Shown here piece by piece: positions 1 to 64,000 of a DNA stretch of 64,000 nucleotides (position 1 is the first letter of the stretch; every line of letters begins with the position of its first letter). The stretch lies in NCBI RefSeq assembly GCF_003426815.1, contig NZ_QKYK01000005.1:186001-250000 (forward strand), in the 5' to 3' direction. The notes under the pieces were generated by a model, which ran no database searches, had not been told where the DNA came from, and was given only the letters and a program-made list of their open reading frames with translations. The stretch is from Desertimonas flava (GTDB taxonomy: Bacteria; Actinomycetota; Acidimicrobiia; Acidimicrobiales; Ilumatobacteraceae). The translations under genes and the position numbers were made by a program.

Positions 1-684
1 ATCGAAACGGTCGGCAGCTTCGACAGCCTCAACTACGAGGCCATCGCCGCCCTCGAGCCCGACCTGATCGTCGGCGACGCCTACGAGATCGACGAGGTGA
101 CGTACGAGCGGCTCGCCGCGATCGCACCGACCGCGATCGCCGGCGGTGAGGCGCGCGGCGACTGGCGCGCGATCGTCGACAGCTACGGCGTCTTCACCGG
201 CACCACCGACGCCGTCGACGAGAGCCGTCGGGCCTACGAGGACACGCTGGACCGGGTGGTGACCGACCATGCCGACCAGCTCGCCGGCGCCCACTGGGCC
301 TTCGTGACGATCGGCGACTCCGACGGCCAGTTCTCGCTGCTCTACCCCACGAGCACGTGGGGCGAGCTGCTCTACGACGGCCTCGGCGTGTCCCTGCCGG
401 CCGGCGTCGACGACACCGAACCCGCCAGCGGTTACGAGTCGTACTCGTTCGAGCGCGCCGGCGAGTTCCTCGGCGGTGCCGACGTGATCCTCTACCCCAT
501 CGGCGGCGACGGCTCGATGTATCCGTGGATGGACGCCATCCTGTCCAGCCCGGTCGTGGCGAGTGTCCCGGCCATCGCCGAGGACCGGGCGTTCGGGATC
601 GCCACGTCGGTCAACGACTACGTCAGCGCCGCAGCCTGGCTCACCGAGGTCGAGACGACGGTGCTGGTGACGCTGGCTGACTGA
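1..684 (+). CDS. Iron-siderophore ABC transporter substrate-binding protein (FecB/TroA-like), 5' truncated
   Basis: The reading frame is open from base 1, so the N-terminus (signal peptide and first lobe) lies outside the window; 227 residues remain. The visible start carries the pattern NYEAIAALEPDLIVGD, typical of periplasmic-binding folds of the FecB/FhuD/TroA class, in which an early segment says the binding protein depends on the substrate position. The C-terminal lobe (YPIGGDGSMYPWMDAILSSP, then AEDRAFGIATSVNDYVSAAAWLTEVE) fits the second lobe of these proteins. They sit outside the membrane and deliver ferric siderophores to an FecCD-type permease. No permease or ATPase for it lies downstream; the next genes run the other way. 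The family call is solid, the siderophore unknown. Confidence 0.8.
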   Translation: METVGSFDSLNYEAIAALEPDLIVGDAYEIDEVTYERLAAIAPTAIAGGEARGDWRAIVDSYGVFTGTTDAVDESRRAYEDTLDRVVTDHADQLAGAHWAFVTIGDSDGQFSLLYPTSTWGELLYDGLGVSLPAGVDDTEPASGYESYSFERAGEFLGGADVILYPIGGDGSMYPWMDAILSSPVVASVPAIAEDRAFGIATSVNDYVSAAAWLTEVETTVLVTLAD

Positions 685-707
685 CGCTCCCGCGACCTAC
701 TTCGCGT

Positions 708-1706
708 TCAGGGATCGACGCGGGCCGAGTCGACCAGCAGGCACGCGGCGCGGTGGCCCTCGCCGGCGTCGAACAGCGGCGGGTCCACCGCCTCGCAGTC
801 GTCGAACGCCTTCGGGCACCGGCTGGCGAAGTTGCACCCGGTCGGCGTGTTCAGCGGGCTGGGCACGTCGCCGCGCAGGATGATGCGGCGCCGTTCCCGT
901 TCCTCGGCCGGGTCGACGAGCGGGATGGCCGACAGGAGCGCCTCGGTGTACGGGTGGGCGGGCGATGCGTACAGCGCCTCGCGATCGGCGGTCTCGACGA
1001 TGCGCCCGAGGTACATCACGGCCACGCGGTGGCTGATGTGCTGGACGGCGGCGAGGTCGTGGGCGATGAACACGTAGGCGAGACCGAGCTCGCGCTGCAG
1101 GTCCTCGAGGAGGTTCATGACCTGCGCCTGGACCGACACGTCGAGCGCCGAGATCGGCTCGTCGGCGACGATGATCTCGGGTTCGGTGGCGAGGGCGCGG
1201 GCGATGCCCACCCGTTGGCGCTGGCCGCCCGACAGTTCGTGGGCGTAGCGGGTGCGGTAGGCGGGGTTGAGCCCGACCATGGCGAGCAGCTCTTCCACCC
1301 GGCGACGCCGCTCGCTGCGCCCGGTGCGCAGCCCGTGGATCTCCAGCGGCTCGGACACGATGTCGCCGATGGTCATGCGCGGGTTCAGCGAGGCGTAGGG
1401 ATCCTGGAAGATCATCGCGACCCGCCGGCGCATCTCCCGCAACCGCCGGCCGTCCAGCCCGGTCAGCTCCACGCCGCCGACGCGCACGCTGCCCCCGGTG
1501 GGTTCCACGAGGCGTAACAGGGCGAGTCCGGTGGTCGACTTGCCGCACCCGCTCTCGCCGACGATGCCGAGCGTCTCGCCCCGATGCAGCGAGAACGACA
1601 CGCCGTCCACCGCTTTCACCACGCCTCGCCCACGCACGGGGAAGTGCACTTCCAGGTCGGTCACCTCGAGGACGGGCGTTCCGGCGTCAGGCGTCGACGA
1701 CGTCAC
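708..1706 (-). CDS. dppF: Oligopeptide/dipeptide ABC transporter ATP-binding protein (DppF/OppF type)
   Basis: 332 residues from a GTG start that overlaps the stop of the upstream ATPase gene by four bases (GTGA), which decides the start over a longer open frame. Walker A is GESGCGKST, the signature is LSGGQRQR and Walker B leads into [14 protein letters not shown]. The C-terminus carries the oligopeptide-specific extension with [23 protein letters not shown], whose cysteines in this subfamily can hold an Fe-S cluster. It is the last gene of a five-gene minus-strand operon (binding protein, two permeases, two ATPases) and powers peptide uptake together with the ATPase encoded just before it. 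It ends 23 bases from the convergent siderophore-binding gene, with no obvious terminator between them. Confidence 0.9.
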
Positions 1707-2710
1707 GATCGCGGCCTCGCCACGTCGTACAGGCAGGCGACGGCGTGGCCGGGCGAGACCTCCCGCAGCTCGGGCACGGTGTCGCGCTCGGCGTCGTCGA
1801 GCCGGAACGAGCACCGCTCCCAGAACGCGCAGCCGGCGGGGAGGTGCACGGGGTCGGGCGGCAGCCCGGGGATCGAGAACAGTCGCTCGGGCCGCTCGAC
1901 GCCGGGCTTCGGCAGCGACTCGAGCAGGCCGATCGAGTACGGGTGCCGCGGGTCGGCGAGCACGTCGTCGACCGTCCCCGATTCGACGATGCGCCCGGCG
2001 TACATCACCAGCACCCGGTGCGCGATGCGGGCGACGACGCCGAGGTCGTGAGTGATCCAGACCACCGCCATGCCCAGTCGGGCTTGGAGGTCGCCGACCA
2101 GCTCGACGATCTGCGCCTGCGTGGTCACGTCGAGCGCGGTGGTCGGTTCGTCGGCGATGAGGAGCGATGGGTCGGTCGCCAGGCCCATGGCGATCATCAC
2201 CCGCTGCCGCATGCCGCCGGAGAACTGGTGCGGATACTCGCGGAGCCGCTGGCGCGGCGACGGGATGCCCACGAGGTCGAGCAGCTCGCCGGCCCGATCG
2301 AGGGCCGCCCGTTTGGAGAGGCCCTGATGCACCCGGAGCGACTCGCCGACCTGGTAGCCGATGCTGCGCACCGGGTTCAGCGACGTCATCGGGTCCTGGA
2401 AGATCATCGCCATGCGGTTGCCACGACGCATGCGTAGCTCGGCCTCCGTCGCGCCGATCAGCTCGGCGCCCTCGAACCGGGCCGAGCCCTCGACGCGTCC
2501 CGGCGGCTGCTTGACGAGCCCCATCAGGGCCATCACCCCGACGCTCTTGCCGCTGCCCGACTCGCCGACGATGGCCACCGTCTCGCCGGCGGCGACGTCG
2601 TAGCTGATCCCGTTGACCACGCGGGCGACGCCGCGCTTGGTGCCGAACCTGACGCGCAGGTCGCGCACCGACAGCAGCGGCGTCGTGTCCGCGTCGACGG
2701 CCGCCGTCAT
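1703..2710 (-). CDS. dppD: Oligopeptide/dipeptide ABC transporter ATP-binding protein (DppD/OppD type)
   Basis: 335 residues starting MTAAVDADT; the ATG overlaps the permease stop as ATGA. Walker [10 protein letters not shown], signature [16 protein letters not shown] and Walker [16 protein letters not shown] are intact, and the sequence ends with the family's C-terminal cysteine segment ([19 protein letters not shown]). In Dpp/Opp importers this ATPase pairs with the DppF-type partner, encoded immediately downstream with a GTGA overlap. The tight overlaps imply translational coupling and a 1:1 supply of the two ATPases. Confidence 0.9.
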
Positions 2711-3642
2711 GCCTGCTGGCCCCTCGACTCGATGATGCTCTTCTGGCGCGGGTCGAGCGCGTCGCGCAGCCCGTCGCCGACGAGGTTGAAGGCCATCACC
2801 GTGGCGACGATGGCGAGACCCGGGAAGATGCCGATCCACGGCGCCTGCTTCATGAACCCGCGCCCGTCGGCCAGCATGCGCCCCCACGACGGTTGCGGGG
2901 GCTGCACCCCGAGGCCGAGGAACGACAGCGCCGCCTCCGAGAGGATGGCGAAGGCGAGCGACAGCGACGTCTGCACGATGATCGGGCCGACGACGTTGGG
3001 CAGCACGTGCCGGCGCATGATGCGCGGCCCCGATGCCCCGAGCGAGCGGGCGGCGCGCACGTACACCTCGTTGCGCACGGAGATGACCGACCCGCGCGTG
3101 ATGCGGGCGAAGATCGGCATGTAGACGATGCCGATGGCGATCATCGCGTTGAGCAGGCCGGGCCCGCGGACGGCCACGATGGCGATGGCCAGGAGGATCG
3201 CCGGGAACGAGAAGACGATGTCCATCAGCCGCATGAGGGCCCCGTCGGCGAGCCCGCCGTAGAAGCCCGCGACGAGCCCGATCGGCACACCGAGTCCGAG
3301 GGCGATCCCCACGGCGACGGCGCCGACTTGGAGGGAACCGCGCGACGCCACGAGCACCCGTGAGAACACGTCGCGGCCGAGGTCGTCGGTGCCGAACCAG
3401 TGATCCCGGCTGGGCCCGGCGAACCGGTTGGTGATGTTCTGCTCGTTGATGCCGAATGGTGCGATCGTCGGGCCGATCACCGCCGCCACGACGAGCAGTC
3501 CCAACACGACGAGGCCGACGACGGCGAGGCGGTTGGCGACGACCGCCGACCACACCTCGGCGGGCCGGCTGCGCAGGCGCTCGGCGGGCGCCCCGCCCTC
3601 GAACGCCTCGAGCTCCTCGATCCCGCTGGCCGTCTCGCTCAT
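2707..3642 (-). CDS. dppC: Peptide ABC transporter permease (DppC/OppC type)
   Basis: 311 residues, starting [17 protein letters not shown], with an ATGA overlap with the upstream permease gene. A first membrane span at about residues 40-60 is followed by the OppC_N pattern ([17 protein letters not shown]), then the binding-protein-dependent transport domain with further spans and the EAA loop ([19 protein letters not shown]). The motif [17 protein letters not shown] is characteristic of OppC/DppC. It forms the membrane channel with the DppB-type partner. Substrate specificity cannot be read from the permease. Confidence 0.9.
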
Positions 3643-4583
3643 CGCAGCCTCACGCGGGGGTCGGCGATGGCGTAGAGCACGTCGACCAGCAGGTTGACGA
3701 GCAGGAACGTGAACGCCAGATAGAGCACGGCGCCCTGCAGCACGGCGTAGTCGCGGTCCTCCACCGCCGTGAGGGCGAGCCGGCCGATGCCCGGCCAGGC
3801 GAAGATCACCTCGACGACCACGACGCCACCGAGCATGAACCCGAGCTGCAGGCCGACGACGGTGAGGATCGGGATCGCCGCGTTGGGCAGCACGTGTCCG
3901 GTGACGATCTGGCGCGAGCTCAGCCCTTTGGCCTGGGCCGTGCGCACGTAGTCCTGGTTGAGCGCCTCGAGCACCGCCGATCTCACGAAGCGCGTGAGGA
4001 TCGATCCCGACACGAGGCCCACGGTCAACGCCGGCAGGACGAGGTGGCGGGCCCACTCGAGGGGGCTCTCGAACGGCGACACGTAGCCCGCCGGCGGTAG
4101 CCACGACAGGGTAAGGGCGAACAGGAGGATGTACATGATCGCCGCCCAGAACTCGGGCACCGACACGCCGACCTGGCTGGCGGCGGTGGCCGCGTAGTCG
4201 AGCTTGGAGCCGGCGCGGACCGCCGAGATGATGCCCACCGGGATGGCGATCAACAGGGCGATGGCCAGCGCGGCGAAGGCGAGCGACAGCGTGGCCGGCA
4301 GGCGCTCGACGACCAGCGAGGTGACCGTGCGGTTGCTGCGGAAGCTCTCACCGAGGTCTCCTCGAACGGCCCGCCCGAGCCAGCGCACGAACTGCTCGAC
4401 CAGCGGCTGGTCGAGGCCGCTCTCGGCCCGCTTACGGTCGTAGATCTCCTGGTTGAACCGGGTGCCGAGCGAGTTGCGGATCGGATCCCCGGGGATCAGG
4501 TGGACGAGCGCGAACACGGCCACCGTCACCCCGAGCATGGCGACGAGCATCGAGCCGACCCGGACGGCAAGCCATCGCAGCAC
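3639..4583 (-). CDS. dppB: Peptide ABC transporter permease (DppB/OppB type)
   Basis: 314 residues. It opens with the classic N-terminal span (LAVRVGSMLVAMLGVTVAVFALVHLIPGDP; only part is needed to recognise it) and the motif LGLDQPL-like ESGLDQPLVEQF. Five further hydrophobic spans and the EAA loop (RTAQAKGLSSRQIVTGHVLPNA) follow. It ends in the usual [21 protein letters not shown]. It is the second gene of the operon, 53 bases after the binding-protein gene and coupled by ATGA to the next permease. Confidence 0.9.
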   Translation of the reverse strand: MLRWLAVRVGSMLVAMLGVTVAVFALVHLIPGDPIRNSLGTRFNQEIYDRKRAESGLDQPLVEQFVRWLGRAVRGDLGESFRSNRTVTSLVVERLPATLSLAFAALAIALLIAIPVGIISAVRAGSKLDYAATAASQVGVSVPEFWAAIMYILLFALTLSWLPPAGYVSPFESPLEWARHLVLPALTVGLVSGSILTRFVRSAVLEALNQDYVRTAQAKGLSSRQIVTGHVLPNAAIPILTVVGLQLGFMLGGVVVVEVIFAWPGIGRLALTAVEDRDYAVLQGAVLYLAFTFLLVNLLVDVLYAIADPRVRLR

Positions 4584-4636
4584 GGGGTCAGTCTCCCTCG
4601 CGACGACGGATCACGCCGGGTCGGTGGTGACGATGA

Positions 4637-6193
4637 TCAGCCGAGCGACGTCTCGACGAACCGGATGGCGTTGTCGCCCCGTGTCTCGTAGCCGGACACG
4701 TCGGGCGACCAGGCGTCGATGTTGTCGGGGTTGTACAGGTAGATGTAGCTGGCGTCGTCGACGATGATCGTGGCGATCTCGTCGTAGAGCGCCTTGCGGG
4801 CGTCGGAGTCGGGCTCCACACGAGCGGCGTCGAGCAGCTCGTCGAGCGCCGGGTTGCTGTAGCCCTGGAAGTTGAACGTGCCGTCGGTGTGGTGCTGCGA
4901 GTAGTAGAACTCGTCGGGGTCGATGTTGCCGATCCAGCTCAGCATGAAGGCGTCGAACTCGCCCTGGGCCTCGAGATCGAGCCACGTGCTGAAGTCGACG
5001 TCGTTGATGGTCACCTCGATGTCGAGCGGCTCGAGCTGGGCGGCGATGACCTGGGCCTGGGTGACCGTCTCGGGATAGTCGCTGGTGACGAGGAACTCGA
5101 TCGAGAACCCGTCGGTGATGCCGGCCTCGTCGAGCAGCGCCTGCGCCGCCTCGATGTCGCCGGCCGCGTACGGCGCGTAGTCGTAGTACCAGAAGCTGCC
5201 GTCGGGGATCGCCGTCTGGTTGGCCGTGGCGGCGCCGAATGTGGCCGCCTCGGTGATCTCCTCACGGTCGATCGCCGTGGCGATCGCTTGGCGCACCCGC
5301 ACGTCGTCGAACGGCGGACGGGTCTGGTTGAGCGCGAAGTAGTGGTAGTCGGAGCCGGCGACGCGACCGACGACCACGTCGTCGGACCCTTCGAGCGACT
5401 CCAGCTCGGCGGGCGGCACGCCGTCGATCCAGTCGACGTCACCGGTCTGCAGGCTGGTCAGCTTGACGGTGGGGTCGGGGATGGCGACGAAGCGCACGCC
5501 GTCGAGGTACGGCAGGCCCTCGTCGGCCCGCCAGTAGTTGTCGTTGCGAACGAGCTCGACACCGTCGCCGGCGGTGTACGACTCGAACACGAACGGTCCC
5601 GTACCGATCGGCGCGGTGTCGATCGAACCGTCGGTCACGTTCTCCTCGGCGACGATCGCCATGCCCTTGTAGCCGCCGAGCAGCGTGAGCAGGTTGGGCG
5701 TCGGGGCCGTGACGACGATCTCGACGGTGTAGTCGTCGAGCGCGGTGATCGTGTCGACGGCGTCGAGCCGGTAGGCCACGCCGGACGCCACCTCGGGATC
5801 GCGGATCCGCTCGAAGCTGTAGACCACGTCGGCCGAGGTGAGCTCACGGCCGTTGTGGAACTGCACGCCCTCGCGGAGCGTGAACGTCCACGTGAGTTGA
5901 TCGTCGCTCACGGTCCACTCGGTGGCGAGCGCCGGTTCCATCGTCAGATCGTCACCCGGCTGCACGAGGGTGTCGAACACGTTCTCGAGGACCTGGTAGC
6001 TGGCGTAGCCGCTCGTCATGTGGGGGTCGAACCGCTCGGGCTCGGCGCTCTGGGCGGCGACGAGGACGCCACCCGATGCGGGAGCGTCGGAGGTCGGTGG
6101 CGCCGAGGCGTCGAGCGCTCCGGAGGCGATGGGCAACACGGCGACGAGGCCGATCGCGGCAGCGAGCGTCGCACGGAACGGAACGGGCTTCAT
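4637..6193 (-). CDS. dppA: Peptide ABC transporter substrate-binding protein (family 5, DppA-like)
   Basis: 518 residues from ATG 6193, chosen because AAAGGA lies a few bases upstream and a signal peptide follows (MKPVPFRATLAAAIGLVAVL, then SGALDASAPP). No lipobox Cys is evident, so it may be exported and released or held in another way. The SBP_bac_5 hallmarks are present: SAEPERFDPHMTSGYASYQVLENVFDTLV, LATEWTVSDDQLTWTFTLREGVQFHNG and the DVRVRQAIATAIDRE region. It captures peptides or similar ligands outside the membrane. It is the first gene of the minus-strand operon and is divergent from the LysR-peptidase gene. Confidence 0.9.
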   Translation of the reverse strand: MKPVPFRATLAAAIGLVAVLPIASGALDASAPPTSDAPASGGVLVAAQSAEPERFDPHMTSGYASYQVLENVFDTLVQPGDDLTMEPALATEWTVSDDQLTWTFTLREGVQFHNGRELTSADVVYSFERIRDPEVASGVAYRLDAVDTITALDDYTVEIVVTAPTPNLLTLLGGYKGMAIVAEENVTDGSIDTAPIGTGPFVFESYTAGDGVELVRNDNYWRADEGLPYLDGVRFVAIPDPTVKLTSLQTGDVDWIDGVPPAELESLEGSDDVVVGRVAGSDYHYFALNQTRPPFDDVRVRQAIATAIDREEITEAATFGAATANQTAIPDGSFWYYDYAPYAAGDIEAAQALLDEAGITDGFSIEFLVTSDYPETVTQAQVIAAQLEPLDIEVTINDVDFSTWLDLEAQGEFDAFMLSWIGNIDPDEFYYSQHHTDGTFNFQGYSNPALDELLDAARVEPDSDARKALYDEIATIIVDDASYIYLYNPDNIDAWSPDVSGYETRGDNAIRFVETSLG

Positions 6194-6260
6194 GGGCGGT
6201 CCTTTCGAGACTGGCCGGGGCAGGTTCACGGCACGCCACGCTGCGTGATGTCCTGGTGCG

Positions 6261-6289
6261 ACGGTACGAAGCGGGGATGTATACGTCAA
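6261..6289 (-). promoter_or_regulatory. Candidate sigma-70-like promoter for the dpp operon
   Basis: On the minus strand TTGACG (6289-6284) is followed after exactly 17 bases by TACCGT (6266-6261), 68 bases before the dppA start codon. It lies in the 168-base divergent region shared with the LysR-type gene, the usual place for LysR-type control of both directions. No transcription data; spacing and -35 match are good, the -10 match fair. Confidence 0.5.
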
Positions 6290-6361
6290 ATAGAGAGAAC
6301 GGCGCGAACCCATAAGAGACCCTGATCACAAGCCCGCCATCAGGGGTCTAGGGTCCTCCAC

Positions 6362-9193
6362 GTGCTCGACCCCCAGCACCTGCGGTCGTTCCGCGAGATC
6401 GCCCGGACCGGCTCCTACTCGGCAGCCGCCCGCCGCCTCGGCTACACCCAACCGGCGCTCAGCTACCAGATGCGGCTCCTCGAGAAGGCCGTCGGCGCAC
6501 CCCTCACGGCGCGCGCCGGGCGGTCGATCCGCCTCACCCCGGCGGGCCAGTCGCTGCTGCGCCACGCCGACCAGATCCTCACGGCGATCCGCGTCGCCGA
6601 ACGCGACCTCGCCCACGTGATCGGCTCGCGTTCGGGGGTGCTGCGCATCGCCGCCTTCTCGAGCGGGCGGGCCACACTGGTGGCCGACGCCCTCGCCGAC
6701 GTGGCCGTTAGCCAGCCGGCCCTCGACGTCCGCCTCCTCCACGCCGATCCGCTCGACGCCACGGCGATGGTCGTCCGCGGCGACGCCGATCTCGCCGTCA
6801 CCTACCGGTACGCCGTCGAGGAACTGGCATCGATACCGGCCAACGTCCGCAGCGACGGCACGTCGTCGCTGCGACGATCGCCGTTGAGCAGTGTCGGGCT
6901 GCTGTGGGATCACGTCCACCTCGTGGTCCCGCGTTCGCACCGTCTGGCGTCCACCACGGTCAGCTCGCTCGCCCCGTTCGCCGACGAGCGGTTCCTCGTC
7001 GGCAGCGACCTGTTCAGCGGCCTGCTCGAGCGGGCCGCGGCCCGCGCCGGCTTCGTGCCGAAGATGATGATGGTGGCCGACGACTGCGCCAGCATGCAGG
7101 CGCTCGCCGCCCGCGGCGTCGGCATCGCTCTGCTGCCGGGATTGGAGCTGCTGGCCGTGCGACGCGACGACGTGGCCACCCTGGCCGTGCCCGATTGGCC
7201 GGTGCGCCAGGTCGCCGTCGAGTCGTGGCCCGACCTGCTCAAGGTGCCGTCGATCGAGCCGGTGGTCGCCGCCCTGTCGGCGGCGGCCGACCGCATCGTC
7301 GACGACGTCGGACCGCTCGGCCTGGTCTCCCCGGCGGCCGGGACCGAGCACGTCTCGTCGCACCCGCCGAGCACGGTCAGCGCGATCGACCAGACGTGGC
7401 ACCGGTGGTACGACGTGATCTCCACCACGCTTCCCCGGCGCGCCTCCGGGCGAGCCGATCGTGGCGTCGCCGTCACCGACGCGTCCGACTCCCGGCAGGT
7501 CCACACGGTGGAGGGCATGGTGGAGGGTGACGTCGTCGGCGACGACGCGGTGACCGACCACCCTGGCGGGGTCCTGATGGCCGACATCCCCGTCGACGGC
7601 GAGGACGTCTGGTGGTTCGCCGACGACCACGGCGACGAGCACGGCGTGTGGATGCGCCAACCGTTCGCCGGCGGGGCGGCCACCCCCGTGTCCGACGCCA
7701 TCCCGCCCGGCACCCCCGCCGGCCTGTCGTTCGGCGGCCGCCGAGCGGCGATCGGCCGGACCGATCGCGAGGCGTCCGAGGTGTACGTCATCGACCTCGG
7801 TCCGGAGCGGCGCCCGGCCGACGCGACGTCGCTGGTGTACCGCAGCGAGGAGTACGCCACGGCCGGCCCGCTGTCGCCCGATGGGGAGCTGCTCTCCATC
7901 TCCCACAGTGAGCACGGCAACTCCCTGAAGCCGGCGATCCGCGTGCTGCGGGTTGACCGCGACGGCGCCCCCAGCATCGTCGCTGAGCTGACCGACGGCC
8001 CCACGTTGGGTCTGTGGCCGGTCGCGTTCAGTCCCGTCGACGGCTCCCACGAGCTACTCGTCCGGCACGAGCGGGGTGGGCGGTCACGGCCGTTGCTCTG
8101 GGACGTGACGACCGGCGACCAGCGGGAGATCGACGTCCCCCTCCCGGGTGAGATCACCGCATCGTGGTATCCCGCGGGCGACGCCCTGCTGGTGCTCCAC
8201 CAGCACCGCGCCCGCAGCGAGCTGTACCGCCTCGACCTCGGCGACGGCTCGCTCGAGCGACTGGAGACCCCGGCCGGGTACGTCGCCGACGCCTCGGCCC
8301 TTCCCGACGGGCGAGTCGAGTACCTGTGGTCCTCGGCGTCCCATCCGCCGGCGGTGCTGACGACGGGACCCGAGCCCGCTGCCGCCCAACTTCCAGGGCT
8401 CGATGGCGCTCCGGCCCTCGCCGATCTCAACGTGAGCGGAGCCGACGGTCCGGTCCACGTGCTCGTCGCCCGGCCCGGCGCCGCGGCCGACGGAGCGGCC
8501 GGGCCGGGACCGGTCGTCTTCCTCGTCCACGGCGGGCCGGCCGCCCACGACACCGACTCCTTCTCGGCGACGCGCAACGCATGGGTGGCCCGCGGCTACA
8601 CCACGGTGCAGGTCAACTACCGCGGCTCGACGGGCTACGGGTCGGAGTGGCGCGGCGCCAACATCGGTCGCCCCGGGCGCGCCGAGTTGGAGGACCTCGC
8701 CGCCGTGCGTGACGCCCTCGTCGCCGACGGCACGGCCGATCCCGACCGCATCGTCATCGCCGGGCGCTCGTGGGGCGGCTACCTCGCCCTGCTCGCCCTC
8801 GGCCAGCAGCCCGGGTTGTGGTCGCTCGGTGTCGCCATCGTGCCGGTCGCCGACACCGCAGCGGTGTACGAGGACATGAGCGATCAGCTGCGGGCGAGCT
8901 ATCGCGTGCGCTTCGGTGGCTCGCCGACCGATGTGCCCGAGGCCTACGCCGCGGCGTCGCCGCTCACGTACGTCGACGACGTCGAGGTCCCCGTGCTGGT
9001 GACCGCCGGCCTGCGCGACCCGCGCTGCCCAATCCGCCAGATCGAGCTGTACGTCTCCCGCCTCGTCGAGCTCGGCAAGCAGCACGAGTACCGCGCCTTC
9101 GATCGCGGCCACGAAGCCCGCTCGCGGAGCGAACGCGTCGACGAGATGGAGATGGTCCTGGCCTTCGTCGACCGCCACCTCCCCACCCCCTGA
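6362..9193 (+). CDS. LysR-type regulator fused in frame to an S9 prolyl-oligopeptidase-family serine peptidase
   Basis: 943 residues, GTG start at 6362. Residues about 5-62 are a LysR winged helix-turn-helix (LRSFREIARTGSYSAAARR, then QPALSYQMRLLEKAVG and RLTPAG). Residues about 90-310 look like a LysR effector-binding domain. After a linker of about 70 residues, residues about 400-690 resemble the beta-propeller of S9 peptidases, and about 700-943 is an alpha/beta hydrolase with HGGPAAHD, the nucleophile elbow GRSWGGY (Ser803), AGLRDPRCP (Asp886) and DRGHEARS (His917). The gene is divergent from a peptide importer operon, so a regulator that senses imported peptides and cuts them, or two genes read as one, are both possible. 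An internal ATG at 7517, preceded by GGTGGAGG, could start a separate peptidase of about 558 residues, but no stop codon separates the halves. Confidence 0.75.
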   Translation: MLDPQHLRSFREIARTGSYSAAARRLGYTQPALSYQMRLLEKAVGAPLTARAGRSIRLTPAGQSLLRHADQILTAIRVAERDLAHVIGSRSGVLRIAAFSSGRATLVADALADVAVSQPALDVRLLHADPLDATAMVVRGDADLAVTYRYAVEELASIPANVRSDGTSSLRRSPLSSVGLLWDHVHLVVPRSHRLASTTVSSLAPFADERFLVGSDLFSGLLERAAARAGFVPKMMMVADDCASMQALAARGVGIALLPGLELLAVRRDDVATLAVPDWPVRQVAVESWPDLLKVPSIEPVVAALSAAADRIVDDVGPLGLVSPAAGTEHVSSHPPSTVSAIDQTWHRWYDVISTTLPRRASGRADRGVAVTDASDSRQVHTVEGMVEGDVVGDDAVTDHPGGVLMADIPVDGEDVWWFADDHGDEHGVWMRQPFAGGAATPVSDAIPPGTPAGLSFGGRRAAIGRTDREASEVYVIDLGPERRPADATSLVYRSEEYATAGPLSPDGELLSISHSEHGNSLKPAIRVLRVDRDGAPSIVAELTDGPTLGLWPVAFSPVDGSHELLVRHERGGRSRPLLWDVTTGDQREIDVPLPGEITASWYPAGDALLVLHQHRARSELYRLDLGDGSLERLETPAGYVADASALPDGRVEYLWSSASHPPAVLTTGPEPAAAQLPGLDGAPALADLNVSGADGPVHVLVARPGAAADGAAGPGPVVFLVHGGPAAHDTDSFSATRNAWVARGYTTVQVNYRGSTGYGSEWRGANIGRPGRAELEDLAAVRDALVADGTADPDRIVIAGRSWGGYLALLALGQQPGLWSLGVAIVPVADTAAVYEDMSDQLRASYRVRFGGSPTDVPEAYAAASPLTYVDDVEVPVLVTAGLRDPRCPIRQIELYVSRLVELGKQHEYRAFDRGHEARSRSERVDEMEMVLAFVDRHLPTP

Positions 9194-9237
9194 CCACGTC
9201 GACCCGACCGTCAGTCACCAGGACCCGGCGACCCGGC

Positions 9238-9263
9238 CTACACTCGCGTCACCGACCTCCCCC
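9238..9263 (+). promoter_or_regulatory. Upstream box shared with the paralogue at 52236
   Basis: The stretch reads CTACACTCNNGTCACCGAC followed by NTCCCCC. The same 26 bases, with only three mismatches, occur at 52160-52185 in front of the paralogous gene, at nearly the same distance from the start codon (73 and 75 bases counted from TACACT). TACACT could be a -10 hexamer. Conservation in otherwise diverged upstream DNA suggests a common promoter or operator. Confidence 0.55.
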
Positions 9264-9311
9264 TCCGTTCGACGTCGCGCCCTGCCGCGACCTCAACCAG
9301 GGAGGTCTCCC

Positions 9312-9788
9312 GTGTCCCATCGTCACCACCGCCCGGTTCGCCGCGATCGCCGCAGCCCAGGCGACGAGCTGCCCACGATCTGCAGCATCGCCGACGCGGC
9401 GATGTTCGCCTTCGATCTTCCCGAGGCCGTCGGGGCATCCGACGAGGTGATCGTCATCGTCGACGACGCCGGCCGGATCCAGCGCATCGTCATCGATCCC
9501 CTCGTGCCAGGGGCGGGCCGGTTGATGGTCCCCCGGCGCCGCGCCCGGCCGCGAGGCAGCGAGTCCGTGCTCCACGTCGTCATCCGCCCGCTCGTGCTCG
9601 AGCAGGAGCCGTGCTCCGACGACGTCATCGCCTTCGGCCGGCTCAAGGCGGCCCACGAGCACGCCGGGCGACGGATGCTCGACCTCATGCTCACCGACGG
9701 CGAACGCGTGCAGAGCCTTTCACTCGCCCTCGATCCCGACTCGCCGTGGCTCCACGACGACGGCACTGACGGCGCGTGCGAGGCGTAG
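9312..9788 (+). CDS. Small conserved protein of unknown function, paralogue of the gene at 52236
   Basis: 158 residues from GTG 9312, with AGGGAGG seven bases upstream. I do not recognise a named family. It starts with a basic HRHHRPVRRDRR segment, has ADAAMFAFDLPEAVGASDEV, then VIVIVDDAGRIQRIVIDPLVPG, a VLHVVIRPLV strand, and ends with MLDLMLTDGERVQSLSLALDP. The gene at 52236 encodes a 156-residue protein that follows it block for block. No signal peptide, membrane span or catalytic motif is visible; it is probably a soluble single-domain protein with alternating strands and helices. The IVDDAGRIQRIVID segment is PAS-like at most, and I would not assign it. Confidence 0.7.
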   Translation: MSHRHHRPVRRDRRSPGDELPTICSIADAAMFAFDLPEAVGASDEVIVIVDDAGRIQRIVIDPLVPGAGRLMVPRRRARPRGSESVLHVVIRPLVLEQEPCSDDVIAFGRLKAAHEHAGRRMLDLMLTDGERVQSLSLALDPDSPWLHDDGTDGACEA

Positions 9789-9817
9789 GCGACGCTCGCT
9801 CATTCGGTCCGCACACT

Positions 9818-9832
9818 GGTCCGCAGCGGACC
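9818..9832 (+). terminator. Possible terminator hairpin after the 9312 gene
   Basis: GGTCCG-CAG-CGGACC is a six-base-pair stem with a three-base loop, 30 bases after the stop codon. There is no clear U tract, as is common in high-GC actinobacteria, so the assignment is tentative. Confidence 0.4.
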
Positions 9833-9918
9833 GTGGCGCGGACAAAAGGGCCGGTCGGTGATGGTGGTGGCGGGACGGGCCTACGATCGCGGCGGGTTCG
9901 TTCGCCGGGAGGTCTGAC

Positions 9919-10305
9919 GTGGAGCGCGACGATCTGCAGCAGTTGCTCATCGAGCACACCGAGGCGTGGAACGCCCACGACCTCGACCGCCTGATGAGGC
10001 TCTTCACCGACGACTGCGTGTTCGACGCATCCGGCGGACCCGATGTGCACGGCGAGCGGTTCGAGGGCCGCGACGCCGTGCGCTCGGCGTTCGCAAGCGT
10101 GCTCGCCTCGATGCCCGACGCGCACTGGGGTGGCGGTCGCCACTCCGTGCTCGCCGACGACTACGGCGTGTCGGAGTGGCGGCTCACCGGCACGCGGGAC
10201 GACGGCTCGAGGCTCGACGTCCTCGGGTGCGACTTCCTCACGGTCCGCGACGGCCGGATCGCGAGGAAGAACTCGTTCCGCAAGCAACGACCACCCTCAC
10301 GGTGA
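9919..10305 (+). CDS. SnoaL-like/NTF2-fold protein
   Basis: 128 residues from GTG 9919 behind GGGAGGT. The pattern is that of SnoaL-like polyketide-cyclase/NTF2 proteins: an N-terminal helix (LLIEHTEAWNAHDLDRLMRLFTDDCVF), FEGRDAVRSAFASVL, then strands ending in GCDFLTVRDGRIARKNSFRK. These small cone-shaped domains either bind small molecules or catalyse isomerisation, hydration or dehydration; the substrate cannot be told. It stands alone, in front of the convergent PIG-L gene. Confidence 0.8.
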   Translation: MERDDLQQLLIEHTEAWNAHDLDRLMRLFTDDCVFDASGGPDVHGERFEGRDAVRSAFASVLASMPDAHWGGGRHSVLADDYGVSEWRLTGTRDDGSRLDVLGCDFLTVRDGRIARKNSFRKQRPPSR

Positions 10306-10321
10306 CAGCGACCGGTGCGGC

Positions 10322-11116
10322 TCACGACGCCGAGAACCACATCGTCGCCAGTTCGGCGAACGAAGCCGGCCGCGGTGCGTCGACGAACGCCTCCTCGGAG
10401 ACGAAGTCCCGGTAGACGTCGAGGCCGATGGCATCGACGACGCCGGCCGTCTGCGTGGCCATCGCCCTGAGCGCGGCCATCTTCCGATCGAGCGCCGCGC
10501 CGTCGAGCCGCAGGTGCACGTCGAGGTCGGTCTCGGCGACGGCCTCGGGCCGTTCGTCGGTCATGTACATGCCCCACGACTCGAGGCGGTCGCGATAGCG
10601 ATCGAGGAATGCGGCCGGCGTCGCCGTGTACATCAGCCGGGCGGCGCACGCCCGCCGCTGCCATGCCGTCGTCACCAGATGGTGGACGGCGATGTGGTCG
10701 GGATGGAACGTCACACCGTCGGGACCGAACGTGAGGATCGTGTCCGGGTCGACCATGTCGATCAGCGAGCCGATCCGCCGCATCGCCATCTCGTCGTGCC
10801 GGCTCAGGCCGCCGTCGGGGAAGCCGAGCACCTGATGCTCGGCCACGCCGAGGGCACCCATCGCGGCGGCGGCTTCCCAGCGCCGGACCTCGCCGAGCCG
10901 GCCCGGCGGCCAGTGGACGGGATCGTCGGTGCCGAGCTCCCCGGCGGTGAGCGAGACGCACACGACGCGCTGGCCGGCTTGACGGGCGGCCGCCATCACG
11001 CCGCCGGCGAGATAGGTCTCGTCGTCGGGGTGGGCCCAGACGGCGAGGATGGTGCCCAGTTCACGTGGGTGGGTGAGATACGTCATGCCGGCGATGGTCG
11101 TCGGCCCCGCTCCCAT
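10322..11116 (-). CDS. PIG-L (LmbE) family zinc-dependent deacetylase
   Basis: 264 residues if started at ATG 11116 (MGAGPTTIAG); ATG 11086 (MTYLTHPREL) is an alternative and longer starts are open. The family signature AVWAHPDDETYLAGG supplies the metal-binding His-Asp-Asp, and HPDHIAVH the further metal-binding His. PIG-L proteins remove N-acetyl groups from sugar conjugates, in actinobacteria including mycothiol intermediates and conjugates (MshB, Mca). The LGFPDGGL segment is present, but I cannot place it in one subgroup. It is divergent from an acyl-CoA dehydrogenase gene across a region with inverted repeats. Confidence 0.85.
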   Translation of the reverse strand: MGAGPTTIAGMTYLTHPRELGTILAVWAHPDDETYLAGGVMAAARQAGQRVVCVSLTAGELGTDDPVHWPPGRLGEVRRWEAAAAMGALGVAEHQVLGFPDGGLSRHDEMAMRRIGSLIDMVDPDTILTFGPDGVTFHPDHIAVHHLVTTAWQRRACAARLMYTATPAAFLDRYRDRLESWGMYMTDERPEAVAETDLDVHLRLDGAALDRKMAALRAMATQTAGVVDAIGLDVYRDFVSEEAFVDAPRPASFAELATMWFSAS

Positions 11117-11120
11117 GTCG

Positions 11121-11178
11121 CTCTCACCGGCTCTCATCAGCTCGCCCCGCGTGAGAGCCGATGAAAGTGCGATGAGAG
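11121..11178. promoter_or_regulatory. Inverted-repeat operator candidate between divergent genes
   Basis: CGGCTCTCA (11128-11136) and TGAGAGCCG (11152-11160) form a perfect nine-base inverted repeat with a 15-base spacer. A second CTCTCA (11121-11126) and a second TGAGAG (11173-11178) flank it, giving two half-sites in each orientation. The position between the PIG-L and acyl-CoA dehydrogenase start codons suggests shared control by a dimeric regulator, not encoded next door. Confidence 0.45.
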
Positions 11179-11201
11179 CGGTGGGGTCGATCGTGGCCGC
11201 C

Positions 11202-12389
11202 ATGACCATGACCACCACATCCAACCGTCCTCGCATCGAGCTGTCCGAGGAGATGCTCGAGCGCTTCCGTTCCCGGGCGGCCGATCTCGATGCCGCCAAC
11301 CAGTACTTCCACGAGGACCTCGCCGAGCTCCGCGAGGTCGGCTACCTCGCTGCGGTCGTGCCCGCCGAGCTGGGCGGCGGCGGGCTGACCCTCGCCGAGA
11401 TGGCGGCCAGCCAGCGTCGCCTCGCCCGCTACGCCCCGGCCACGGCCCTGGCGATGACCATGCACACCTACTGGATCGGCATCGCCGCCCAACTGGAGCA
11501 GTGGGGGGATTCCTCGCTGCGTTGGATGTTCGAGTCGGCGCTTGCGGGCGACGTGTTCGCCGCCGGGCACGCCGAGACGGGCAACGACGTGCCGGTGCTG
11601 ATGTCGACCTGCCGCGCCGAGCGCGTCGAGGGCGGCTACCGGCTGACCGGACGCAAGCAGTTCGGGTCGAACGGCCCTGCGTGGCGGTGGCTCGGCGCCC
11701 ACGCCATCGACCCCGACGCGCCGGGCGGACCGCAGATCGTCCACGCCTTCGTCGAGCGCACGAGCCCGGGCGTCTCCGTCGTGGAGACGTGGGACACGCT
11801 CGGCATGCGTCCCACGCAGAGCCACGACACCATCCTCGACGGCGTGTTCGTGGCCGACGATCGCATCGGCTGCGTGGCGCCGGCCGGAGTCGGCGAGGAC
11901 CCGTTCCTCATCGCCATGACGATGTGGCCGCTGTCGCTGATCGGCGCCGTCTACCTCGGGATCGCCGATCGCGCGCTCGAGTTGGCGGCCGACGGGGCCC
12001 GGCGCAAGCAGTCCGTGGCGATCGAGCGGGGGGCGTACGCCTACAACCCGTTCGTGCAACACCAGGTGGCCGAGATGTACCTCGAGCTCGATGCGGCGAG
12101 CGCCACGCTGCAGCAGTTCGTCGACGACTGGGTGGCGGGCGTCGATCACGGCGAAGCGTGGGCGCTGAAGGTGTTCTCGATGAAGTGGCGGGCGGTCGAG
12201 GCCGCCAAGCGCGTCGTCGACATCGCCCTCGACGTCAGCGGTGGCGGCGGTATGTTCCGCGGCAGCGAGCTGGAGCGCCTGTACCGGGACGTCCGCTGTG
12301 GCGGCTTCCATCCGGGCAACGATGCCTACGCCCACGAGATGATCGGCCAGGGCATCCTCGGCGTCCTCCGCGAGCAGCCCCGCTGGTGA
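11202..12389 (+). CDS. Acyl-CoA dehydrogenase-family flavoprotein
   Basis: 395 residues, starting at ATG 11202 or 11208 (MTMTTTSNRPRIEL). Acyl-CoA dehydrogenase N-terminal, middle and C-terminal domains can be followed: LREVGYLAAVVPAELGGGGLTLAEMAASQ, the beta-domain GHAETGNDVP and YRLTGRKQFGSNGPAW, and a C-terminal helical part with VVDIALDVSGGGGMFRGSELERLYRDVRCGGFHPGNDAYAHEMIG. The last segment is unlike the IYEGT/GTAEIQR ending of fatty acyl-CoA dehydrogenases and resembles the group that includes flavin-dependent monooxygenases and sulfur-compound enzymes. Substrate unknown. It is a lone gene, followed by a strong hairpin. Confidence 0.8.
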   Translation: MTMTTTSNRPRIELSEEMLERFRSRAADLDAANQYFHEDLAELREVGYLAAVVPAELGGGGLTLAEMAASQRRLARYAPATALAMTMHTYWIGIAAQLEQWGDSSLRWMFESALAGDVFAAGHAETGNDVPVLMSTCRAERVEGGYRLTGRKQFGSNGPAWRWLGAHAIDPDAPGGPQIVHAFVERTSPGVSVVETWDTLGMRPTQSHDTILDGVFVADDRIGCVAPAGVGEDPFLIAMTMWPLSLIGAVYLGIADRALELAADGARRKQSVAIERGAYAYNPFVQHQVAEMYLELDAASATLQQFVDDWVAGVDHGEAWALKVFSMKWRAVEAAKRVVDIALDVSGGGGMFRGSELERLYRDVRCGGFHPGNDAYAHEMIGQGILGVLREQPRW

Positions 12390-12393
12390 GTCG

Positions 12394-12424
12394 GTAACGG
12401 ATGGTGCCAGGCACCATCCGTTAC
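12394..12424. terminator. Perfect 15-bp hairpin, bidirectional terminator
   Basis: GTAACGGATGGTGCC, one base, then its exact complement GGCACCATCCGTTAC. It fills the 44-base gap between the convergent acyl-CoA dehydrogenase and BTAD-regulator genes. A weaker hairpin with a similar GGCACC core lies at 30399-30435, also between convergent genes. Confidence 0.75.
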
Positions 12425-12433
12425 GGCGCCGAG

Positions 12434-15286
12434 CTACAGGCAGCGGAGCGCGAGCTCGGCGGCGCCGTGGCCGTCGAGCTCGCCGCCTTCGCGTCGGGCG
12501 GCCTCGTACTCCTCGTCGCCGAGTGTCGCCCGGAGACGGGCGCCCACTTCCTGCAGCGCCACTTCGTCGGCGCCGAAGATCTGGTGGCCGTCGGCAGTGG
12601 AGCGGACGGCTCCCTCGAGCAGCGCAGCCTCCCGCGGGTGTCCGAGCCGGTCGAGCAGACCGACGACCGATCGCAGCACGGTCCACTGCGTCGACCGCAG
12701 CCCTGAGCGCTGCCAGTGCGGGATGAGCCAGCGGTAGGCGGCCGCCGCGACACGGGCATCACCGTCACGCGCCTCCATCGAGGCGAGCGAGGCGCCGGCG
12801 AAGCCGCGGACGAACGAAGCGTTGGTCCGCTCGGCGATCTCCACCGCTCGGCGGAAGCGGGCCTTGGCCAGGTCGGCGTCGACCGGCATCGCCGCCTCGC
12901 CGGCACAGTGCCACAGATAGGCGGCGGGTGCCGTCTCGACGCCATCGATCTCGCCGAGCAGCGACTCGGAGACCCGTTCGGCACTCTGATCGCCGGCGTA
13001 GCCGAGGGCCAGCAGCAGCGCACCGCCGGCGATCAGGCGCTGCGCGTCGTCCTCGCCGGAGACCTCCATCGCCCGCTCGTACCAGCGGGCGGCTTCGTCG
13101 AGCCGGCCGGCGAAGAGGTCGAGGTTGCCGCGCATCGTGACGACCGGCTGGGTCAGTCCGGCCGGCTCGCGCTCGGCCAGTTCGATCGCCCGCCGGCTCC
13201 TTTCCGCCGAGCCGCGCATGTCACCCGCCATCCAGGCGTGGTAGGCGGCCGCCGTCCACACCTGGGAGGCGACCGGGCTGCGATCGTCGGGGTCGGCGGC
13301 GATCACGCGAGTCGCCCAGCCCATGACGTCGGGCCGGAGCCGGAGCAGGGCCCAGTTGACGAGGGCGGCGACGAGGCGCCCGGCGTGCACCGTCAGGTGA
13401 TTGTCGAGCAGCCACCCGATGGCTGCGCGCAGTTCGGGAACGGCGTCGTCGACCTCGTCCATCACCGGTTGACCCGGTTCGTGCAGCCGCCGCTCGGCGT
13501 CCTCGGCCCAATTCACCATCCAGCGGGCGTGCCGCTCGGCGACGCGCTGTTGACGCTCGGACGCGACGAGTTGCTCGGCACCGAACGCCCGGAGGGTCTC
13601 GAGCAGGGCGAAGTTGCGAGATGGCGTGCGCAGCACCAGCGAGCGCTCGACGAGCTGCGCCAAGGCGTCGGTCGCCCGCGCCTGGTCGAGGTCAAACACG
13701 GCGGCCGCGTCGGCGACGGAGAACGGCCGAGCGAACACCGACAGCGCGGCGAAGACGTCTTGCAGCTCGGTATCGAGCTGCCCGTAGGACCACTCGACGA
13801 CCGCGTTCAGCGACGAGTGGCGCGGCGAGGTGCGAGACCCGCCCGACAGCAGGGCCAGCGGGCGGTCGAGCCCGGCGGCCACCTCGTCCAGATCGAGAGC
13901 GTGCAGCCGCGCCGCGGCGAGTTCGATGGCGAGCGGCAGGCCGTCGAGGCGGCGGACGATCCGGGCAACCCGGGCCCGTTCGTCGTCGGAGCCGGAGAAG
14001 GCCGGCTGGACCGCACGAGCCCGCTCGACGAACAGGTCCACGGCCGCCTCGGCACCGCCGTCGAGGAGCGTCGGGACGACACGGACATGCTCGCCCGGCA
14101 CCCGCAGCCGCTCGCGGCTCGTCATGACCAGGCGGACGTTGGGACAGGAGATGAGAAGCCGCTCGACCAGGGTCGCCGAGGGCTCGAGCACGTGCTCGCA
14201 GTTGTCGAGCAGCATCACGACCTCGGTCTCGTGGACCACGTCGACGACCCGATCGAGCGGCGAGACGCCGGGCCGGCCATCGATGCCCATCGCCGACGCC
14301 ACGACGTCGTCGACCGTGTCCACGTTGGCCTGGGTGAGCTCGCACAGCACGACGGCTCGCTCGGGTCGAGCTGCGGCGAGGCGGTGCCCGAGAGCGATCA
14401 GCAGCCGGGTCTTGCCCACGCCGCCCGGACCGACGAGTGTGATCGCCCGCGTCGAGTCGGCCAGCTGTTGCAGATCGTCGAGCAGATCGTCCCGTCCTAG
14501 GAGGGCAGACACGGGCGTGGGCAGTCGGCGGGCTCGGGCCGCACCGCCGGTCGGTCGCCGCGGGGCCCCGAGCAGCTCGCGATGCAGCTCGGCGAGCAGC
14601 GGCGACGGCTCGATGCCCAGCTCGTCGCCGAGTAGCCGGCGGAAGTCGTCGTAGACGCGCAGCGCCTCGGCGCCCCGACCCGAGGCGGCGAGCGTGCGCA
14701 TGAGCAACTCGCGTGGGCGTTCGCGCAGCGGTTCGTCGCTCGCCAGCGCCGTGAGGTCGCTGACCAGCCCGTCGAGCTCGCCGGCCGCGAGTCGGGCTGC
14801 GGCAAGTGCCTCTCGCGCGCGGGCGTGCAGCTCGGCGAATCGTGTCGCGGTCTCAACTCCGGCGTCGGTCTCCTCGAGCTCGGGGAACGACCGCCCCTGC
14901 CAACGACCCAGCGTCGCCGCCAGCTCGCTTCTCGCCGCGTGCGTGGCGAGTTGGTCGAGGGCGGCCTCGAGCCGATCGGCGTCGACCTCGACGCGGGTGG
15001 GGTCGACGAGGTAGCCGGCCCCGACCGATCGGATGACGCCGTCGGGCAGAGCGCGGCGGAGCCGGAAGAGGTGGTTCTGCAGGGCCGCCGCGGCATCTCG
15101 AGGCGGGGCCGAGGGCCACAGCGTGTCGATGGCGACGTCGGCGGGGACGACGTCGCCGCAGCGGAGGATCAACAGGGCGAGCAGCCGACGCTGGAGCGCG
15201 CCGGCAGGCGTGAGGTCGCGCCCCGACCCGTCGCGTACGGCGATGGGGCCGAGGACCGAGACGTGGAGCGTGCCGCCGTCGGCCAT
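12434..15286 (-). CDS. BTAD/SARP-type transcriptional regulator with NB-ARC ATPase and TPR-like domains (AfsR/DnrI-like)
   Basis: 950 residues from ATG 15286 (GGAGAA about nine bases upstream). Residues about 1-95 form an OmpR-type winged helix (VSVLGPIAVRDGSG, then LLALLILRCGDVVPADVAIDTLW and LQNHLFRLRRAL). Residues about 100-245 are the bacterial transcriptional activation domain ([24 protein letters not shown] and PLRERPRELLMRTLAASGRGAEALRVYDDFRRLL). Then comes an NB-ARC ATPase with Walker A VGPGGVGKTRLL near 285 and Walker B VVMLLDNCEHVLEPSA. The rest is helical, TPR-like. Such proteins activate metabolite or stress genes; the target is not evident here. It is divergent from the DUF389 gene, with 82 bases between starts. 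Confidence 0.88.
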   Translation of the reverse strand: MADGGTLHVSVLGPIAVRDGSGRDLTPAGALQRRLLALLILRCGDVVPADVAIDTLWPSAPPRDAAAALQNHLFRLRRALPDGVIRSVGAGYLVDPTRVEVDADRLEAALDQLATHAARSELAATLGRWQGRSFPELEETDAGVETATRFAELHARAREALAAARLAAGELDGLVSDLTALASDEPLRERPRELLMRTLAASGRGAEALRVYDDFRRLLGDELGIEPSPLLAELHRELLGAPRRPTGGAARARRLPTPVSALLGRDDLLDDLQQLADSTRAITLVGPGGVGKTRLLIALGHRLAAARPERAVVLCELTQANVDTVDDVVASAMGIDGRPGVSPLDRVVDVVHETEVVMLLDNCEHVLEPSATLVERLLISCPNVRLVMTSRERLRVPGEHVRVVPTLLDGGAEAAVDLFVERARAVQPAFSGSDDERARVARIVRRLDGLPLAIELAAARLHALDLDEVAAGLDRPLALLSGGSRTSPRHSSLNAVVEWSYGQLDTELQDVFAALSVFARPFSVADAAAVFDLDQARATDALAQLVERSLVLRTPSRNFALLETLRAFGAEQLVASERQQRVAERHARWMVNWAEDAERRLHEPGQPVMDEVDDAVPELRAAIGWLLDNHLTVHAGRLVAALVNWALLRLRPDVMGWATRVIAADPDDRSPVASQVWTAAAYHAWMAGDMRGSAERSRRAIELAEREPAGLTQPVVTMRGNLDLFAGRLDEAARWYERAMEVSGEDDAQRLIAGGALLLALGYAGDQSAERVSESLLGEIDGVETAPAAYLWHCAGEAAMPVDADLAKARFRRAVEIAERTNASFVRGFAGASLASMEARDGDARVAAAAYRWLIPHWQRSGLRSTQWTVLRSVVGLLDRLGHPREAALLEGAVRSTADGHQIFGADEVALQEVGARLRATLGDEEYEAARREGGELDGHGAAELALRCL

Positions 15287-15368
15287 CGACGCCGATTCTC
15301 CACGAATCGGCGCTGGCGCGCACGCCCAATTACACCATCGTCGCCCGGCGGCGTGACAGGCTGCGCCC

Positions 15369-16289
15369 GTGCTGCACCTGCGCCTCGTCGTGCCGCGTGA
15401 CTGCTGGGAGGAGGTCGTCGATCGGCTGGGGGAGCATCCCGGAGTCGTGCACCTCGCCACCGACGCCGGCACCTCCACCAAGCCCGACGGCCTCGTCGTG
15501 CTGTGCGACGTCGTCCGCGAAGCAGGCAACGACGTCATCGAGTGGCTCCAGGACCGTGACATTCACCGACGCGGGGCGATCACCGTCGTCGGCGTCGACA
15601 CCGCGATCTCCGACGCTGCGGCGGCGGCCGAGGCCAAGTCCCCAGGGGAGGCCGCCGACGCCATGATCTGGGAGTCGGTGGAGAGCCGAGTGCGCAACGA
15701 CTCGGCACTCAGCGTTTCGTACGTGGTGTTCATGGCGGCGGCCGCCGTCATCGCCGGCATCGGCATCATGCTCGACTCGGCCATCCTCGTGATCGGAGCG
15801 ATGGTCGTCGGGCCCGACTACGGGCCGCTCGCCGGGATCTGCGTCGGGGTCGTACGTCGCCGCACGAAGTTGCTCGCCTCGTCTGCGGTCACCGCCGTCG
15901 CCGGTTTTGCCGCTGCCGTGGTGTGCACGCTGGCGGTGATGGGACTGCTGCGTCTGCTGGGCATCGGTCCCGACTCCTACGACCTCACCGAGCGCGAGCT
16001 CACGGGGTTCATCGCCCACCCCGACGCCCTCGCCCTCGTCGTGGCGCTGATCGCCGGCATCATCGGCATGCTGGCGATCACCGAGGCCCGGAGCGGCGCG
16101 CTGATCGGTGTGCTGGTCTCCGTCACCACCATCCCGGCCCTCGGCAACGCCGGCCTGGCCCTGGCGTACGGCGCCTGGTCGGAGGTCGGCGGCGCACTCG
16201 CACAGCTCGCCATCAACGTCGCCGGACTCACCCTCGCCGGCTCCGTCACGCTGGCCGCCCAGGCCCACCTCACGGGCAGCCGCTCCTGA
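15369..16289 (+). CDS. DUF389 family integral membrane protein
   Basis: 306 residues from GTG 15369. The N-terminal about 100 residues are soluble and ferredoxin-like (MLHLRLVVPRDCWEEVVDRL and GAITVVGVDTAISDA). From about residue 115 there are five or six membrane spans, starting VSYVVFMAAAAVIAGIGIML, with the family hallmark AILVIGAMVVGPDYGPLAGICVGVV. Members of DUF389 (TIGR00341) are widespread and of unknown function. The gene has no partner and is followed by GGAGAGCGCTCTCC (16303-16316), a short palindrome. Confidence 0.85.
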   Translation: MLHLRLVVPRDCWEEVVDRLGEHPGVVHLATDAGTSTKPDGLVVLCDVVREAGNDVIEWLQDRDIHRRGAITVVGVDTAISDAAAAAEAKSPGEAADAMIWESVESRVRNDSALSVSYVVFMAAAAVIAGIGIMLDSAILVIGAMVVGPDYGPLAGICVGVVRRRTKLLASSAVTAVAGFAAAVVCTLAVMGLLRLLGIGPDSYDLTERELTGFIAHPDALALVVALIAGIIGMLAITEARSGALIGVLVSVTTIPALGNAGLALAYGAWSEVGGALAQLAINVAGLTLAGSVTLAAQAHLTGSRS

Positions 16290-16451
16290 CGCCTCGCTCC
16301 GCGGAGAGCGCTCTCCTGTCGGCGTCGATGCGGTCCTCCGGGTTGGGTGACCTCTGCGTGCCCGCACGACGAGTCCGCGATCCCTTTCGGCCCGCGTGAG
16401 CCGAGTCGTCCGCGAGCTGGACGTCAGTTCACTTTCTCATCGATCGCTCTC

Positions 16452-16496
16452 CTGGACGCACGTCCAGACCAGGCCGTTGACTCTGGATACGGTATC
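16452..16496. promoter_or_regulatory. TetR-like operator palindromes upstream of the transport/beta-oxidation operon
   Basis: CTGGACGCACGTCCAG (16452-16467) has seven-base arms around CA, the size and symmetry of TetR-family sites. A second palindrome, GATACGGTATC (16486-16496), overlaps the region after TTGACT (16477-16482). TTGACG (16513-16518) with AAGAGT 17 bases on is another promoter candidate. A tandem TetR-type regulator is encoded at the far end of the same cluster (27803). No binding data. Confidence 0.45.
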
Positions 16497-16576
16497 TCCA
16501 GCACAATCGGTATTGACGATCCCGAGCCCGTCTGCAAGAGTAACGATGTTCTCAAGGTTCCTGGGGGTTGAACCAC

Positions 16577-17593
16577 GTGCTGTCCACGTCATCGGAGCAG
16601 ATCCGGAACAACGTTACGCAGACGAGCTCGCTGCTGGAGATTGATGACCTGTGCATCGGGATCGCGGGCACGCAGCTGCTCGCCGGTGTCTCGTTCTCCG
16701 TCGGTACTGGCGAGATCGTCGGCCTCGTCGGCGAGTCCGGCTCCGGCAAGACGTTGACCGGATTGAGCGTGCTCGGCCTCCTCCCGGACAAGGCCAGCAC
16801 GGTCGGCTCCATCCGCCTGAACGGGATGGAGTTGCTCGGCGCGGACCCCCGACAACTCCGGCAGGTGCGAGGCAGCCGCGTCAGCATGATCTTCCAGGAG
16901 CCGCGGGCCTCGCTGCACCCGTCGCGACCGATCGGCAAGCAACTGGTCGACGTGCTGCGGGCCCATCGCGACATCTCGAAACCGGCGGCTCGACGGCGCG
17001 CCGAGGATCTCCTCGGTGCCGTCGGTCTCCCCAACCCGCGGCGGGCCCTGTCCTCGTACACCTTCGAACTGTCGGGAGGAATGTGCCAGCGCGTGATGAT
17101 CGCCATGGCGCTGATCTGTGAACCGGAGCTCCTCATCGCCGACGAGCCGACGACGGCGCTCGACGTCACCATCCAGGCCCAGATCGTCGCCCTGCTCCGG
17201 CGCATGGCCGACGAGCTCGGCATCTCGGTGCTGTTGATCAGCCACAACCTCGGGCTTGTCAGTGAGGTGTGTTCCCGCATCGTCACGATGTACTGCGGAC
17301 AGGTCGTCGACGACGACTCGGTCGACGGTCTGTTGCGGCGACCACACCATCCATATCCATGGGCGCTGCTCAAGGCATCGACCATCGACGTCGGTGGCCT
17401 GGACGAGCATGAGGGGATCGGTGGCTCTCCGGCCAACCCGGCCCGACCGCCGGCCGGGTGCCGATTCTCGCCCCGGTGCCCGCACGCCGAACCGGCCTGC
17501 GGCGACGACATCCCGATGACCGTCACCATCGACGGCTCACGCACGCGCTGCCGGCGCGACGGTGAGCTGGAGCTCGGGGGGGTGCTCTCGTGA
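16577..17593 (+). CDS. Peptide-type ABC transporter ATP-binding protein (DppD-like)
   Basis: 338 residues from GTG 16577, preferred because TGGGGG lies nine bases upstream; TTG 16568 would add three residues but abuts that site. Walker A GESGSGKTL, signature LSGGMCQRVMIAMAL, Walker [16 protein letters not shown] and the C-terminal cysteine segment (AGCRFSPRCPHAEPACGDD) are complete. It is the first gene of a long plus-strand operon and, unusually, the ATPases come before the binding protein and permeases. Paralogous to the dppD-type gene at 1703. The neighbouring CoA enzymes suggest the cargo is an acid, not a peptide. Confidence 0.88.
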   Translation: MLSTSSEQIRNNVTQTSSLLEIDDLCIGIAGTQLLAGVSFSVGTGEIVGLVGESGSGKTLTGLSVLGLLPDKASTVGSIRLNGMELLGADPRQLRQVRGSRVSMIFQEPRASLHPSRPIGKQLVDVLRAHRDISKPAARRRAEDLLGAVGLPNPRRALSSYTFELSGGMCQRVMIAMALICEPELLIADEPTTALDVTIQAQIVALLRRMADELGISVLLISHNLGLVSEVCSRIVTMYCGQVVDDDSVDGLLRRPHHPYPWALLKASTIDVGGLDEHEGIGGSPANPARPPAGCRFSPRCPHAEPACGDDIPMTVTIDGSRTRCRRDGELELGGVLS

Positions 17594-18597
17594 ACCCCGC
17601 ACTCGTCGTCGACGGCCTTGTCGTGCGGTACGGCACCGGCCGCGACTCGGTCACCGCAGTCGACGGCGTCGACCTCCGCGTCGAGGCCGGCTCGACGCTC
17701 GGCATCATCGGCGAGTCGGGGTCGGGCAAATCGACGCTGGCGCTCGCCATCGCCGGACTGATCCCGACAGCTGCCGGCCGCGTCCTCATCGGCGGCGGCG
17801 AGCGGGCACCGGAGCCCGCCCCCTCTACCGCTGGCCGGGACGGTCGTGTGCAGATGATCTTCCAGGATCCGATGCTGGCGATGAACCCCCGGATGCCGAT
17901 CTGGAAGATCGTCGCCGAACCACTCGCCGGGCGCCGCCGCCGGGTCACGGCAGATCTGCGCGAGCGGGCGTGCGCGCTGCTCGCCGACGTCGGGATCGGC
18001 GGCGAGTTCGCCGACCGACGTCCGGCACAGCTGTCGGGCGGTCAACGCCAGCGCGTCACCATCGCCCGAGCAGTTGCCGCTGGCACGCCGCTCATCATGT
18101 GCGACGAGCCGGTCGCTGCGCTCGACGTGTCGCTCCAGGCCGGTGTGCTCAGGCTCCTCGCCGATCTGCAGCGTGAGCACGGGCACACCTATGTGTTCAT
18201 CTCGCACGACATGTCGTCGATCTCACGACTCGCCGACCGGGTCGGGGTGATGTACCTCGGCAGCCTGGTCGAGGTCGGCGACACCCGCACGGTGCTCGCC
18301 GAACCGCAGCACCCATACACGAAGTTGCTGATCGACTCGATCCCTCGGGTCGGGCGGACTCGCGCCGGCGAGCAACGCCTCCTCGCCGCCGGCGAGATCC
18401 CCGACGCCCGCAATCCACCATCGGGCTGCCGCTTCCGGACGCGCTGTGTCCACGCCCAGCAGCGCTGTGCGGAGGAGACACCCGAACTGCGCCCGGGCGG
18501 CGCCGCCGACCACTCGGTCGCCTGCCACTTCGCCGACGAACTCGCCGGCACACCCGTCCCCGTCCTCGTCACTGCAACGCACAAGGAGTCACCGTGA
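17590..18597 (+). CDS. Peptide-type ABC transporter ATP-binding protein (DppF-like)
   Basis: 335 residues; the GTG start overlaps the previous stop (GTGA). Walker [10 protein letters not shown], signature [16 protein letters not shown], Walker B CDEPVAALDVSLQAG and the oligopeptide-type C-terminus (SGCRFRTRCVHAQQRCAEETPEL) are visible. It partners the preceding ATPase to energise the permeases at 20204 and 21258. Confidence 0.88.
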   Translation: MNPALVVDGLVVRYGTGRDSVTAVDGVDLRVEAGSTLGIIGESGSGKSTLALAIAGLIPTAAGRVLIGGGERAPEPAPSTAGRDGRVQMIFQDPMLAMNPRMPIWKIVAEPLAGRRRRVTADLRERACALLADVGIGGEFADRRPAQLSGGQRQRVTIARAVAAGTPLIMCDEPVAALDVSLQAGVLRLLADLQREHGHTYVFISHDMSSISRLADRVGVMYLGSLVEVGDTRTVLAEPQHPYTKLLIDSIPRVGRTRAGEQRLLAAGEIPDARNPPSGCRFRTRCVHAQQRCAEETPELRPGGAADHSVACHFADELAGTPVPVLVTATHKESP

Positions 18598-20204
18598 ACC
18601 GATCGTCCGACCATCGACCCCGCTCCGCTCGACGGACCAGATCGGCGGCGCGCCTGTCGTGGCTCGTCGCCGCAGCCACGCTCGTCACCGCGCACGGAGC
18701 GGCCGCCGGCAACGCTCCGTCGACGACAGAACCCCCGGACTCGACGAGCGTCGACCTGGATCCGGACGCCACGCTGCGCATCGTCGCCGGGTCGACCCCG
18801 AACCAGTTCGACCCGTGCGGAACGCTCAACGGTTCGGAGCTGTCGTACATGGGAGCGATCTACGCACCACTGATCCGATCCAACCAGCAGACGGGTGAGC
18901 TGTCCCCCGGCATCGCCACCGACTGGGCGTGGTCGGACGACAAGCTCGAGCTGCGCCTCACACTTCGCGACGGACTGACGTTTCAGGATGACACGCCGGT
19001 GAACGCCGACACCGTCGTGGAGAGCCTCAACCAGTGCATCGAGCTGGGTAACCAGAACGTGCCGGGCCTGTCGGCCATCACCGCAGACGGCGACCAGGTC
19101 GTGTTCACGCTCGACGCGCCGACGAGCGGCCTGCCCGACCTGCTGGGGTCACGCCTCGGGATGATCGCCTCACCCCGTGCCCGTGAGGCCGCTGGATCGG
19201 CGTTCGGATCGCAGCCGGTCGGCGCCGGGCCGTACCGCTTCGTCAACTTCGTCCCCGGCAGCTCGATCGAACTCGCCCGTTGGGACGGCTACCAGGACGC
19301 CGGGCCACGGCCTGCCGCAGTGGCCAGCATCCAGGTGTCGATCATCACCGACCCGTCTGCCCAGGTGGCCGCCCTGACGGGCGGACAGGCCGACTTCGGC
19401 TACCGCCTCGACTCGACGGCAATCGCCTCGCTGCAATCGTCGTCGGACGTCGAGGTGTTCGTCACCGCCGGCGTCTCGGTCACCGACCTCAACATCGACC
19501 GGACACGCCCCCCGATGGACGACGTCCGGGTGCGCCAGGCCATCAGCTACGCGATCGACCGGGCCACGCTTGCCGACGTCGTCACCAACGGCCTGTCCGA
19601 CGCCATCTCGGTCCAGCCGTACCCGCCGGGCCACCCGTTCCACTTCGACGACATGGACGAGCGCTACCCGTTCGACCCCGACAAGGCTCGTGAACTCCTC
19701 GCCGATGCCGGATACGCCGATGGGCTCGAGCTGCGCGGAGTGTCGCTCGACGGCGGCACGTTCGTCGACAACGGCGTGATCATCTCCGAGCAGCTTGCTG
19801 CCGTCGGCATCACGGTCACGTTCGAGGCCAAGGCGCTGCCCGACGCGACGAAGAGCTTCTACGACGACCACGAGTACGACATCTTCTCGACGGGGATGAA
19901 CTCGGGGCCCGACTGGCTGACGATCTACCGCCGGCTGCTGGCCACGAGCTCGGCCGGCAACGCAGGGAACGTGCCGGTGGAGGGAGGCGATGAGGTGCTC
20001 GAGCAACTCAACGCCGCCTATGAACAAGCCGACATCGTCGAGGCGATCCGTGCGGCGAACGAGGTGTACCAGGAGCAGCTGCCGATCGTTCCGTTGTACT
20101 TCAGCCCGATCAACCTCGCCTGGAGCGACAACGTGGTCGGAGCCGAGGCGGCGTTCGCCCTCAACGGTGAGGCCGACTACAACTCGCTGGGCATCGCCGG
20201 CTGA
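18594..20204 (+). CDS. ABC transporter substrate-binding protein, family 5 (SBP_bac_5)
   Basis: 536 residues, GTG start overlapping the ATPase stop (GTGA). A positively charged N-terminus and hydrophobic stretch (SWLVAAATLVTAHGAAAG) act as the export signal; no lipobox is evident. Family 5 features follow: RIVAGSTPNQFDPCG, ATDWAWSDDKLELRLTLRDGLTFQDD and MDDVRVRQAISYAIDRATL. Family 5 proteins bind peptides but also nickel, opines, oligosaccharides and other solutes. Its genetic neighbours (CoA-transferase and beta-oxidation genes) make an organic acid or acylated amino compound a reasonable guess. Confidence 0.88.
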   Translation: MNRSSDHRPRSARRTRSAARLSWLVAAATLVTAHGAAAGNAPSTTEPPDSTSVDLDPDATLRIVAGSTPNQFDPCGTLNGSELSYMGAIYAPLIRSNQQTGELSPGIATDWAWSDDKLELRLTLRDGLTFQDDTPVNADTVVESLNQCIELGNQNVPGLSAITADGDQVVFTLDAPTSGLPDLLGSRLGMIASPRAREAAGSAFGSQPVGAGPYRFVNFVPGSSIELARWDGYQDAGPRPAAVASIQVSIITDPSAQVAALTGGQADFGYRLDSTAIASLQSSSDVEVFVTAGVSVTDLNIDRTRPPMDDVRVRQAISYAIDRATLADVVTNGLSDAISVQPYPPGHPFHFDDMDERYPFDPDKARELLADAGYADGLELRGVSLDGGTFVDNGVIISEQLAAVGITVTFEAKALPDATKSFYDDHEYDIFSTGMNSGPDWLTIYRRLLATSSAGNAGNVPVEGGDEVLEQLNAAYEQADIVEAIRAANEVYQEQLPIVPLYFSPINLAWSDNVVGAEAAFALNGEADYNSLGIAG

Positions 20205-21256
20205 TGCTGGCCACGACGCCGACGGCTGGTGTGGCCGCGGAGCCTTCGGGTTCCGCGGCCGCCGCGCCCGAGACGGAGACGGCGGCGACGCGCCGACGGA
20301 CCGGGGCGCCGTTGCTCCGCTTCATCGCCCGGCGCGTCCTGCTCTTCGTTCCGACGGCCGTCGGCGCCACCTTCCTGACGTTCCTGCTGGTGAAGATCAT
20401 CCCCGGTGGTCCCGCCCACGCCCGGCTCGGCGAGGACGCGACTCCGGAGGCGATCGCCGTCGTCGAGAAGCAACTCGGACTCGACCGCCCGCTCGCCGTG
20501 CAGTACTTCTCGTGGCTCGGGCGGGTCATCCGCGGCGATCTCGGTGACTCGTTCCAGACAGGTCAGTCGGTGAACAAGCTGATCGGCCAGGGACTACCGA
20601 TCACGGCCGAACTGGTGGTGCTCGCGCTCATCGGCACCCTCGTGTTCGCCCTGCCCGTCGGTGTGTTCGTCGCCCGGCGGCGCCACAGCCGGACGGCGAC
20701 CGCCATCCGCAGCGCCTCGGGGTTCGGCCTGGCGGTGCCCGACTTCTTCCTCGCCCTGGTGCTGATCAATCTCTTCGCCGGTGGCCTGGCGTGGCTTCCT
20801 CGCCTCGGCGCGCCGCGGCTGACGGAGTCACCGCTCGAGAACCTTCGCCATCTCATCCTGCCGGTGATCCCCAAGGTGCTCGGTGCGTCGGCGATCGTGA
20901 TCCGCCAGGTGGGCGCGGCGATGGGCGACGCGTTGGCCAGCGACCACACTCGTACCGCGCGGGCGATGGGGTTGCCCGAGCGGACGATCGTGTGGCGCTA
21001 CGCGTTCCGCTCGGCGATGCCGACGGTGCTCAACGTGTTCGCCCTCCTCGCCCTCGGCCTGCTCGGTTCGACGCTGATCATCGAGAAGATCTTCGTGCTG
21101 CCCGGCATGGGCAGCGCCCTGGTCAACGGCATCGCCGTGCGCGACTACACGCTCATCCAGGGGATCGTCCTGATCTACGTGCTGATCGCGCTGGTCCTGA
21201 ACCTGATCATCGACGTCGTCGTCGGCATCCTCGACCCAGCGACGAGGAGCCGCTGA
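20204..21256 (+). CDS. ABC transporter permease (DppB-like)
   Basis: 350 residues. The ATG shares one base with the previous stop (TGATG). A Pro/Ala/Thr-rich N-terminal tail of about 40 residues precedes the first span (RRVLLFVPTAVGATFLTFLL). The rest follows the DppB pattern: KQLGLDRPLAVQYFSWLG, several spans, the EAA loop (RTARAMGLPERTIVWRYAFRSA) and LIIDVVVGILDPATRSR at the end. It forms the channel with the permease encoded next. Confidence 0.88.
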   Translation: MLATTPTAGVAAEPSGSAAAAPETETAATRRRTGAPLLRFIARRVLLFVPTAVGATFLTFLLVKIIPGGPAHARLGEDATPEAIAVVEKQLGLDRPLAVQYFSWLGRVIRGDLGDSFQTGQSVNKLIGQGLPITAELVVLALIGTLVFALPVGVFVARRRHSRTATAIRSASGFGLAVPDFFLALVLINLFAGGLAWLPRLGAPRLTESPLENLRHLILPVIPKVLGASAIVIRQVGAAMGDALASDHTRTARAMGLPERTIVWRYAFRSAMPTVLNVFALLALGLLGSTLIIEKIFVLPGMGSALVNGIAVRDYTLIQGIVLIYVLIALVLNLIIDVVVGILDPATRSR

Positions 21257-21257
21257 C

Positions 21258-22124
21258 ATGACCGCGATCTCGATGCCTGTCGACACGATCGCCGAACCGC
21301 GTCCGGCGCGCCGACGGCGGCCCGTCGGCCTGACCGTGGCGATCGCCTTCCTCGCCGTCGCCCTGCTCGCGGCGATCTTCGCCCCCCTCGTCGCGCCGCA
21401 CGACCCGATCGCCCAGAACCTCGGCCTGCGTAACGCCGGTCCCTCCTGGAGTCACATCTTGGGCACCGACCGATTCGGGCGAGACGTGGTGAGCCGCTTG
21501 ATCTGGGGCGGTCGCAACGCGTTCGGCGGCGTGGCCATCGCCATTTCGGTCGCCGTGATCCTCGGCATCCCCTGGGGCACGATCGCCGGGTTCTGGCCTC
21601 GCCGCACCGGCACGATCCTGATGCGGGTCGCCGACGTGCTACTGGCGTTTCCGACGCTCGTGCTCGCCGTGGCGATCACCGGGTCGCTGGGCGTCGGTCT
21701 CGTCACCTCGATGATCTCGGTAGGCCTCGTGCTCTCGCCGAACACCGCGCAGCTCACGCGCACCGGAGTGCTCGCCCTGCGCAACCGCGAGTTCGTGCTG
21801 AGCGCCCGTCTGTCCGGTGTTCGCACCGGTACGGTGCTCGTGCGGCACGTGCTGCCGCTGGCACTCGGCCCGGTCGTCATCCAGATCACCATCTACACCG
21901 GGCTGGCGTTCGTGATCCAGGGCGCCCTCGCGTTCTTGGGTCTCGGCCCGCAGCGCCCGACCCCTAGCTGGGGTAGCGATCTCGCCGACGCCTATGGAGA
22001 GATCCTCGTCAACCCGTGGCAGATCCTTCCCGCCGGCGTGCTCCTCGGCCTCATCGTGCTGTCGGTGTACCGCTGCGGCGACGCTCTGCGGGATCGGATG
22101 AGCGCCCCCAAGGAGCCGTCATGA
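21258..22124 (+). CDS. ABC transporter permease (DppC-like)
   Basis: 288 residues, one base after the previous stop. It has an N-terminal span (LTVAIAFLAVALLAAIFAPLV), HILGTDRFGRDVVSRLIWGG, the inner-membrane transport domain and the OppC-type motif GALAFLGLGPQRPTPSWG. The stop codon overlaps the ATG of the CoA-transferase (ATGA), so transporter and catabolic genes are translationally coupled. Confidence 0.88.
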   Translation: MTAISMPVDTIAEPRPARRRRPVGLTVAIAFLAVALLAAIFAPLVAPHDPIAQNLGLRNAGPSWSHILGTDRFGRDVVSRLIWGGRNAFGGVAIAISVAVILGIPWGTIAGFWPRRTGTILMRVADVLLAFPTLVLAVAITGSLGVGLVTSMISVGLVLSPNTAQLTRTGVLALRNREFVLSARLSGVRTGTVLVRHVLPLALGPVVIQITIYTGLAFVIQGALAFLGLGPQRPTPSWGSDLADAYGEILVNPWQILPAGVLLGLIVLSVYRCGDALRDRMSAPKEPS

Positions 22125-24532
22125 CCGTCACCCCGCTGTGCGACCTCGTCGTGGTCGACCTCAGCGACAGCGTCGCCGGCCAGTACTGCGGGCGGTTGCT
22201 CGCCCTGAACGGGTCGGAGGTGGCGCTCGTCGAGCCCCCGGGTGGATGCTCGATGCGCGTTCGGGGCCAGATCGACGAGCGGCGCGGAGTCGGCCACTCG
22301 TTCCTGTTCGAACACCTCAACCAGAACAAGGCGTCGATCGTGGTGGACGAGTCACAGACGGTGGGCCGATCGCGTCTCGCTGAGCTGATCGCCGCGGCCG
22401 ACGTGGTGATCCACGACGGCCGAACCGACCTTCCGCCGCTGCGCCCGTCGGCAATCGAGTGTGTGGCGCGCGACTTCCCCGCCGGCCCCTACGAATCGTG
22501 GATCGGCACCGAGATGATCCACCAGGCGTTGAGCGGGGTGATGAACGCGACCGGCACCGCTGGCCGGGAACCCATCTACGGGGTCGGCGAACGGGCGGGG
22601 TACGCCGCCGGCACGACGGCATACATCTCGGTGCTCGCTGCCCTGGTCCTGCGACGCCGCGACGGCATCGGCGACCGGATCGACGTCACGCGCTACGAGG
22701 CGCTGGCGGCGATGGGCCAGAACCTCGTCAGCCAGCACAGCTTCAACGGCACCAGCGAGACGCGCGCGAGATACCCAGGCTTCCTCGCCATGCTTCGCTG
22801 CGCCGACGCGTGGATGGTGTTGTTCGCGATCCGGAACTGGGAGCCGCTGTGCCGGGTGCTCGGCCGTGACGACCTGGCCACCGACGAGCGGTTCGCGACT
22901 CAGGCCGACCGGCTGGCGCGCTGGGACGAGATCGTCGCCGAGCTCGGTCGTTCGGCGGCGGCGTGGAGGGCCGACGATCTCGTCGCCGCCCTCCAGGCAT
23001 CGAGGATCAGCGCCGAGACGGTGACCTCGCTCGCTGCGCTTGTCGGCAGCGATCAGTGGCGGAACCGGTCGGTGCTCGTCGATGTGGACGTTGCGGGCGA
23101 CCGACCGAGACAGCAGGCCGTGGCCCGGCCGTTCCAGATCACGGGCGTCGCCACCGGCGCTCGCCGCGCCGCGCCCCGGCTCGGCGAGCACGGCGACGAC
23201 GTCCTGATCACCGGCTCGGCAACCGATCGCAGTGACATGCCCGCTGGGGCGGGCGAGACCGTGGCCGCAGGTTCGCTGCCGTTGGAGGGCGTGACCGTGC
23301 TCGAGTTCACGACGGCGTGGGCGGGGCCGTTTGCCGGCCGGTGTCTCGCGGCGCTGGGCGCCGAGGTCATCAAGGTCGAGGCTCCGAGTCATCTGGACTC
23401 GTGGCGCGGCCCCCTGCAGGGCGGGGCGCCGCACTTCTATCCGGAGTTCGAGACGGGATCGCCGTCCTACGACCGGTCATTGCTGTTCTGCTCGCAGAAC
23501 ATCGACAAGGGCTCGCTGGCCCTGGATCTGAAGCGACCCGGTGGCGCCGACGTGCTCGGCGATCTCGCCGCACAGGCCGACATCGTCCTGGCGAACTTCA
23601 CACCCGGGGTCCTCGACCGGCTGGGCGCCGGATTCGACCGGCTCAACGCGATCAACCCGAGGTTGTCGGTGGTGGAGATGCCGGCGTTCGGCCCAGGGGG
23701 TCCGCTCTCGGCTCATCAGGGGATGGGCAAGACGATGGAGCCGGCGGCAGGCATCACGGCGTTGATGGGGTACGACGCCGAGACTCCGGTGCTCACCGGA
23801 CCGGCGTTCATGGACCCGACCGGCGGACTGCACGGAGTGGCCGCTGTCCTGACGGCGCTGGCCTACCGGCACCGCACCGGACGCGGCTGCCGGATCGAAG
23901 TGGCCCAAGTGGAGGCCGCCGCAAACTGGATCGGCGAGTTCGTCCTCGAACAGTTGGCGACCGGATCCACCTTCGAGCCGATGGGCAACCACGCACGGGG
24001 TTGGCTCGTGCACGACGCCTTCCCGTGTCTTGGGAACGACCAGTGGGTGGCGATCGCCGTCGGCGCCGAGCACGCCGAGGCGCTCGCCGGCCTGCTCGAC
24101 CAATCCGCCCCCGCCTTCACCGATCCCGAAGCGATCCGCGCCGCCCTCGCGGCGTGGACGGCGACCCGGGACAAATCCACCGCCGCCATCGAACTGCAGG
24201 CGCAAGGAATCCCCGCAGCGCCGGTGCTGAGCGGCGGCGACGTCGCCAACGACGAAGCGATGCACATCGCCGGGATGATCGTGACACTCGACCATCCTCG
24301 GGTGGGGCGCCGCTCGTACAGCGACGTGCATTTCCGTGGACGTCGCTGGCGGGCCCACCACCGGCGGGCGGCGCCGACGTTCGGCGAACACAACCGCGAC
24401 ATCCTCGTCGGCCGTCTCGGCATCTCCCCTGAGCGGTTCGACGAGCTGCGCGCCCTCGGCACGGTCGCCGACGTCCCGGTCGGCGCGCCGCCCCCGACCC
24501 CCAACCCCCAACTCGTAGAGGATCGACGATGA
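22121..24532 (+). CDS. Two-domain class III CoA-transferase (CaiB/BaiF family, tandem fusion)
   Basis: 803 residues from ATG 22121 (AAGGAG upstream, ATGA overlap with the permease). Two CaiB/BaiF units lie in tandem, about residues 1-395 and 400-803; the second begins LEGVTVLEFTTAWAGPFAGR and contains EVIKVEAPSHLDSWRG. In formyl-CoA transferase the catalytic Asp sits in GDSNTG; here the second unit has AFMDPTGGLHG (Asp565), while the matching stretch of the first is VGERAGYAAG, with no Asp. The second half is thus probably the active one. Enzymes of this class move CoA between carboxylic acids. With the transporter upstream and acyl-CoA dehydrogenases downstream, it would activate the imported acid as its CoA thioester. 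Confidence 0.85.
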   Translation: MTVTPLCDLVVVDLSDSVAGQYCGRLLALNGSEVALVEPPGGCSMRVRGQIDERRGVGHSFLFEHLNQNKASIVVDESQTVGRSRLAELIAAADVVIHDGRTDLPPLRPSAIECVARDFPAGPYESWIGTEMIHQALSGVMNATGTAGREPIYGVGERAGYAAGTTAYISVLAALVLRRRDGIGDRIDVTRYEALAAMGQNLVSQHSFNGTSETRARYPGFLAMLRCADAWMVLFAIRNWEPLCRVLGRDDLATDERFATQADRLARWDEIVAELGRSAAAWRADDLVAALQASRISAETVTSLAALVGSDQWRNRSVLVDVDVAGDRPRQQAVARPFQITGVATGARRAAPRLGEHGDDVLITGSATDRSDMPAGAGETVAAGSLPLEGVTVLEFTTAWAGPFAGRCLAALGAEVIKVEAPSHLDSWRGPLQGGAPHFYPEFETGSPSYDRSLLFCSQNIDKGSLALDLKRPGGADVLGDLAAQADIVLANFTPGVLDRLGAGFDRLNAINPRLSVVEMPAFGPGGPLSAHQGMGKTMEPAAGITALMGYDAETPVLTGPAFMDPTGGLHGVAAVLTALAYRHRTGRGCRIEVAQVEAAANWIGEFVLEQLATGSTFEPMGNHARGWLVHDAFPCLGNDQWVAIAVGAEHAEALAGLLDQSAPAFTDPEAIRAALAAWTATRDKSTAAIELQAQGIPAAPVLSGGDVANDEAMHIAGMIVTLDHPRVGRRSYSDVHFRGRRWRAHHRRAAPTFGEHNRDILVGRLGISPERFDELRALGTVADVPVGAPPPTPNPQLVEDRR

Positions 24533-25770
24533 CATCGGCTGCCGCGGGCACCTCGCCCATCGAGTACACGGCCCAGGCCGACGCCTTCCGCCACGAGATC
24601 CGCGACTGGCTCGACGAGAACGCCCCCGAGGACCTGCGAGGGATTCTCGTGCCGCGGGATCCCTCGCCAGAGCTGACGCGGCGTCTCGCTGACTGGGCGG
24701 CACGGATGGCCGACGCCGGGTACATGTGCGTCGCCTGGCCCACCGAGTATGGCGGCCGCGGATTGAGCGGCATCGAGGTCGCCGTGATGAACGAGGAGTT
24801 CGGCCGCGCCGGGGTCCCCAGGCTCACCAGGGGCATGGGCGAGAGCCTTGTCGGCCCGGCAGTCATCAACCATGCCACCGACGAGCAGAAGCGCCGGATC
24901 CTCCCACCGATCATCAGCGGCGACCACGTGTTCTGCCAGGGTTTCTCCGAGCCCGACGCCGGCTCCGATCTCGCCAGCCTCCGCACAACCGGCGTGGTCG
25001 ACGGCGACGAGCTGGTGATCAACGGCCAGAAGGTCTGGACATCGGGCTACTACCAGTCCAACTGGATCTTCGTGCTCTGCCGCACGGACCCCGCCGCTCC
25101 GAAGCACCGCGGCATCTCGTACGTCCTCGTGCCGATCGAGCGCGATGGCCAGCCGAACGGCATCCGCTTCAGCCCGATCACCCGGATCACCGGTGTGGCC
25201 TCGTTCGCCGAGACCTTCTTCGACGACTGTCGTGCGTCGCTCGACGACGTCATCGGCGGGCTGCACGACGGCTGGCGCGTCGCGATGACCACGCTGGGCA
25301 GCGAGCGCGGCGGATCGGCAACCACCCAACACGTCGCGTTCGCCCGTGAGTGGGACCACCTCGTGGAGCTCGCCCGCAAGCGGGGACGCACCGACGACCC
25401 GGTCGTACGGAATCAGCTGGCGTGGGCGTTCGCCAACATCGAGGTGATCCGGTACACAGGCCTCGAGCTGCTCGCCGCCCTCGCCGCGGGTCGGCCGGCT
25501 GCGAACCTGGGCAACGGATCGAGTGCCAAGATCCGCTGGTCGGAGTATCAGCGGCGCATGGCCGAGTTCGCTCTCGACATCGTCGGGCCGGAGGCCTTCT
25601 ACGTCGAGGACGACTATCGGCTCGACGAGTGGCAAGAGACGTTCCTGGTCACCCGCAGCCACACCATCTGGGGAGGCACGGCCGAGATCCAGCGGAACAT
25701 CCTCGCCGAGCGGGTGCTCGGCATGCCCCGCGATCCAGCGCCGGCCGACCTGAAGGAGCCCCAGCCGTGA
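24529..25770 (+). CDS. Acyl-CoA dehydrogenase, larger subunit of a probable heteromeric pair
   Basis: 413 residues, ATGA overlap with the CoA-transferase. All three acyl-CoA dehydrogenase domains are present: LADWAARMADAGYMCVAWPTEYGGRGLSG, FCQGFSEPDAGSDLASLRT and the C-terminal TIWGGTAEIQRNILAERVLGMPRDP. The position that is Glu in YEGT of medium-chain enzymes is Gly here, as in many FadE proteins. The next gene encodes a second, shorter acyl-CoA dehydrogenase coupled by GTGA. Such adjacent pairs in actinobacteria form alpha2-beta2 enzymes for bulky CoA esters such as sterol side chains. It would oxidise the CoA ester made by the transferase. Confidence 0.88.
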   Translation: MTSAAAGTSPIEYTAQADAFRHEIRDWLDENAPEDLRGILVPRDPSPELTRRLADWAARMADAGYMCVAWPTEYGGRGLSGIEVAVMNEEFGRAGVPRLTRGMGESLVGPAVINHATDEQKRRILPPIISGDHVFCQGFSEPDAGSDLASLRTTGVVDGDELVINGQKVWTSGYYQSNWIFVLCRTDPAAPKHRGISYVLVPIERDGQPNGIRFSPITRITGVASFAETFFDDCRASLDDVIGGLHDGWRVAMTTLGSERGGSATTQHVAFAREWDHLVELARKRGRTDDPVVRNQLAWAFANIEVIRYTGLELLAALAAGRPAANLGNGSSAKIRWSEYQRRMAEFALDIVGPEAFYVEDDYRLDEWQETFLVTRSHTIWGGTAEIQRNILAERVLGMPRDPAPADLKEPQP

Positions 25771-26876
25771 GCCTCGCGCCGACGACAGAACACGACGAGC
25801 TCCGCAGCAGCCTCCGGCGGTTCGTCGACGACCACCTCGGCCTCGCCCACAGCCGGGCCGCGACCGACGGGGCGGCGTTCGATCGCACCACGTGGAGGCG
25901 CCTGGCCGACGACCTCGGGGTGATCGGCCTCGCCGTCCCCGACCGCTTCGGCGGCTCCGGAGCCGGCTGGCAGGAGCTGGCGATCGTGTTCGACGAGACC
26001 GGCCGCACGGTCGTGCCCGAGCCGTTGTTCGCCACGCTCGGGCTCGCTCTCCCGGTTCTGCTGGCGAGCGACGACGAGTCCGTCGGAACCTACCTGCAGG
26101 GCATCGCCAGCGGTACGACCATCGCCGCCCTTGCCTGGACCGAGCCCGGACGCGGCTGGGATCCGCGCCCTGTCGTGACCACCGGTCGCGGCGACGGGGA
26201 CGGGTGGCGCATCGACGGCGAGAAGCACCTGGTGCTCGGCGGCGACGTGGCCGACCTGCTCCTCGTCACCGTGAGCACCGATGACGGACCGAGCGTCGTG
26301 GCGGTCGATGCCGACGCTCCGGGCGTCGGGCGCCGCCCCAGGCGCACACTCGACGGCACCCGTCGCGCTGCGGACATCACGTTCACCGATGCCCAGGCGA
26401 CTCCCATCGGCACGACGGGGACCGGCGACACGATCATCGCGGAGGCGTTCGATGTCGCGGCCGTGCTGCTCGCCAATGAGATGGTGGGCGGTGCACAGGC
26501 GTGTCTCGACATGAGCGTCGCCTACGGCCATCAACGTCGCCAGTTCGGACGCCCCATCGGGTCGTTCCAGGCCGTCAAGCACAGATGTGCCGAGGCGTTC
26601 GTGGCGATCGAGGGCGCCCGAGCAGCCGCCCGTTACGGCGCATGGGCGGCCGATCACAATCCAGCGGAACTCCCCGTCGTCTCGACCGTCGCCAAGTTCG
26701 CCGCCGGTGAGGCGTACTTCAGAGCCGCCGCCGACGCGATCCAGATCCACGGCGGCATCGGCTTCACCTGGGAGCACGACGCTCACCTCTACTTCAAGCG
26801 CGCCAAGACCTCCCTGATGTATTTCGGAGAGAGCGAGCACCAGCTCGCCCACCTCGCCGACCTGCTCGCCATCTGA
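25767..26876 (+). CDS. Acyl-CoA dehydrogenase, smaller subunit of a probable heteromeric pair
   Basis: 369 residues from GTG 25767, which overlaps the preceding stop (GTGA); a longer open frame upstream is ignored for that reason. The N-terminus (DELRSSLRRFVDDHLGL), LGVIGLAVPDRFGGSGAGWQELAIVFDETGR, YGHQRRQFGRPIGSFQAVKHRCAE and the C-terminal HGGIGFTWEHDAHLYFKRAK are typical of the FadE27/FadE29-like partner subunits. The end (KTSLMYFGESEHQLAHLADLL) also matches that group. Close coupling to the larger subunit supports a heterotetramer. Confidence 0.88.
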   Translation: MSLAPTTEHDELRSSLRRFVDDHLGLAHSRAATDGAAFDRTTWRRLADDLGVIGLAVPDRFGGSGAGWQELAIVFDETGRTVVPEPLFATLGLALPVLLASDDESVGTYLQGIASGTTIAALAWTEPGRGWDPRPVVTTGRGDGDGWRIDGEKHLVLGGDVADLLLVTVSTDDGPSVVAVDADAPGVGRRPRRTLDGTRRAADITFTDAQATPIGTTGTGDTIIAEAFDVAAVLLANEMVGGAQACLDMSVAYGHQRRQFGRPIGSFQAVKHRCAEAFVAIEGARAAARYGAWAADHNPAELPVVSTVAKFAAGEAYFRAAADAIQIHGGIGFTWEHDAHLYFKRAKTSLMYFGESEHQLAHLADLLAI

Positions 26877-26919
26877 CCCCACGTCGACCCCACGGTCGAC
26901 CGACACGAAAGGCACAGCC

Positions 26920-27780
26920 ATGCCCTCCACCGCAACCGTCCTCCCGGCGTACGAGGCGATCGACGCCATCGTCGATGGCCCGATCGGAATCGTCACACTC
27001 AACCGTCCCGACCGGCTCAACGCGTGGGACTGGCTGATGTCGGCCGAGATGAACGACGCCTTCAACCGCATGGATCGCGACGACGACGTCCGAGCCATCG
27101 TCCTCACGGGCGCCGGCCGGGCGTTCTGCGCCGGCGCTGGGCTCCTCCCGGCCGGCCAGACCTTCGACGGATCGCTGAGGAGGGAGGCGATCGACGAGCG
27201 GTACCCGGACTCCCGCCGCGGCGCGGCGGAGATCCGCACACCTGTCATCGCCGCGATCAACGGTGCGGCGGTGGGCGCCGGCATCACGATGGCGATGCGA
27301 GCAGACATCCGGGTGGCAGCAGACGACGCCAAGCTCGGCTTCGTCTTCAATCGCCGTGGCGTCATCCCTGACGCTGACCTCCTGTGGAGCCTGCCGCGGC
27401 AGATCGGGTACGCCCCGGCGATGGACCTGTTGCTCACGGGGCGGATCTTCTCCGGCGCCGAGGCGTTCCGACTCGGGCTCGTCTCGCGATCGGTGCCGGC
27501 CGGGGACGTGCTCGACACGGCCTTGGAGATCGCCCGTGACATCGCCGAGAACGTCGCACCGGTTTCGGCGGCGATCACCAAGTTGGTGGGCCGCAGGTTC
27601 CTCGAGGAGACCGATCGCGCGGCCTGCCAGGAACTGGAATCGAAGCTGTTCCGCTGGGCCGGCCAGCACGCCGACGCACCCGAGGGTGTGAACTCGTTCA
27701 AGGAGCGTCGAGCGCCGCGGTGGAGCCTGTCGAAGAACGACGACTTCCCCACCGAGCTCTTCGACGACCGTCGGCCGTAG
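26920..27780 (+). CDS. Enoyl-CoA hydratase/isomerase family protein
   Basis: 286 residues, ATG 26920, 43 bases after the dehydrogenase pair with GAAAGG upstream. Crotonase-fold hallmarks are IVTLNRPDRLNAWDWLMSAEM, the oxyanion-hole region LTGAGRAFCAGAGL and IAAINGAAVGAGITMAMRADIRVAA. It would hydrate the double bond introduced by the dehydrogenases, the next beta-oxidation step. No 3-hydroxyacyl-CoA dehydrogenase or thiolase follows; the SDR at 29171 could serve as a dehydrogenase. Confidence 0.88.
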   Translation: MPSTATVLPAYEAIDAIVDGPIGIVTLNRPDRLNAWDWLMSAEMNDAFNRMDRDDDVRAIVLTGAGRAFCAGAGLLPAGQTFDGSLRREAIDERYPDSRRGAAEIRTPVIAAINGAAVGAGITMAMRADIRVAADDAKLGFVFNRRGVIPDADLLWSLPRQIGYAPAMDLLLTGRIFSGAEAFRLGLVSRSVPAGDVLDTALEIARDIAENVAPVSAAITKLVGRRFLEETDRAACQELESKLFRWAGQHADAPEGVNSFKERRAPRWSLSKNDDFPTELFDDRRP

Positions 27781-27802
27781 CGCTTGTTCGCCGGTCGCTA
27801 CC

Positions 27803-28942
27803 GTGAGCGACGTGAAGGGCGGTGAGGCGCTGGAGCCGGGTTGGAAACGCGGTGTTCGCATGCCCGCCGAGGCTCGGCGGGAGCAGCTGCTCGACGCTGC
27901 GGCCAAGGTGATCCTGGAGGACGGCTTCGACGCGCTCACCATCGAGTCAGCAGCGAACGCCGCCGGGGTCAGCCGGACGCTTGCCTACAGCTACTTCGGT
28001 GGAATCGACGGGCTGCTCAACGAGCTGTTCGCCCGTGAGTTCTCGGCGGTCTACGACCGCATCGGCCCGGCCCTGTCGGAAGGCGGAACGTTCGAGGACC
28101 GCATCCGCCGGAAGGTGTCGGCGTACTTCGGGTTCATCGAGGAGCGGCGAGACATCCTCATTCAGCTGCGCGCCAACATCCACAGTGCCCAGCACCGCGA
28201 AGAGCGCCGCCAGCGTTGGTCAGTGTGGGAGTCGTATGTCGCCGACATCATCCGGCAGGAGTTCGTCGTGGCCGATGACATCGCCCGCCCGCTTGCCCGC
28301 ATCCTGATGAGCATCGACAACAGCTGCGTCAACATCTGGTACCAGTCAGGCCTGCCGCGCAAGCTGATGGAGGACGTGTGCTGTCGCTTTCAGCTCGCCG
28401 GCCTCGCCGACTTCCTGGTGCGCCGCCGAAACGAGGAAGCGATCGACGTCGTGGCGGACGGAGCACGCTCGGCGCTCAGCCCGCAGGCAGCGGAGATTCT
28501 CGACCACGCCCGTCGCCTCGTTCGATCGGCGGGGCCAGACGGCCTGACGATGCGCGAGCTCGCAGCCCAATGCGGCCTCAGGCCCGCGGCACTGTACGTG
28601 CACTTCGCCGACAAGGCGGCCATTGCCGACCACCTCTACGATGAGATCGTCGACGACTACCGGCAAACTCTCGCGACTGCGCTGTCGTCCACGCGGGACG
28701 CGCAGCCCCAGGCGCTTGCCCGAGCCCTCGCCGAGTTCACCGTTCGTGTCCGCCCGGCCTATCTCTTCGCGGTGCGTCACGGGAGCCTGAGCGACTGGGC
28801 CCTGCGCGACGAGATGCCGGAGCCGTCGTTGCTCGACATCGTCTGCGACGGTCTGGTGCTGCGAGAACTGAAGCAACCGGCATCCCAGCCGGTCGCCGAG
28901 TCCTGGGTCCCTGTCATCACCGCCGCCCTGACCTGCTCCTGA
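27803..28942 (+). CDS. Tandem TetR-type transcriptional regulator (two TetR modules in one chain)
   Basis: 379 residues, GTG start 22 bases after the hydratase stop. The first TetR helix-turn-helix spans about residues 22-70 (RREQLLDAAAKVILEDGF, ALTIESAANAAGVSRTLAYSYFGGIDGLLNELF) and is followed by a helical ligand-type domain. A second HTH follows at about 225-290 (AEILDHARRLVRSAG, LTMRELAAQCGLRPAALYVHFADKAAIADHLYDEIV), again with a helical tail but only about 90 residues. Normal TetR proteins have about 200 residues and one HTH, so this chain may act as a covalent dimer. It likely represses the operon it terminates; palindromes at 16452-16496 are candidate sites. Confidence 0.8.
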   Translation: MSDVKGGEALEPGWKRGVRMPAEARREQLLDAAAKVILEDGFDALTIESAANAAGVSRTLAYSYFGGIDGLLNELFAREFSAVYDRIGPALSEGGTFEDRIRRKVSAYFGFIEERRDILIQLRANIHSAQHREERRQRWSVWESYVADIIRQEFVVADDIARPLARILMSIDNSCVNIWYQSGLPRKLMEDVCCRFQLAGLADFLVRRRNEEAIDVVADGARSALSPQAAEILDHARRLVRSAGPDGLTMRELAAQCGLRPAALYVHFADKAAIADHLYDEIVDDYRQTLATALSSTRDAQPQALARALAEFTVRVRPAYLFAVRHGSLSDWALRDEMPEPSLLDIVCDGLVLRELKQPASQPVAESWVPVITAALTCS

Positions 28943-29170
28943 CGGCTCCGCAGGCGCACAGCCTGGCTCGCCGTCGCCGACGCTGCGTGACATCGCCGCG
29001 CTCAGGGTCCGCCGACTCGAGCTCTACGTCCGGTCACTGCCCGCCGGGAGGCTTCGGACCGCTCGGCCCCCGGACGAGTTGTAGGTGACCACAACGCTGC
29101 GCGACGCCGCGGTTGAGGTGTCGCCTCGAATGCCGGATGCTCGACGCAGCCGAGACATCGAGGGGGAACC
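28943..29170. other. Intergenic region before the SDR gene
   Basis: 228 bases without a credible gene. It probably holds the promoter for the SDR/SnoaL pair. GTTGT (29078-29082) and ACAAC (29091-29095) make an imperfect inverted repeat around AGGTGACC. I see no clear -35/-10 pair. Confidence 0.3.
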
Positions 29171-29926
29171 ATGCGTCTGGACGGCAAGGTCGGCATCGTC
29201 AGCGGAGCCAATCAGGGCATCGGTCGAGCGACGGCGCTCCGGTGGGCCGAGGAGGGCGCCACCGTGGTGTGCGCCGACATCAAGGAGGAGTGCCGCACCC
29301 ACGAGGAGATCGAGGAGAAGGGCGGCACCGCCATCACCGTCGTGATGGACGTGCGGGTCGCCGACGACTGGAGGCGCCTCGTCGAGACGACGGTCGAGCG
29401 GTTCGGCACGGTCGATCTCCTCGCCAACGTGGCCGGCGTGGTGAACATGCTGTCGCCGGACACCGTGGTAGGCCTGACCGAGGAGGCGTGGGACAACGTC
29501 GTCGGCACCGATCTCAAGGGCGTGTGGCTCGGCATGCGGGCGGTCATCCCGACGATGCAGGCGAACGGGGGCGGGCGCATCGTCAACATCTCGTCGCTCG
29601 CCGCCCTGCGTGGCCTGCCCAACCTGGCGTCGTACTCGGCGGCCAAGGGCGGCGTGATCGCCCTCACCCAGCAGGCGGCGTTCGAGTACGGACCCGACAA
29701 CATCCTGATCAACGCCATCGCTCCGGGCACGATCGACACGCCGATCCTCGCTGACATCACCGACGAGATGCGCGCCGCCAACGCCCGCGCCCACATCATC
29801 AACCGTCTCGGCAAGCCCGAGGAGATCGCCGCCATGGCGACGTTCTTCTGCACCGCCGATGCCGACTTCCTCACCGGCCTGACCTATCCGGTCGACGGCG
29901 GCTGGTCCGTGAAGGGAAACTACTGA
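29171..29926 (+). CDS. Short-chain dehydrogenase/reductase (classical SDR)
   Basis: 251 residues, ATG behind GAGGGGGAA. Rossmann cofactor motif SGANQGIG, NVAG, the active-site Ser in NISSLAA and Tyr/Lys in YSAAKGG, then APGTIDTPI and the C-terminal LTGLTYPVDGGWSVKGNY. An acidic residue at the end of the second strand (CADIK) favours NAD(H). The start is 228 bases after the TetR gene, so it may be separately expressed. It might supply the hydroxy-acyl oxidation step lacking in the operon upstream, but that is inference. Confidence 0.9.
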   Translation: MRLDGKVGIVSGANQGIGRATALRWAEEGATVVCADIKEECRTHEEIEEKGGTAITVVMDVRVADDWRRLVETTVERFGTVDLLANVAGVVNMLSPDTVVGLTEEAWDNVVGTDLKGVWLGMRAVIPTMQANGGGRIVNISSLAALRGLPNLASYSAAKGGVIALTQQAAFEYGPDNILINAIAPGTIDTPILADITDEMRAANARAHIINRLGKPEEIAAMATFFCTADADFLTGLTYPVDGGWSVKGNY

Positions 29927-29929
29927 CCG

Positions 29930-30397
29930 ATGGGCGCCCATCTCGACGACGCCGACCGCCGGGCCATCACCAGTCTCGTCCACTCCTACTGCACGCTCAT
30001 CGACGACGGAGATTTCGACGGCTTCGCCGGCTTGTTCGCCAACGGTGTGTGGGCCGTGGAGGGCGATCCCTCCGGCGGCGACCGGGGCCGCGACGCCGTC
30101 CTCCAGCGGCTCGAGCAGAACGTGATCCGCTACGACGGCGGGCGGCCCAACACGCGCCACCTCACGACGAACCTCGAGCTCGACGGCGACAGCGACGCGG
30201 GGACGGCCACCGGAACCTGCTATGTGACCGTGCTGCAGGGCGTGTCGCCGGACTTTCCCCTGCAGCCGATCTTCGCCGGCTTCTACACCGACCGCTTCGA
30301 GCGTCGCGACGGGGCGTGGGGGTTCGTCGAGCGCCGCATCCGTCCCGACCTGGTCGGCGACTTGTCCCGTCACCGCGCCGACAGCATCACCGAGTAG
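29930..30397 (+). CDS. SnoaL-like (NTF2-fold) protein
   Basis: 155 residues, three bases after the SDR stop, so co-transcribed. The fold pattern is clear: ITSLVHSYCTLIDDGDFDGFAGLFANGVWAVEG, GRDAVLQRLEQNV, NTRHLTTNLELDGD and FAGFYTDRFERRDGAWGFVERRI. The family (including scytalone dehydratase- and ring-hydroxylation-associated relatives) binds or dehydrates small ring compounds. Similar proteins are encoded at 30429 and 38103. Confidence 0.82.
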   Translation: MGAHLDDADRRAITSLVHSYCTLIDDGDFDGFAGLFANGVWAVEGDPSGGDRGRDAVLQRLEQNVIRYDGGRPNTRHLTTNLELDGDSDAGTATGTCYVTVLQGVSPDFPLQPIFAGFYTDRFERRDGAWGFVERRIRPDLVGDLSRHRADSITE

Positions 30398-30398
30398 T

Positions 30399-30435
30399 CA
30401 CCTGAAGGTTGGGGCCCGGCACCAACCGTCAGGTG
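30399..30435. terminator. Imperfect hairpin between convergent SnoaL-like genes
   Basis: Arms of about 18 bases (CACCTGAAGGTTGGGGCC against its near complement) with two mismatches. It fills the 31-base gap between the stop codons of the convergent genes at 29930 and 30429, and so could end transcription from both sides. The core GGCACC recurs in the hairpin at 12394-12424. Confidence 0.65.
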
Positions 30436-30899
30436 CGCGCGGCGAGGCGAGCGGCGGCTTCGGCGAACACGCCGGCGTTGCCGTCGCGCCACATCGGTGT
30501 CAACGTTCGCCGCACGATGCGCCAGCCGTCGGAGACGCGCCGCAGCTGATCGGTGTAGGTGCCGGCGACGAGGTAGGTGTTGGCGCCGTTGTCGCTCACG
30601 AAGACGTGCTGGGCCTGGAAGTAGCAGGTGGCGGTCGCCTCGTCGCCGTCGACGTCGGCCATCGTGTTGCCGATGAGGTGCTGGCTGGCGTCGAGTCCTT
30701 CGAGCACGCTGCGGCAGAAGTCGGCGACCGTCGCCGCGCCCACCAGGTCGCCGCCGAGCGTGCCGTAGTCGACGACGGCGTCGTCGACGAAGCAACCGGC
30801 CAGCCCCGACCAGTCCCGGTGGTCGAGGCACCAGGCGTAGCGGTGGTGGAGGCGCATGATGTCGAGCTGGTCCTGGAGTGCTGTCGATTCGACGGTCAT
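30429..30899 (-). CDS. SnoaL-like (NTF2-fold) protein
   Basis: 156 residues (MTVESTALQDQLDIMRLHHRYAWCLDHRDWSGLAGCFVDDAVVDYG). The middle has DASQHLIGNTMADVDGDEATATCYFQAQHVF and the end TDQLRRVSDGWRIVRRTLTPMWRDG. This is the pattern of the SnoaL-like_4 domain, where conserved His and Asp residues often line the pocket. It is the last gene of a long minus-strand cluster (Liv-type transporter, LLM oxidoreductases), 31 bases after livF. Confidence 0.82.
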   Translation of the reverse strand: MTVESTALQDQLDIMRLHHRYAWCLDHRDWSGLAGCFVDDAVVDYGTLGGDLVGAATVADFCRSVLEGLDASQHLIGNTMADVDGDEATATCYFQAQHVFVSDNGANTYLVAGTYTDQLRRVSDGWRIVRRTLTPMWRDGNAGVFAEAAARLAART

Positions 30900-30930
30900 C
30901 GTCGTCGTCCTCTCGTCGGTGGATGCTGCG

Positions 30931-31671
30931 TCATGGGGCGATGCCTCCTGCGGTCACGCCGAGGTAGGCCTCGCGGATCGCCGGGGAGGCGGCGATCTCG
31001 TCGGCGGTGCCGCTGAGAGCGACCCGGCCGCGGTCGAGAACGTAGGCGCGGTCGGCGTGGCGCAACGTCATCGACACGTTCTGCTCGACCACGACGAACG
31101 TCGTGCCGCTGGTGGCGCGCAGCGTGGCCACGGTGTGGAACAGGTTCTCCACCACGAGCGGGGCGAGCCCGAGGGACGGTTCGTCGAGGAGCACGACCCG
31201 CGGCTCGGCCATGAGGCAGCGCCCGATGGCGAGCATCTGCTGCTCGCCGCCGCTCATCGAGTCGGCGCGTTGACGCCGCCGCTCGGCCAGACGGGGGAAC
31301 AGCGTGAGCACGTGGTCGAGCCGGGCGGCGACGTCCTGGCGCCGGCGCCGCGCCGTGTGCGCGCCGAGGAGCAGGTTGTCCAGCACGGACATCGGACCGA
31401 ACAGCTGCCGGCCCTCGGGCACCAGCCCCACGCCGAGGCGGGCGGTGGTCTCGGTCCGCTCGGCGGTGATGTCACGGCCCTCGAGCGTGATCGTTCCGGC
31501 CGACGGTCGCAGGAGCCCGGCGATCGACTTGAGCAGCGTCGACTTGCCCACACCATTGGCTCCGAGCAGGGCCACGAACTCGCCCTCGTCCACCTTCAGC
31601 GAGATGTCGCGCAGCACCGGCACCTGGCCGTAGCCGGCATCGAGCCCGGCCACCTGCAGGACGACGGTCAT
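30931..31671 (-). CDS. livF: Branched-chain amino acid-type ABC transporter ATP-binding protein (LivF)
   Basis: 246 residues from ATG 31671 with GGAGGG six bases upstream. Walker A GANGVGKST, the LivF-typical LGVGLVPEGRQLFGPMSVLDNL, signature MSGGEQQMLAIGRCL and Walker B LLDEPSLGLAPL are present. It pairs with the LivG-type domain fused to the permeases in the gene upstream. Liv-type importers take up branched amino acids but also urea, amides and aromatic acids; the neighbouring oxidoreductases suggest a catabolic substrate. Confidence 0.9.
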   Translation of the reverse strand: MTVVLQVAGLDAGYGQVPVLRDISLKVDEGEFVALLGANGVGKSTLLKSIAGLLRPSAGTITLEGRDITAERTETTARLGVGLVPEGRQLFGPMSVLDNLLLGAHTARRRRQDVAARLDHVLTLFPRLAERRRQRADSMSGGEQQMLAIGRCLMAEPRVVLLDEPSLGLAPLVVENLFHTVATLRATSGTTFVVVEQNVSMTLRHADRAYVLDRGRVALSGTADEIAASPAIREAYLGVTAGGIAP

Positions 31672-31702
31672 CGACGGTCCCTCCATCCGACGCGAGTGAG
31701 CG

Positions 31703-34531
31703 TCATGCCGGGACCGCGCCGAGATAGGCGTCGAGCACCCGCTGGTCGGCGGCGACATCGGCGGGTGTGCCGTCGGCGAGCTTGCGTCCCTGGTCGAGCA
31801 CCACCACCCGGTCGGCGACCTTCATCACCAGGCGCATGTCGTGCTCCACCAGCAGCACGGCGATGCCGGCGGCCGCGACGGTGCGGATGATCGTGCCGAG
31901 CTCGGCCGTCTCGGTGTGGTCGAGGCCGGCGGCCGGCTCGTCGAGCAGCACGGCGTGCGGTTCGAGAGCGAGGGCCCGAGCGACGTCGACGAGCCGTTGG
32001 TGCCCGGCCGGCAGCGCATCCACGGCGACGTGGGCCGCGTGGTCGAGTCCGACCATCGCCAGGCAATCCATCGCCGATCGCCTCGACTCCTCGTCGGTCC
32101 GCCGGCCGGCCGGGAGCGCCAGCGAGGCGGTCACGACGCCACGCGGGCTGAGTGAATCCCGTGCGAGCATCACGCTCTCCACGGCGGTGAGGCCGCCGAA
32201 CGTCTTGGGCGTCTGGAACGTGCGCCCGAGGCCGAGGCGGGCGATCTCGTCGACCGTCCGTCCGTGCGCGGTCCGCCCGGCGATCGACACGTCGCCACGC
32301 GTCGGCGCGAGCACCCCCGAGATGACGTTGATCATCGTCGACTTGCCGGCGCCGTTGGGGCCGACGAGCGCCGTGACGGTCCCCGGTAGCAGCTCGATGT
32401 CGACGTCGTCGACCGCCATCAGGGCACCGAACCGGCGGCTGACGCCGCGCACCGTCACGACCGGCTCGTCGAGCGGCACGATCGTTCCCGGCGACCGCTG
32501 CGCGCCGGCGGCGGGCACGGCCTCGACGGCCGCGGCGACGACGGGGGCCACGCCGACGGGCGACTCGGCGTCGCCGCTGCCCCCGGTGAGCAGGTCGCCC
32601 GCGCGCTGGACGCTGCGGCGCACCGCCACCACGAGGCCGTCGCGGAAGAGCAGCACGAACAGCACGAGCAGCAGGCCCGACAGGATCAGCTCGACCTCCT
32701 GTTGCCGGTCGCCGCCGATGCCGCTCTCGGCGACCACGTACAAGAGTGCACTCACCGCCGCCGCGCCCACCGCGCCGCCGTAGACCGAGAGCAGTCCGCC
32801 GACGATCGTGTACGTCACCAGGTCGATCGTCAGCCCGACGTCCCACGTGGACGGGGCGGCGAACCGGACGAACATCGCCCACAGCGCGCCGGCCAGGCCC
32901 CCCATCGCACCGCTGACGACGAACACGGTGAGCTTGAGCCGGAAGGCGCGGATCCCGAGGCTGCGCGCCCCCTCCTCGTCGGCGCCGAGGGCCCGCAGGT
33001 TGCGCCCGATCTGCGAGTGCCACAGGTTGCGGGCCAGCCACAGGCACACGGCGAGGGCGACCAGGGCGACGTAGTAGAAGCGGAACGAGGTCCGCAGCTC
33101 GACGCCGAACAGCTCGAACGGAGGAACGCCGGTCACGCCGAGCGTCTTGCCGGTGAAGTTCCACTGCAGCACGAACACCAGCAGGATCAGATGCACGCCG
33201 AGGGTGGCGATGGCGAGGTTGAAGCCGGTGAGTCGCAGCGTGAGGGCGCCGACGACGAGCGCCCCGGCGGATGTCACCACCACGGCGGCGGCGATGGCCA
33301 GGACGAGGTTCCAGCCGTGGGTCGCCGTGAGGATCGCCGCCGAGTACCCGCCGATGAGCATGAACGCCGCCTGCCCGAGGCTGATCTGGTTGGCCAGGCC
33401 GATGACGAGCACGAGGCCGGTCGCGGCGATGGCACTGAGCACGGCGAACACGGCCGTGTCCCGACCGCGTGAGCTCTGCACGAGCACCGGGACGAGGGCG
33501 GCGGCGGCGATGAGGACGACCGGTACCGCCGCGCCGGCAAGCGACCGCCGCGCCGGCGCGGCAACGGAGGAGGCGGCGGTGCTGCCGCCGGTGCCCGACA
33601 GGGCGGGTCGCGCGCCGACATCGATGGAGTGGCGGTATGCCGGCGCCCAGCGTCGGCGCAGGCGGTTGAGCAGCCCGTCGTGGCCGAGGGCGTCCTCGCC
33701 GAGGAGGTAGACGACGAGCACGCCGTAGACGTAGGCCGAGCGGTACTGGGACGAGATCAGGCCCGAGGCCATCGACTCGACGATGCCGAGGCCGAGCCCG
33801 GCGACCACCGTGCGGCCGGGGCTGTTGAAGCGGCCGATCGCCGCGGCGATGAACGCCACGAGCCCGATCGACAGGCCGCTGTTCCAGCGCACCAGCGTGA
33901 TGGGCACGGTGACGGCGCCCACCAGGCCGGCGAGCACGCCGCTGAGCACGAACGCCCGGGTGGCGATGGGCCCTGGCCTCACCCCCAGCAGCCGCAGGGC
34001 CGTGCGGTTGATCGCACACGCCCGCATCGCCCGGCCCGAGGCGGTCGAGCGGAACAGCACCGTGACGAGCACGAGGCTGGCCGCGGTGGTCGCCCACACG
34101 ATCCACGACTGATGGGTGAGCCGGGCGCCGAGGATGCCGAACGTCCCGTTGACGAACGCCGGGGCGCGCAGCGGATCTTCCTTCCAGATCAGCAGGGCGA
34201 GGCCACGCAGCACGACGGACACGCCCAACGTCCCGACCACGATGGTGAGCGGGCTCACCTTGTCGCGGACGGGAGCGACCGTCACCCGCTCCTGCACCAA
34301 GGCCACGGCGCCGACGGTCACGGCGGCGAGGGGGACGAGCAGGCCGAGGCTCCAGCCCCGGCCGGTCCCGGCGGCGACGATCATCGCGCCGATCATCACG
34401 TACTCGCCCTGGGCGAAGTTGTAGACCTGCGTGACGTTGGCGATCACCACGAAGCCGAGCGCGACGAGCGCGTAGATGCACCCGATCGTCAGTCCCGAGA
34501 AGAAGAACTGGGACAGGTCGGTGAGGTTCAT
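31703..34531 (-). CDS. Triple-fusion Liv-type ABC transporter: LivH permease, LivM permease and LivG ATPase in one chain
   Basis: 942 residues. Residues about 1-290 are LivH-like (FFFSGLTIGCIYALVALGFVVI, QVYNFAQGEYVMIGA and the end ASGLISSQYRSAYVYGVLVVYLL). A Pro/Ala linker leads to a LivM-like permease at about 335-650 (VLVIGLANQISLGQAAFMLIGGYSA; DVGLTIDLVTYTIVGG). After a second linker, about 690-942 is a LivG-like ATPase (Walker A GPNGAGKST; LGRTFQTPKTF; ALPAGHQRLVDVARALA; VLLDEPAAGLDHTETAEL). The signature is ALPAGHQR instead of LSGGxQQ, a usual LivG-type deviation. There is no internal stop or frameshift. Such fusions hold the two permeases and one ATPase at fixed 1:1:1; LivF stays separate. 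Confidence 0.88.
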   Translation of the reverse strand: MNLTDLSQFFFSGLTIGCIYALVALGFVVIANVTQVYNFAQGEYVMIGAMIVAAGTGRGWSLGLLVPLAAVTVGAVALVQERVTVAPVRDKVSPLTIVVGTLGVSVVLRGLALLIWKEDPLRAPAFVNGTFGILGARLTHQSWIVWATTAASLVLVTVLFRSTASGRAMRACAINRTALRLLGVRPGPIATRAFVLSGVLAGLVGAVTVPITLVRWNSGLSIGLVAFIAAAIGRFNSPGRTVVAGLGLGIVESMASGLISSQYRSAYVYGVLVVYLLGEDALGHDGLLNRLRRRWAPAYRHSIDVGARPALSGTGGSTAASSVAAPARRSLAGAAVPVVLIAAAALVPVLVQSSRGRDTAVFAVLSAIAATGLVLVIGLANQISLGQAAFMLIGGYSAAILTATHGWNLVLAIAAAVVVTSAGALVVGALTLRLTGFNLAIATLGVHLILLVFVLQWNFTGKTLGVTGVPPFELFGVELRTSFRFYYVALVALAVCLWLARNLWHSQIGRNLRALGADEEGARSLGIRAFRLKLTVFVVSGAMGGLAGALWAMFVRFAAPSTWDVGLTIDLVTYTIVGGLLSVYGGAVGAAAVSALLYVVAESGIGGDRQQEVELILSGLLLVLFVLLFRDGLVVAVRRSVQRAGDLLTGGSGDAESPVGVAPVVAAAVEAVPAAGAQRSPGTIVPLDEPVVTVRGVSRRFGALMAVDDVDIELLPGTVTALVGPNGAGKSTMINVISGVLAPTRGDVSIAGRTAHGRTVDEIARLGLGRTFQTPKTFGGLTAVESVMLARDSLSPRGVVTASLALPAGRRTDEESRRSAMDCLAMVGLDHAAHVAVDALPAGHQRLVDVARALALEPHAVLLDEPAAGLDHTETAELGTIIRTVAAAGIAVLLVEHDMRLVMKVADRVVVLDQGRKLADGTPADVAADQRVLDAYLGAVPA

Positions 34532-34589
34532 CTACTCGCTCGCCGCATCGCTGAGGAGAGGGTGGGTCAGGCGTCGGCCCCGCCGCTGG

Positions 34590-35840
34590 TCACGGAGCGG
34601 AGCCGGCCGGATCGGCGTCGGGAGCCAGGGCGAGCGATGGTGCACCGTCGGTGATCTCGACGATCACGTCGATGTAGCCCTCGGTCCAGGTGCCGGTCAG
34701 GCGGTGCGACTCGGGCGACGTCTCGATCGCCCCGTGGGTCGTCAGCAGGCTGCCGTCGAACATCTCCATCTGGGCGGCGATGTTGTCCCTCGTCAGGTCC
34801 TCGCCCGCTTCCACCAGCGCTTCGATCGCCGCTGCGTACGTGTAGACGGCGTCCCGCCCGTAGATGCTGAACCCGGCCCACGACCCGGTGTCGGCGATGA
34901 ACCGCTCGCGGTACTGCTCGCAGAGCTCCAGCAACGGGTCGGTCTCCTGCAACAGCTCGGGCACGTTGCACTTGTGGATGGCGAACGTGACGCCCTCGCA
35001 GTCGGCACCGCACGCGTCGAGCAGGGCCGGCACGGCCAGCCACTGCTCGCTGACGATCGGCTCCTCGATGCCCAGCTGGCGGGCGGCGGCGAAGACGCTC
35101 GGGTTGAGGCCCTCGAGGTAGTACACGTCGGGCTCGGCGTTGCGCATGTTCGTCAGCTGCGGGATCAGCGCGTCGACCGGCGCGTCGGCGGCGGCCTCTT
35201 CGATCGCCACGATCTCGCAACCGAGCTCCTCGCACCGCGTCGTGGTCGCCTCGGCGATCTGCGACGAGAAGTCGGTGCCGTAGTGGATGACGGCGATGCG
35301 CGTCGCGCCGAGCTGGTTGACGGCGTACGAGATCGCCGACGTCGCGTACTCGCGACCCGCCGAGTTGGAGAACACGTACTTGGTGACGGGGATGTCGATG
35401 GCGTCGTTGCCGCTGGCGGTGATCACCGGCAGCCCGAGCGTCTCGGACTGGGCACGGATGGCGAGGGCACCACTGGCGCCGAGGAAGGCGCCGAGCACGG
35501 CGCTGTCGTCGGCGGCCTCTTTGTACGCCGTGGCCGCGCCCTCAGGCGTGCCACCGGTCTCGATGACACGCACCTCGACCGGGCGTCCGGCGATGCCGCC
35601 GGCCTCGTTGATCTCGTCCTGGGCGACGAGCATGCCGTTGACGAAGTCGGGGCCGCCCTCGGCGACCTCGCCCTGGAGGCCGGCGATGACGATCGGGTCA
35701 CCCGACGGCGCGGCGCTGCTCGGGGCCGTTCGGGCCGCGACGACTCCGGGGACGGCGGCGGCGAGGGCCGCGGCGACGAGTGCGACGGCTGGAGCTCGCC
35801 GGCGGGCGGTTGGCCGCCCGCGGCGCGTGGACGTGAACAT
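34590..35840 (-). CDS. Branched-chain amino acid-type ABC transporter substrate-binding protein (LivK-like)
   Basis: 416 residues with a long Arg-rich N-terminus and signal-like stretch (APAVALVAAALAAAVPGVVAA). The Peripla_BP_6 pattern follows: PIVIAGLQGEVAEGGPDFVNGMLVAQDEINEAGGIAGRPVEV, then LGAFLGASGALAIRAQSETLGLPVIT. Four Cys residues in the second half (RCEELGCE, LDACGADCEGV) suggest disulfides. It lies 58 bases upstream of the triple-fusion permease. Specificity is not deducible; these proteins often bind aromatic or other organic acids. Confidence 0.87.
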   Translation of the reverse strand: MFTSTRRGRPTARRRAPAVALVAAALAAAVPGVVAARTAPSSAAPSGDPIVIAGLQGEVAEGGPDFVNGMLVAQDEINEAGGIAGRPVEVRVIETGGTPEGAATAYKEAADDSAVLGAFLGASGALAIRAQSETLGLPVITASGNDAIDIPVTKYVFSNSAGREYATSAISYAVNQLGATRIAVIHYGTDFSSQIAEATTTRCEELGCEIVAIEEAAADAPVDALIPQLTNMRNAEPDVYYLEGLNPSVFAAARQLGIEEPIVSEQWLAVPALLDACGADCEGVTFAIHKCNVPELLQETDPLLELCEQYRERFIADTGSWAGFSIYGRDAVYTYAAAIEALVEAGEDLTRDNIAAQMEMFDGSLLTTHGAIETSPESHRLTGTWTEGYIDVIVEITDGAPSLALAPDADPAGSAP

Positions 35841-35932
35841 GTGAGTACCCCCTTGTGGTCGACACCGGTGGGTCCGGTGCTCGGTTCTGGTCGCGCCGCT
35901 CGGCGACGCGACGGGTCGGTGGGCGCGGGTCG

Positions 35933-37024
35933 TCAGCCCGTGAGGACGGCGGGGACGACGGGATCGCCGCCTTGGAACTCGGGCATGACCTCTTCGGCGA
36001 AGAGCTTCATCGAGGCGCGAACGGCGTCGTCTCCGAGGCCGCCGATGCGCATCCAGCAGAAGACCTCCTGCTGGCCGATGTCGTCACGGACCTCGCGCAG
36101 CTTGGCGGCGGTGCCGGCCGGGTCGTCGAGCACGATGATCCCGGCCTCCTGGAGGGCGGGCACGGACACACCACCGGCCTCTTCGAACGCGGCGGCGAGG
36201 TCGCGCATGAACTCGTAGCCCTTCGGCGCGTTCGGCCCCTTGGGCACGAGGTCCATCACCAGGTTGAAGTACCAGTCGAGCGCCTCGGACGGGCGCTGCT
36301 CGGCCTCCTCGCGCGTCGGGGCGAGGTGCATCTGCCAGTTCATGGGGAAGTTGAGCGACTCGGGAGCACGGCCCGCCTTGATCAGCCGCTTCTTCGCCTC
36401 GATGACGTTCTCCTTGAGCTCGGGCAACGACATCAGCGTCGGCGTGACCATGATGTTGAGCCCGTACTTCTCGACGAGAGCGAACGACTCGGGGCTGATC
36501 GCGGCGACGTAGATCGGCGGCCGCGGCGTCTGCACCGGGCGCGGCGTGATGCCGACGTCGTCGAGTTGGTAGTACTCGCCCTGGTACGAGAACCGTTCGT
36601 TCTCCCACAACCCGACGAGGACGTCGAGCGACTCGGCGAAGATGGCCCGGCTGTGTTCCTGCGTGTCGGCGAGGCCGAGCATGGCGAACTCGCGGGGCTG
36701 GTAGCCACGGCCGACACCCATGTCGAGGCGGCCGTTGCTGATGACATCGACCATCGCGTAGTCCTCGGCGATGCGCACCGGGTTGCCGAACGGCAGGATG
36801 CTCACGGCGATGCCGATGCGCAGGCGTTCGGTGATCGTGGCGATCGACGCCGCGGCGACGGCCGGCGAGGGCATCGAGCCGTACGCCGAGCCGTGGTGCT
36901 CGGCCAACCAGACCGAATCGAACCCCAACTCCTCGGCGTACTCGATCTGGCCGAGCATCTCCTTGTAGGCGCGGCGGTAGTCGCCGTCGGGGCACTCGAG
37001 CACGTAGAACATGCCGAATCTCAT
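35933..37024 (-). CDS. LLM-class flavin-dependent oxidoreductase (luciferase-like)
   Basis: 363 residues, ATG overlapping the stop of a second LLM gene (ATGA). The bacterial luciferase-like fold is seen in MRFGMFYVLECPDGDYRRAYKEML, YAEELGFDSVWLAEHHGSAYG, RLRIGIAVSILPFGNPVRIAEDYAMVDVISNGRLDMGVGRGY and TPRPPIYVAAISPESF. Members use FMN or F420 to oxidise small molecules; the cofactor cannot be settled from the sequence. With the hydrolase, SnoaL-like proteins and Liv transporter it looks like a degradation cluster. Confidence 0.88.
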   Translation of the reverse strand: MRFGMFYVLECPDGDYRRAYKEMLGQIEYAEELGFDSVWLAEHHGSAYGSMPSPAVAAASIATITERLRIGIAVSILPFGNPVRIAEDYAMVDVISNGRLDMGVGRGYQPREFAMLGLADTQEHSRAIFAESLDVLVGLWENERFSYQGEYYQLDDVGITPRPVQTPRPPIYVAAISPESFALVEKYGLNIMVTPTLMSLPELKENVIEAKKRLIKAGRAPESLNFPMNWQMHLAPTREEAEQRPSEALDWYFNLVMDLVPKGPNAPKGYEFMRDLAAAFEEAGGVSVPALQEAGIIVLDDPAGTAAKLREVRDDIGQQEVFCWMRIGGLGDDAVRASMKLFAEEVMPEFQGGDPVVPAVLTG

Positions 37025-38106
37025 GGTGATGTCCTCTCCTGGTGGGCGGTGGTGGAGTCGGTCGGTCCGGCCGTCTTGGCGCCGCCGTCGAGGGCGGCGC
37101 GCACGGCCGGGACGACCTTGGTGGCGAGCAGTTCGATGCGTACGCTGCCGCTGTCGACCGGCTCGCCGGGAAGCTGGGCCCAGAAGTGCACGTCGCGGAT
37201 CTCCGGCGTGCCCGACAGCAACGCGGTCAGCTCGCGGACGGCGGTCTCCGGATCCCAGATCTGATACGCACCGCCGGCGACGATGGCGTCGCGGTCGGGG
37301 AACTGCGGCACCTGGTCGGGCGGACCGAATGCGCCCCAGGCGACGTACTCGTTGAGCTGATACAGCGCATGGTCGCCGATGCGGGCCCATTCGCGCTCGG
37401 GGTCGTCGGCGATGATGATCCACTGACCGGCGTAGATGGCCGCCTCGCCGAGGTCGCCGTGGTGGCGGCGGATGGCATCGAGGTACACGGCGTGGTGGGC
37501 GTTCTGCGTGGACAGGAACCCGTCGGCGATGCGGGCGACACGCTCGATCGCCACGTCGGCCATGCCGCCGACGAGGAGGCGCGGCGCGTCGGTCGGCGTC
37601 GGCTCGACGACGATGTCGCCGTAGGAGAATCGTCGACCGACGAAGTCGATCGGCTCGCCCGACCAGGCCCGGCGGATGACCTCGACGCCTTCTTCGAGCA
37701 GGCTCGGACGGTTGGCCAGCGAGCGGCCGAAGGCGTCGAACTCGAGCTGGCGATAGCCGAGGCCCACGCCGAGGTCGAAGCGCCCGCCCGACAGCAGCGA
37801 GAGCGTGGCGCTGTCCTCGGCGAGGCGGATGGGGTCGTGCAGCGGCAGCAACATCAGGTTGGTGCCGATGCGCACCCGGTTCGTGCGCTCTGCGATGGCC
37901 GCGGCGAGCACCAGCGGCGACGGGGTGTAGCCGTCGGCGCAGAAGTGGTGCTCGGTGAGCCACACCGAGTCGATGCCGAGCTGCTCGGCGGTGGCGATCT
38001 GGTCGAGCACGCCACGGTAGAGCTGCTCGAACGGTGGGGCGTCGGGCCCCGGATTGCGGAAGTCGTACCAGAGGCCGAAGCGGACGCCGCCAGCCACGGT
38101 CGTCAC
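37021..38106 (-). CDS. LLM-class flavin-dependent oxidoreductase (luciferase-like)
   Basis: 361 residues, GTG start overlapping the SnoaL-like gene stop (GTGA). Luciferase-family pattern: VRFGLWYDFRNPG, TAEQLGIDSVWLTEHHFCADG, RVRIGTNLMLLPLHDPIRLAEDSATLSLLSGGRFDLGVGLGYRQLEF and APRLLVGGMADVAIERVARIADGFL. It is a diverged paralogue of the next gene, and the two may form a heterodimer as luciferase subunits do, or act in succession. Confidence 0.88.
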   Translation of the reverse strand: MTTVAGGVRFGLWYDFRNPGPDAPPFEQLYRGVLDQIATAEQLGIDSVWLTEHHFCADGYTPSPLVLAAAIAERTNRVRIGTNLMLLPLHDPIRLAEDSATLSLLSGGRFDLGVGLGYRQLEFDAFGRSLANRPSLLEEGVEVIRRAWSGEPIDFVGRRFSYGDIVVEPTPTDAPRLLVGGMADVAIERVARIADGFLSTQNAHHAVYLDAIRRHHGDLGEAAIYAGQWIIIADDPEREWARIGDHALYQLNEYVAWGAFGPPDQVPQFPDRDAIVAGGAYQIWDPETAVRELTALLSGTPEIRDVHFWAQLPGEPVDSGSVRIELLATKVVPAVRAALDGGAKTAGPTDSTTAHQERTSP

Positions 38107-38612
38107 TCCGCCGGCGGGGCCAGGTCGACGCCCGGCACCGCGCTGAAGTAGTGGATGACGACGTCGCGCCGGGCGATCGCCCAGCGGCCGGCTCGCCGCT
38201 CGAAGCGGTCGGTGTAGGTGGCCGACACCACCTGCATCACGTCGTCGGGCGTGGCGCCGTTGCAGTTGACGTCGCAGACGCCGTCCGCGGCGTCGGTCCC
38301 GTCGAACGTGAGCGTGAGGTTGGTCGTCCAGTGGTGGGTCTCCCGCCACGCCGGCCAGATGACGTCGACGAGGGCCCGGCGGACCTCGGCGGCGCCGTGG
38401 AAGTCGCCGAACGGCGGTCCGATCCGCCACACGGCGTCGTCGTGCCAGATCGACATGAACAGATCGATGTCGTGCTTGTCGACACCGTGGCAGTAGTTGG
38501 ACACGAGGTCCCGCAGCGCCCAGCGGCTCTCCATCCGGTCGAGGCGCTCCTCGACGCTCGAGTGGCCGGCCTCGGTCGTGGCGGCGTTCGCCGTGGTGGG
38601 CGGGGCGGTCAC
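38103..38612 (-). CDS. SnoaL-like (NTF2-fold) protein
   Basis: 169 residues from GTG 38612, which overlaps the hydrolase stop (GTGA). It has EERLDRMESRWALRDLVSNYCHGVDKHDIDLFMSIWHDDAVWRIGPPFGDFHG, THHWTTNLTLTFDG and TYTDRFERRAGRWAIARRDVVIHYFSAVPG. It resembles the other SnoaL-like proteins here; the DxxxFMSIWHDDAVWRI segment is common in ring-hydroxylating dioxygenase beta-subunit-like relatives. Operon position between hydrolase and LLM genes points to a step in the same pathway. Confidence 0.82.
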   Translation of the reverse strand: MTAPPTTANAATTEAGHSSVEERLDRMESRWALRDLVSNYCHGVDKHDIDLFMSIWHDDAVWRIGPPFGDFHGAAEVRRALVDVIWPAWRETHHWTTNLTLTFDGTDAADGVCDVNCNGATPDDVMQVVSATYTDRFERRAGRWAIARRDVVIHYFSAVPGVDLAPPAE

Positions 38613-39412
38613 AGCGCCCCCAGGAAGCCGACGAGCTCGGTGCGGTAGCGCTCGCCCTCCTCGATGAACGGGGCGTGGCCGCTCGATTCGAATTCGGCGA
38701 ACGAGGAGTTCGGCAACAACTCGGCGGCAACCCTGGAGATGCCGATCGGCACGATGGCGTCGTGGGTGCCCGCCACCACCAGCGCCGGGGCGGCGATCGT
38801 GGGGAGCAGTGCCCGGTGATCGACGTTGCCCAGGTCCCGCAACGCCGTGTCGGCGCGTGGTCCGGCCTGCATGAAGATCTGCCACATCCAGTCGACGACG
38901 GCCTGGCCGACGTCGGCATGGCAGACGCCGGCGGAGAGACCGGCGAGGAACGTCGCCCGGTCGGCTCGCAGGGCGGCGATCGTGGCGTCGAGGTCGTCGA
39001 CGGTCCCGCCGTGCGGGTAGTCCGTGTCCTGGATGTAGCGCGGCGTCGCCCCGCACGTGAGGACGAGCCCACCGAGGCGGTCGCCGAGCTTGCCGGCCGC
39101 CTCGGCCACCACGGCGCCGCCGAGCGACCAGCCGTTGAGGACGGGACGATCGAGCCCGAGGTGATCGACCAGGGCGACCACGTCGCCGGCGATGCCGGCG
39201 ACGGTGGTGTCGCCGACGTCCTTGTCCGACAGTCCGCAGGCTCGATGGTCGAGCGACACCACCGCGTGGCCGGCGGCGAGCAGCGCCGGCAGCGTGGTGT
39301 CCCACACGCGGCACGACATGCCCCAGCCGTGCACGAGCACGACCGGCCGGCCCGAGCCCTCGTAGTGCTCGAAGTAGATCGACTTGTCCCCGTCGACGTT
39401 CAACGTCGCCAT
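38609..39412 (-). CDS. Alpha/beta hydrolase
   Basis: 267 residues from ATG 39412 (MATLNVDGDKS), with GGGGGTG upstream. The oxyanion strand VVLVHGWGMSCRVWD, nucleophile elbow NGWSLGGA (Ser), acid AGTHDAIVP (Asp) and SSGHAPF (His) form the triad. It is the first gene of the minus-strand cluster that continues through SnoaL-like, two LLM, LivK, LivHMG, LivF and a last SnoaL-like gene. In catabolic clusters such enzymes open rings or cut esters and C-C bonds; here the substrate is unknown. Confidence 0.87.
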   Translation of the reverse strand: MATLNVDGDKSIYFEHYEGSGRPVVLVHGWGMSCRVWDTTLPALLAAGHAVVSLDHRACGLSDKDVGDTTVAGIAGDVVALVDHLGLDRPVLNGWSLGGAVVAEAAGKLGDRLGGLVLTCGATPRYIQDTDYPHGGTVDDLDATIAALRADRATFLAGLSAGVCHADVGQAVVDWMWQIFMQAGPRADTALRDLGNVDHRALLPTIAAPALVVAGTHDAIVPIGISRVAAELLPNSSFAEFESSGHAPFIEEGERYRTELVGFLGAL

Positions 39413-39511
39413 CACGACACCCCCAGGTCTGTCGTCGGTGAGTGATGGCGAGTCTGAGCATCGGACCGTCACCCCCGCCAGGGTGGAGTTGGCCTCGCGT
39501 TGTGCGAATCG

Positions 39512-41230
39512 TCAATCGGCGGGCAGGCCGAGGCGATCGTTCTCGGCCTCGGTGCGGTCCTCGCCCAGCATCTGCAGGGCGAACCGCACGTCGAGGAGTG
39601 AGTCGAGGTTGTCGGGATCGACACCGGTCAGCTGCTTCACCTGGTTGAGGCGGTAGCGCACCGTGTTCTCGTGCACCCCGAGCGCCGTCGCCGTCTTGCG
39701 GTAGTGGGCGTTGTTGTCGAGGAACGATCGCAGCGTGGCCACCAGCCCGGCGCCGGTCCGGTCGCGCTCGACGAGCGGGGCGAGGAGCTGATCGGCGATG
39801 CGCCGCGCCGATTCGGCGGTGCCGCCCGACATGAACGCCCGCAGCACACCCATGTCGGCGAGCAGTGACACGGTGCAGCTGCCGGCGTCGCGACTCATCG
39901 CCTCCAGCGCCACGCGCAGGTCACGGTGCGCGGCGGCGTAGTCGGACACCTCGGTGCACACACCCGACACCAGCGCCCCGCTCGACTTGGTGCGCAGTCC
40001 GGAGCTGTCGAGGGCCGAACGGACGGCGGCACGCACCTCCTCGAGGCCGGCGCGCCCGCCGACGACGGGGAGCCGGCAGAGGAACACGTCGGCCCCCGGG
40101 AGGCCGGCGGCGACGATGTGCTTGTCGCCGAGCTGCTCGCCGAGCCGGGTGGCGAAGTACGCCCGCCGGGCCGAGCCGGTGATGCGGTGCTGGGCCGTGG
40201 GGTCCCATCCCACCCGCACCAGCACCTGCGGCGCCTCGAGGTCGACGCCGTAGCTCGTGGAGCGGCGGATGAGACGGGCCGGTTCGCGATCGCCCTGGAG
40301 CAGATCGGCGAGGAAGTCCTCGCGCGCCTGACCTTCGGCCTCGAGCTGGCGGCGGCTGGAGACGAGCTCGAGGCTGAGCACCGTCGAGCTGTGCTCCACC
40401 ACCTGGGCGTCGAACGACGACAGCGGCGTGCCGATCTCGGCGACGAGCAGGTAACCGATGTCCTCGCCCCGGGCGACGACGCGCCCGACGAGGTGGCGCA
40501 CGTTGACGCCGAGCTGGGGCAGCGCCGGCACGACGGTGGACGGGCGCGAGCCGTCGGTATCGGCGAGGGCCCGGCGGACGCGGGGCGCGGCACCTTCGAT
40601 CGTCCAGTCGGCGGGCGTGGTGGTCGCACCGTTCGGGGCGACGCAGTGCAGCACGTTGAACGAGGCACTGAACAGCGCCGTCGGTTTGCCCGTGAGGTCG
40701 GCCACCAGACGCAGCACGTCCACGGTTGTCGCCCCGTCGGCGACGGCCTGGGTGAGCGTCCGGTGGACGAGTCCGACGCGCTCGAGGTCCTTGCTCTGAC
40801 GGGCCATGATCGCCCCGCGCTCGTCGGCCACGGCGATCGTGTGGCGCTCGTCGGTGACGTCGCGGGCGCAGCCGTAGATGTAGCGGCCGTCGTCGGACGG
40901 CATCGACCGCCAGACCAGCCAGCGCCACTCCCCAGCCTTGGACAAGAAGCGGTTCTCGAAGTCGGTGACCACCTCGCCGTGCTCGAGCTGGCGGATGGCG
41001 TGGAGCGTGGCCTCGACGTCTTCGGGGTGGACGAAATCGACGAAGGGGATCGCCATCAGCTCCGCCTTGCTGTAGCCGAGGACCCGTTCGAAGGCGTCGT
41101 TGACGCGCTTGAAGTATCCGTCGGTACCGGCCACGCACAACAGGTCGAGGGCGAGGTCGAAGAGGCGAGCGATGCTGAGCTCGTCCGACTCCCCCATCTG
41201 GCGCTCCATCACTGCTGGCATCGTGTTCAT
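39512..41230 (-). CDS. PAS domain and PucR/CdaR-type helix-turn-helix transcriptional regulator
   Basis: 572 residues. A PAS domain spans about 18-130 (LFDLALDLLCVAGTDGYFKRVNDAFERVLGYSKAEL; FENRFLSKAGEWRWLVWRSMP; GCARDVTDERHTI). A GAF-like region follows, then a CdaR-type middle domain (LLQGDREPARLIRRSTSYGVDLEAPQVLVRVGW). The C-terminal PucR-type HTH is clear: LVATLRSFLDNNAHYRKTATALGVHENTVRYRLNQVKQLTGVD. It is encoded directly upstream of, and in line with, the hydrolase/LLM/Liv cluster, which it may control in response to a metabolite or redox cue sensed by the PAS domain. Confidence 0.88.
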   Translation of the reverse strand: MNTMPAVMERQMGESDELSIARLFDLALDLLCVAGTDGYFKRVNDAFERVLGYSKAELMAIPFVDFVHPEDVEATLHAIRQLEHGEVVTDFENRFLSKAGEWRWLVWRSMPSDDGRYIYGCARDVTDERHTIAVADERGAIMARQSKDLERVGLVHRTLTQAVADGATTVDVLRLVADLTGKPTALFSASFNVLHCVAPNGATTTPADWTIEGAAPRVRRALADTDGSRPSTVVPALPQLGVNVRHLVGRVVARGEDIGYLLVAEIGTPLSSFDAQVVEHSSTVLSLELVSSRRQLEAEGQAREDFLADLLQGDREPARLIRRSTSYGVDLEAPQVLVRVGWDPTAQHRITGSARRAYFATRLGEQLGDKHIVAAGLPGADVFLCRLPVVGGRAGLEEVRAAVRSALDSSGLRTKSSGALVSGVCTEVSDYAAAHRDLRVALEAMSRDAGSCTVSLLADMGVLRAFMSGGTAESARRIADQLLAPLVERDRTGAGLVATLRSFLDNNAHYRKTATALGVHENTVRYRLNQVKQLTGVDPDNLDSLLDVRFALQMLGEDRTEAENDRLGLPAD

Positions 41231-41331
41231 TGCCGCTCCCCGGAGGCCGCGACGGACTCCCCAGTTGCCGCCGACCCCTACCCTGACTGTACGCCTCTAC
41301 AAAATGATCGACGAGCGGCGACCGTCGGCGT

Positions 41332-41351
41332 CGTTGTGGACTTCCACAACG
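41332..41351. promoter_or_regulatory. 20-bp palindrome between the PucR-type and DGPF genes
   Basis: CGTTGTGGACTTCCACAACG: nine-base arms around CT, perfect. It lies about 100 bases upstream of the PAS-PucR start and about 175 upstream of the DGPF gene, in a 294-base divergent region. It looks like the site of a dimeric regulator; the PAS-PucR protein itself is one possibility. Confidence 0.5.
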
Positions 41352-41436
41352 GCCCACGCTTCGGCCGGCAGCTCGTGCTCTCTGCCTGGCCTCGACGCCG
41401 GAGCCCTTCTGGCGAACGCAGAAATCGCCGCCGCGA

Positions 41437-41464
41437 TGTCGAAACGGCAGACGGCGGCTCCGAC
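41437..41464 (+). promoter_or_regulatory. Candidate ECF42-type promoter of the DGPF gene
   Basis: TGTCGA (41437-41442), an 18-base spacer and CGAC (41461-41464), 61 bases before the ATG. This matches what I recall of ECF42 target promoters (TGTCGA at -35, CGA/TC at -10). The sigma factor of that group is encoded in the next gene, which suggests autoregulation. Confidence 0.5.
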
Positions 41465-41524
41465 GTTCCGACGTCTGCCCTGTTGGACAGGCCGCAATAC
41501 TCGATCCTGACCGGAGGTCGCCCC

Positions 41525-41917
41525 ATGAAGTACGTCATCCTCATCCATTCGCATCCGCAGCCGTGGGGCCACCCCACGTGCGACTACCTGCCCGAGTTCC
41601 AGGCCCTGCCGCAGGAGGAGAAGGACCGCTCGGCAGCCGAGTTCGAGGCGTTGCTCACCGAGCTGAGCAGCAACGGCGAGCTGGTCACCGCCGAGGCGCT
41701 CGGTCATCCCGACTCCAGCCGCGTCTACCGCTGGGAGGACGGCGCGCCGCTCGCCAGCGACGGTCCGTACTCGGAGACCAAGGAGCACCTCGCCGGATTC
41801 TTCCTCATCGACGTCGAGTCGCAGGAGCGGGCCGAAGAGATCGCCAGGGTGTTCGCCAGCCCCGGTGACATCATCGAGCTGCGCCCGGCGATGTGGCCAG
41901 GAGGCGATGCCGCGTGA
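41525..41917 (+). CDS. DGPF/YCII-domain protein
   Basis: 130 residues, ATG behind GGAGG. It has the YCII-related fold with the name-giving motif as DGPYSETKEHLAGFFLIDVES, and begins MKYVILIHSHPQPWGHP. DGPF proteins are small, of uncertain function, and typically encoded next to ECF42 sigma factors, as here, where the sigma gene follows. No membrane or secretion signals are seen. Confidence 0.85.
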   Translation: MKYVILIHSHPQPWGHPTCDYLPEFQALPQEEKDRSAAEFEALLTELSSNGELVTAEALGHPDSSRVYRWEDGAPLASDGPYSETKEHLAGFFLIDVESQERAEEIARVFASPGDIIELRPAMWPGGDAA

Positions 41918-42041
41918 CGTTCCTGGCGCCGCGGCAGGGGCGCAGGCCCCACCGCGGCGGATGCTGTCCGTGCCCCTACCGCGGCCGGACGCCTCCGCAC
42001 CTCGGGCCTGGGTGCCGGACGCTTCGGGCGAGACCATCGCG

Positions 42042-43292
42042 ATGACCGATCAGATGAACGTGTCGGCGCTCGGCGACGTGTGGCGGCGCGAGGCCGCCCA
42101 CGTCATCGGCGCGCTGCTGCGCACCCATCACGATCTCGCCGACTGCGAGGACGCGGCCCAGGAGGCGCTGGTCGCCGCCGCCCTCCAGTGGCCTCGTGAC
42201 GGTTCGCCCGACGACCCGCGGGCATGGCTGATCCGTGTCGCCCGCCGCCGCCTCGTCGACCAGTTGCGCAGCGAGTCGGCGCGCAGCCGGCGCGAGACGG
42301 CCGACGCGGTGGCCCGGCGAGTGGACGATCCGCTGGCCGAGCCACCCGACGCGACATCCGACAACGCTCTCCAGCTGATGCTGCGCTGCTGCCACCCGTC
42401 GCTGAGCCGGCCGTCGCAGGTGGCCCTCACGCTGCGATGCGTCGCCGGCCTGACCACCGACGAGATCGCCATGGCCTACCTCGTGCCCAGCGCGACGATG
42501 GGCCAGCGCCTCTCGCGGGCGCGCTCGACGTTGCGCGGCGAACCGTTCGCCCCACCCACCCCCGACGAGCTCCCCGAGCGTGTGGCGGCGGTGCTCGACG
42601 TGTGCCACCTCGTGTTCAACGAGGGCCACACCCGGACGGCGGGCGCCGAGCTCGTGGGCGTCGGGCTCGCCCAGGAGGCGATCCGGCTCACCCGCATGCT
42701 CCACGTGGCGCTGCCCGACCATGCCGAGGCCGCCGGGCTGCTGGCGCTGATGCTGCTGACGCACGCCCGCGCTGCTGCTCGCACCGATGCCGCCGGTGAT
42801 CTGGTGCCGCTGGCCGAGCAGGACCGTTTCCTGTGGGACCGCGCTGCCATCGACGAGGGCGTCGCTCTCCTCGAGCGGACGCTCGGCGGCGGCCACGTCG
42901 GTCGCTACCAGCTGCAGGCGTCGATCGCCGCCGTGCACGCCGACGCGGCGTCGGCCGAGGCGACCGACTGGCTGCAGATCAGCGTGCTCTACGGCATGCT
43001 GCAGCGCGTCGCCCCGTCGCCGGCGGTCGAGCTCAACCGGGCCGTCGCCGTCGGCATGGCGCTCGGTCCGGATCAGGGTGTTGCGATCGTCCGCCGACTC
43101 CTCGACGAGCACCCGGCGATGGCGGACCACCACCGCACCCATGCCGTGCTCGCCCACCTCCTCGAGCGGGAGGGCGACCTCGACGCCGCCCGCCACCACT
43201 ACGAGCAGGCCTCCCGCCTCACCGCCAACCTCCCCGAACAGCGCTACCTCAACCGCCGCCTCGCCCAGCTGCATTCCGGCCCCGCAGTCTGA
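42042..43292 (+). CDS. ECF-type RNA polymerase sigma factor with C-terminal extension (ECF42 group)
   Basis: 416 residues from ATG 42042; ATG 41907, overlapping the DGPF gene, is an alternative. Sigma2 covers about 10-85 (HVIGALLRTHHDLADCEDAAQEALVAAALQWPRDGSPDDPRAWLIRVARRRLVDQLR is the stretch, in part) and sigma4 about 115-170 (LTLRCVAGLTTDEIAMAYLVPSATMGQRLSRARSTLR). The remaining 240 residues form a helical TPR-like extension (DVCHLVFNEGHTR; LNRAVAVGMALGPDQGVAIVRRLLDEHP), the hallmark of ECF42. No anti-sigma gene is adjacent; in this group the extension is thought to be needed for activity. The DGPF gene upstream confirms the group. Confidence 0.87.
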   Translation: MTDQMNVSALGDVWRREAAHVIGALLRTHHDLADCEDAAQEALVAAALQWPRDGSPDDPRAWLIRVARRRLVDQLRSESARSRRETADAVARRVDDPLAEPPDATSDNALQLMLRCCHPSLSRPSQVALTLRCVAGLTTDEIAMAYLVPSATMGQRLSRARSTLRGEPFAPPTPDELPERVAAVLDVCHLVFNEGHTRTAGAELVGVGLAQEAIRLTRMLHVALPDHAEAAGLLALMLLTHARAAARTDAAGDLVPLAEQDRFLWDRAAIDEGVALLERTLGGGHVGRYQLQASIAAVHADAASAEATDWLQISVLYGMLQRVAPSPAVELNRAVAVGMALGPDQGVAIVRRLLDEHPAMADHHRTHAVLAHLLEREGDLDAARHHYEQASRLTANLPEQRYLNRRLAQLHSGPAV

Positions 43293-43306
43293 CGTCCAAG
43301 CTCACC

Positions 43307-43943
43307 GTTCTGCTGGAGCCGAAAGGCACGACAACGGGCTTCTCGCGCCACCAGAACACCGTCGTCGTTCTGCTGGAGCCAGAAGGCTGTTCCAGGGTCT
43401 GCTCGCGCCAGCAGAACCTGGTCGAACCCGCGGCGTCTCCACGACGGTCAAGTCGTTCTGCCGGAGCCGAAACACCGTGCCACGGCCTTCTCGCGCCACC
43501 AGAACGAACCGCCACCGGGCTCACCGTTCTGCCGGAGCCGAGACGCCGTGCCAGGGCTTTTCTGCGCCACCAGAACATGTCCGCTCGTTCTGCTGGAGCC
43601 GAAAGGCTGCGCCACGGGTCTTTCGCGCCAGCAGAACACCGTCGCCCCGAGTCCGTGGCGAAACCGTCAGCGAGGGGATCGTTGTGCTGGAGCAGAAAGG
43701 CTGCGCCACGGGCCCTTCGCGCCAGCAGAAGGCGTGGTCGAGCCGGGACCGGCGAGCATCGTCTGGATCATCGTGAGCAGCGGGCGGCCGATGGCGTTGG
43801 CGGCGAGCTGGCGGGAGCGGGTGGGCGTCGTGGTCGAAGTCATGGTGTCTGGGACGACCGGGCCGCCTGATCGGTTCGCCACCGACCACCTCGTTCTACT
43901 GGAGCCGAAAAGCTGCGCCACGGCGTTGTCGCGCCAGCAGAAC
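43307..43943. repeat. Array of seven 51-bp imperfect hairpin repeats
   Basis: Copies, each exactly 51 bp: 43307-43357, 43367-43417, 43455-43505, 43526-43576, 43587-43637, 43681-43731 and 43893-43943. All have the same orientation. Each begins GTTCTGCTGGAGC or a near variant and ends CGCGCCAGCAGAAC or CGCGCCACCAGAAC. The outer arms pair over about ten bases; the inner CGAAAG and CTTTCG pair in the better copies, leaving a small internal loop and a 14-base apical loop (GCTGCGCCACGGGT in copy 5). Spacers are 9, 37, 20, 10, 43 and 161 bases and unrelated. The array fills the 674 bases between the convergent ECF42 sigma and jetD genes and no credible gene lies in it. Function unknown. Confidence 0.85.
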
Positions 43944-43966
43944 AACCACCGCCGGGCCCAGCCGGC

Positions 43967-45169
43967 TCACGCGAGCAGGGTGTCGATGAGACGCTCCTCG
44001 TGGACGATCAGGCCGCGCGACGCCAACTCGTCGCGAAGCGGCGGATCCCACGGCGTGGGCGGCACGGGCCGGTCCTCCACCGGCAGGTCGACGCCGTCAG
44101 CGGCTGCGGCCTCGACCGCCGAGCGATAGTCGTCGGCGCCCATTCGCCACGGCGTGAGCCCGATGCGCTGCATGCGGGCGCAGATCGCCAGGCCCGGCGC
44201 GTCGAAGTCACCGTGATATCGAAGCTCGGCGCCCGCGGCCAGGAGCTGTTCGAGCAGCAGCCTCACGGCCGCCGACGGGTTGCCGTTGAGCGCCACCACT
44301 GCGCCCGCGGTGCGCCGTTGGGCGGCCGCCTCGACGAGACGCGGGTTCTCGACGACCAACACATCGGTGCCGGCCGGCACGACGACCGGGTGTGCGGCGA
44401 GCGCCAATCGCGAGAGGTGCACCGGCACCTCGGCGCCGGCGGCGGCCGCCACCAGTGCATGCAGCCCAGATGCCGCGACAACGGGCAGCGCCCAGGTGAG
44501 CGCTGGTGCCGAGACGAGATCGGTGTGGACGCCGGCACGCTCCCACGCCTCGGCCGAGCCCTCACCCATCGAGCGCATCGCCAACGCCCGCGTCGTCGCC
44601 GCCTCCAACCGGCTACCGGCATCGAGGGCGTGCGATGACCCGGCCACGGCCGCGGCGAGGTCGACCCGTGACGACGTGCGGCCGGCGTCGGCATCGGCGG
44701 CGATGCGATCGACCAACCGGCGCACCGTGCGCACGATCCCGGCCGCGGCGTCGGCATCGAGCCCGCTGAGCACCCCGGAGCGGATCACGCCGTCGATCCA
44801 CTCGCCGGCCCACGGTTCGGGCCACTCGGCCGCGACCGACTCACGCGCCGCACGGCGGGCGTCACGCTGCTCGGCACGGGCGGCTCGTCGGGCTGCCGGC
44901 TCGAGCGAGACCGGGTGACCGAGCGCCGACAGCGCCTCCGGGAGGTCGGCACCGACGCCGAGCTCGACCAACGCCGCCTCCAGAACGGCGAGGTTGATCG
45001 TCGCCCGTACCGGTCCGCCGAGCAGTGCCGCGAGCACCCGTCGGGCTTCCGGCGAGACCGGACCGATGCGGATGCGCCCGCGGTTGTCGATCCCCGACTG
45101 TTCGAGCCGGTGTCGCACGGTCGTCCAGACCACGCCCAGATCGTCGATCGTGAGCGACGGCGGAACCAT
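43967..45169 (-). CDS. jetD: Wadjet anti-plasmid system nuclease subunit JetD (type II; TIGR02679, DUF3323/DUF2399)
   Basis: 400 residues from ATG 45169, four bases after the jetB stop (GTG 45172 is an alternative). The C-terminal DUF2399 half carries the Toprim-like nuclease motifs: VLVVENPRLVEAA, with the catalytic Glu near residue 273, and ELRYHGDFDAPGLAIC, with DxD near 320. The N-terminal half matches DUF3323 (RIRIGPVSPEARRVLAALLGG; AEWPEPWAGEWIDGVI). In Wadjet systems JetD is the topoisomerase-VI-like nuclease that cuts circular DNA once the SMC-like complex has extruded it. All catalytic residues appear kept, so the gene looks functional. It is the last gene of the operon; the hairpin array begins 24 bases after its stop. 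Confidence 0.88.
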   Translation of the reverse strand: MVPPSLTIDDLGVVWTTVRHRLEQSGIDNRGRIRIGPVSPEARRVLAALLGGPVRATINLAVLEAALVELGVGADLPEALSALGHPVSLEPAARRAARAEQRDARRAARESVAAEWPEPWAGEWIDGVIRSGVLSGLDADAAAGIVRTVRRLVDRIAADADAGRTSSRVDLAAAVAGSSHALDAGSRLEAATTRALAMRSMGEGSAEAWERAGVHTDLVSAPALTWALPVVAASGLHALVAAAAGAEVPVHLSRLALAAHPVVVPAGTDVLVVENPRLVEAAAQRRTAGAVVALNGNPSAAVRLLLEQLLAAGAELRYHGDFDAPGLAICARMQRIGLTPWRMGADDYRSAVEAAAADGVDLPVEDRPVPPTPWDPPLRDELASRGLIVHEERLIDTLLA

Positions 45170-45173
45170 CACG

Positions 45174-46382
45174 TCAGAACAACTCGGCCTGTTGCGGCAC
45201 GGGCGGCGCGCCGTCCTTGTCGACGGCGAGGAAGCGGGCCGCCGCCGGCAGCAGCCGGACGTCGTCGACGCCGGCCTCAGCCAATCGCAGGTCGACGAGG
45301 AGCGTGAGCACGTGGCGCGAGAGCTTCTCCGGGCGCTCGACGTAGTCGTTGCGCCACCGTGACTCTCGCTCGGCCACGAGGTCGGCAATGACGGCATCGA
45401 ACCACGCGCGGGGCACGGCGTCATCGGTGGTCTCGCTCTCGCGGGCGATCGCACCGAGACGCTCGATCGTCAACAGTGCCGCGTGACCGAGCGTGCCGGT
45501 GGTGGGGAAGGGCAGGTCCGAGAGGGCGTTGGCGCCGTCGATCATCGCCACACCTTCGGCGCGCGCTTCGAGGGCCAGGTCGAACATCTCCTGCAACGAC
45601 CGCTCCTCCTCACCCAGCCGGCGGCGCAACTCGCCCCACTCCTGATCGGTGACGTCGGTGCGATACAAGACGGGCTCCTCGACGAGCCGCGCCCGCATCC
45701 ACGACCGAGTGGCGCTCCGCCGCTCCGAGCGCCTGAGCAACTCGTCGAGGTCTGCGGAGCCGGCGGTTCCCGGGACGAGGAGCAGGGCGATGCGGTCAGG
45801 CCGGACGCGTAGCACCGCGTCGGCCGTTTCGTCGGTGGCGTAGGCATCGACATGCTCGTGCAACTCAGCCGCCAAGCCGTGGTCGATCATCCACTTGATG
45901 GCCACGACGTGGGCCCGCTGTTCGATGGCGTCGCCGGGCAGCGCGACGTCGGCCTCGACGGCGGCCGAACGGACCTGGGCGACGAGGTCGCGCAGGCTGA
46001 CGATGCTGGGACCGGCCGCCGTGGCGGCCAGGGTGAGGGCGACCAGCGTGTGCTCGAGCGAGTTGAGCGGCCGGCCCGTCGCCGTGCGCAGGGGGCGCCG
46101 CTCGAGGACCACGCCCGTCTTGTAGAGCCGCGCCGTGTCGGCGTCGAGGTGCAGTCGGTAGCCGAGTCGTTGCGTGAACCAGCGACCGAGCTCCGCCTCG
46201 TGCCGGCGGATCCAGCGGAAGATGTCCGGATCGTGCTCCTCGCACGTGAGCGGGTTGCCGAGCAGGTGACGCGCCGCGGCCCGCCGCTCGATGTCTCCCT
46301 GCGGATCCTGTTCACCGCGCGGCGACGCGCTGCGCTCATCCCTCGCGATGACGTGGTCGCCGGACGACGTGTCGACGGTCAT
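45174..46382 (-). CDS. jetB: Wadjet system protein JetB (type II; TIGR02678, DUF2398)
   Basis: 402 residues, ATG overlapping the jetA stop (ATGA). Recognisable DUF2398 stretches are ERRAAARHLLGNPLTCEE, IRRHEAELGRWFTQRLGYRLHLDADTARLYKTG, LTLAATAAGPSIVSLRDLVAQVRSAA and VVAIKWMIDHGLAAELHEHVDAY. In the complex JetB is the KITE-like subunit that bridges the kleisin-like JetA and the SMC-like JetC. The family match rests on recall of these motifs, supported by the gene neighbourhood. Confidence 0.87.
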   Translation of the reverse strand: MTVDTSSGDHVIARDERSASPRGEQDPQGDIERRAAARHLLGNPLTCEEHDPDIFRWIRRHEAELGRWFTQRLGYRLHLDADTARLYKTGVVLERRPLRTATGRPLNSLEHTLVALTLAATAAGPSIVSLRDLVAQVRSAAVEADVALPGDAIEQRAHVVAIKWMIDHGLAAELHEHVDAYATDETADAVLRVRPDRIALLLVPGTAGSADLDELLRRSERRSATRSWMRARLVEEPVLYRTDVTDQEWGELRRRLGEEERSLQEMFDLALEARAEGVAMIDGANALSDLPFPTTGTLGHAALLTIERLGAIARESETTDDAVPRAWFDAVIADLVAERESRWRNDYVERPEKLSRHVLTLLVDLRLAEAGVDDVRLLPAAARFLAVDKDGAPPVPQQAELF

Positions 46383-47944
46383 CGCACGGGCTCCGCTGGA
46401 CCGAGCTCGCCGCCCGCAGGTTCACCGACGCGGTCGGGCGGCTCGATGACGACGTCGATGCCGACGAGCGTCAGCGTGCCGTCGACCGTGTGGATGGTCG
46501 TCTGCGCGCCGGGCAGGCGGCGCACCCGGCAGGTCAGTCCGGGCTCGCGCATGACGCGCTCGTCGGCCTGCAGTGAGGCACCGTGGGTGCTCCGGCCGAG
46601 CAGGTCTTGGAGCCGCCGCAGGGCCGGCGACGACAGCTCGGCGCCGTCGAGGGTTCCCGCAGTGAGCAGCTCGTTGTCGACGCGGTCGCGGGCCCGCTGC
46701 TCGTCCTCGCGCCGCCGCCGGAGCAGCTCGTGAGCCGCCGACCGGTCGGCGAGCGGGCTGGGCCGACCGCGGTTGGTCGAGTCGCCACGTGCCCGCACCG
46801 AGATGGGGACGCGGGCCTTGGGCGCCGACCACCACGACGTCGTCGGGCTCTCGGGATCGTCGACATCATCTGCGAGCGCGCCGAAGTGGCGCGACGGGTG
46901 CAAGCCGAACGCTGCCACGGCGATGCGGGCGACGTCGGCCGGCCCGGCCCCGTTGAAGAGATGGGCGAGGCGCAGGAAGTCGGAGCGGCGAGATGCCGCG
47001 GCCATGCCGAATCGTGACAGGCGGGTGAGGTTGAGGGTGAGCGTACGGATGGCGACGATGGCGTCGTGGCTCAGGCGGTCGAGCCGCGACGGCCCGGCCG
47101 CCGTGGCCACGAACCACAGAGCGAGGTGCTCCCAGTCGCCGGTATCGCTGCCGGGGGTTCGCGTCACCGCGATGGCATCGCTCAGACCGGCACGCTCGAT
47201 GCGTCCGGCCAGCCCGTGTTGCACACGACCCACCAACGTGACGACGTTGGGATGGAGCGCGGCGAGCTGTCTACCGATCGGACGGGCGATGCGCTCGATC
47301 TCGTCGAGCCGCTCGCCGACGTAGCCCACGAGAACCTCGGCGAAGAAGCGGAACTCGTCCTCGCTCAAGTCGTACCGGCTCTGCCACTGATTGATCGACG
47401 CCGAGAACTGGGTGATCTCGTCGGCGAACGCCGCGTGGGAGTCGAACACGGTGCGCACGAGGTCGCCGAGGCGCTCGTCGCTCATCGTCGCGATGTTGCT
47501 GGAGGCGAGCTCGCTGAGCGCGTCGAGCAGCGCTCGCAGGCGACCCGCCGAGACGTCTCGCACCTCGTCGACGTGGCGCAGCACGCCCTCGACGACCGAG
47601 TACACCTCCTGGCCCTCGCGGGTGATGAGGTAGAGGTTGCGGCGCTTGTAGTAGTCGGCGAGGCTCGATGGCTGTCCGACCGACGATGAGACCGTGAGGT
47701 TCCCCCAGTCGCGGAGTCGCTCGAGCCGGTCGGCGACCACCGTCCGGTCGAGGGGGACGCCGTCACGCGCCAACGCCGCGGTCACGTCGTCGGGCGTGAA
47801 CTCGGCGAAGAACGTGCCCGCGAACACCGCCAAGATGGCCCGATACTCGGTCCACTCGTCTCCGAGCAGGTATCGGAACAGCCGCCGGCCGCGGTCTGCC
47901 GCCTCCAGTGGGTCGACCGCACCGACGAGCGAGTCGGCGGTCAT
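46379..47944 (-). CDS. jetA: Wadjet system protein JetA (type II; TIGR02677, DUF2397)
   Basis: 521 residues from ATG 47944, which overlaps the jetC stop (ATGA). Typical DUF2397 segments: LFRYLLGDEWTEYRAILAVF, LRDWGNLTVS, YYKRRNLYLITREGQEVY, FSASINQWQSRYDLSEDEFRFFAEVLVGYVGERLDEI and LTRLSRFGMAAASRRSDFLRLAHLF. JetA is the kleisin-like subunit with winged-helix ends. The position after jetC differs from the usual A-B-C-D order. Confidence 0.87.
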   Translation of the reverse strand: MTADSLVGAVDPLEAADRGRRLFRYLLGDEWTEYRAILAVFAGTFFAEFTPDDVTAALARDGVPLDRTVVADRLERLRDWGNLTVSSSVGQPSSLADYYKRRNLYLITREGQEVYSVVEGVLRHVDEVRDVSAGRLRALLDALSELASSNIATMSDERLGDLVRTVFDSHAAFADEITQFSASINQWQSRYDLSEDEFRFFAEVLVGYVGERLDEIERIARPIGRQLAALHPNVVTLVGRVQHGLAGRIERAGLSDAIAVTRTPGSDTGDWEHLALWFVATAAGPSRLDRLSHDAIVAIRTLTLNLTRLSRFGMAAASRRSDFLRLAHLFNGAGPADVARIAVAAFGLHPSRHFGALADDVDDPESPTTSWWSAPKARVPISVRARGDSTNRGRPSPLADRSAAHELLRRRREDEQRARDRVDNELLTAGTLDGAELSSPALRRLQDLLGRSTHGASLQADERVMREPGLTCRVRRLPGAQTTIHTVDGTLTLVGIDVVIEPPDRVGEPAGGELGPAEPVR

Positions 47945-50900
47945 CGTCGCTCGACCCGCGATCCGTTCCAGCGGGCGTGTTCGAGCAGGATCACGCCGAG
48001 CGAGGCGTCGCGGAGCACCTCGGTGATCGCCAGCTCGGGGACGGTGGCGTGCGTACCCCACAGCCGCTCGCTGGTCGCGATGAAGTCGAGGTCGAAGTCG
48101 ACGAGCAGTCCGAACAGCTGGGCGTGGTTGTCCTCGGACACCTTGGCGAACGCGTCGTCGAGGAGCACGAAGCGCGGCGCCGACGGTTCGTACTCGCCGA
48201 TCGCGTCGCACGACCCGGCCACCGCGGCGAACAGCGGCAGGTACGACACGATCTTCTTCTCACCCTCCGACAGCGGGGTTCGCCGCGTGAGCCGTTCAGG
48301 AGTGCGACCCTTGCGATGCACCACGACGCCCATCTCGTACCAGTCGCGGTAGTCGAGGACCTCGGCGATCAGTTCCCGGTACCGGCGCTCGGGGTCGTCG
48401 CTGCGGGCCTGGGCGATGCGTCTGGACAGCGCCTCGGTGAGCTGGGCGTCGTGATCTTGGGTGCGCAGGTCGGGCGGACGGCTGAGCAGCGTGATCATCT
48501 CGGCGGTCTCACCGTCGAGCTCACTCCGTCGCTTCCACGTCAGCGACGCGCCGATGCCGTGGGCCGTGCGCACGTTCTCGAGGCGCCGGTTCATCAGCGC
48601 GACCAGCTCGTTGGAGGCGTGCAGCTTGTCGGCCACCTCCTTGGCGACGAGCCCCTGGAGGAGGTTGCGCAGCGCCTGGTCCTGCTTGGCGGTGAGCAGG
48701 CTGGCCTGCTGGGCGAGTTGAAGCGCCGATTGGCGCGCGGCGACGGCGAGCGGCATCCGGCCGAGGGGCCCATTGACGGAGATGCCGATCGGCATCGTCT
48801 CGTCCGGCTGCGAGTCTTCGGCGTCCCACCCGGCGCCGAGTTGATCCCGGCGTTGGCGCACCGACTGTCGCATGCCGTCGGGGGTGATCGCGTCGCCGGC
48901 CACCTCTCCCAACGCTCCGAGGAGGGCGACGGCGAGTTGCCGGGCACCCTGCGCCGATGGCTCGATGACGGGAGGCGCCCAGCCGCTGGTCCCGACATGC
49001 GCACCGCCGTCGTCGCCGGGAGAGCCGAGCAGGGTCTCCTCCGCCACCAGATCGTCGGAGCGGGTAGCCGCCGGCGAGATCGCCTCGCCCACGCCGCTCA
49101 CCGCGAGCGCCCGCTGGAGCGGGGCGATGGCATCGACGCAGTCGGTGCCGGCGGCGGCGAACGCGTCGTCGGCGTCATCGGCGTCGCGTTCGGCCGCGGT
49201 GCGGGCGACGAGCGCTGTCTCCTTGTCGGTCCGCGCCGTCGTCAGCGCTTGACCGGCCGACCGCAGGTCGTCCTCACTCACGGCGAGGGTCTTCACGATC
49301 TGCTCGTACTCCAGGCCGATCGAGTCCTCGAGCGTCGCCAGCCGCATGGCCACCGGCTCGTGGGCGGCGACCTGCTCGGCGTGCTGGCGCCGGGCGTCGG
49401 CGAGGGCGGCGACCCGGTCGTTCCACTCCTCGACGCGCAGTGTCCAGGCGCGGTGGGAGATCTCGACGGCGCGGAGCCGGTCGAGGGCTTCGCGGCAGCT
49501 CTCGGCGACACGGCGCACGACCCCTTCGGTGTGGTCGAGCTGGGCCACCTCGGACGGCAGCTGGAGGGTCGCGGCCAGCCGAGTGAGCTCGTCGACGGCA
49601 GCGGCGTGGGCATCATCCGCGGCGGCGACGGCGGCCTCCGCGACCTCGACGAGGTCCTGGACGGCCGCCAGCTGGTCGAGGGCCGACAGCTCCTTCGACT
49701 CGGCGTCGTCGAGAGGCCTCGTCGGCGGCAGGTTGCGGCGGTGCACGTGGAGCGCCGCCACGATGCCGGCGATCCGGGCGATCTCGCGGTCGCGGGCCGC
49801 GACCAGCTCCACAGCGGCGGCGAGTTCGGCTTCGGCGTCGGCGATGCGCCGGGCGATGGCGGCCGCGCGGGCCGTGGCCCCGATGTGTTCGGCGACCTCC
49901 TTGTGATGACGGCCGGCGAGGGCCCCGATGCGGAACCTCCCGTCGACATCGACAGCCGTCGGTTCGCCGCCGTCCACGTCGGTCGAGATCGAGCTCAGTA
50001 CGGCTTCGATGGCACCGCGCTCCACGAGATCGCCGCGGTCGTCTCCGACGGTCACCTCCAGCAACCGCGTCAACGGGGCGTCCACCGGCAATCCGGCCGT
50101 GGCGACGAGCTCTCCGGACTGGAGGCGCAGCGACAGCGGTGCGCCGTCGACCCCGCCGTCGACCTCGGCGCCGAGCAGGCCAGATGCCTCCAGCGCGGCC
50201 TCCAGACCGACACGCTCGGCCTCGCCGAGGTCGGGGTGGAAGTCGATCAGCTCGGCGAGTGTCGGGCGCCGCTCGGCGCGCTGCCAGCCGAGCGCCGGCG
50301 GGTCGGGCTGTGTGCGCGAGCGCAGGTCCTCGAGCTCGGCCGCCCAGCGGGCACGGGTCGCGTCGTCGTCGCGGCGGCGGGCCTCCACGGTCGCCTGCTG
50401 CGCCGACCACGACGTGGCGGCGGTCGTGATCGCGTCGTCCCAGTCGAGGCGAATGGTCGCCCGCCGATCGAGGATGTCGGCACTGCCGACCGCGTCACGA
50501 TCGAGACGTGCGGCCAGCGCGTCATCGAGCGCGGCGGCACCGTCGTGCCACTCGGCGAGCGCTCCACGCCAGGATGCGACGGCGGCCTGGAGCTCGGCGC
50601 GACGACCGATCGCCAACGTGCGGGCCGTCTCGAGCTGCTGGCGCGCCTGCAGCTGATCGCGTTCGGCCTGTTCGAGCTGGCGACGGCGGGCATCGACTGT
50701 GGCGAGCGCGCTGCGGACGTCACGGATCTCGTCGGCGCGCACCTGGGCAGCGGTCTGAACGCCGCCGAGCCCAGCGCGTACCGGTGCGGTGTCGAGCTCG
50801 TCGACCGCCTGCGGGACTGACTCGGCGGCGATCGCGGCGGCGATGACGGGCAGATCGGGCGGCCGCACGTTCATCGTGGCGGCCCTCAGGCCGGCCCGCA

Positions 50901-52074
50901 GTGAATCGAGCGTGTCGCCCAGGCGCCGCTGGTCGTCGCCCACGGCAACCGCTGTGGATCGCACCCGCTCCTCCGCCAGGTCCCGCTGCCCCTCCGCGGC
51001 GCCGACCGAGCGCTCTGCCCTGGCGACTGCGGCGGCCAGCGTCTCGACGTGCTGACGGAGGTCGTTGAGCTCGGCGCCGCGCTGGTAGGCGGGTGATTCC
51101 TTCAGGGTGGCGATCTCGTTGGCGAGCACCAGCGTTCTCGACTCCAGCTCGGCGATGCGGAGGTCGATCTCGCCGACGACGCGTGCGGCCTCGTCGGCGT
51201 GCCGGCGCTGCCGCTGCGCCGTCAGCCGGGTGGCTTCGACGCGGTCGCATCGCAGGAGGAGATCGTCGCCGCGACGGCGCAGATCGGTGGCAAGGTAGGA
51301 GCGGTAGACCTCGGTGAGGGCGCGCAGGTTGTCGACCGTTCGAGTGAGGCCACTGACGTTGCGGCGGTGCTCCTCGAGGTCCTCCAGCGGTTGGGCGGCG
51401 TCGTCGAGTGCGATGTCCGACAGCTGCGGCAGGGCGTCGCGTAGGTAGTCGGGCAGGTCGAGATCGATCCGATCACCGACTCGCGGGCTGCGGACGATGT
51501 GCAGGAGACGGATGTGCTGGTCGAGGTCGCGCCCGCCGAACAATCGGTCGCGCACGGTCTGGCGGTAGGCGCCGCGTTGGTCCTCGGCGAACACGGCGTG
51601 CGACCCGAGCTCGGCGCGCAGTGCGTCGGAGCTGAGTGGGACCCGCCCGACGACCAACGCCAGGTCGACGTGGGGCCGGCGGTCCGTTGCGAACCACCAC
51701 GTCGTCACCCGCTCGGTGCTCTGGTTGGCACGGATACCGCACCCGCACACGAAGTAGTCGGTGCCGCCCGGTGTCGGCTCGTCACTCGGCCGGGCGAACT
51801 CGATCCACAGATACCCGACCGGTTGGGGGTCGTCGCGGCCCGACAGCATCCACGACTTGATGACTCCCGACTGCGCCCCAGCGGCGTCGATGCGGCGGGC
51901 ATCGGCGTCGATCAGGAACGGCAGCAGCATGTTCATGGCGGTCGACTTGCCCGAGCCATTCACGCCGCGCAACAGCAGCCGCCCGCCCGCGAACTCCAAG
52001 GTCTCGTCGCCGTACTGGTAGACGTTGACGATCCCGGCCCGATTGAGCTGCCATCGCCCGGTCACCCCGGGCAT
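47941..52074 (-). CDS. jetC: Wadjet system SMC-like ATPase JetC (type II; TIGR02680)
   Basis: 1377 residues from ATG 52074 (MPGVTGRWQLNRAGIVNVYQ). Walker A is GVNGSGKST (residues 37-45). Two long coiled-coil stretches rich in Ala, Glu and Arg surround a hinge-like middle. The C-terminal part has TPLSEGEKKIVSYLPLF (ABC signature, about 1265) and RFVLLDDAFAKVSEDN (Walker B, about 1300). The size equals the family norm of about 1350. It is the loop-extruding motor that recognises plasmid DNA by size. This is the first gene of the operon, facing the paralogue of the 9312 gene across 161 bases. The frame is intact throughout. Confidence 0.9.
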   Translation of the reverse strand: MPGVTGRWQLNRAGIVNVYQYGDETLEFAGGRLLLRGVNGSGKSTAMNMLLPFLIDADARRIDAAGAQSGVIKSWMLSGRDDPQPVGYLWIEFARPSDEPTPGGTDYFVCGCGIRANQSTERVTTWWFATDRRPHVDLALVVGRVPLSSDALRAELGSHAVFAEDQRGAYRQTVRDRLFGGRDLDQHIRLLHIVRSPRVGDRIDLDLPDYLRDALPQLSDIALDDAAQPLEDLEEHRRNVSGLTRTVDNLRALTEVYRSYLATDLRRRGDDLLLRCDRVEATRLTAQRQRRHADEAARVVGEIDLRIAELESRTLVLANEIATLKESPAYQRGAELNDLRQHVETLAAAVARAERSVGAAEGQRDLAEERVRSTAVAVGDDQRRLGDTLDSLRAGLRAATMNVRPPDLPVIAAAIAAESVPQAVDELDTAPVRAGLGGVQTAAQVRADEIRDVRSALATVDARRRQLEQAERDQLQARQQLETARTLAIGRRAELQAAVASWRGALAEWHDGAAALDDALAARLDRDAVGSADILDRRATIRLDWDDAITTAATSWSAQQATVEARRRDDDATRARWAAELEDLRSRTQPDPPALGWQRAERRPTLAELIDFHPDLGEAERVGLEAALEASGLLGAEVDGGVDGAPLSLRLQSGELVATAGLPVDAPLTRLLEVTVGDDRGDLVERGAIEAVLSSISTDVDGGEPTAVDVDGRFRIGALAGRHHKEVAEHIGATARAAAIARRIADAEAELAAAVELVAARDREIARIAGIVAALHVHRRNLPPTRPLDDAESKELSALDQLAAVQDLVEVAEAAVAAADDAHAAAVDELTRLAATLQLPSEVAQLDHTEGVVRRVAESCREALDRLRAVEISHRAWTLRVEEWNDRVAALADARRQHAEQVAAHEPVAMRLATLEDSIGLEYEQIVKTLAVSEDDLRSAGQALTTARTDKETALVARTAAERDADDADDAFAAAGTDCVDAIAPLQRALAVSGVGEAISPAATRSDDLVAEETLLGSPGDDGGAHVGTSGWAPPVIEPSAQGARQLAVALLGALGEVAGDAITPDGMRQSVRQRRDQLGAGWDAEDSQPDETMPIGISVNGPLGRMPLAVAARQSALQLAQQASLLTAKQDQALRNLLQGLVAKEVADKLHASNELVALMNRRLENVRTAHGIGASLTWKRRSELDGETAEMITLLSRPPDLRTQDHDAQLTEALSRRIAQARSDDPERRYRELIAEVLDYRDWYEMGVVVHRKGRTPERLTRRTPLSEGEKKIVSYLPLFAAVAGSCDAIGEYEPSAPRFVLLDDAFAKVSEDNHAQLFGLLVDFDLDFIATSERLWGTHATVPELAITEVLRDASLGVILLEHARWNGSRVERR

Positions 52075-52159
52075 CGTAGAGCGCGACGGGTCCACCACGA
52101 CCGGGTGCGGACGACCGGTGCCCCCGGCACGGACCTGTGCGACCTCTCCTCCGAGCGGT

Positions 52160-52185
52160 CTACACTCCTGTCACCGACGTCCCCC
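52160..52185 (+). promoter_or_regulatory. Upstream box shared with the gene at 9312
   Basis: CTACACTCCTGTCACCGAC and then GTCCCCC, 23 of 26 bases identical to 9238-9263. It sits in the 161-base divergent region between jetC and the paralogue of the 9312 gene, so the factor that reads it might also affect the Wadjet operon. Confidence 0.55.
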
Positions 52186-52235
52186 GAACGTACAACGGCC
52201 GTGTCCACGCGGCTGCAGCTACTCGGGAGGCTCCC

Positions 52236-52706
52236 GTGCCCCAGCGCAACCACCGTCCGACTCGCCGCGCCCGGCGCAGACGATCCGATGACCTTCCTTC
52301 CGTGTCAGACGTCGGCGAGGCGGCCATGTTCGCACTCGAAGCCCGCGACGCGTTGGGGGCGACCGATGAGGCGGTCGTTCTCGTCGATGCACGCGGCCGG
52401 GTCGTGCGGATCATGATCGACGCCCTGATCCCCGGCTCGGCCTGCATGTGGCGACCGCGTCGGCCTGTGCCCGAGCGAGGCGACGAGGCGATCCTGCACG
52501 TGATCATCCGGCCGCACGTCGCGGAGGCCGCGCCGTGCGCCGACGATGTCGAGGGATATCACACGCTGAAGGCGGCCTACGAGCGTCTCGGTCGCACGAT
52601 GCTCGACCTCATGCTGACCGACGGCGAGCGCGTGCAGAGCCTGGCGCTCGCCCTCGAGCCGACCACTGCGTGGGGTGGCGCCGCTGCGGACCCCGACAAC
52701 GCGTGA
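52236..52706 (+). CDS. Small conserved protein of unknown function, paralogue of the gene at 9312
   Basis: 156 residues from GTG 52236, five bases after CGGGAGG. It aligns without large gaps to the 158-residue protein at 9312: basic N-terminus with HRPTRRARRRRSDD, GEAAMFALEARDALGATDEAVVLVDARGRVVRIMIDALIPGS, ILHVIIRPHVAEAAPCADDV and MLDLMLTDGERVQSLALALEP. Family unknown to me. The separate copies, similar ribosome-binding sites and shared 26-bp box suggest a dispersed, co-regulated gene family. It lies beside, but runs away from, the Wadjet operon. Confidence 0.7.
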   Translation: MPQRNHRPTRRARRRRSDDLPSVSDVGEAAMFALEARDALGATDEAVVLVDARGRVVRIMIDALIPGSACMWRPRRPVPERGDEAILHVIIRPHVAEAAPCADDVEGYHTLKAAYERLGRTMLDLMLTDGERVQSLALALEPTTAWGGAAADPDNA

Positions 52707-52804
52707 GAGCCCTCGTTCGGCTGGTGCGAGCGCCCCGACCGTCGGTCTCGTACGTCGGCCGAACCGGCGTGAAGGCGTCAGCGGGCGAGCCGTACAGTCG
52801 GGCC

Positions 52805-53428
52805 ATGGCGATCCTCCACAACGCGACCATCACTCCCACCAAGCTCGAGGTCATTGCCGCATGGGCGCCGACCCAGCCGTGGGGGCCGCCGGCCGGCGAG
52901 GAGGTGAAGGTCGTCGGCGCCTTTCGCTTCGACGATCCCGACGGCAAGGTCGGCATGGAGACCCACCTCGTCTCGGCGGGTGGCACGGTGTACGCCGTGC
53001 CGCTGACCTACCGCGAGGCGCCGCTCGAGGGTGCCGACGACGCGCTGGCGTCGCAGATGGAGCACTCGGTCCTCGGCACCCGCTGGATCTATGACGGCCT
53101 GCGCGACCCGCTGTTCGTCACGATGCTCGCCGCCGTCTCGATGACCGGCCAGGGCGAGGCCCTCGGCCTCGCCGTCTACGAGGGACGCTGGTATGTGGCG
53201 CCGTCGACCGTGCGCATCAGCGGCGGTGGCTGGGGCCGGGAGCGAGTGCCGGTCGACGCCTTCGAACTCGAGCGCGACGACGAGAGTGGCGCGACGCTGC
53301 GCAACGATCGCTTCCAGCTCGACGTGTTCCGCCGCCCCGTGCCGGGTCCCAAGCCGCCGATCGGGCTGCGGGCCTCATGGGACGGCCAGGACGATCCGGT
53401 GGTGCTGACGGCGTTCTCCGAGCGATAG
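52805..53428 (+). CDS. Stand-alone maltokinase N-terminal cap-like protein
   Basis: 207 residues from ATG 52805 (MAILHNATITPTKLEVIAAW). The opening, VGAFRFDDPDGKVGMETHLV, VPLTYREAPLEGADDALASQMEHSVLGTRWIYDGLRDP and the short C-terminal part match the cap domain that precedes the kinase fold in actinobacterial maltokinases (Mak_N_cap). Here no kinase domain follows, so it is not a maltokinase. Similar solo caps exist in actinobacteria, with no known role. No transport or glycogen genes are near. The call rests on remembered motifs. Confidence 0.65.
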   Translation: MAILHNATITPTKLEVIAAWAPTQPWGPPAGEEVKVVGAFRFDDPDGKVGMETHLVSAGGTVYAVPLTYREAPLEGADDALASQMEHSVLGTRWIYDGLRDPLFVTMLAAVSMTGQGEALGLAVYEGRWYVAPSTVRISGGGWGRERVPVDAFELERDDESGATLRNDRFQLDVFRRPVPGPKPPIGLRASWDGQDDPVVLTAFSER

Positions 53429-53446
53429 GGACCTGCAGCCGGTTCG

Positions 53447-55606
53447 TCAACGCCCCTCGTCGGCCCCGATCCGGACGCGTCGCAGCAGCTGGGCGTTCAA
53501 GGCCACCACGATCGTCGACCCGCTCATCAACAGCGCGCCGACGGCCGGGGCCAGGGTGATCCCGGCGAAGGCGAGGGCACCGGCGGCGAGTGGGATGGCG
53601 ATCACGTTGTAACCGGCGGCCCACGTGAGGTTCTGCAGCATCTTGCGATAGGCGGCCTTGGACAGCCGGATGACGCCCGAGACCGTCCGCGGGTCCGACG
53701 ACGCCAGCACGACCCCGGCCGACTCGATTGCCACGTCGGTGCCGGCGCCGATGGCGAGCCCGACGTCGGCCCCGGCGAGGGCGGGGGCGTCGTTGACGCC
53801 GTCGCCGACCATCGCCACGCGCAGCCGGCGCTGCTGGAGCTCGGTGACGGCGGCGGCCTTGTCCTCGGGCAGCACCTCGGCGAAGACCTCGTCGATGCCG
53901 ATCTGGGCGGCGACCGACTCGGCGACCTGACGGGCGTCGCCGGTGATCATCACCACGTGGTCGACGCCCATCCGGTGCAGCTCGGCGACGGCGGCGGCGG
54001 CCTCCGGGCGCACCTCGTCCTCGAGGGCGAAGGCGGCGACGATGCGGTCGCTCTCCACGAGATACAGCACGGCGGCGCCCCGGCCCGTCCACCCCTCGAC
54101 GTCGGCGGCCAGCCCGTCGGGCACCGTCAGGTCCTGTTCACGGAGCAGCGACGGGCCACCGACGGCGTACGCGGTGCCGTCGACGACGGCCCGCACGCCG
54201 CGACCGGTGAGCGACTGGAACTCGCGAGCCGTCGGCACCTCGACGCCCTGCCCGTTGGCATGGCCGACGATCGCCCGGGCCAGCGGGTGTTCGCTGTCGG
54301 CTTCGATCGCCGCCGCTATGGCCACGGCTCGGGCATCGTCGCCGTCGACAGCGGCGACACCGGTGACGGCGTGATTGCCCTTCGTGAGCGTGCCGGTCTT
54401 GTCGAACAGCACGGCGTCCACCGTCCGCATGCGCTCGAGTGCGAGGCGGTCCTTGACCAGGATGCCGTTCTTGGCGGCGATCGCCGTCGACAGGGCGATG
54501 ACCAACGGGATCGCCAATCCGAGGGCGTGGGGGCAGGCGATCACCAAGACGGTCACCGTCGCCTCGATCGCCCGCTCGACGTCGCCGAGCGCGGTCCAGG
54601 TGACGAACGTGATGACCGCCGCCGCCGCAGCGACGTAGAACAGCACGGCGGCGAAGCGGTCGGCCAGCACCTGAGCCCGGCTGCTCGACGCCTGGGCGTC
54701 GGCGACCAGCCGCTGGATGCCGGCGAGCGCCGTGTCGGCCCCGACGGCGTCGATCTCGACGCGGATCGCCGAGTCCGTCGACACGGTTCCGGCCACCACG
54801 CGGTCGCCGGGCCCCTTAGCGACGGGGCGTGATTCACCGGTCACCATCGACTCGTCGAGCTCGGCCTCGCCCTCGACGATGCGCCCGTCGCCCGGGACGC
54901 GGGCGCCGGAACGGACCAGTACCCGGTCGCCCGCCCGAAGTTCGTCGAGTCCGACCTTCTCGACCGAACCGTCCTCCGTGATCCGTTCGGCGTCGTCGGG
55001 CAACAGCGCGGCGAGGGCGTCGAGGGCACCTCTCGCCTGACCGATCGCCTTCATCTCCTGCCAGTGCCCGAGCAGCATGATCGTGATCAGCGCGGCGAGC
55101 TCCCACCAGAACTCCATGTCGAACCAGTCGAGCGTCGTCGCCATCGACGCCGTCCACGCGACGGTGATCGCCATGGCGATCAGCAGCATCATTCCCGGTT
55201 GCCGGTCACGCACCTCGGCGACCGCACCGGTGAGGAACGGCCGTCCGCCCCAGACGAACAGGATCGTGCCGAGCACGGGACCGACCCAGCCGACACCGTC
55301 GATCTCGTAGTCGAACCAGTCCATGACCATCTCGCTCGACACGACGATCGGGATCGTCAACAGCAGCGACCACCAGAACAACCGGCGGAACATCGCCGGG
55401 TCGTGCCCGGCGTGCTTGTCGTGGCCGGCATGGCCGCCGTGAGCCGCGTGTGCCGGATCGGCGAGCTCGTGATGGGCGGTCGGGGTCTCGTGAGCGTCGT
55501 GGTCACCGTGACCGACACCGTGATCGACACCGTGATCGACACCGTGGTTCACGTGGCCCGCGCCATGACCGGCATGTGGCTCCATCGGGCGTGTCCGAGT
55601 CGTCAT
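53447..55606 (-). CDS. copB: Copper-translocating P-type ATPase, CopB class, with His-rich N-terminus
   Basis: 719 residues. The first 75 are a His/Gly/Asp-rich metal-binding tail (GVDHGVDHGVGHGDHDAH) in place of the CxxC domains of CopA. P1B-ATPase features follow: phosphatase motif TGESRPV, the membrane ion site CPH (Cys358-Pro-His360), phosphorylation site DKTGTLTKG (Asp402), SEHPLARA and GDGVNDAPALAGADVGLAIG. CPH and the His tail mark the CopB group, thought to export Cu(I)/Cu(II) or silver across the membrane. AGGAGGA precedes the ATG and a CsoR-like operator lies just upstream, so copper induction is expected. Confidence 0.9.
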   Translation of the reverse strand: MTTRTRPMEPHAGHGAGHVNHGVDHGVDHGVGHGDHDAHETPTAHHELADPAHAAHGGHAGHDKHAGHDPAMFRRLFWWSLLLTIPIVVSSEMVMDWFDYEIDGVGWVGPVLGTILFVWGGRPFLTGAVAEVRDRQPGMMLLIAMAITVAWTASMATTLDWFDMEFWWELAALITIMLLGHWQEMKAIGQARGALDALAALLPDDAERITEDGSVEKVGLDELRAGDRVLVRSGARVPGDGRIVEGEAELDESMVTGESRPVAKGPGDRVVAGTVSTDSAIRVEIDAVGADTALAGIQRLVADAQASSSRAQVLADRFAAVLFYVAAAAAVITFVTWTALGDVERAIEATVTVLVIACPHALGLAIPLVIALSTAIAAKNGILVKDRLALERMRTVDAVLFDKTGTLTKGNHAVTGVAAVDGDDARAVAIAAAIEADSEHPLARAIVGHANGQGVEVPTAREFQSLTGRGVRAVVDGTAYAVGGPSLLREQDLTVPDGLAADVEGWTGRGAAVLYLVESDRIVAAFALEDEVRPEAAAAVAELHRMGVDHVVMITGDARQVAESVAAQIGIDEVFAEVLPEDKAAAVTELQQRRLRVAMVGDGVNDAPALAGADVGLAIGAGTDVAIESAGVVLASSDPRTVSGVIRLSKAAYRKMLQNLTWAAGYNVIAIPLAAGALAFAGITLAPAVGALLMSGSTIVVALNAQLLRRVRIGADEGR

Positions 55607-55628
55607 TTCGTTCCTCCTGCCTCACTCG

Positions 55629-55648
55629 ATACCCTAGGGGGGTACCCC
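55629..55648 (-). promoter_or_regulatory. CsoR-like copper operator upstream of copB
   Basis: In the gene direction the site reads GGGGTACCCCCCTAGGGTAT, 23 bases before the copB start codon. The TACCC-CCT-AGGGTA pattern is that of CsoR operators, where apo-CsoR represses and Cu(I) releases it. No csoR gene is in the window. Confidence 0.65.
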
Positions 55649-55758
55649 ACCGCGTGCAACCCTTTTCTCTCGGGTGGGGCCGTCGGCCGAGGCCATGACA
55701 CCCCTTCTGTACCGTCGGACGCGGGCGAGGTAGTCCGCCGGGCCGCGCAGAGAGCGAC

Positions 55759-55806
55759 TGTCAATGAAGAGCTGTCATGGAGAGCTGTTATAGGTGATTG
55801 TTATAG
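55759..55806 (+). repeat. Four iteron-like direct repeats TGTYA(W) upstream of the ATPase gene
   Basis: TGTCA at 55759, TGTCAT at 55773, TGTTAT at 55786 and TGTTAT at 55799, at periods of 14, 13 and 13 bases. The middle two are extended to AGAGCTGTCAT and AGAGCTGTTAT. The stretch is much richer in A+T than its surroundings. It precedes the ATPase start at 55826 and may be an operator array or the binding site of the ATPase itself. Confidence 0.5.
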
Positions 55807-55825
55807 TTGTGAGGTATATTTCGAC

Positions 55826-56896
55826 GTGATCGAGAACCCGTTCCGACCGGGATTCGGGCGGCATCCGAGCCTGGTGATCGGCCGGGACGCGCTGCTCGAG
55901 TCATTCGACCGCTTCTTCGCCGCCGGCAGCGGCAAGCAGTGGGCCACGCACCTCGAGGCTCATCGCGGCACGGGCAAGACCGTCCTGCTCGACGCCATCC
56001 AAGACCGCGCCGCACAAGCCGGCTGGGTGATCGTCCAGGAGGACGCCGGATCCGCGAGCACCGGCCTCATCCGTCGGCTCACCGACCGGGTGCTGGCCCT
56101 CCGCGACGACGTGCGACCGCGCCCCAAACGGCGCCTCACCGGCGCCGGCGTTTCGGTGCTCGGCTCGGGCGCGAGCATCCAGCTCGACGCCGATCGTCCG
56201 GCGGCGTCGACGTTGCGCGGCGCCCTCGACTCGCTGCTCGACCTCGAGGTCAACGGTCTGCTCCTCACCATCGACGAGATCCACGACGCGTCATCGAGCG
56301 AGCTCAAGGAGGTGGGCAACGCCGCCCAGCACATGCTGCGCAACGGCCGGCGGTTCGCGATCGTCCTCGCCGGATTGCCCACCGGCGGAGATCGTGGTCC
56401 GACGTTCCTCGCCCGCTGCGACCATCCGGCGATCGGCGCGATCGATGACGACGACGTGCGCGCCGGGCTCGCCGCCACCGCGGCCCTCGGAGGCATCACC
56501 ATCGACGACCGGGCGATGCTGCAGCTCGTCGCGGCGTGCGCGGGCAACCCGTACATGCTGCAGCTGGTCGGCTACCACGCCGTCGAACGGACCCGGTGCA
56601 GGTCCGTCCGCCTCGCCGACGCAGTGGCGGCGGTCGCCGAGGCGACCGGCGAGATCGTCGACGCGATCACCGGTCGCGTCGTCGACGAGTTGGCGCCCCG
56701 TGAACGGGACTTCTTGATCGCCATGACCCGTTCGGGCAATCCGGCCCGCATGTCCGACGTCCGCGAGACCCTCGGCGTCTCCAGCCAGTACGCCAACGTG
56801 TATCGCACGCGGTTGATCAAGCAGGGCCTGATCCGACCCGCCGGCCATGGACTCGTCGAGTTCGGTCTCCCGGGCATCGGCGAACTACTCGCTTGA
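55826..56896 (+). CDS. AAA-type ATPase with C-terminal winged-helix domain (ORC/STAND-like)
   Basis: 356 residues from GTG 55826 (MIENPFRPGFGRHPSLVIGRDALLESFDRFF). The nucleotide site is EAHRGTGKTVLLDAI, a Walker A with R in place of a second G; Walker B is LLLTIDEIHDAS and a sensor-like IVLAGLPTGG follows. The lid ends VGYHAVERTR and a winged-helix-type C-terminus follows at about 285-356 (LAPRERDFLIAMTRSG, MSDVRETLGVSSQYANVYRTRLIKQGLIRPAGHGLVEFGLPG). This resembles Cdc6/ORC-like and archaeal-type ATPases found in many bacterial accessory loci. Function is unknown; the wHTH and the repeats upstream suggest DNA binding. Confidence 0.75.
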   Translation: MIENPFRPGFGRHPSLVIGRDALLESFDRFFAAGSGKQWATHLEAHRGTGKTVLLDAIQDRAAQAGWVIVQEDAGSASTGLIRRLTDRVLALRDDVRPRPKRRLTGAGVSVLGSGASIQLDADRPAASTLRGALDSLLDLEVNGLLLTIDEIHDASSSELKEVGNAAQHMLRNGRRFAIVLAGLPTGGDRGPTFLARCDHPAIGAIDDDDVRAGLAATAALGGITIDDRAMLQLVAACAGNPYMLQLVGYHAVERTRCRSVRLADAVAAVAEATGEIVDAITGRVVDELAPRERDFLIAMTRSGNPARMSDVRETLGVSSQYANVYRTRLIKQGLIRPAGHGLVEFGLPGIGELLA

Positions 56897-56931
56897 GCCG
56901 ACATCCGGTACCGCCCGAGTCCCGTCACGGA

Positions 56932-56950
56932 TGTCCGGCCACAGCGGACA
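56932..56950. terminator. Possible terminator between convergent ATPase and VOC genes
   Basis: TGTCCG-GCCACAG-CGGACA forms a six-base stem with a seven-base loop in the 75-base gap between stop codons. A larger pairing of GACATCCG (56919-56926) with CGGATGTC (56928-56935) would be mutually exclusive. No U tract. Confidence 0.35.
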
Positions 56951-56971
56951 CTCGGAGACACGGCTGTCGGG

Positions 56972-57364
56972 TCAGTCCGGCACGCCCATGTCCCACCTGC
57001 TGAGACAGAACGGATACCCGACGGGATCGAGCATCACGATGCAGTGATCGTCGTTGGGTTGGAATTCCGCCCGGGTGGCACCGCACCGGCTGGCGTGGTC
57101 GACGGCGGTCTCTAGGTCGCTGACGTGGAAGTCGAGATGCATGCGGACCGGCTGCTCCTCGCCGGGCCACGTGGGCGGGGTGTACGTGGCGACCGTCTGG
57201 ACGTCGATCCGACCATTGGGGCCGGTGACCACGGCCCAGTAGTCGTCGGCGAAGGTGACGACCCCGCCGGTCAGCGCGGCGTAGAACTTCGCCAGCGCGC
57301 GGGCGTCCGGGGCGTGGACGGTTGGTGCCGTCAGCCGCGGGTACGCGGCCGCCTCATCGCTCAT
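56972..57364 (-). CDS. VOC (glyoxalase/bleomycin-resistance) family protein
   Basis: 130 residues. VOC pattern: LTAPTVHAPDARALAKFYAALTGG, a middle MHLDFHVSDLETAVDHASRCGATRAE and an end CIVMLDPVGYPFCLSRWD. His in HLDFHV and residues near the end can bind metal in family members. The product and substrate are not recognisable; such single-gene VOC proteins are often dioxygenase- or isomerase-like or bind drugs. Confidence 0.82.
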   Translation of the reverse strand: MSDEAAAYPRLTAPTVHAPDARALAKFYAALTGGVVTFADDYWAVVTGPNGRIDVQTVATYTPPTWPGEEQPVRMHLDFHVSDLETAVDHASRCGATRAEFQPNDDHCIVMLDPVGYPFCLSRWDMGVPD

Positions 57365-57505
57365 GCGTCAGTGACGCCGCTGCCGGCGGCAACTCATCGC
57401 GTTCAGCGCACCCGCCATCGCGCGATGACCTTCGGCCCTGGTCGCAGCACCGGAGGCGGCCGACACTGGAGCCAAGAGGCGATTCGGACCCATCAGGAGG
57501 ACGTC

Positions 57506-58351
57506 ATGTTCAATCGCATCATCGTTCCCGTCGACGGCAGCCACGCATCGTGGCGCGCCACCTCGGTGGGCGACCGGCTGGCCGTGACCTGCGAGGCCGA
57601 CCTCGAGCTGGTGTACGTCGAGTCGAGGCTGGGCGATCCCGTCAAGGACTGGATCGATGGCCAGATGGAGGACACCACCTGGACCGGATCGCCGCCGACG
57701 CTGACGGTGCTCGACGGCCCGCAGGGCGCCGCCCAGGCGATCGCCGACCACTTCACGTCGGTCAACGGCGCCATGTTGGTGATCGCGAGCAACGGTCGAG
57801 GCCGATCGGAGGTGGTCCTCGGCAGCGTGATGGCCGACGTGCTCTCGTTGACCGCCGGCCCGCTGATCGTCGTCGGACCGAACGTCGATGTGACCGCCGA
57901 ACCCAAGGGCGAGCTGCTCGTCTCCGTCGACGGCTCGGACCTCTCGGAGACGGCACTCGGTCTCGCCGGCGCGTGGGGCATCGGGCTGCACTTGAGGCCG
58001 TGGGTGGTGTCGGTCGCCGAGCCGGGACCGGTGGTGGCCGGGGATGCGTCCGAGAGCGGCTACGTCGCCCGAGCGGCCCACCAGCTGTCGGCTCGGACGG
58101 GGCGTGACACCGAGTTCGAGGTGCTGCACGACGACCATCCGGCGCGGGCGATCACCCAGTTCGCCGAGAGCCTCGACGCCGGGCTGATCGTCATGGCCAC
58201 CCACGGTCGAGGCGGACTGGCTCGCCTGCGGCTCGGCAGCGTTGCCGCCGACGTCGTGCGCCACGCTCGCTGCCCCGTCGTGTTGATGCGGCCGCCGGAG
58301 CTACTGTTCGAGCACGGTGGGGCAACGACCACCGACACCGTCGACGCGTGA
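57506..58351 (+). CDS. Universal stress protein with two UspA domains
   Basis: 281 residues, ATG behind AGGAGG. Two UspA domains lie in tandem, starting MFNRIIVPVDGSHASW and LLVSVDGSDLSETALGLAG. Both end with the ATP-binding loop: GRGRSEVVLGSVMADVL and GRGGLARLRLGSVAADVV, the G-2x-G-9x-G(S/T) pattern. Tandem Usp proteins bind ATP and help survival during hypoxia or starvation. The gene stands alone before the DUF4389 gene, 36 bases apart, so they may be co-transcribed. Confidence 0.88.
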   Translation: MFNRIIVPVDGSHASWRATSVGDRLAVTCEADLELVYVESRLGDPVKDWIDGQMEDTTWTGSPPTLTVLDGPQGAAQAIADHFTSVNGAMLVIASNGRGRSEVVLGSVMADVLSLTAGPLIVVGPNVDVTAEPKGELLVSVDGSDLSETALGLAGAWGIGLHLRPWVVSVAEPGPVVAGDASESGYVARAAHQLSARTGRDTEFEVLHDDHPARAITQFAESLDAGLIVMATHGRGGLARLRLGSVAADVVRHARCPVVLMRPPELLFEHGGATTTDTVDA

Positions 58352-58387
58352 GCGCGCTCGGAGGTCGGACATCGAGAAGGAGCGGCC

Positions 58388-59818
58388 ATGAGAGCCGGTC
58401 GGATCGTGATGATGATCGTCGGCAGCGTGCTGGCTCTGGCCGGCTTCGCCATGGTGGTCGGTGGCGGGGCGGCGATCGTCGGCTACGCCACGCAGCGTGA
58501 TGACGGGTTCTTCACCACCGGCGACCTCCGTCTCGCCTCACCCACCTATGCCATCACGTCGGATCACATCGACCTCGACAGCGACCCGGGGCCGGGTGAC
58601 TGGCTGATCGACCGCGGCGCCCTCGGGACCGTTCGTCTCGAGGTCGACGCAGCGGCCGCGGCCGAGCCGGCCGAGGTGTTCGTCGGGATCGGGCCGAGCG
58701 ACGACGTCGACGCCTATCTCGACGGCGTTGGCCACGACCGCGTCCGCGACGTCGACTTGTCGCCCGACCGCGTCACCTATCGGCGATCACCGGGCGAGCG
58801 CACTCCGACGCCTCCCGGCGACGAGACGTTCTGGGTGGCGTCGGTGACGACCGACGCCACCGACGCCCTCGAGTGGGAGGTCGAATCCGGCGACTGGACG
58901 ATCGTGGTGATGAACGCCGACGCCAGTCGCGGCGTGGACGTCGACACCGACGTCGGCATCCAGCTCGACTGGTTCCTCCCGGCGGCGATCGGCCTCCTCG
59001 TCGGCGGCCTGGCCCTGCTGGCCGGCGGGACCGCGCTGATCGTCGCCGGCAGCCGCGGTGTGAGCCGCGCCACCGAGGAGCCGGTGACTGCCTTCGCACC
59101 GCCGGTGGGGCCGCGGACCGGCGACGAGCAGCCCGCCCGGCCGGCCTACCCGCTGCAGCTCACCGGCCATCTCGACGCCGAGCTGAGCCGCGGCCTGTGG
59201 CTCGTCAAGTGGCTGCTGGCGATCCCGCATTACATCGTGCTCGTGTTCTTGTGGATCGCTTTCGTCGTCAGCACGATCATCGTGTTCTTCGCCGTCCTGT
59301 TCACCGGGCGCTACCCCCGGGCGTTGTTCGACTTCAACGTCGGCGTGCTGCGCTGGAGCTGGCGCGTCGGGTTCTACTCGTTCAGCGCGCTGGGCACCGA
59401 TCGCTACCCGCCGTTCAGCCTGCAGCCGGCCGACTACCCCGCCGAACTGACCGTCACCTATCCCGCGCAGTTGTCACGCGGTCTCGTGCTGGTGAAGTGG
59501 TGGCTCCTCGCCCTGCCCCATTACGTCGTGATCGGGTTGTTCGGCACGGGCTGGTGGCTCGGCTGGGGCGACACCGAGCGGGGCGAGTGGGCCCGCAACG
59601 GGGGGTTCGGGTTGCTCGGCGTGCTGGTCGTCATCGCCGGGGTCGTGCTGCTCGTGCGCGGCCGCTACCCGCGCGGGATCTTCGATCTGGTGATGGGTCT
59701 CAACCGTTGGACGTATCGCGTGGCCGCCTACGCCGCCTTGATGACCGACGAGTACCCGCCGTTCCGGCTCGATCAAGGCGGCGCCGACGCCGCCGGGCCC
59801 GCGGCGCCGCGTCTCTGA
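58388..59818 (+). CDS. Membrane protein with two DUF4389 domains
   Basis: 476 residues, GAAGGAG before ATG. An N-terminal span ([21 protein letters not shown]), an extracellular part of about 150 residues with [18 protein letters not shown], a second span at about 195-220, then two DUF4389 copies: [25 protein letters not shown] with [25 protein letters not shown] and [25 protein letters not shown] with [27 protein letters not shown]4389 proteins are of unknown function and common in actinobacteria. The stop falls in a 21-bp tandem repeat. Confidence 0.85.
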
Positions 59819-59871
59819 CACTCCACGCCGCGCCTCTAACACTCCACGCCGCGCCTCTGACACTCCACGCC
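59809..59871 (+). repeat. Three tandem 21-bp repeats across the stop codon
   Basis: Units at 59809-59829, 59830-59850 and 59851-59871, of the form GCGCCTCTGACACTCCACGCC with one or two changes. The period is seven codons, so the stop codon (TGA, then TAA, then TGA) is repeated in frame three times. A recent slippage duplication is the simplest reading. Confidence 0.85.
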
Positions 59872-60068
59872 GTGATGACGGCGCCGCACACGCCCTCGAG
59901 CGCCCCGTTCGACGTCCCGGCGACCCTGGGACCGACGTCCGAGCGACGTCGGGACCGATGGCGAAGAGGCCGGGCCCTTCGTCCCTATCTCATGAGCTGA
60001 GAACTGGCTTCGATGGTGAACAAGAGGTTCGTGAGCGACACGGACCAGATCGAAGGGATCGGTGTGAG

Positions 60069-60791
60069 ATGAACAAGCGTTTGCAGCTGGTAGGTGTCTT
60101 CCTCGGAGTTGCCGGCCTCGGGTTCGGCATCGCCGGCGCAGTGGCCTACGCCAAGGTCCAGGACGGCTACGACTCCTTGCAGGCGTTCAGCGAGCAGCAG
60201 AACGTCACGCTCAGCTACAACGAGGACGGCCAGCTGACGGACCGTGGAGAGACCGCCGGGGCCGAGGCGATCATGTCACTGCTCGAGGACGACTGGAAGT
60301 ACCCGGTCGTCGAGAGTGATCTCGACCCGAACGACCCGCTGGTGAACACGGCGACCGAGTACATGTACCAGATGGCGACCATCAGCTATCACGTGCTGCA
60401 CGGGACCCAGGAGGTCGTGCTCGACGAAGACGTCACCACCGACAGCGGCGAGGTCTTCCCGGCCGGCACCTACGAGTTCGACGTCGACGGTCGCTACTGG
60501 ACCGACTTCGACCGGGCGAACCCGATCGAGGCGGCCGCTCGGGAGCAGGCGTGGACCGGCACGGTGCACGGTCTGGTCGGCGAGCTCGGAGTCGGCACGG
60601 TGACCCACAGCACGCTGCAGATGGGCCTGGCGCTGGCGGCCCTGTTCGCCGGACTGGGTCTGGTGCTGATCGCCACAGGCGCCGGGTTGGTGTGGGTGAG
60701 CCGCTCGAAGGGCGTGGTGATCCCCGACACGATCCCCGAGGGGTTCGTGACCGAGCGCATCGACGAGAAGCCGGCAACGGCCAAGCTCTGA
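60069..60791 (+). CDS. Hypothetical two-span membrane protein
   Basis: 240 residues from ATG 60069 (MNKRLQLVGVFLGVAGLGFG). An N-terminal span (about 7-27), a soluble, acidic outer part of about 150 residues (LSYNEDGQLTDRGETAGAEAIMSLLEDDWKYPVVESDLDPNDPLVN; EEFP-like DSGEVFPAGTYEFDVDGRYW) and a second span at about 195-220 (LALAALFAGLGLVLIATG). No family recognised. The terminator at 60812 follows. Confidence 0.7.
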   Translation: MNKRLQLVGVFLGVAGLGFGIAGAVAYAKVQDGYDSLQAFSEQQNVTLSYNEDGQLTDRGETAGAEAIMSLLEDDWKYPVVESDLDPNDPLVNTATEYMYQMATISYHVLHGTQEVVLDEDVTTDSGEVFPAGTYEFDVDGRYWTDFDRANPIEAAAREQAWTGTVHGLVGELGVGTVTHSTLQMGLALAALFAGLGLVLIATGAGLVWVSRSKGVVIPDTIPEGFVTERIDEKPATAKL

Positions 60792-60811
60792 CGCCGATCC
60801 CGTCGAGACCC

Positions 60812-60843
60812 GGAGCGGGTCCCTCCTCGGAGGGACCCGCTCC
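60812..60843 (+). terminator. Strong terminator hairpin
   Basis: GGAGCGGGTCCCTCC, TC, then the exact complement GGAGGGACCCGCTCC: 15 perfect pairs, 20 bases after the stop of the membrane-protein gene. No U tract, typical of actinobacteria. Confidence 0.75.
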
Positions 60844-60964
60844 GTCGCGTCCGGGGCTCGATCGGGTGGTGCTTGCCCGCAGCCTCGCTTCTGGGCGCGT
60901 GGACAGGCGGGGCACCGGGGGCCGGCGGCGAGGCGGGCCACCGCCGGCGCTCCCGGGGCGCGGC

Positions 60965-62182
60965 TCAGTGCGCCGCCCCCGCCGCCTCCATGATCCGGCC
61001 GACGTTGGCGGGGTCGAAGAATTCGGGGATCGGCAGGGTGCCGGCCTGCACGCTGGCGAAGTCGTCCATCGCCGATTGGCTCCGGGCCACGGCGCCGAGC
61101 AGCTGGGCCAGCTCGGGCGGGGGCGGGGCGAGCTGGGCGAAGTCGAAGGTCATCTCGTACATCGCCGCCACCCGATCGTCGCGTGCCTGCTGGTATCCCG
61201 CCATCGCCTCGTCGAAGGCGCTGTGCCCGCCGAACGTGGCGTCGAGCGCGTCGGCGAGGAGTTCGGCGTCCAAGAAGGCGTCGGTGATGCCCTGGGCGGT
61301 GATCGGGTGCAGGTGGTAGCCGGCGTCTCCCACCAGCGCCCAACCCGGGCCGAACGGCCGCCGGAAGTACCCACTGAGTCCGGCCGCCGTGCGGAAGCGC
61401 TCCTCGCGTTTGCCGGACCGGACCTGCTCGCCCAAGTCCGGGGCCGCGCCCAGCGCCTGCTCCAACGCGCCGTCAGGGTCGTGCCGGGCAACGGCGAAGG
61501 CGTCGGGCTGGAGCCCGAGGATGACGAGCGTCAGGTCGTCGTGGGTGGGGAACGCCGCCATGCCGAACCCGTCACGGACCACCACGTCGAAGCCGGCGCT
61601 GCCCACGCCACTCCAGTAGGAGTACATCGCCGGGCCGACCGCCGGTTTCGTGCGGTACTCCTCCGGGGTCACCGCCTTGGCCACCATCGAGTTCCGACCG
61701 TCGGCGCCGATCACCATCGTGGCGCGCTCGGTGACCGTCTGTCCCCCGGCGTCGTGTCCGCGCACGCCGACCACCGTGCCGCTCTCAACGAGGATCTCGT
61801 CCACCGAGAAGCCCTCACGCACGTCGACGCCGGCGTCGGCCGCCGCGTGCACGAGCATCGTGTCGAGGATCGTCCGGCGCGGGCAGTAGGCGACGTCCAC
61901 GCCGTCGATCGCCTGCGGCTGCCCGCTGATCGTGAACGGCCCGAAGTCGAAGCGATAGGTGCGGATCGGCGGGCAGCCCGTTGCGGCGAGCTGCCCGTCG
62001 AGCCCCCAGCGGGCCAGCGCGGCCATCCCGGGTGCGTGGATCACGTGCGTGGACACGGTGTCGCTCGGGAACGTCGCCCGATCGACCAGCAGTACCCGGT
62101 GACCCTTGCGGGCGAGCAACATGGCCGTCGGCGAACCCCCGCAACGCGCCCCCACCACGATGGCGTCATAGACCTGTGACAT
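60965..62182 (-). CDS. FAD-dependent monooxygenase/oxidoreductase (PHBH-type fold)
   Basis: 405 residues, ATG 62182 after GGGAGGA. The dinucleotide motif is DAIVVGARCGGSPTAMLLAR (GxRxGG variant of GxGxxG), with a middle VIGADGRNS and the FAD-pyrophosphate motif ALVGDAGYHLHPITAQGITDAFLDAELLADAL. This resembles geranylgeranyl-reductase-like and aromatic-hydroxylase-like enzymes. It probably acts on a small or lipid substrate, using NAD(P)H. The nearest genes give no pathway. Confidence 0.85.
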   Translation of the reverse strand: MSQVYDAIVVGARCGGSPTAMLLARKGHRVLLVDRATFPSDTVSTHVIHAPGMAALARWGLDGQLAATGCPPIRTYRFDFGPFTISGQPQAIDGVDVAYCPRRTILDTMLVHAAADAGVDVREGFSVDEILVESGTVVGVRGHDAGGQTVTERATMVIGADGRNSMVAKAVTPEEYRTKPAVGPAMYSYWSGVGSAGFDVVVRDGFGMAAFPTHDDLTLVILGLQPDAFAVARHDPDGALEQALGAAPDLGEQVRSGKREERFRTAAGLSGYFRRPFGPGWALVGDAGYHLHPITAQGITDAFLDAELLADALDATFGGHSAFDEAMAGYQQARDDRVAAMYEMTFDFAQLAPPPPELAQLLGAVARSQSAMDDFASVQAGTLPIPEFFDPANVGRIMEAAGAAH

Positions 62183-62247
62183 CACGTCCTCCCCTCTCTG
62201 GGAGAACTGTCCCCGCCGGCGAACCCGCGTTACACCGCCGACCCCCA

Positions 62248-62316
62248 CCCATCCGAGTGTTGAAGCGCGCCCGAGTGTTGGGCGCCCCCCGGTGGGACGT
62301 TCAACACTCGGATGGG
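62248..62316. repeat. 69-bp palindromic element, copy 1
   Basis: A perfect 17-base inverted repeat (CCCATCCGAGTGTTGAA at 62248-62264 against 62300-62316), with an inner GCGCCC (62267-62272) and GGGCGC (62280-62285) pair. It shares 66 of 69 bases with 63778-63846. It lies just downstream of the secreted-protein stop and could terminate it. Confidence 0.85.
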
Positions 62317-62327
62317 CGATGGGTCGG

Positions 62328-63680
62328 TCAGCCGGCCGGCACGTACGACACCTCGACCGTCACGTCGGCGGTGAGGTACACCGCGGGCCCGACCGGCTCG
62401 CCGTGGAACGTCGACAGCGGGAACGTGAACTGGTGCCCGGTCCACGACGTGACGTCGTCGGGGTAGCCGTCGAGCTGGATGTCGTTGGCGATCGTGCCCC
62501 ACCACACCGCCGAGTCGTGATCGGCTTCCGACCCGTTGGCGGCATCCACCCCCAGCGGGACCGCTTGGTCGAGATCGAAGACGCCGCCCCCGTCACCGCA
62601 GCCGTCCACGCAGACGTAGCGCCCCACGTAGGCGACCTCGATCACGGAGTCGGCCACCGGTCCGGTCTCCAGCGTCAGTCCGAGCGCGGATGCCGTCGCC
62701 AGCACGCTCTCGCTGGATGCAGTCTCCCCGGTCGCGCCCGCCCGGTGCTCTCCGTCGAGGAAGGCATCGGCGGCGAGCTGCCAGGTGTGGTCGCCGAACG
62801 GATCGAAGGCCGGGTCGTTGCCGAACCAGAACACGGTCGGGGTGAACGTGATCTCGGCCGATCGGGTGAGCGTGGTGAACGTACCCGACGCGACCGCCAT
62901 GTTGCCCTGAGCGTCGTGGGCGCGGGCGATCGCGTCGTACGTGGTGCCGGGCTCGAGGTGGGCCCACGTCGCGCCGAAGACGAGCGCGCTCGGTGGCCCG
63001 AACTTCAGACCGACACCGACGATCTCGATCTGGATGAACGCCGGCACCGAGGTCGTCACCTCGAGATGGACACCGACCCCGACCGCGTGGGCGAGCCCGG
63101 CGGTGATGCAGTTGACGGCACAGCCCTCGTTCGACAGCAAGCCGCCGATCTGACCGTCGCCGGCCGCGCCGGCGGTGGCGAGGCCGTCGAGGTCGACACC
63201 CTGCGCGACGAGGAGATCACGCACCGCGGGCGACCAGTCGTGGGGATCGGTCGACCACTGGCCGACCGACACCGGCTCGTCGGGGCCCACCGGCACCGTG
63301 GCGCTGGTGGCGAGTCGTCCCGGCTCGCCGGGCGGCACGGTCGCGGTGACGGCGACGTCCGCCTCGGCGGTGGCCGCAGTCGTCGGGGTCGTCGGCGGCC
63401 CCACCGTCGGCGGCCCACCTGTGGTGGGCGGGGGTGGCTGGGTCGTGGTGACCGCGGCGACGTCGCCGGGCAACGTCGCCGGCGTCGTGATGGTCGTTGA
63501 GCTCGTCGTCACGGCGGCCACGTCACCAGGCGTGGTGGTGGTGACGCCGACGGTGGTCGTCGTCGCCGACGGGTCGGCGAGGTCACCGGCGCCGACACCG
63601 ACGGCGGGCAATGCCGCGCCGCCCGCCACCAAGACGATGACGACGGCGAGGCGTCGAGCTCGTGTGGGACATCCGTGCAT
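62328..63680 (-). CDS. Secreted protein with Thr/Pro-rich linker, function unknown
   Basis: 450 residues from ATG 63680 (GGAGGGGCC upstream). A signal peptide (RRLAVVIVLVAGGAALPAVGVGAG) is followed by a low-complexity Thr/Pro/Val stretch at about 40-110 (TTTTVGVTTTTPGDVAAVTT; TTQPPPPTTGGPPTVGPPTT), then a globular part with VSVGQWSTDPHDWSPAVRDLL, a Cys pair (NEGCAVNCI) and a second (YVCVDGCGDGG). The C-terminal half looks beta-rich (ITFTPTVFWFG; VYLTADVTVEVSYVPAG). No enzyme motif. The linker suggests a cell-surface or wall-anchored position, but no sortase motif is visible. Confidence 0.75.
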   Translation of the reverse strand: MHGCPTRARRLAVVIVLVAGGAALPAVGVGAGDLADPSATTTTVGVTTTTPGDVAAVTTSSTTITTPATLPGDVAAVTTTQPPPPTTGGPPTVGPPTTPTTAATAEADVAVTATVPPGEPGRLATSATVPVGPDEPVSVGQWSTDPHDWSPAVRDLLVAQGVDLDGLATAGAAGDGQIGGLLSNEGCAVNCITAGLAHAVGVGVHLEVTTSVPAFIQIEIVGVGLKFGPPSALVFGATWAHLEPGTTYDAIARAHDAQGNMAVASGTFTTLTRSAEITFTPTVFWFGNDPAFDPFGDHTWQLAADAFLDGEHRAGATGETASSESVLATASALGLTLETGPVADSVIEVAYVGRYVCVDGCGDGGGVFDLDQAVPLGVDAANGSEADHDSAVWWGTIANDIQLDGYPDDVTSWTGHQFTFPLSTFHGEPVGPAVYLTADVTVEVSYVPAG

Positions 63681-63777
63681 CGGCCCCTCCTTCAGTCGAG
63701 GATCGGTAACGGGGGGCGACCCGACGGTACCGGTGACCCTGCGGCGGAGGCCCCGATTAACCGCCGTGCAGCCCTCA

Positions 63778-63846
63778 CCCATCCGAGTGTTGAACCGCGC
63801 CCGAGTGTCGGGCGCCCCCCAGTGGGACGTTCAACACTCGGATGGG
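63778..63846. repeat. 69-bp palindromic element, copy 2
   Basis: Same design as the copy at 62248-62316, with three substitutions, all in the inner part. Its arms at 63778-63794 and 63830-63846 are identical to copy 1. It lies immediately downstream of the acyl-CoA synthetase stop at 63866 on the minus strand and could end that transcript. Confidence 0.85.
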
Positions 63847-63865
63847 TGCTGCGCGGGACGGGGAG

Positions 63866-64000
63866 CTACTTGGCGACGAGCTCGTCGCGCAGGTCGCGCT
63901 TCAAGATCTTGCCCGTGGCGTTGCGCGGCAGCGGCTTGTCACGGAACACGACGGTGCTCGGCACCTTGAAGCGGGCCAGGCGCTCGGCGGCGAACCGTTG
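63866..64000 (-). CDS. Acyl-CoA synthetase (AMP-binding enzyme), C-terminal fragment
   Basis: Only the last 44 residues are in the window, on the minus strand, ending at TAG 63866. They read RFAAERLARFKVPSTVVFRD and then KPLPRNATGKILKRDLRDEL. The motif PRNATGKILKRDLR with the catalytic Lys is the C-terminal AMP-binding domain signature of acyl-CoA synthetases. The rest lies beyond the right edge, so the gene is truncated by the window, not broken. Confidence 0.88.
   Translation of the reverse strand, partial: QRFAAERLARFKVPSTVVFRDKPLPRNATGKILKRDLRDELVAK

What the first reader, a model, noticed from the sequence alone, without database searches (positions are those of the whole stretch)
43307..43943. 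Seven-copy array of a 51-bp hairpin repeat directly beside a Wadjet operon
Seven copies of exactly 51 bp, same orientation, with conserved complementary ends (GTTCTGCTGG and CCAGCAGAAC) and variable inner sequence and spacers (9 to 161 bases). Compensating-looking changes occur at the ends: the GCCGG and GCTGG variants of the left arm sit with CCACC and CCAGC variants of the right. The array occupies the 674-base gap between convergent genes. It is neither CRISPR (spacers unequal, repeats diverged, no cas genes) nor standard attC. It could be a REP-type mobile element, a terminator array, or a structured element connected to Wadjet.
Basis: partly seen in the sequence, partly recalled or inferred. 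Interest (0 to 1): 0.78.

Follow-up and report, generated by a model that had tools for sequence, protein, structure and literature searches.

The report
Dispersed palindromic repeats after genes
Seven copies of a 51-base palindrome next to an anti-plasmid defence operon belong to a repeat family scattered over this bacterium's genome, mostly just after the ends of ordinary genes, so the position beside the defence operon is probably coincidence.

Summary
The array is real: seven 51-bp palindromic units at 43307-43943 in the gap between two convergent genes. It is not a Wadjet feature. The genome holds 51 copies in 21 clusters on 13 contigs; 19 of 21 clusters lie 6-39 bp from a stop codon of genes of varied function. 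Neighbouring units are usually exactly 61 bp apart (21 of 30). The claimed compensating changes are absent here: the two halves of a unit vary independently. Variants with the same arms occur in 5 of 10 genomes of one related genus and at least one genome of another, where stems do covary. Neither RAYT-like gene of this genome is linked. Best reading: a lineage-specific REP-like palindrome family at gene 3' ends, spread by an unknown mechanism and probably kept as a two-half-site DNA element. Loose end: JetA2 passes cut-off in 3 of 221 family genomes, the three richest in these elements, yet none lies near the other two JetA2 genes.

The parts
43307..43357 (-). 51-bp palindromic unit 1 (strand of the family model; nearly symmetric)
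   Evidence: R2 43.7 bits
43367..43417 (-). 51-bp palindromic unit 2
   Evidence: R2 56.9 bits
43455..43505 (-). 51-bp palindromic unit 3
   Evidence: R2 59.3 bits
43526..43576 (-). 51-bp palindromic unit 4
   Evidence: R2 60 bits
43587..43637 (-). 51-bp palindromic unit 5, 61 bp after unit 4
   Evidence: R2 51.6 bits
43681..43731 (-). 51-bp palindromic unit 6 (outer arms partly degraded)
   Evidence: R2 48.5 bits
43893..43943 (-). 51-bp palindromic unit 7, 23 bp from the jetD stop
   Evidence: R2 51.1 bits
42012..43292 (+). neighbour: ECF sigma factor gene with DUF6596 (start uncertain, 41865 or 42012); its stop is 14 bp before unit 1; not part of the element
43967..45454 (-). neighbour: jetD of type II Wadjet (start uncertain); not part of the element

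Best explanation
A lineage-specific family of dispersed extragenic palindromes, REP-like in position and dispersal. Shown: each unit in this genome is 51 bp with two inverted half-sites (TCTGSTGGMGC and its complement, 25 bp apart); units sit singly or in head-to-tail groups, usually with 10-bp spacers; nearly all clusters lie just downstream of stop codons, in convergent and co-directional gaps; at least two arrays grew by duplication of the 61-bp unit; the interior differs between species. Inferred: in this genome the unit acts mainly as a double-stranded two-half-site DNA element, bound by an unknown dimeric protein at gene 3' ends, where it could act as a boundary, roadblock or supercoil-absorbing site. 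RNA base pairing is not what selection preserves here. The family was spread by an unidentified mobiliser. Wadjet is a chance neighbour.
For: Dispersal: 51 places vs 1 reversed control; 51 copies in 21 clusters; in the whole-genome profile search (best 150 of 7269 candidates scored) all 51 appear, then one 22.6-bit hit, then at most 15.6 bits. Position: 18 of 21 clusters are 6-39 bp from a called stop, and L020 is at 39 bp once its upstream gene is recognised. All 11 co-directional clusters are nearer the upstream stop than the next start. Half-sites: 7 of 816 cells differ from the majority in 16 core columns, whereas columns 7, 11, 14 and 16 differ in 27-37% of copies (counted). No lone exact arm in 270,508 bp of this genome, 81 arms inside units. 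Halves not matched to each other within this genome. Length 51 in all 51 copies; spacing 61 bp in 21 and 60 bp in 2 of 30. Identical spacers between neighbouring units in L024 and L025. Same arms and 61-bp pitch in other genomes.
Against: No DNA-binding partner was identified. No 10-bp helical periodicity in the conservation profile (p 0.75 and 0.50). Pooled over lineages, own halves are more alike than re-paired ones (0.682 vs 0.650, none of 2000 re-pairings reaching it), and the pooled g19 set has a raised covariation score (0.172 vs 0.143, 10 of 500 shuffles): the halves change together between species. That fits a dimer site whose specificity shifts, but also a hairpin. The G117 relatives show true compensatory changes and stable hairpins. 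In g19 only 10 of 23 clusters examined lie within 40 bp of a called stop and 4 are in divergent gaps (gene caller trained on this window). The core conservation is partly ascertained by the search pattern. L019 and L026 do not show the 3' placement. No functional data exist.
Confidence: 0.5

Rival explanations
1. Transcribed hairpins: terminators without a T-run, or 3'-UTR stabilisers or translation-tuning elements like E. coli REPs, read from either side in convergent pairs.
For: Placement just after stops and filling of convergent gaps. All seven window units fold on both strands at -14.7 to -30.7 kcal/mol, z -1.1 to -4.3 against shuffles. The G117 relatives keep near-perfect stems with 5 pairs changed on both sides and fold better than with permuted halves (-54.5 vs -47.3, 0 of 60 permutations). 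Halves change together between lineages. REPs within 15 nt of a stop are reported to stall ribosomes (PMC12306157, passages).
Against: In this genome pairing is no better than shuffled and folding no better than with permuted halves; the same holds for G148, G149, G153 taken singly and for the TGTGGAAGC subfamily. No T-run follows the units. No Rfam match.
Confidence: 0.3
2. Purely selfish miniature mobile palindromes: copies were inserted, or tolerated, in 3' intergenic DNA and have no host function.
For: Patchy distribution: this genome (only one of its genus seen), 5 of 10 in g19, at least one in g22. Species-specific interiors. Local duplication of whole units (L024, L025, and a repeated pair in L023). 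Little sign of shared locations with g19.
Against: Column-specific constraint and fixed length over 51 diverged copies. No linked transposase found; both RAYT-like genes have other palindromes.
Confidence: 0.3
3. A structured or regulatory element belonging to the Wadjet operon.
For: The largest cluster (7 units) is beside jetD. JetA2 passes its cut-off in only 3 of 221 family genomes (G000, G148, G149), the three richest in elements among those counted.
Against: 20 of 21 clusters are elsewhere. None in 14 kb and 19 kb around the other two JetA2 genes (the G148 gene starts 2.9 kb from its contig end). Elements also occur in G150, G153, G155 and G117, none with JetA2 above cut-off. Two of the three JetA2 genomes share a genus.
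Confidence: 0.04

Closest known systems
REP elements (GTAG- and CGTC-tagged) and BIMEs
   Same: Dispersed extragenic palindromes, mostly downstream of coding regions, in clusters, differing between species (PMC3733652, abstract and passages)
   Different: 51 bp rather than 20-40 bp; no unpaired GTAG/CGTC tag; head-to-tail units with about 10-bp spacers; not beside the RAYT-like genes. The phyla named in the passages read do not include Actinobacteria, and that word start has 0 occurrences in the paper's main text.
Computed extragenic palindromes of the RepRanger survey
   Same: Palindromes near genes; its table counts thousands in three Actinomycetota genomes, one of them Acidimicrobium (PMC12306157, passages)
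   Different: Those are pooled tool calls per genome; I saw no description of this family in the passages read
TIRs flanking RAYT-like genes ('TIRtrons', PMC3733652, passages)
   Same: Palindromes in a genome with RAYT-like genes
   Different: The palindromes beside this genome's two RAYT-like genes have a different core, GTGCCwGGCAC
TRIT, conserved terminators of Mycobacterium tuberculosis (RNIE paper not held; recalled, and cited in PMC3526491, passages)
   Same: Sequence-conserved palindromes after genes in an actinobacterium (recalled)
   Different: Sequences could not be compared here; the units lack a T-run and in this genome lack covariation

Membership tests
REP (GTAG/CGTC) | 20-40 bp palindrome | tested here: not met
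   51 bp in all 51 copies of this genome
REP (GTAG/CGTC) | unpaired GTAG or CGTC tag at one end | tested here: not met
   no conserved tetranucleotide outside the arms
REP (GTAG/CGTC) | dispersed, downstream of coding regions | tested here: met
   19 of 21 clusters 6-39 bp from a stop; weaker in g19, 10 of 23 within 40 bp
REP with RAYT | copies flank a RAYT gene | tested here: not met
   2 RAYT-like genes (NF047646 at 52 bits, below its cut-off of 80); no unit in 13 kb and 6 kb around them, only one 3-mismatch candidate with the wrong gap; other palindromes there
Intrinsic terminator | hairpin followed by a T-run | tested here: not met
   no T-rich flank; the one terminator-like site in 43200-44050 lies between unit 7 and the jetD stop, 1 found vs 0.6 expected
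Structured RNA | compensatory changes in the stem | tested here: not met
   this genome. Met in the G117 relatives; pooled lineages show some joint change
Wadjet-associated element | located at Wadjet loci | tested here: not met
   1 of 21 clusters; 0 at the 2 other JetA2 loci
CRISPR | near-identical repeats with equal spacers | tested here: not met
   copies 69-85% alike to the first over 59 nt, spacers 9-161 bp
CRISPR | adjacent cas genes | not tested
   no search for cas genes was made
Integron attC | RYYYAAC / GTTRRRY boxes (recalled) | tested here: not met
   arms read GTTCTGC and GCAGAAC

The most novel reading that the evidence does not exclude
The units are two-half-site binding sites of an unknown, fast-evolving dimeric DNA-binding protein that marks gene 3' ends as transcription or supercoiling boundaries. 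Each species has its own site variant, and the relative in G117 shows the same kind of element as a covarying hairpin. A more remote extension: the sites serve type II Wadjet as chromosomal landmarks, given that the three JetA2-bearing genomes of 221 are the three richest in them.
Probability: 0.2. Interest if true: 0.6.

Novelty: new variant of a known kind. Interest (0 to 1): 0.35.

Why it matters
It describes a defined REP-like family in an actinobacterial lineage, with a longer unit, a nearly fixed inter-unit spacer and no visible RAYT partner. Palindromes as such are already counted in Actinomycetota by a published survey (PMC12306157, passages), so the point is the anatomy, not their existence. 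Because relatives show opposite covariation behaviour, it is a small natural system for asking whether such palindromes work as DNA sites or as RNA hairpins. It also removes a tempting but unsupported link to an anti-plasmid system.

Tried and rejected
Wadjet link: rejected on location, leaving a co-occurrence in three genomes; only JetA2 was searched in the relatives. RAYT link: not found; Y1 genes also occur in genomes without elements (G018, G011). Covarying RNA stem in this genome: rejected; it holds in G117. Helical phasing of conserved columns: no signal. Uptake-sequence-like lone arms: none in 270,508 bp, about 4% of the genome. Rfam: nothing; best 18.6 bits against a cut-off of 50. Shared locations between genera: mostly none; L022/L118, next to a glyoxalase-region gene, is the only possible case I saw. 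Genome contigs pattern: 11 stretches, of which only L055 is a clear member; records near this genome may be left out there. Viral contigs: 1 stretch, no model match. Twelve family genomes with one or two pattern matches are at the level of the reversed control and were not counted as members. Weak model hits in six further genomes were not counted; the four looked at (L064, L066, L067, L070) show no palindrome array. The structured model R2 also hits palindromes of unclear relation (G420, G261, G465); that search scored only 15 candidates per genome. Literature searches in the held library; none of the listed titles and abstract openings describes this family, and the terms were limited.

Rows dropped or not examined: the 51 places are not the same set as the 51 copies (C31:30341 is in the former, at 22.6 bits, and is not counted; one C39 copy has too many mismatches for that pattern). 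Half-half and folding tests used all 51 copies of this genome and 30 of 36 g19 copies; the six of other length were left out. A5 and R2 used 26 of 51 copies of this genome and 29 of those 30, so R2 hits on them are by construction. Sites found later in g19 (L165-L184) were not scored for gene context. The strict pattern finds 10 places in G117; 7 copies were fetched and aligned, six of them matching that pattern. Other genomes of genus g22 were not searched with a G117-type model beyond those drawn.

Full report
Observation. The window holds seven same-orientation 51-bp units at 43307-43943, in the 674-bp gap between an ECF sigma-factor gene (+, ends 43292) and jetD (-, stop at 43967). The neighbour is a type II Wadjet operon: JetA2, B2, C2 and D2 all match PADLOC models. 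The claimed compensation at the arm ends is not: GCCGG sits with CCACC, whose reverse complement is GGTGG, so the pair is worse, not restored.

Genome-wide distribution. The arm pattern with up to 3 mismatches has 51 places in the 6.2-Mb genome against 1 for the reversed control. A position matrix finds 51 copies in the fetched loci; the two sets overlap but are not identical. A sequence-only profile of the whole genome (best 150 of 7269 candidates scored) shows all 51, then one 22.6-bit hit at C31, then at most 15.6 bits. The copies form 21 clusters of 1 to 7 units on 13 of 73 contigs. The Wadjet-side cluster is the largest. Successive units are 61 bp apart in 21 of 30 cases and 60 bp in 2. 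In L024 and L025 the 10-bp spacers of neighbouring units are identical, and in L023 a whole pair is repeated with its spacer, so some arrays have grown by duplication. All 51 copies are exactly 51 bp.

Position. With simple codon-based gene calls, 18 of 21 clusters lie 6-39 bp from a stop codon. L020 joins them at 39 bp after its upstream gene is recognised. L019 (apparently a divergent gap or inside an uncertain frame) and L026 (contig end, upstream of a dinB-like gene) do not. All 11 co-directional clusters are nearer the upstream stop than the next start. Among 94 gaps of at least 60 bp without an element in the same loci, 31 are divergent. Of 30 proteins from around the clusters, 28 gave a Pfam match at the E-values used; they include a ClpC-like ATPase, topoisomerase I, an SRP GTPase, D-Ala-D-Ala ligase, a MurG-like transferase, phosphofructokinase and RNase H, besides transporters, regulators and oxidoreductases. 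I see no functional theme.

Structure test. For the full 51-bp palindrome over 51 copies, 73.3% of cells pair; shuffling the 3' letters gives 75.1% and all 500 shuffles are at least as high. An orientation-free test agrees: the two halves of a unit are 69.2% alike, randomly re-paired halves 72.0%. Folding energies are no better than with permuted right halves (-25.2 vs -26.5). G148, G149 and G153 taken singly behave the same way. Pooled over lineages the picture differs: own halves are more alike than re-paired ones (0.682 vs 0.650) and the pooled g19 covariation score is raised (10 of 500 shuffles reach it), so the halves do change together between species. Within this genome the core letters TCTG, GG and GC of both arms are nearly invariant (7 of 816 cells differ), and no exact lone arm occurs in 270,508 bp while 81 lie in units. 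So both half-sites matter, but their mutual pairing is not what is kept. A 10-bp periodicity of conservation was looked for and not found.

Relatives. None of the 60 nearest genomes in the first sample had a match to the strict model. The 221 genomes of the family show the same arms with other interiors in five of ten genomes of genus g19: G148, G149, G150, G153, G155. The 61-bp pitch recurs there (G149 C885, G150 C21, G153 C148). G148 also has units with longer interiors (L117, L121), where the spacer to the next unit is still 10 bp. G148 contig C18 has the length of record NZZV01000222.1, an Acidimicrobiaceae metagenome assembly, so the lineage is probably Acidimicrobiia. In g19 the 3' placement is weaker: 10 of 23 clusters examined are within 40 bp of a called stop and 4 are in divergent gaps. 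G117, in genus g22, has at least 10 places with similar arms; seven 58-bp near-perfect palindromes were aligned. There, five stem pairs change on both sides (1 of 500 shuffles reaches this) and folding is far better than with permuted halves. A second subfamily with arms ATTCTGTGGAAGCGATCATG occurs in G148 and G149; its halves show no folding advantage.

Wadjet. JetA2 (PF09660) is above its cut-off in 3 of 221 family genomes: this one, G148 and G149. These are also the three richest in elements among those counted. Two share a genus, and no element lies in the 14 kb and 19 kb fetched around their JetA2 genes. G150, G153, G155 and G117 have elements without JetA2 above cut-off. I treat the co-occurrence as unexplained and probably accidental.

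Mobiliser. This genome has two RAYT-like Y1 genes (NF047646 at 52 bits, below its cut-off of 80). Palindromes beside them have the core GTGCCwGGCAC, unlike the 51-bp unit, and no unit lies in the 13 kb and 6 kb fetched around them, apart from one 3-mismatch candidate with the wrong gap. Genomes without elements also have such genes.

Comparison with the known. REPs are 20-40-bp extragenic palindromes, mostly downstream of genes, tagged by GTAG or CGTC; [quoted passage not shown] The present family shares position and dispersal, and fails on length, tag and transposase. A REP survey counts palindromes in three Actinomycetota, including an Acidimicrobium genome (PMC12306157, passages); I did not see this family in the passages read. 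Rfam has nothing.

Verdict. A lineage-specific REP-like palindrome family at gene 3' ends; the Wadjet neighbourhood is incidental. Mechanism: a two-half-site DNA element (about even odds), ahead of RNA hairpins and of purely selfish repeats.

Noticed in passing
G000:C72 (L136:6542-7396) and G000:C8 (L137:122-946): Two RAYT-like Y1 transposase genes with their own perfect palindromes, core GTGCCwGGCAC (on both sides of the first, beside the second); another dispersed family may exist.
   Followed up: partly
L135:3722-3902 (G148:C22): A unit whose centre holds a second long palindrome, next to a unit with a duplicated stretch in its interior.
   Followed up: no
G117, loci L191-L197: Seven near-perfect 58-bp palindromes with compensatory changes, a covarying relative of the family.
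   Followed up: partly
L166-L180 (G148, G149): A second palindrome subfamily, ATTCTGTGGAAGCGATCATG; in L179 a matching arm lies 10 bp upstream, suggesting a tandem pair with the same spacer.
   Followed up: partly
family search, JetA2: JetA2 of type II Wadjet above cut-off in only 3 of 221 family genomes, the same three richest in the repeat.
   Followed up: partly
window 26055-26116: Weak hit of the family model (16.9 bits) beginning GTTCTGCTGGCG; context not examined.
   Followed up: no
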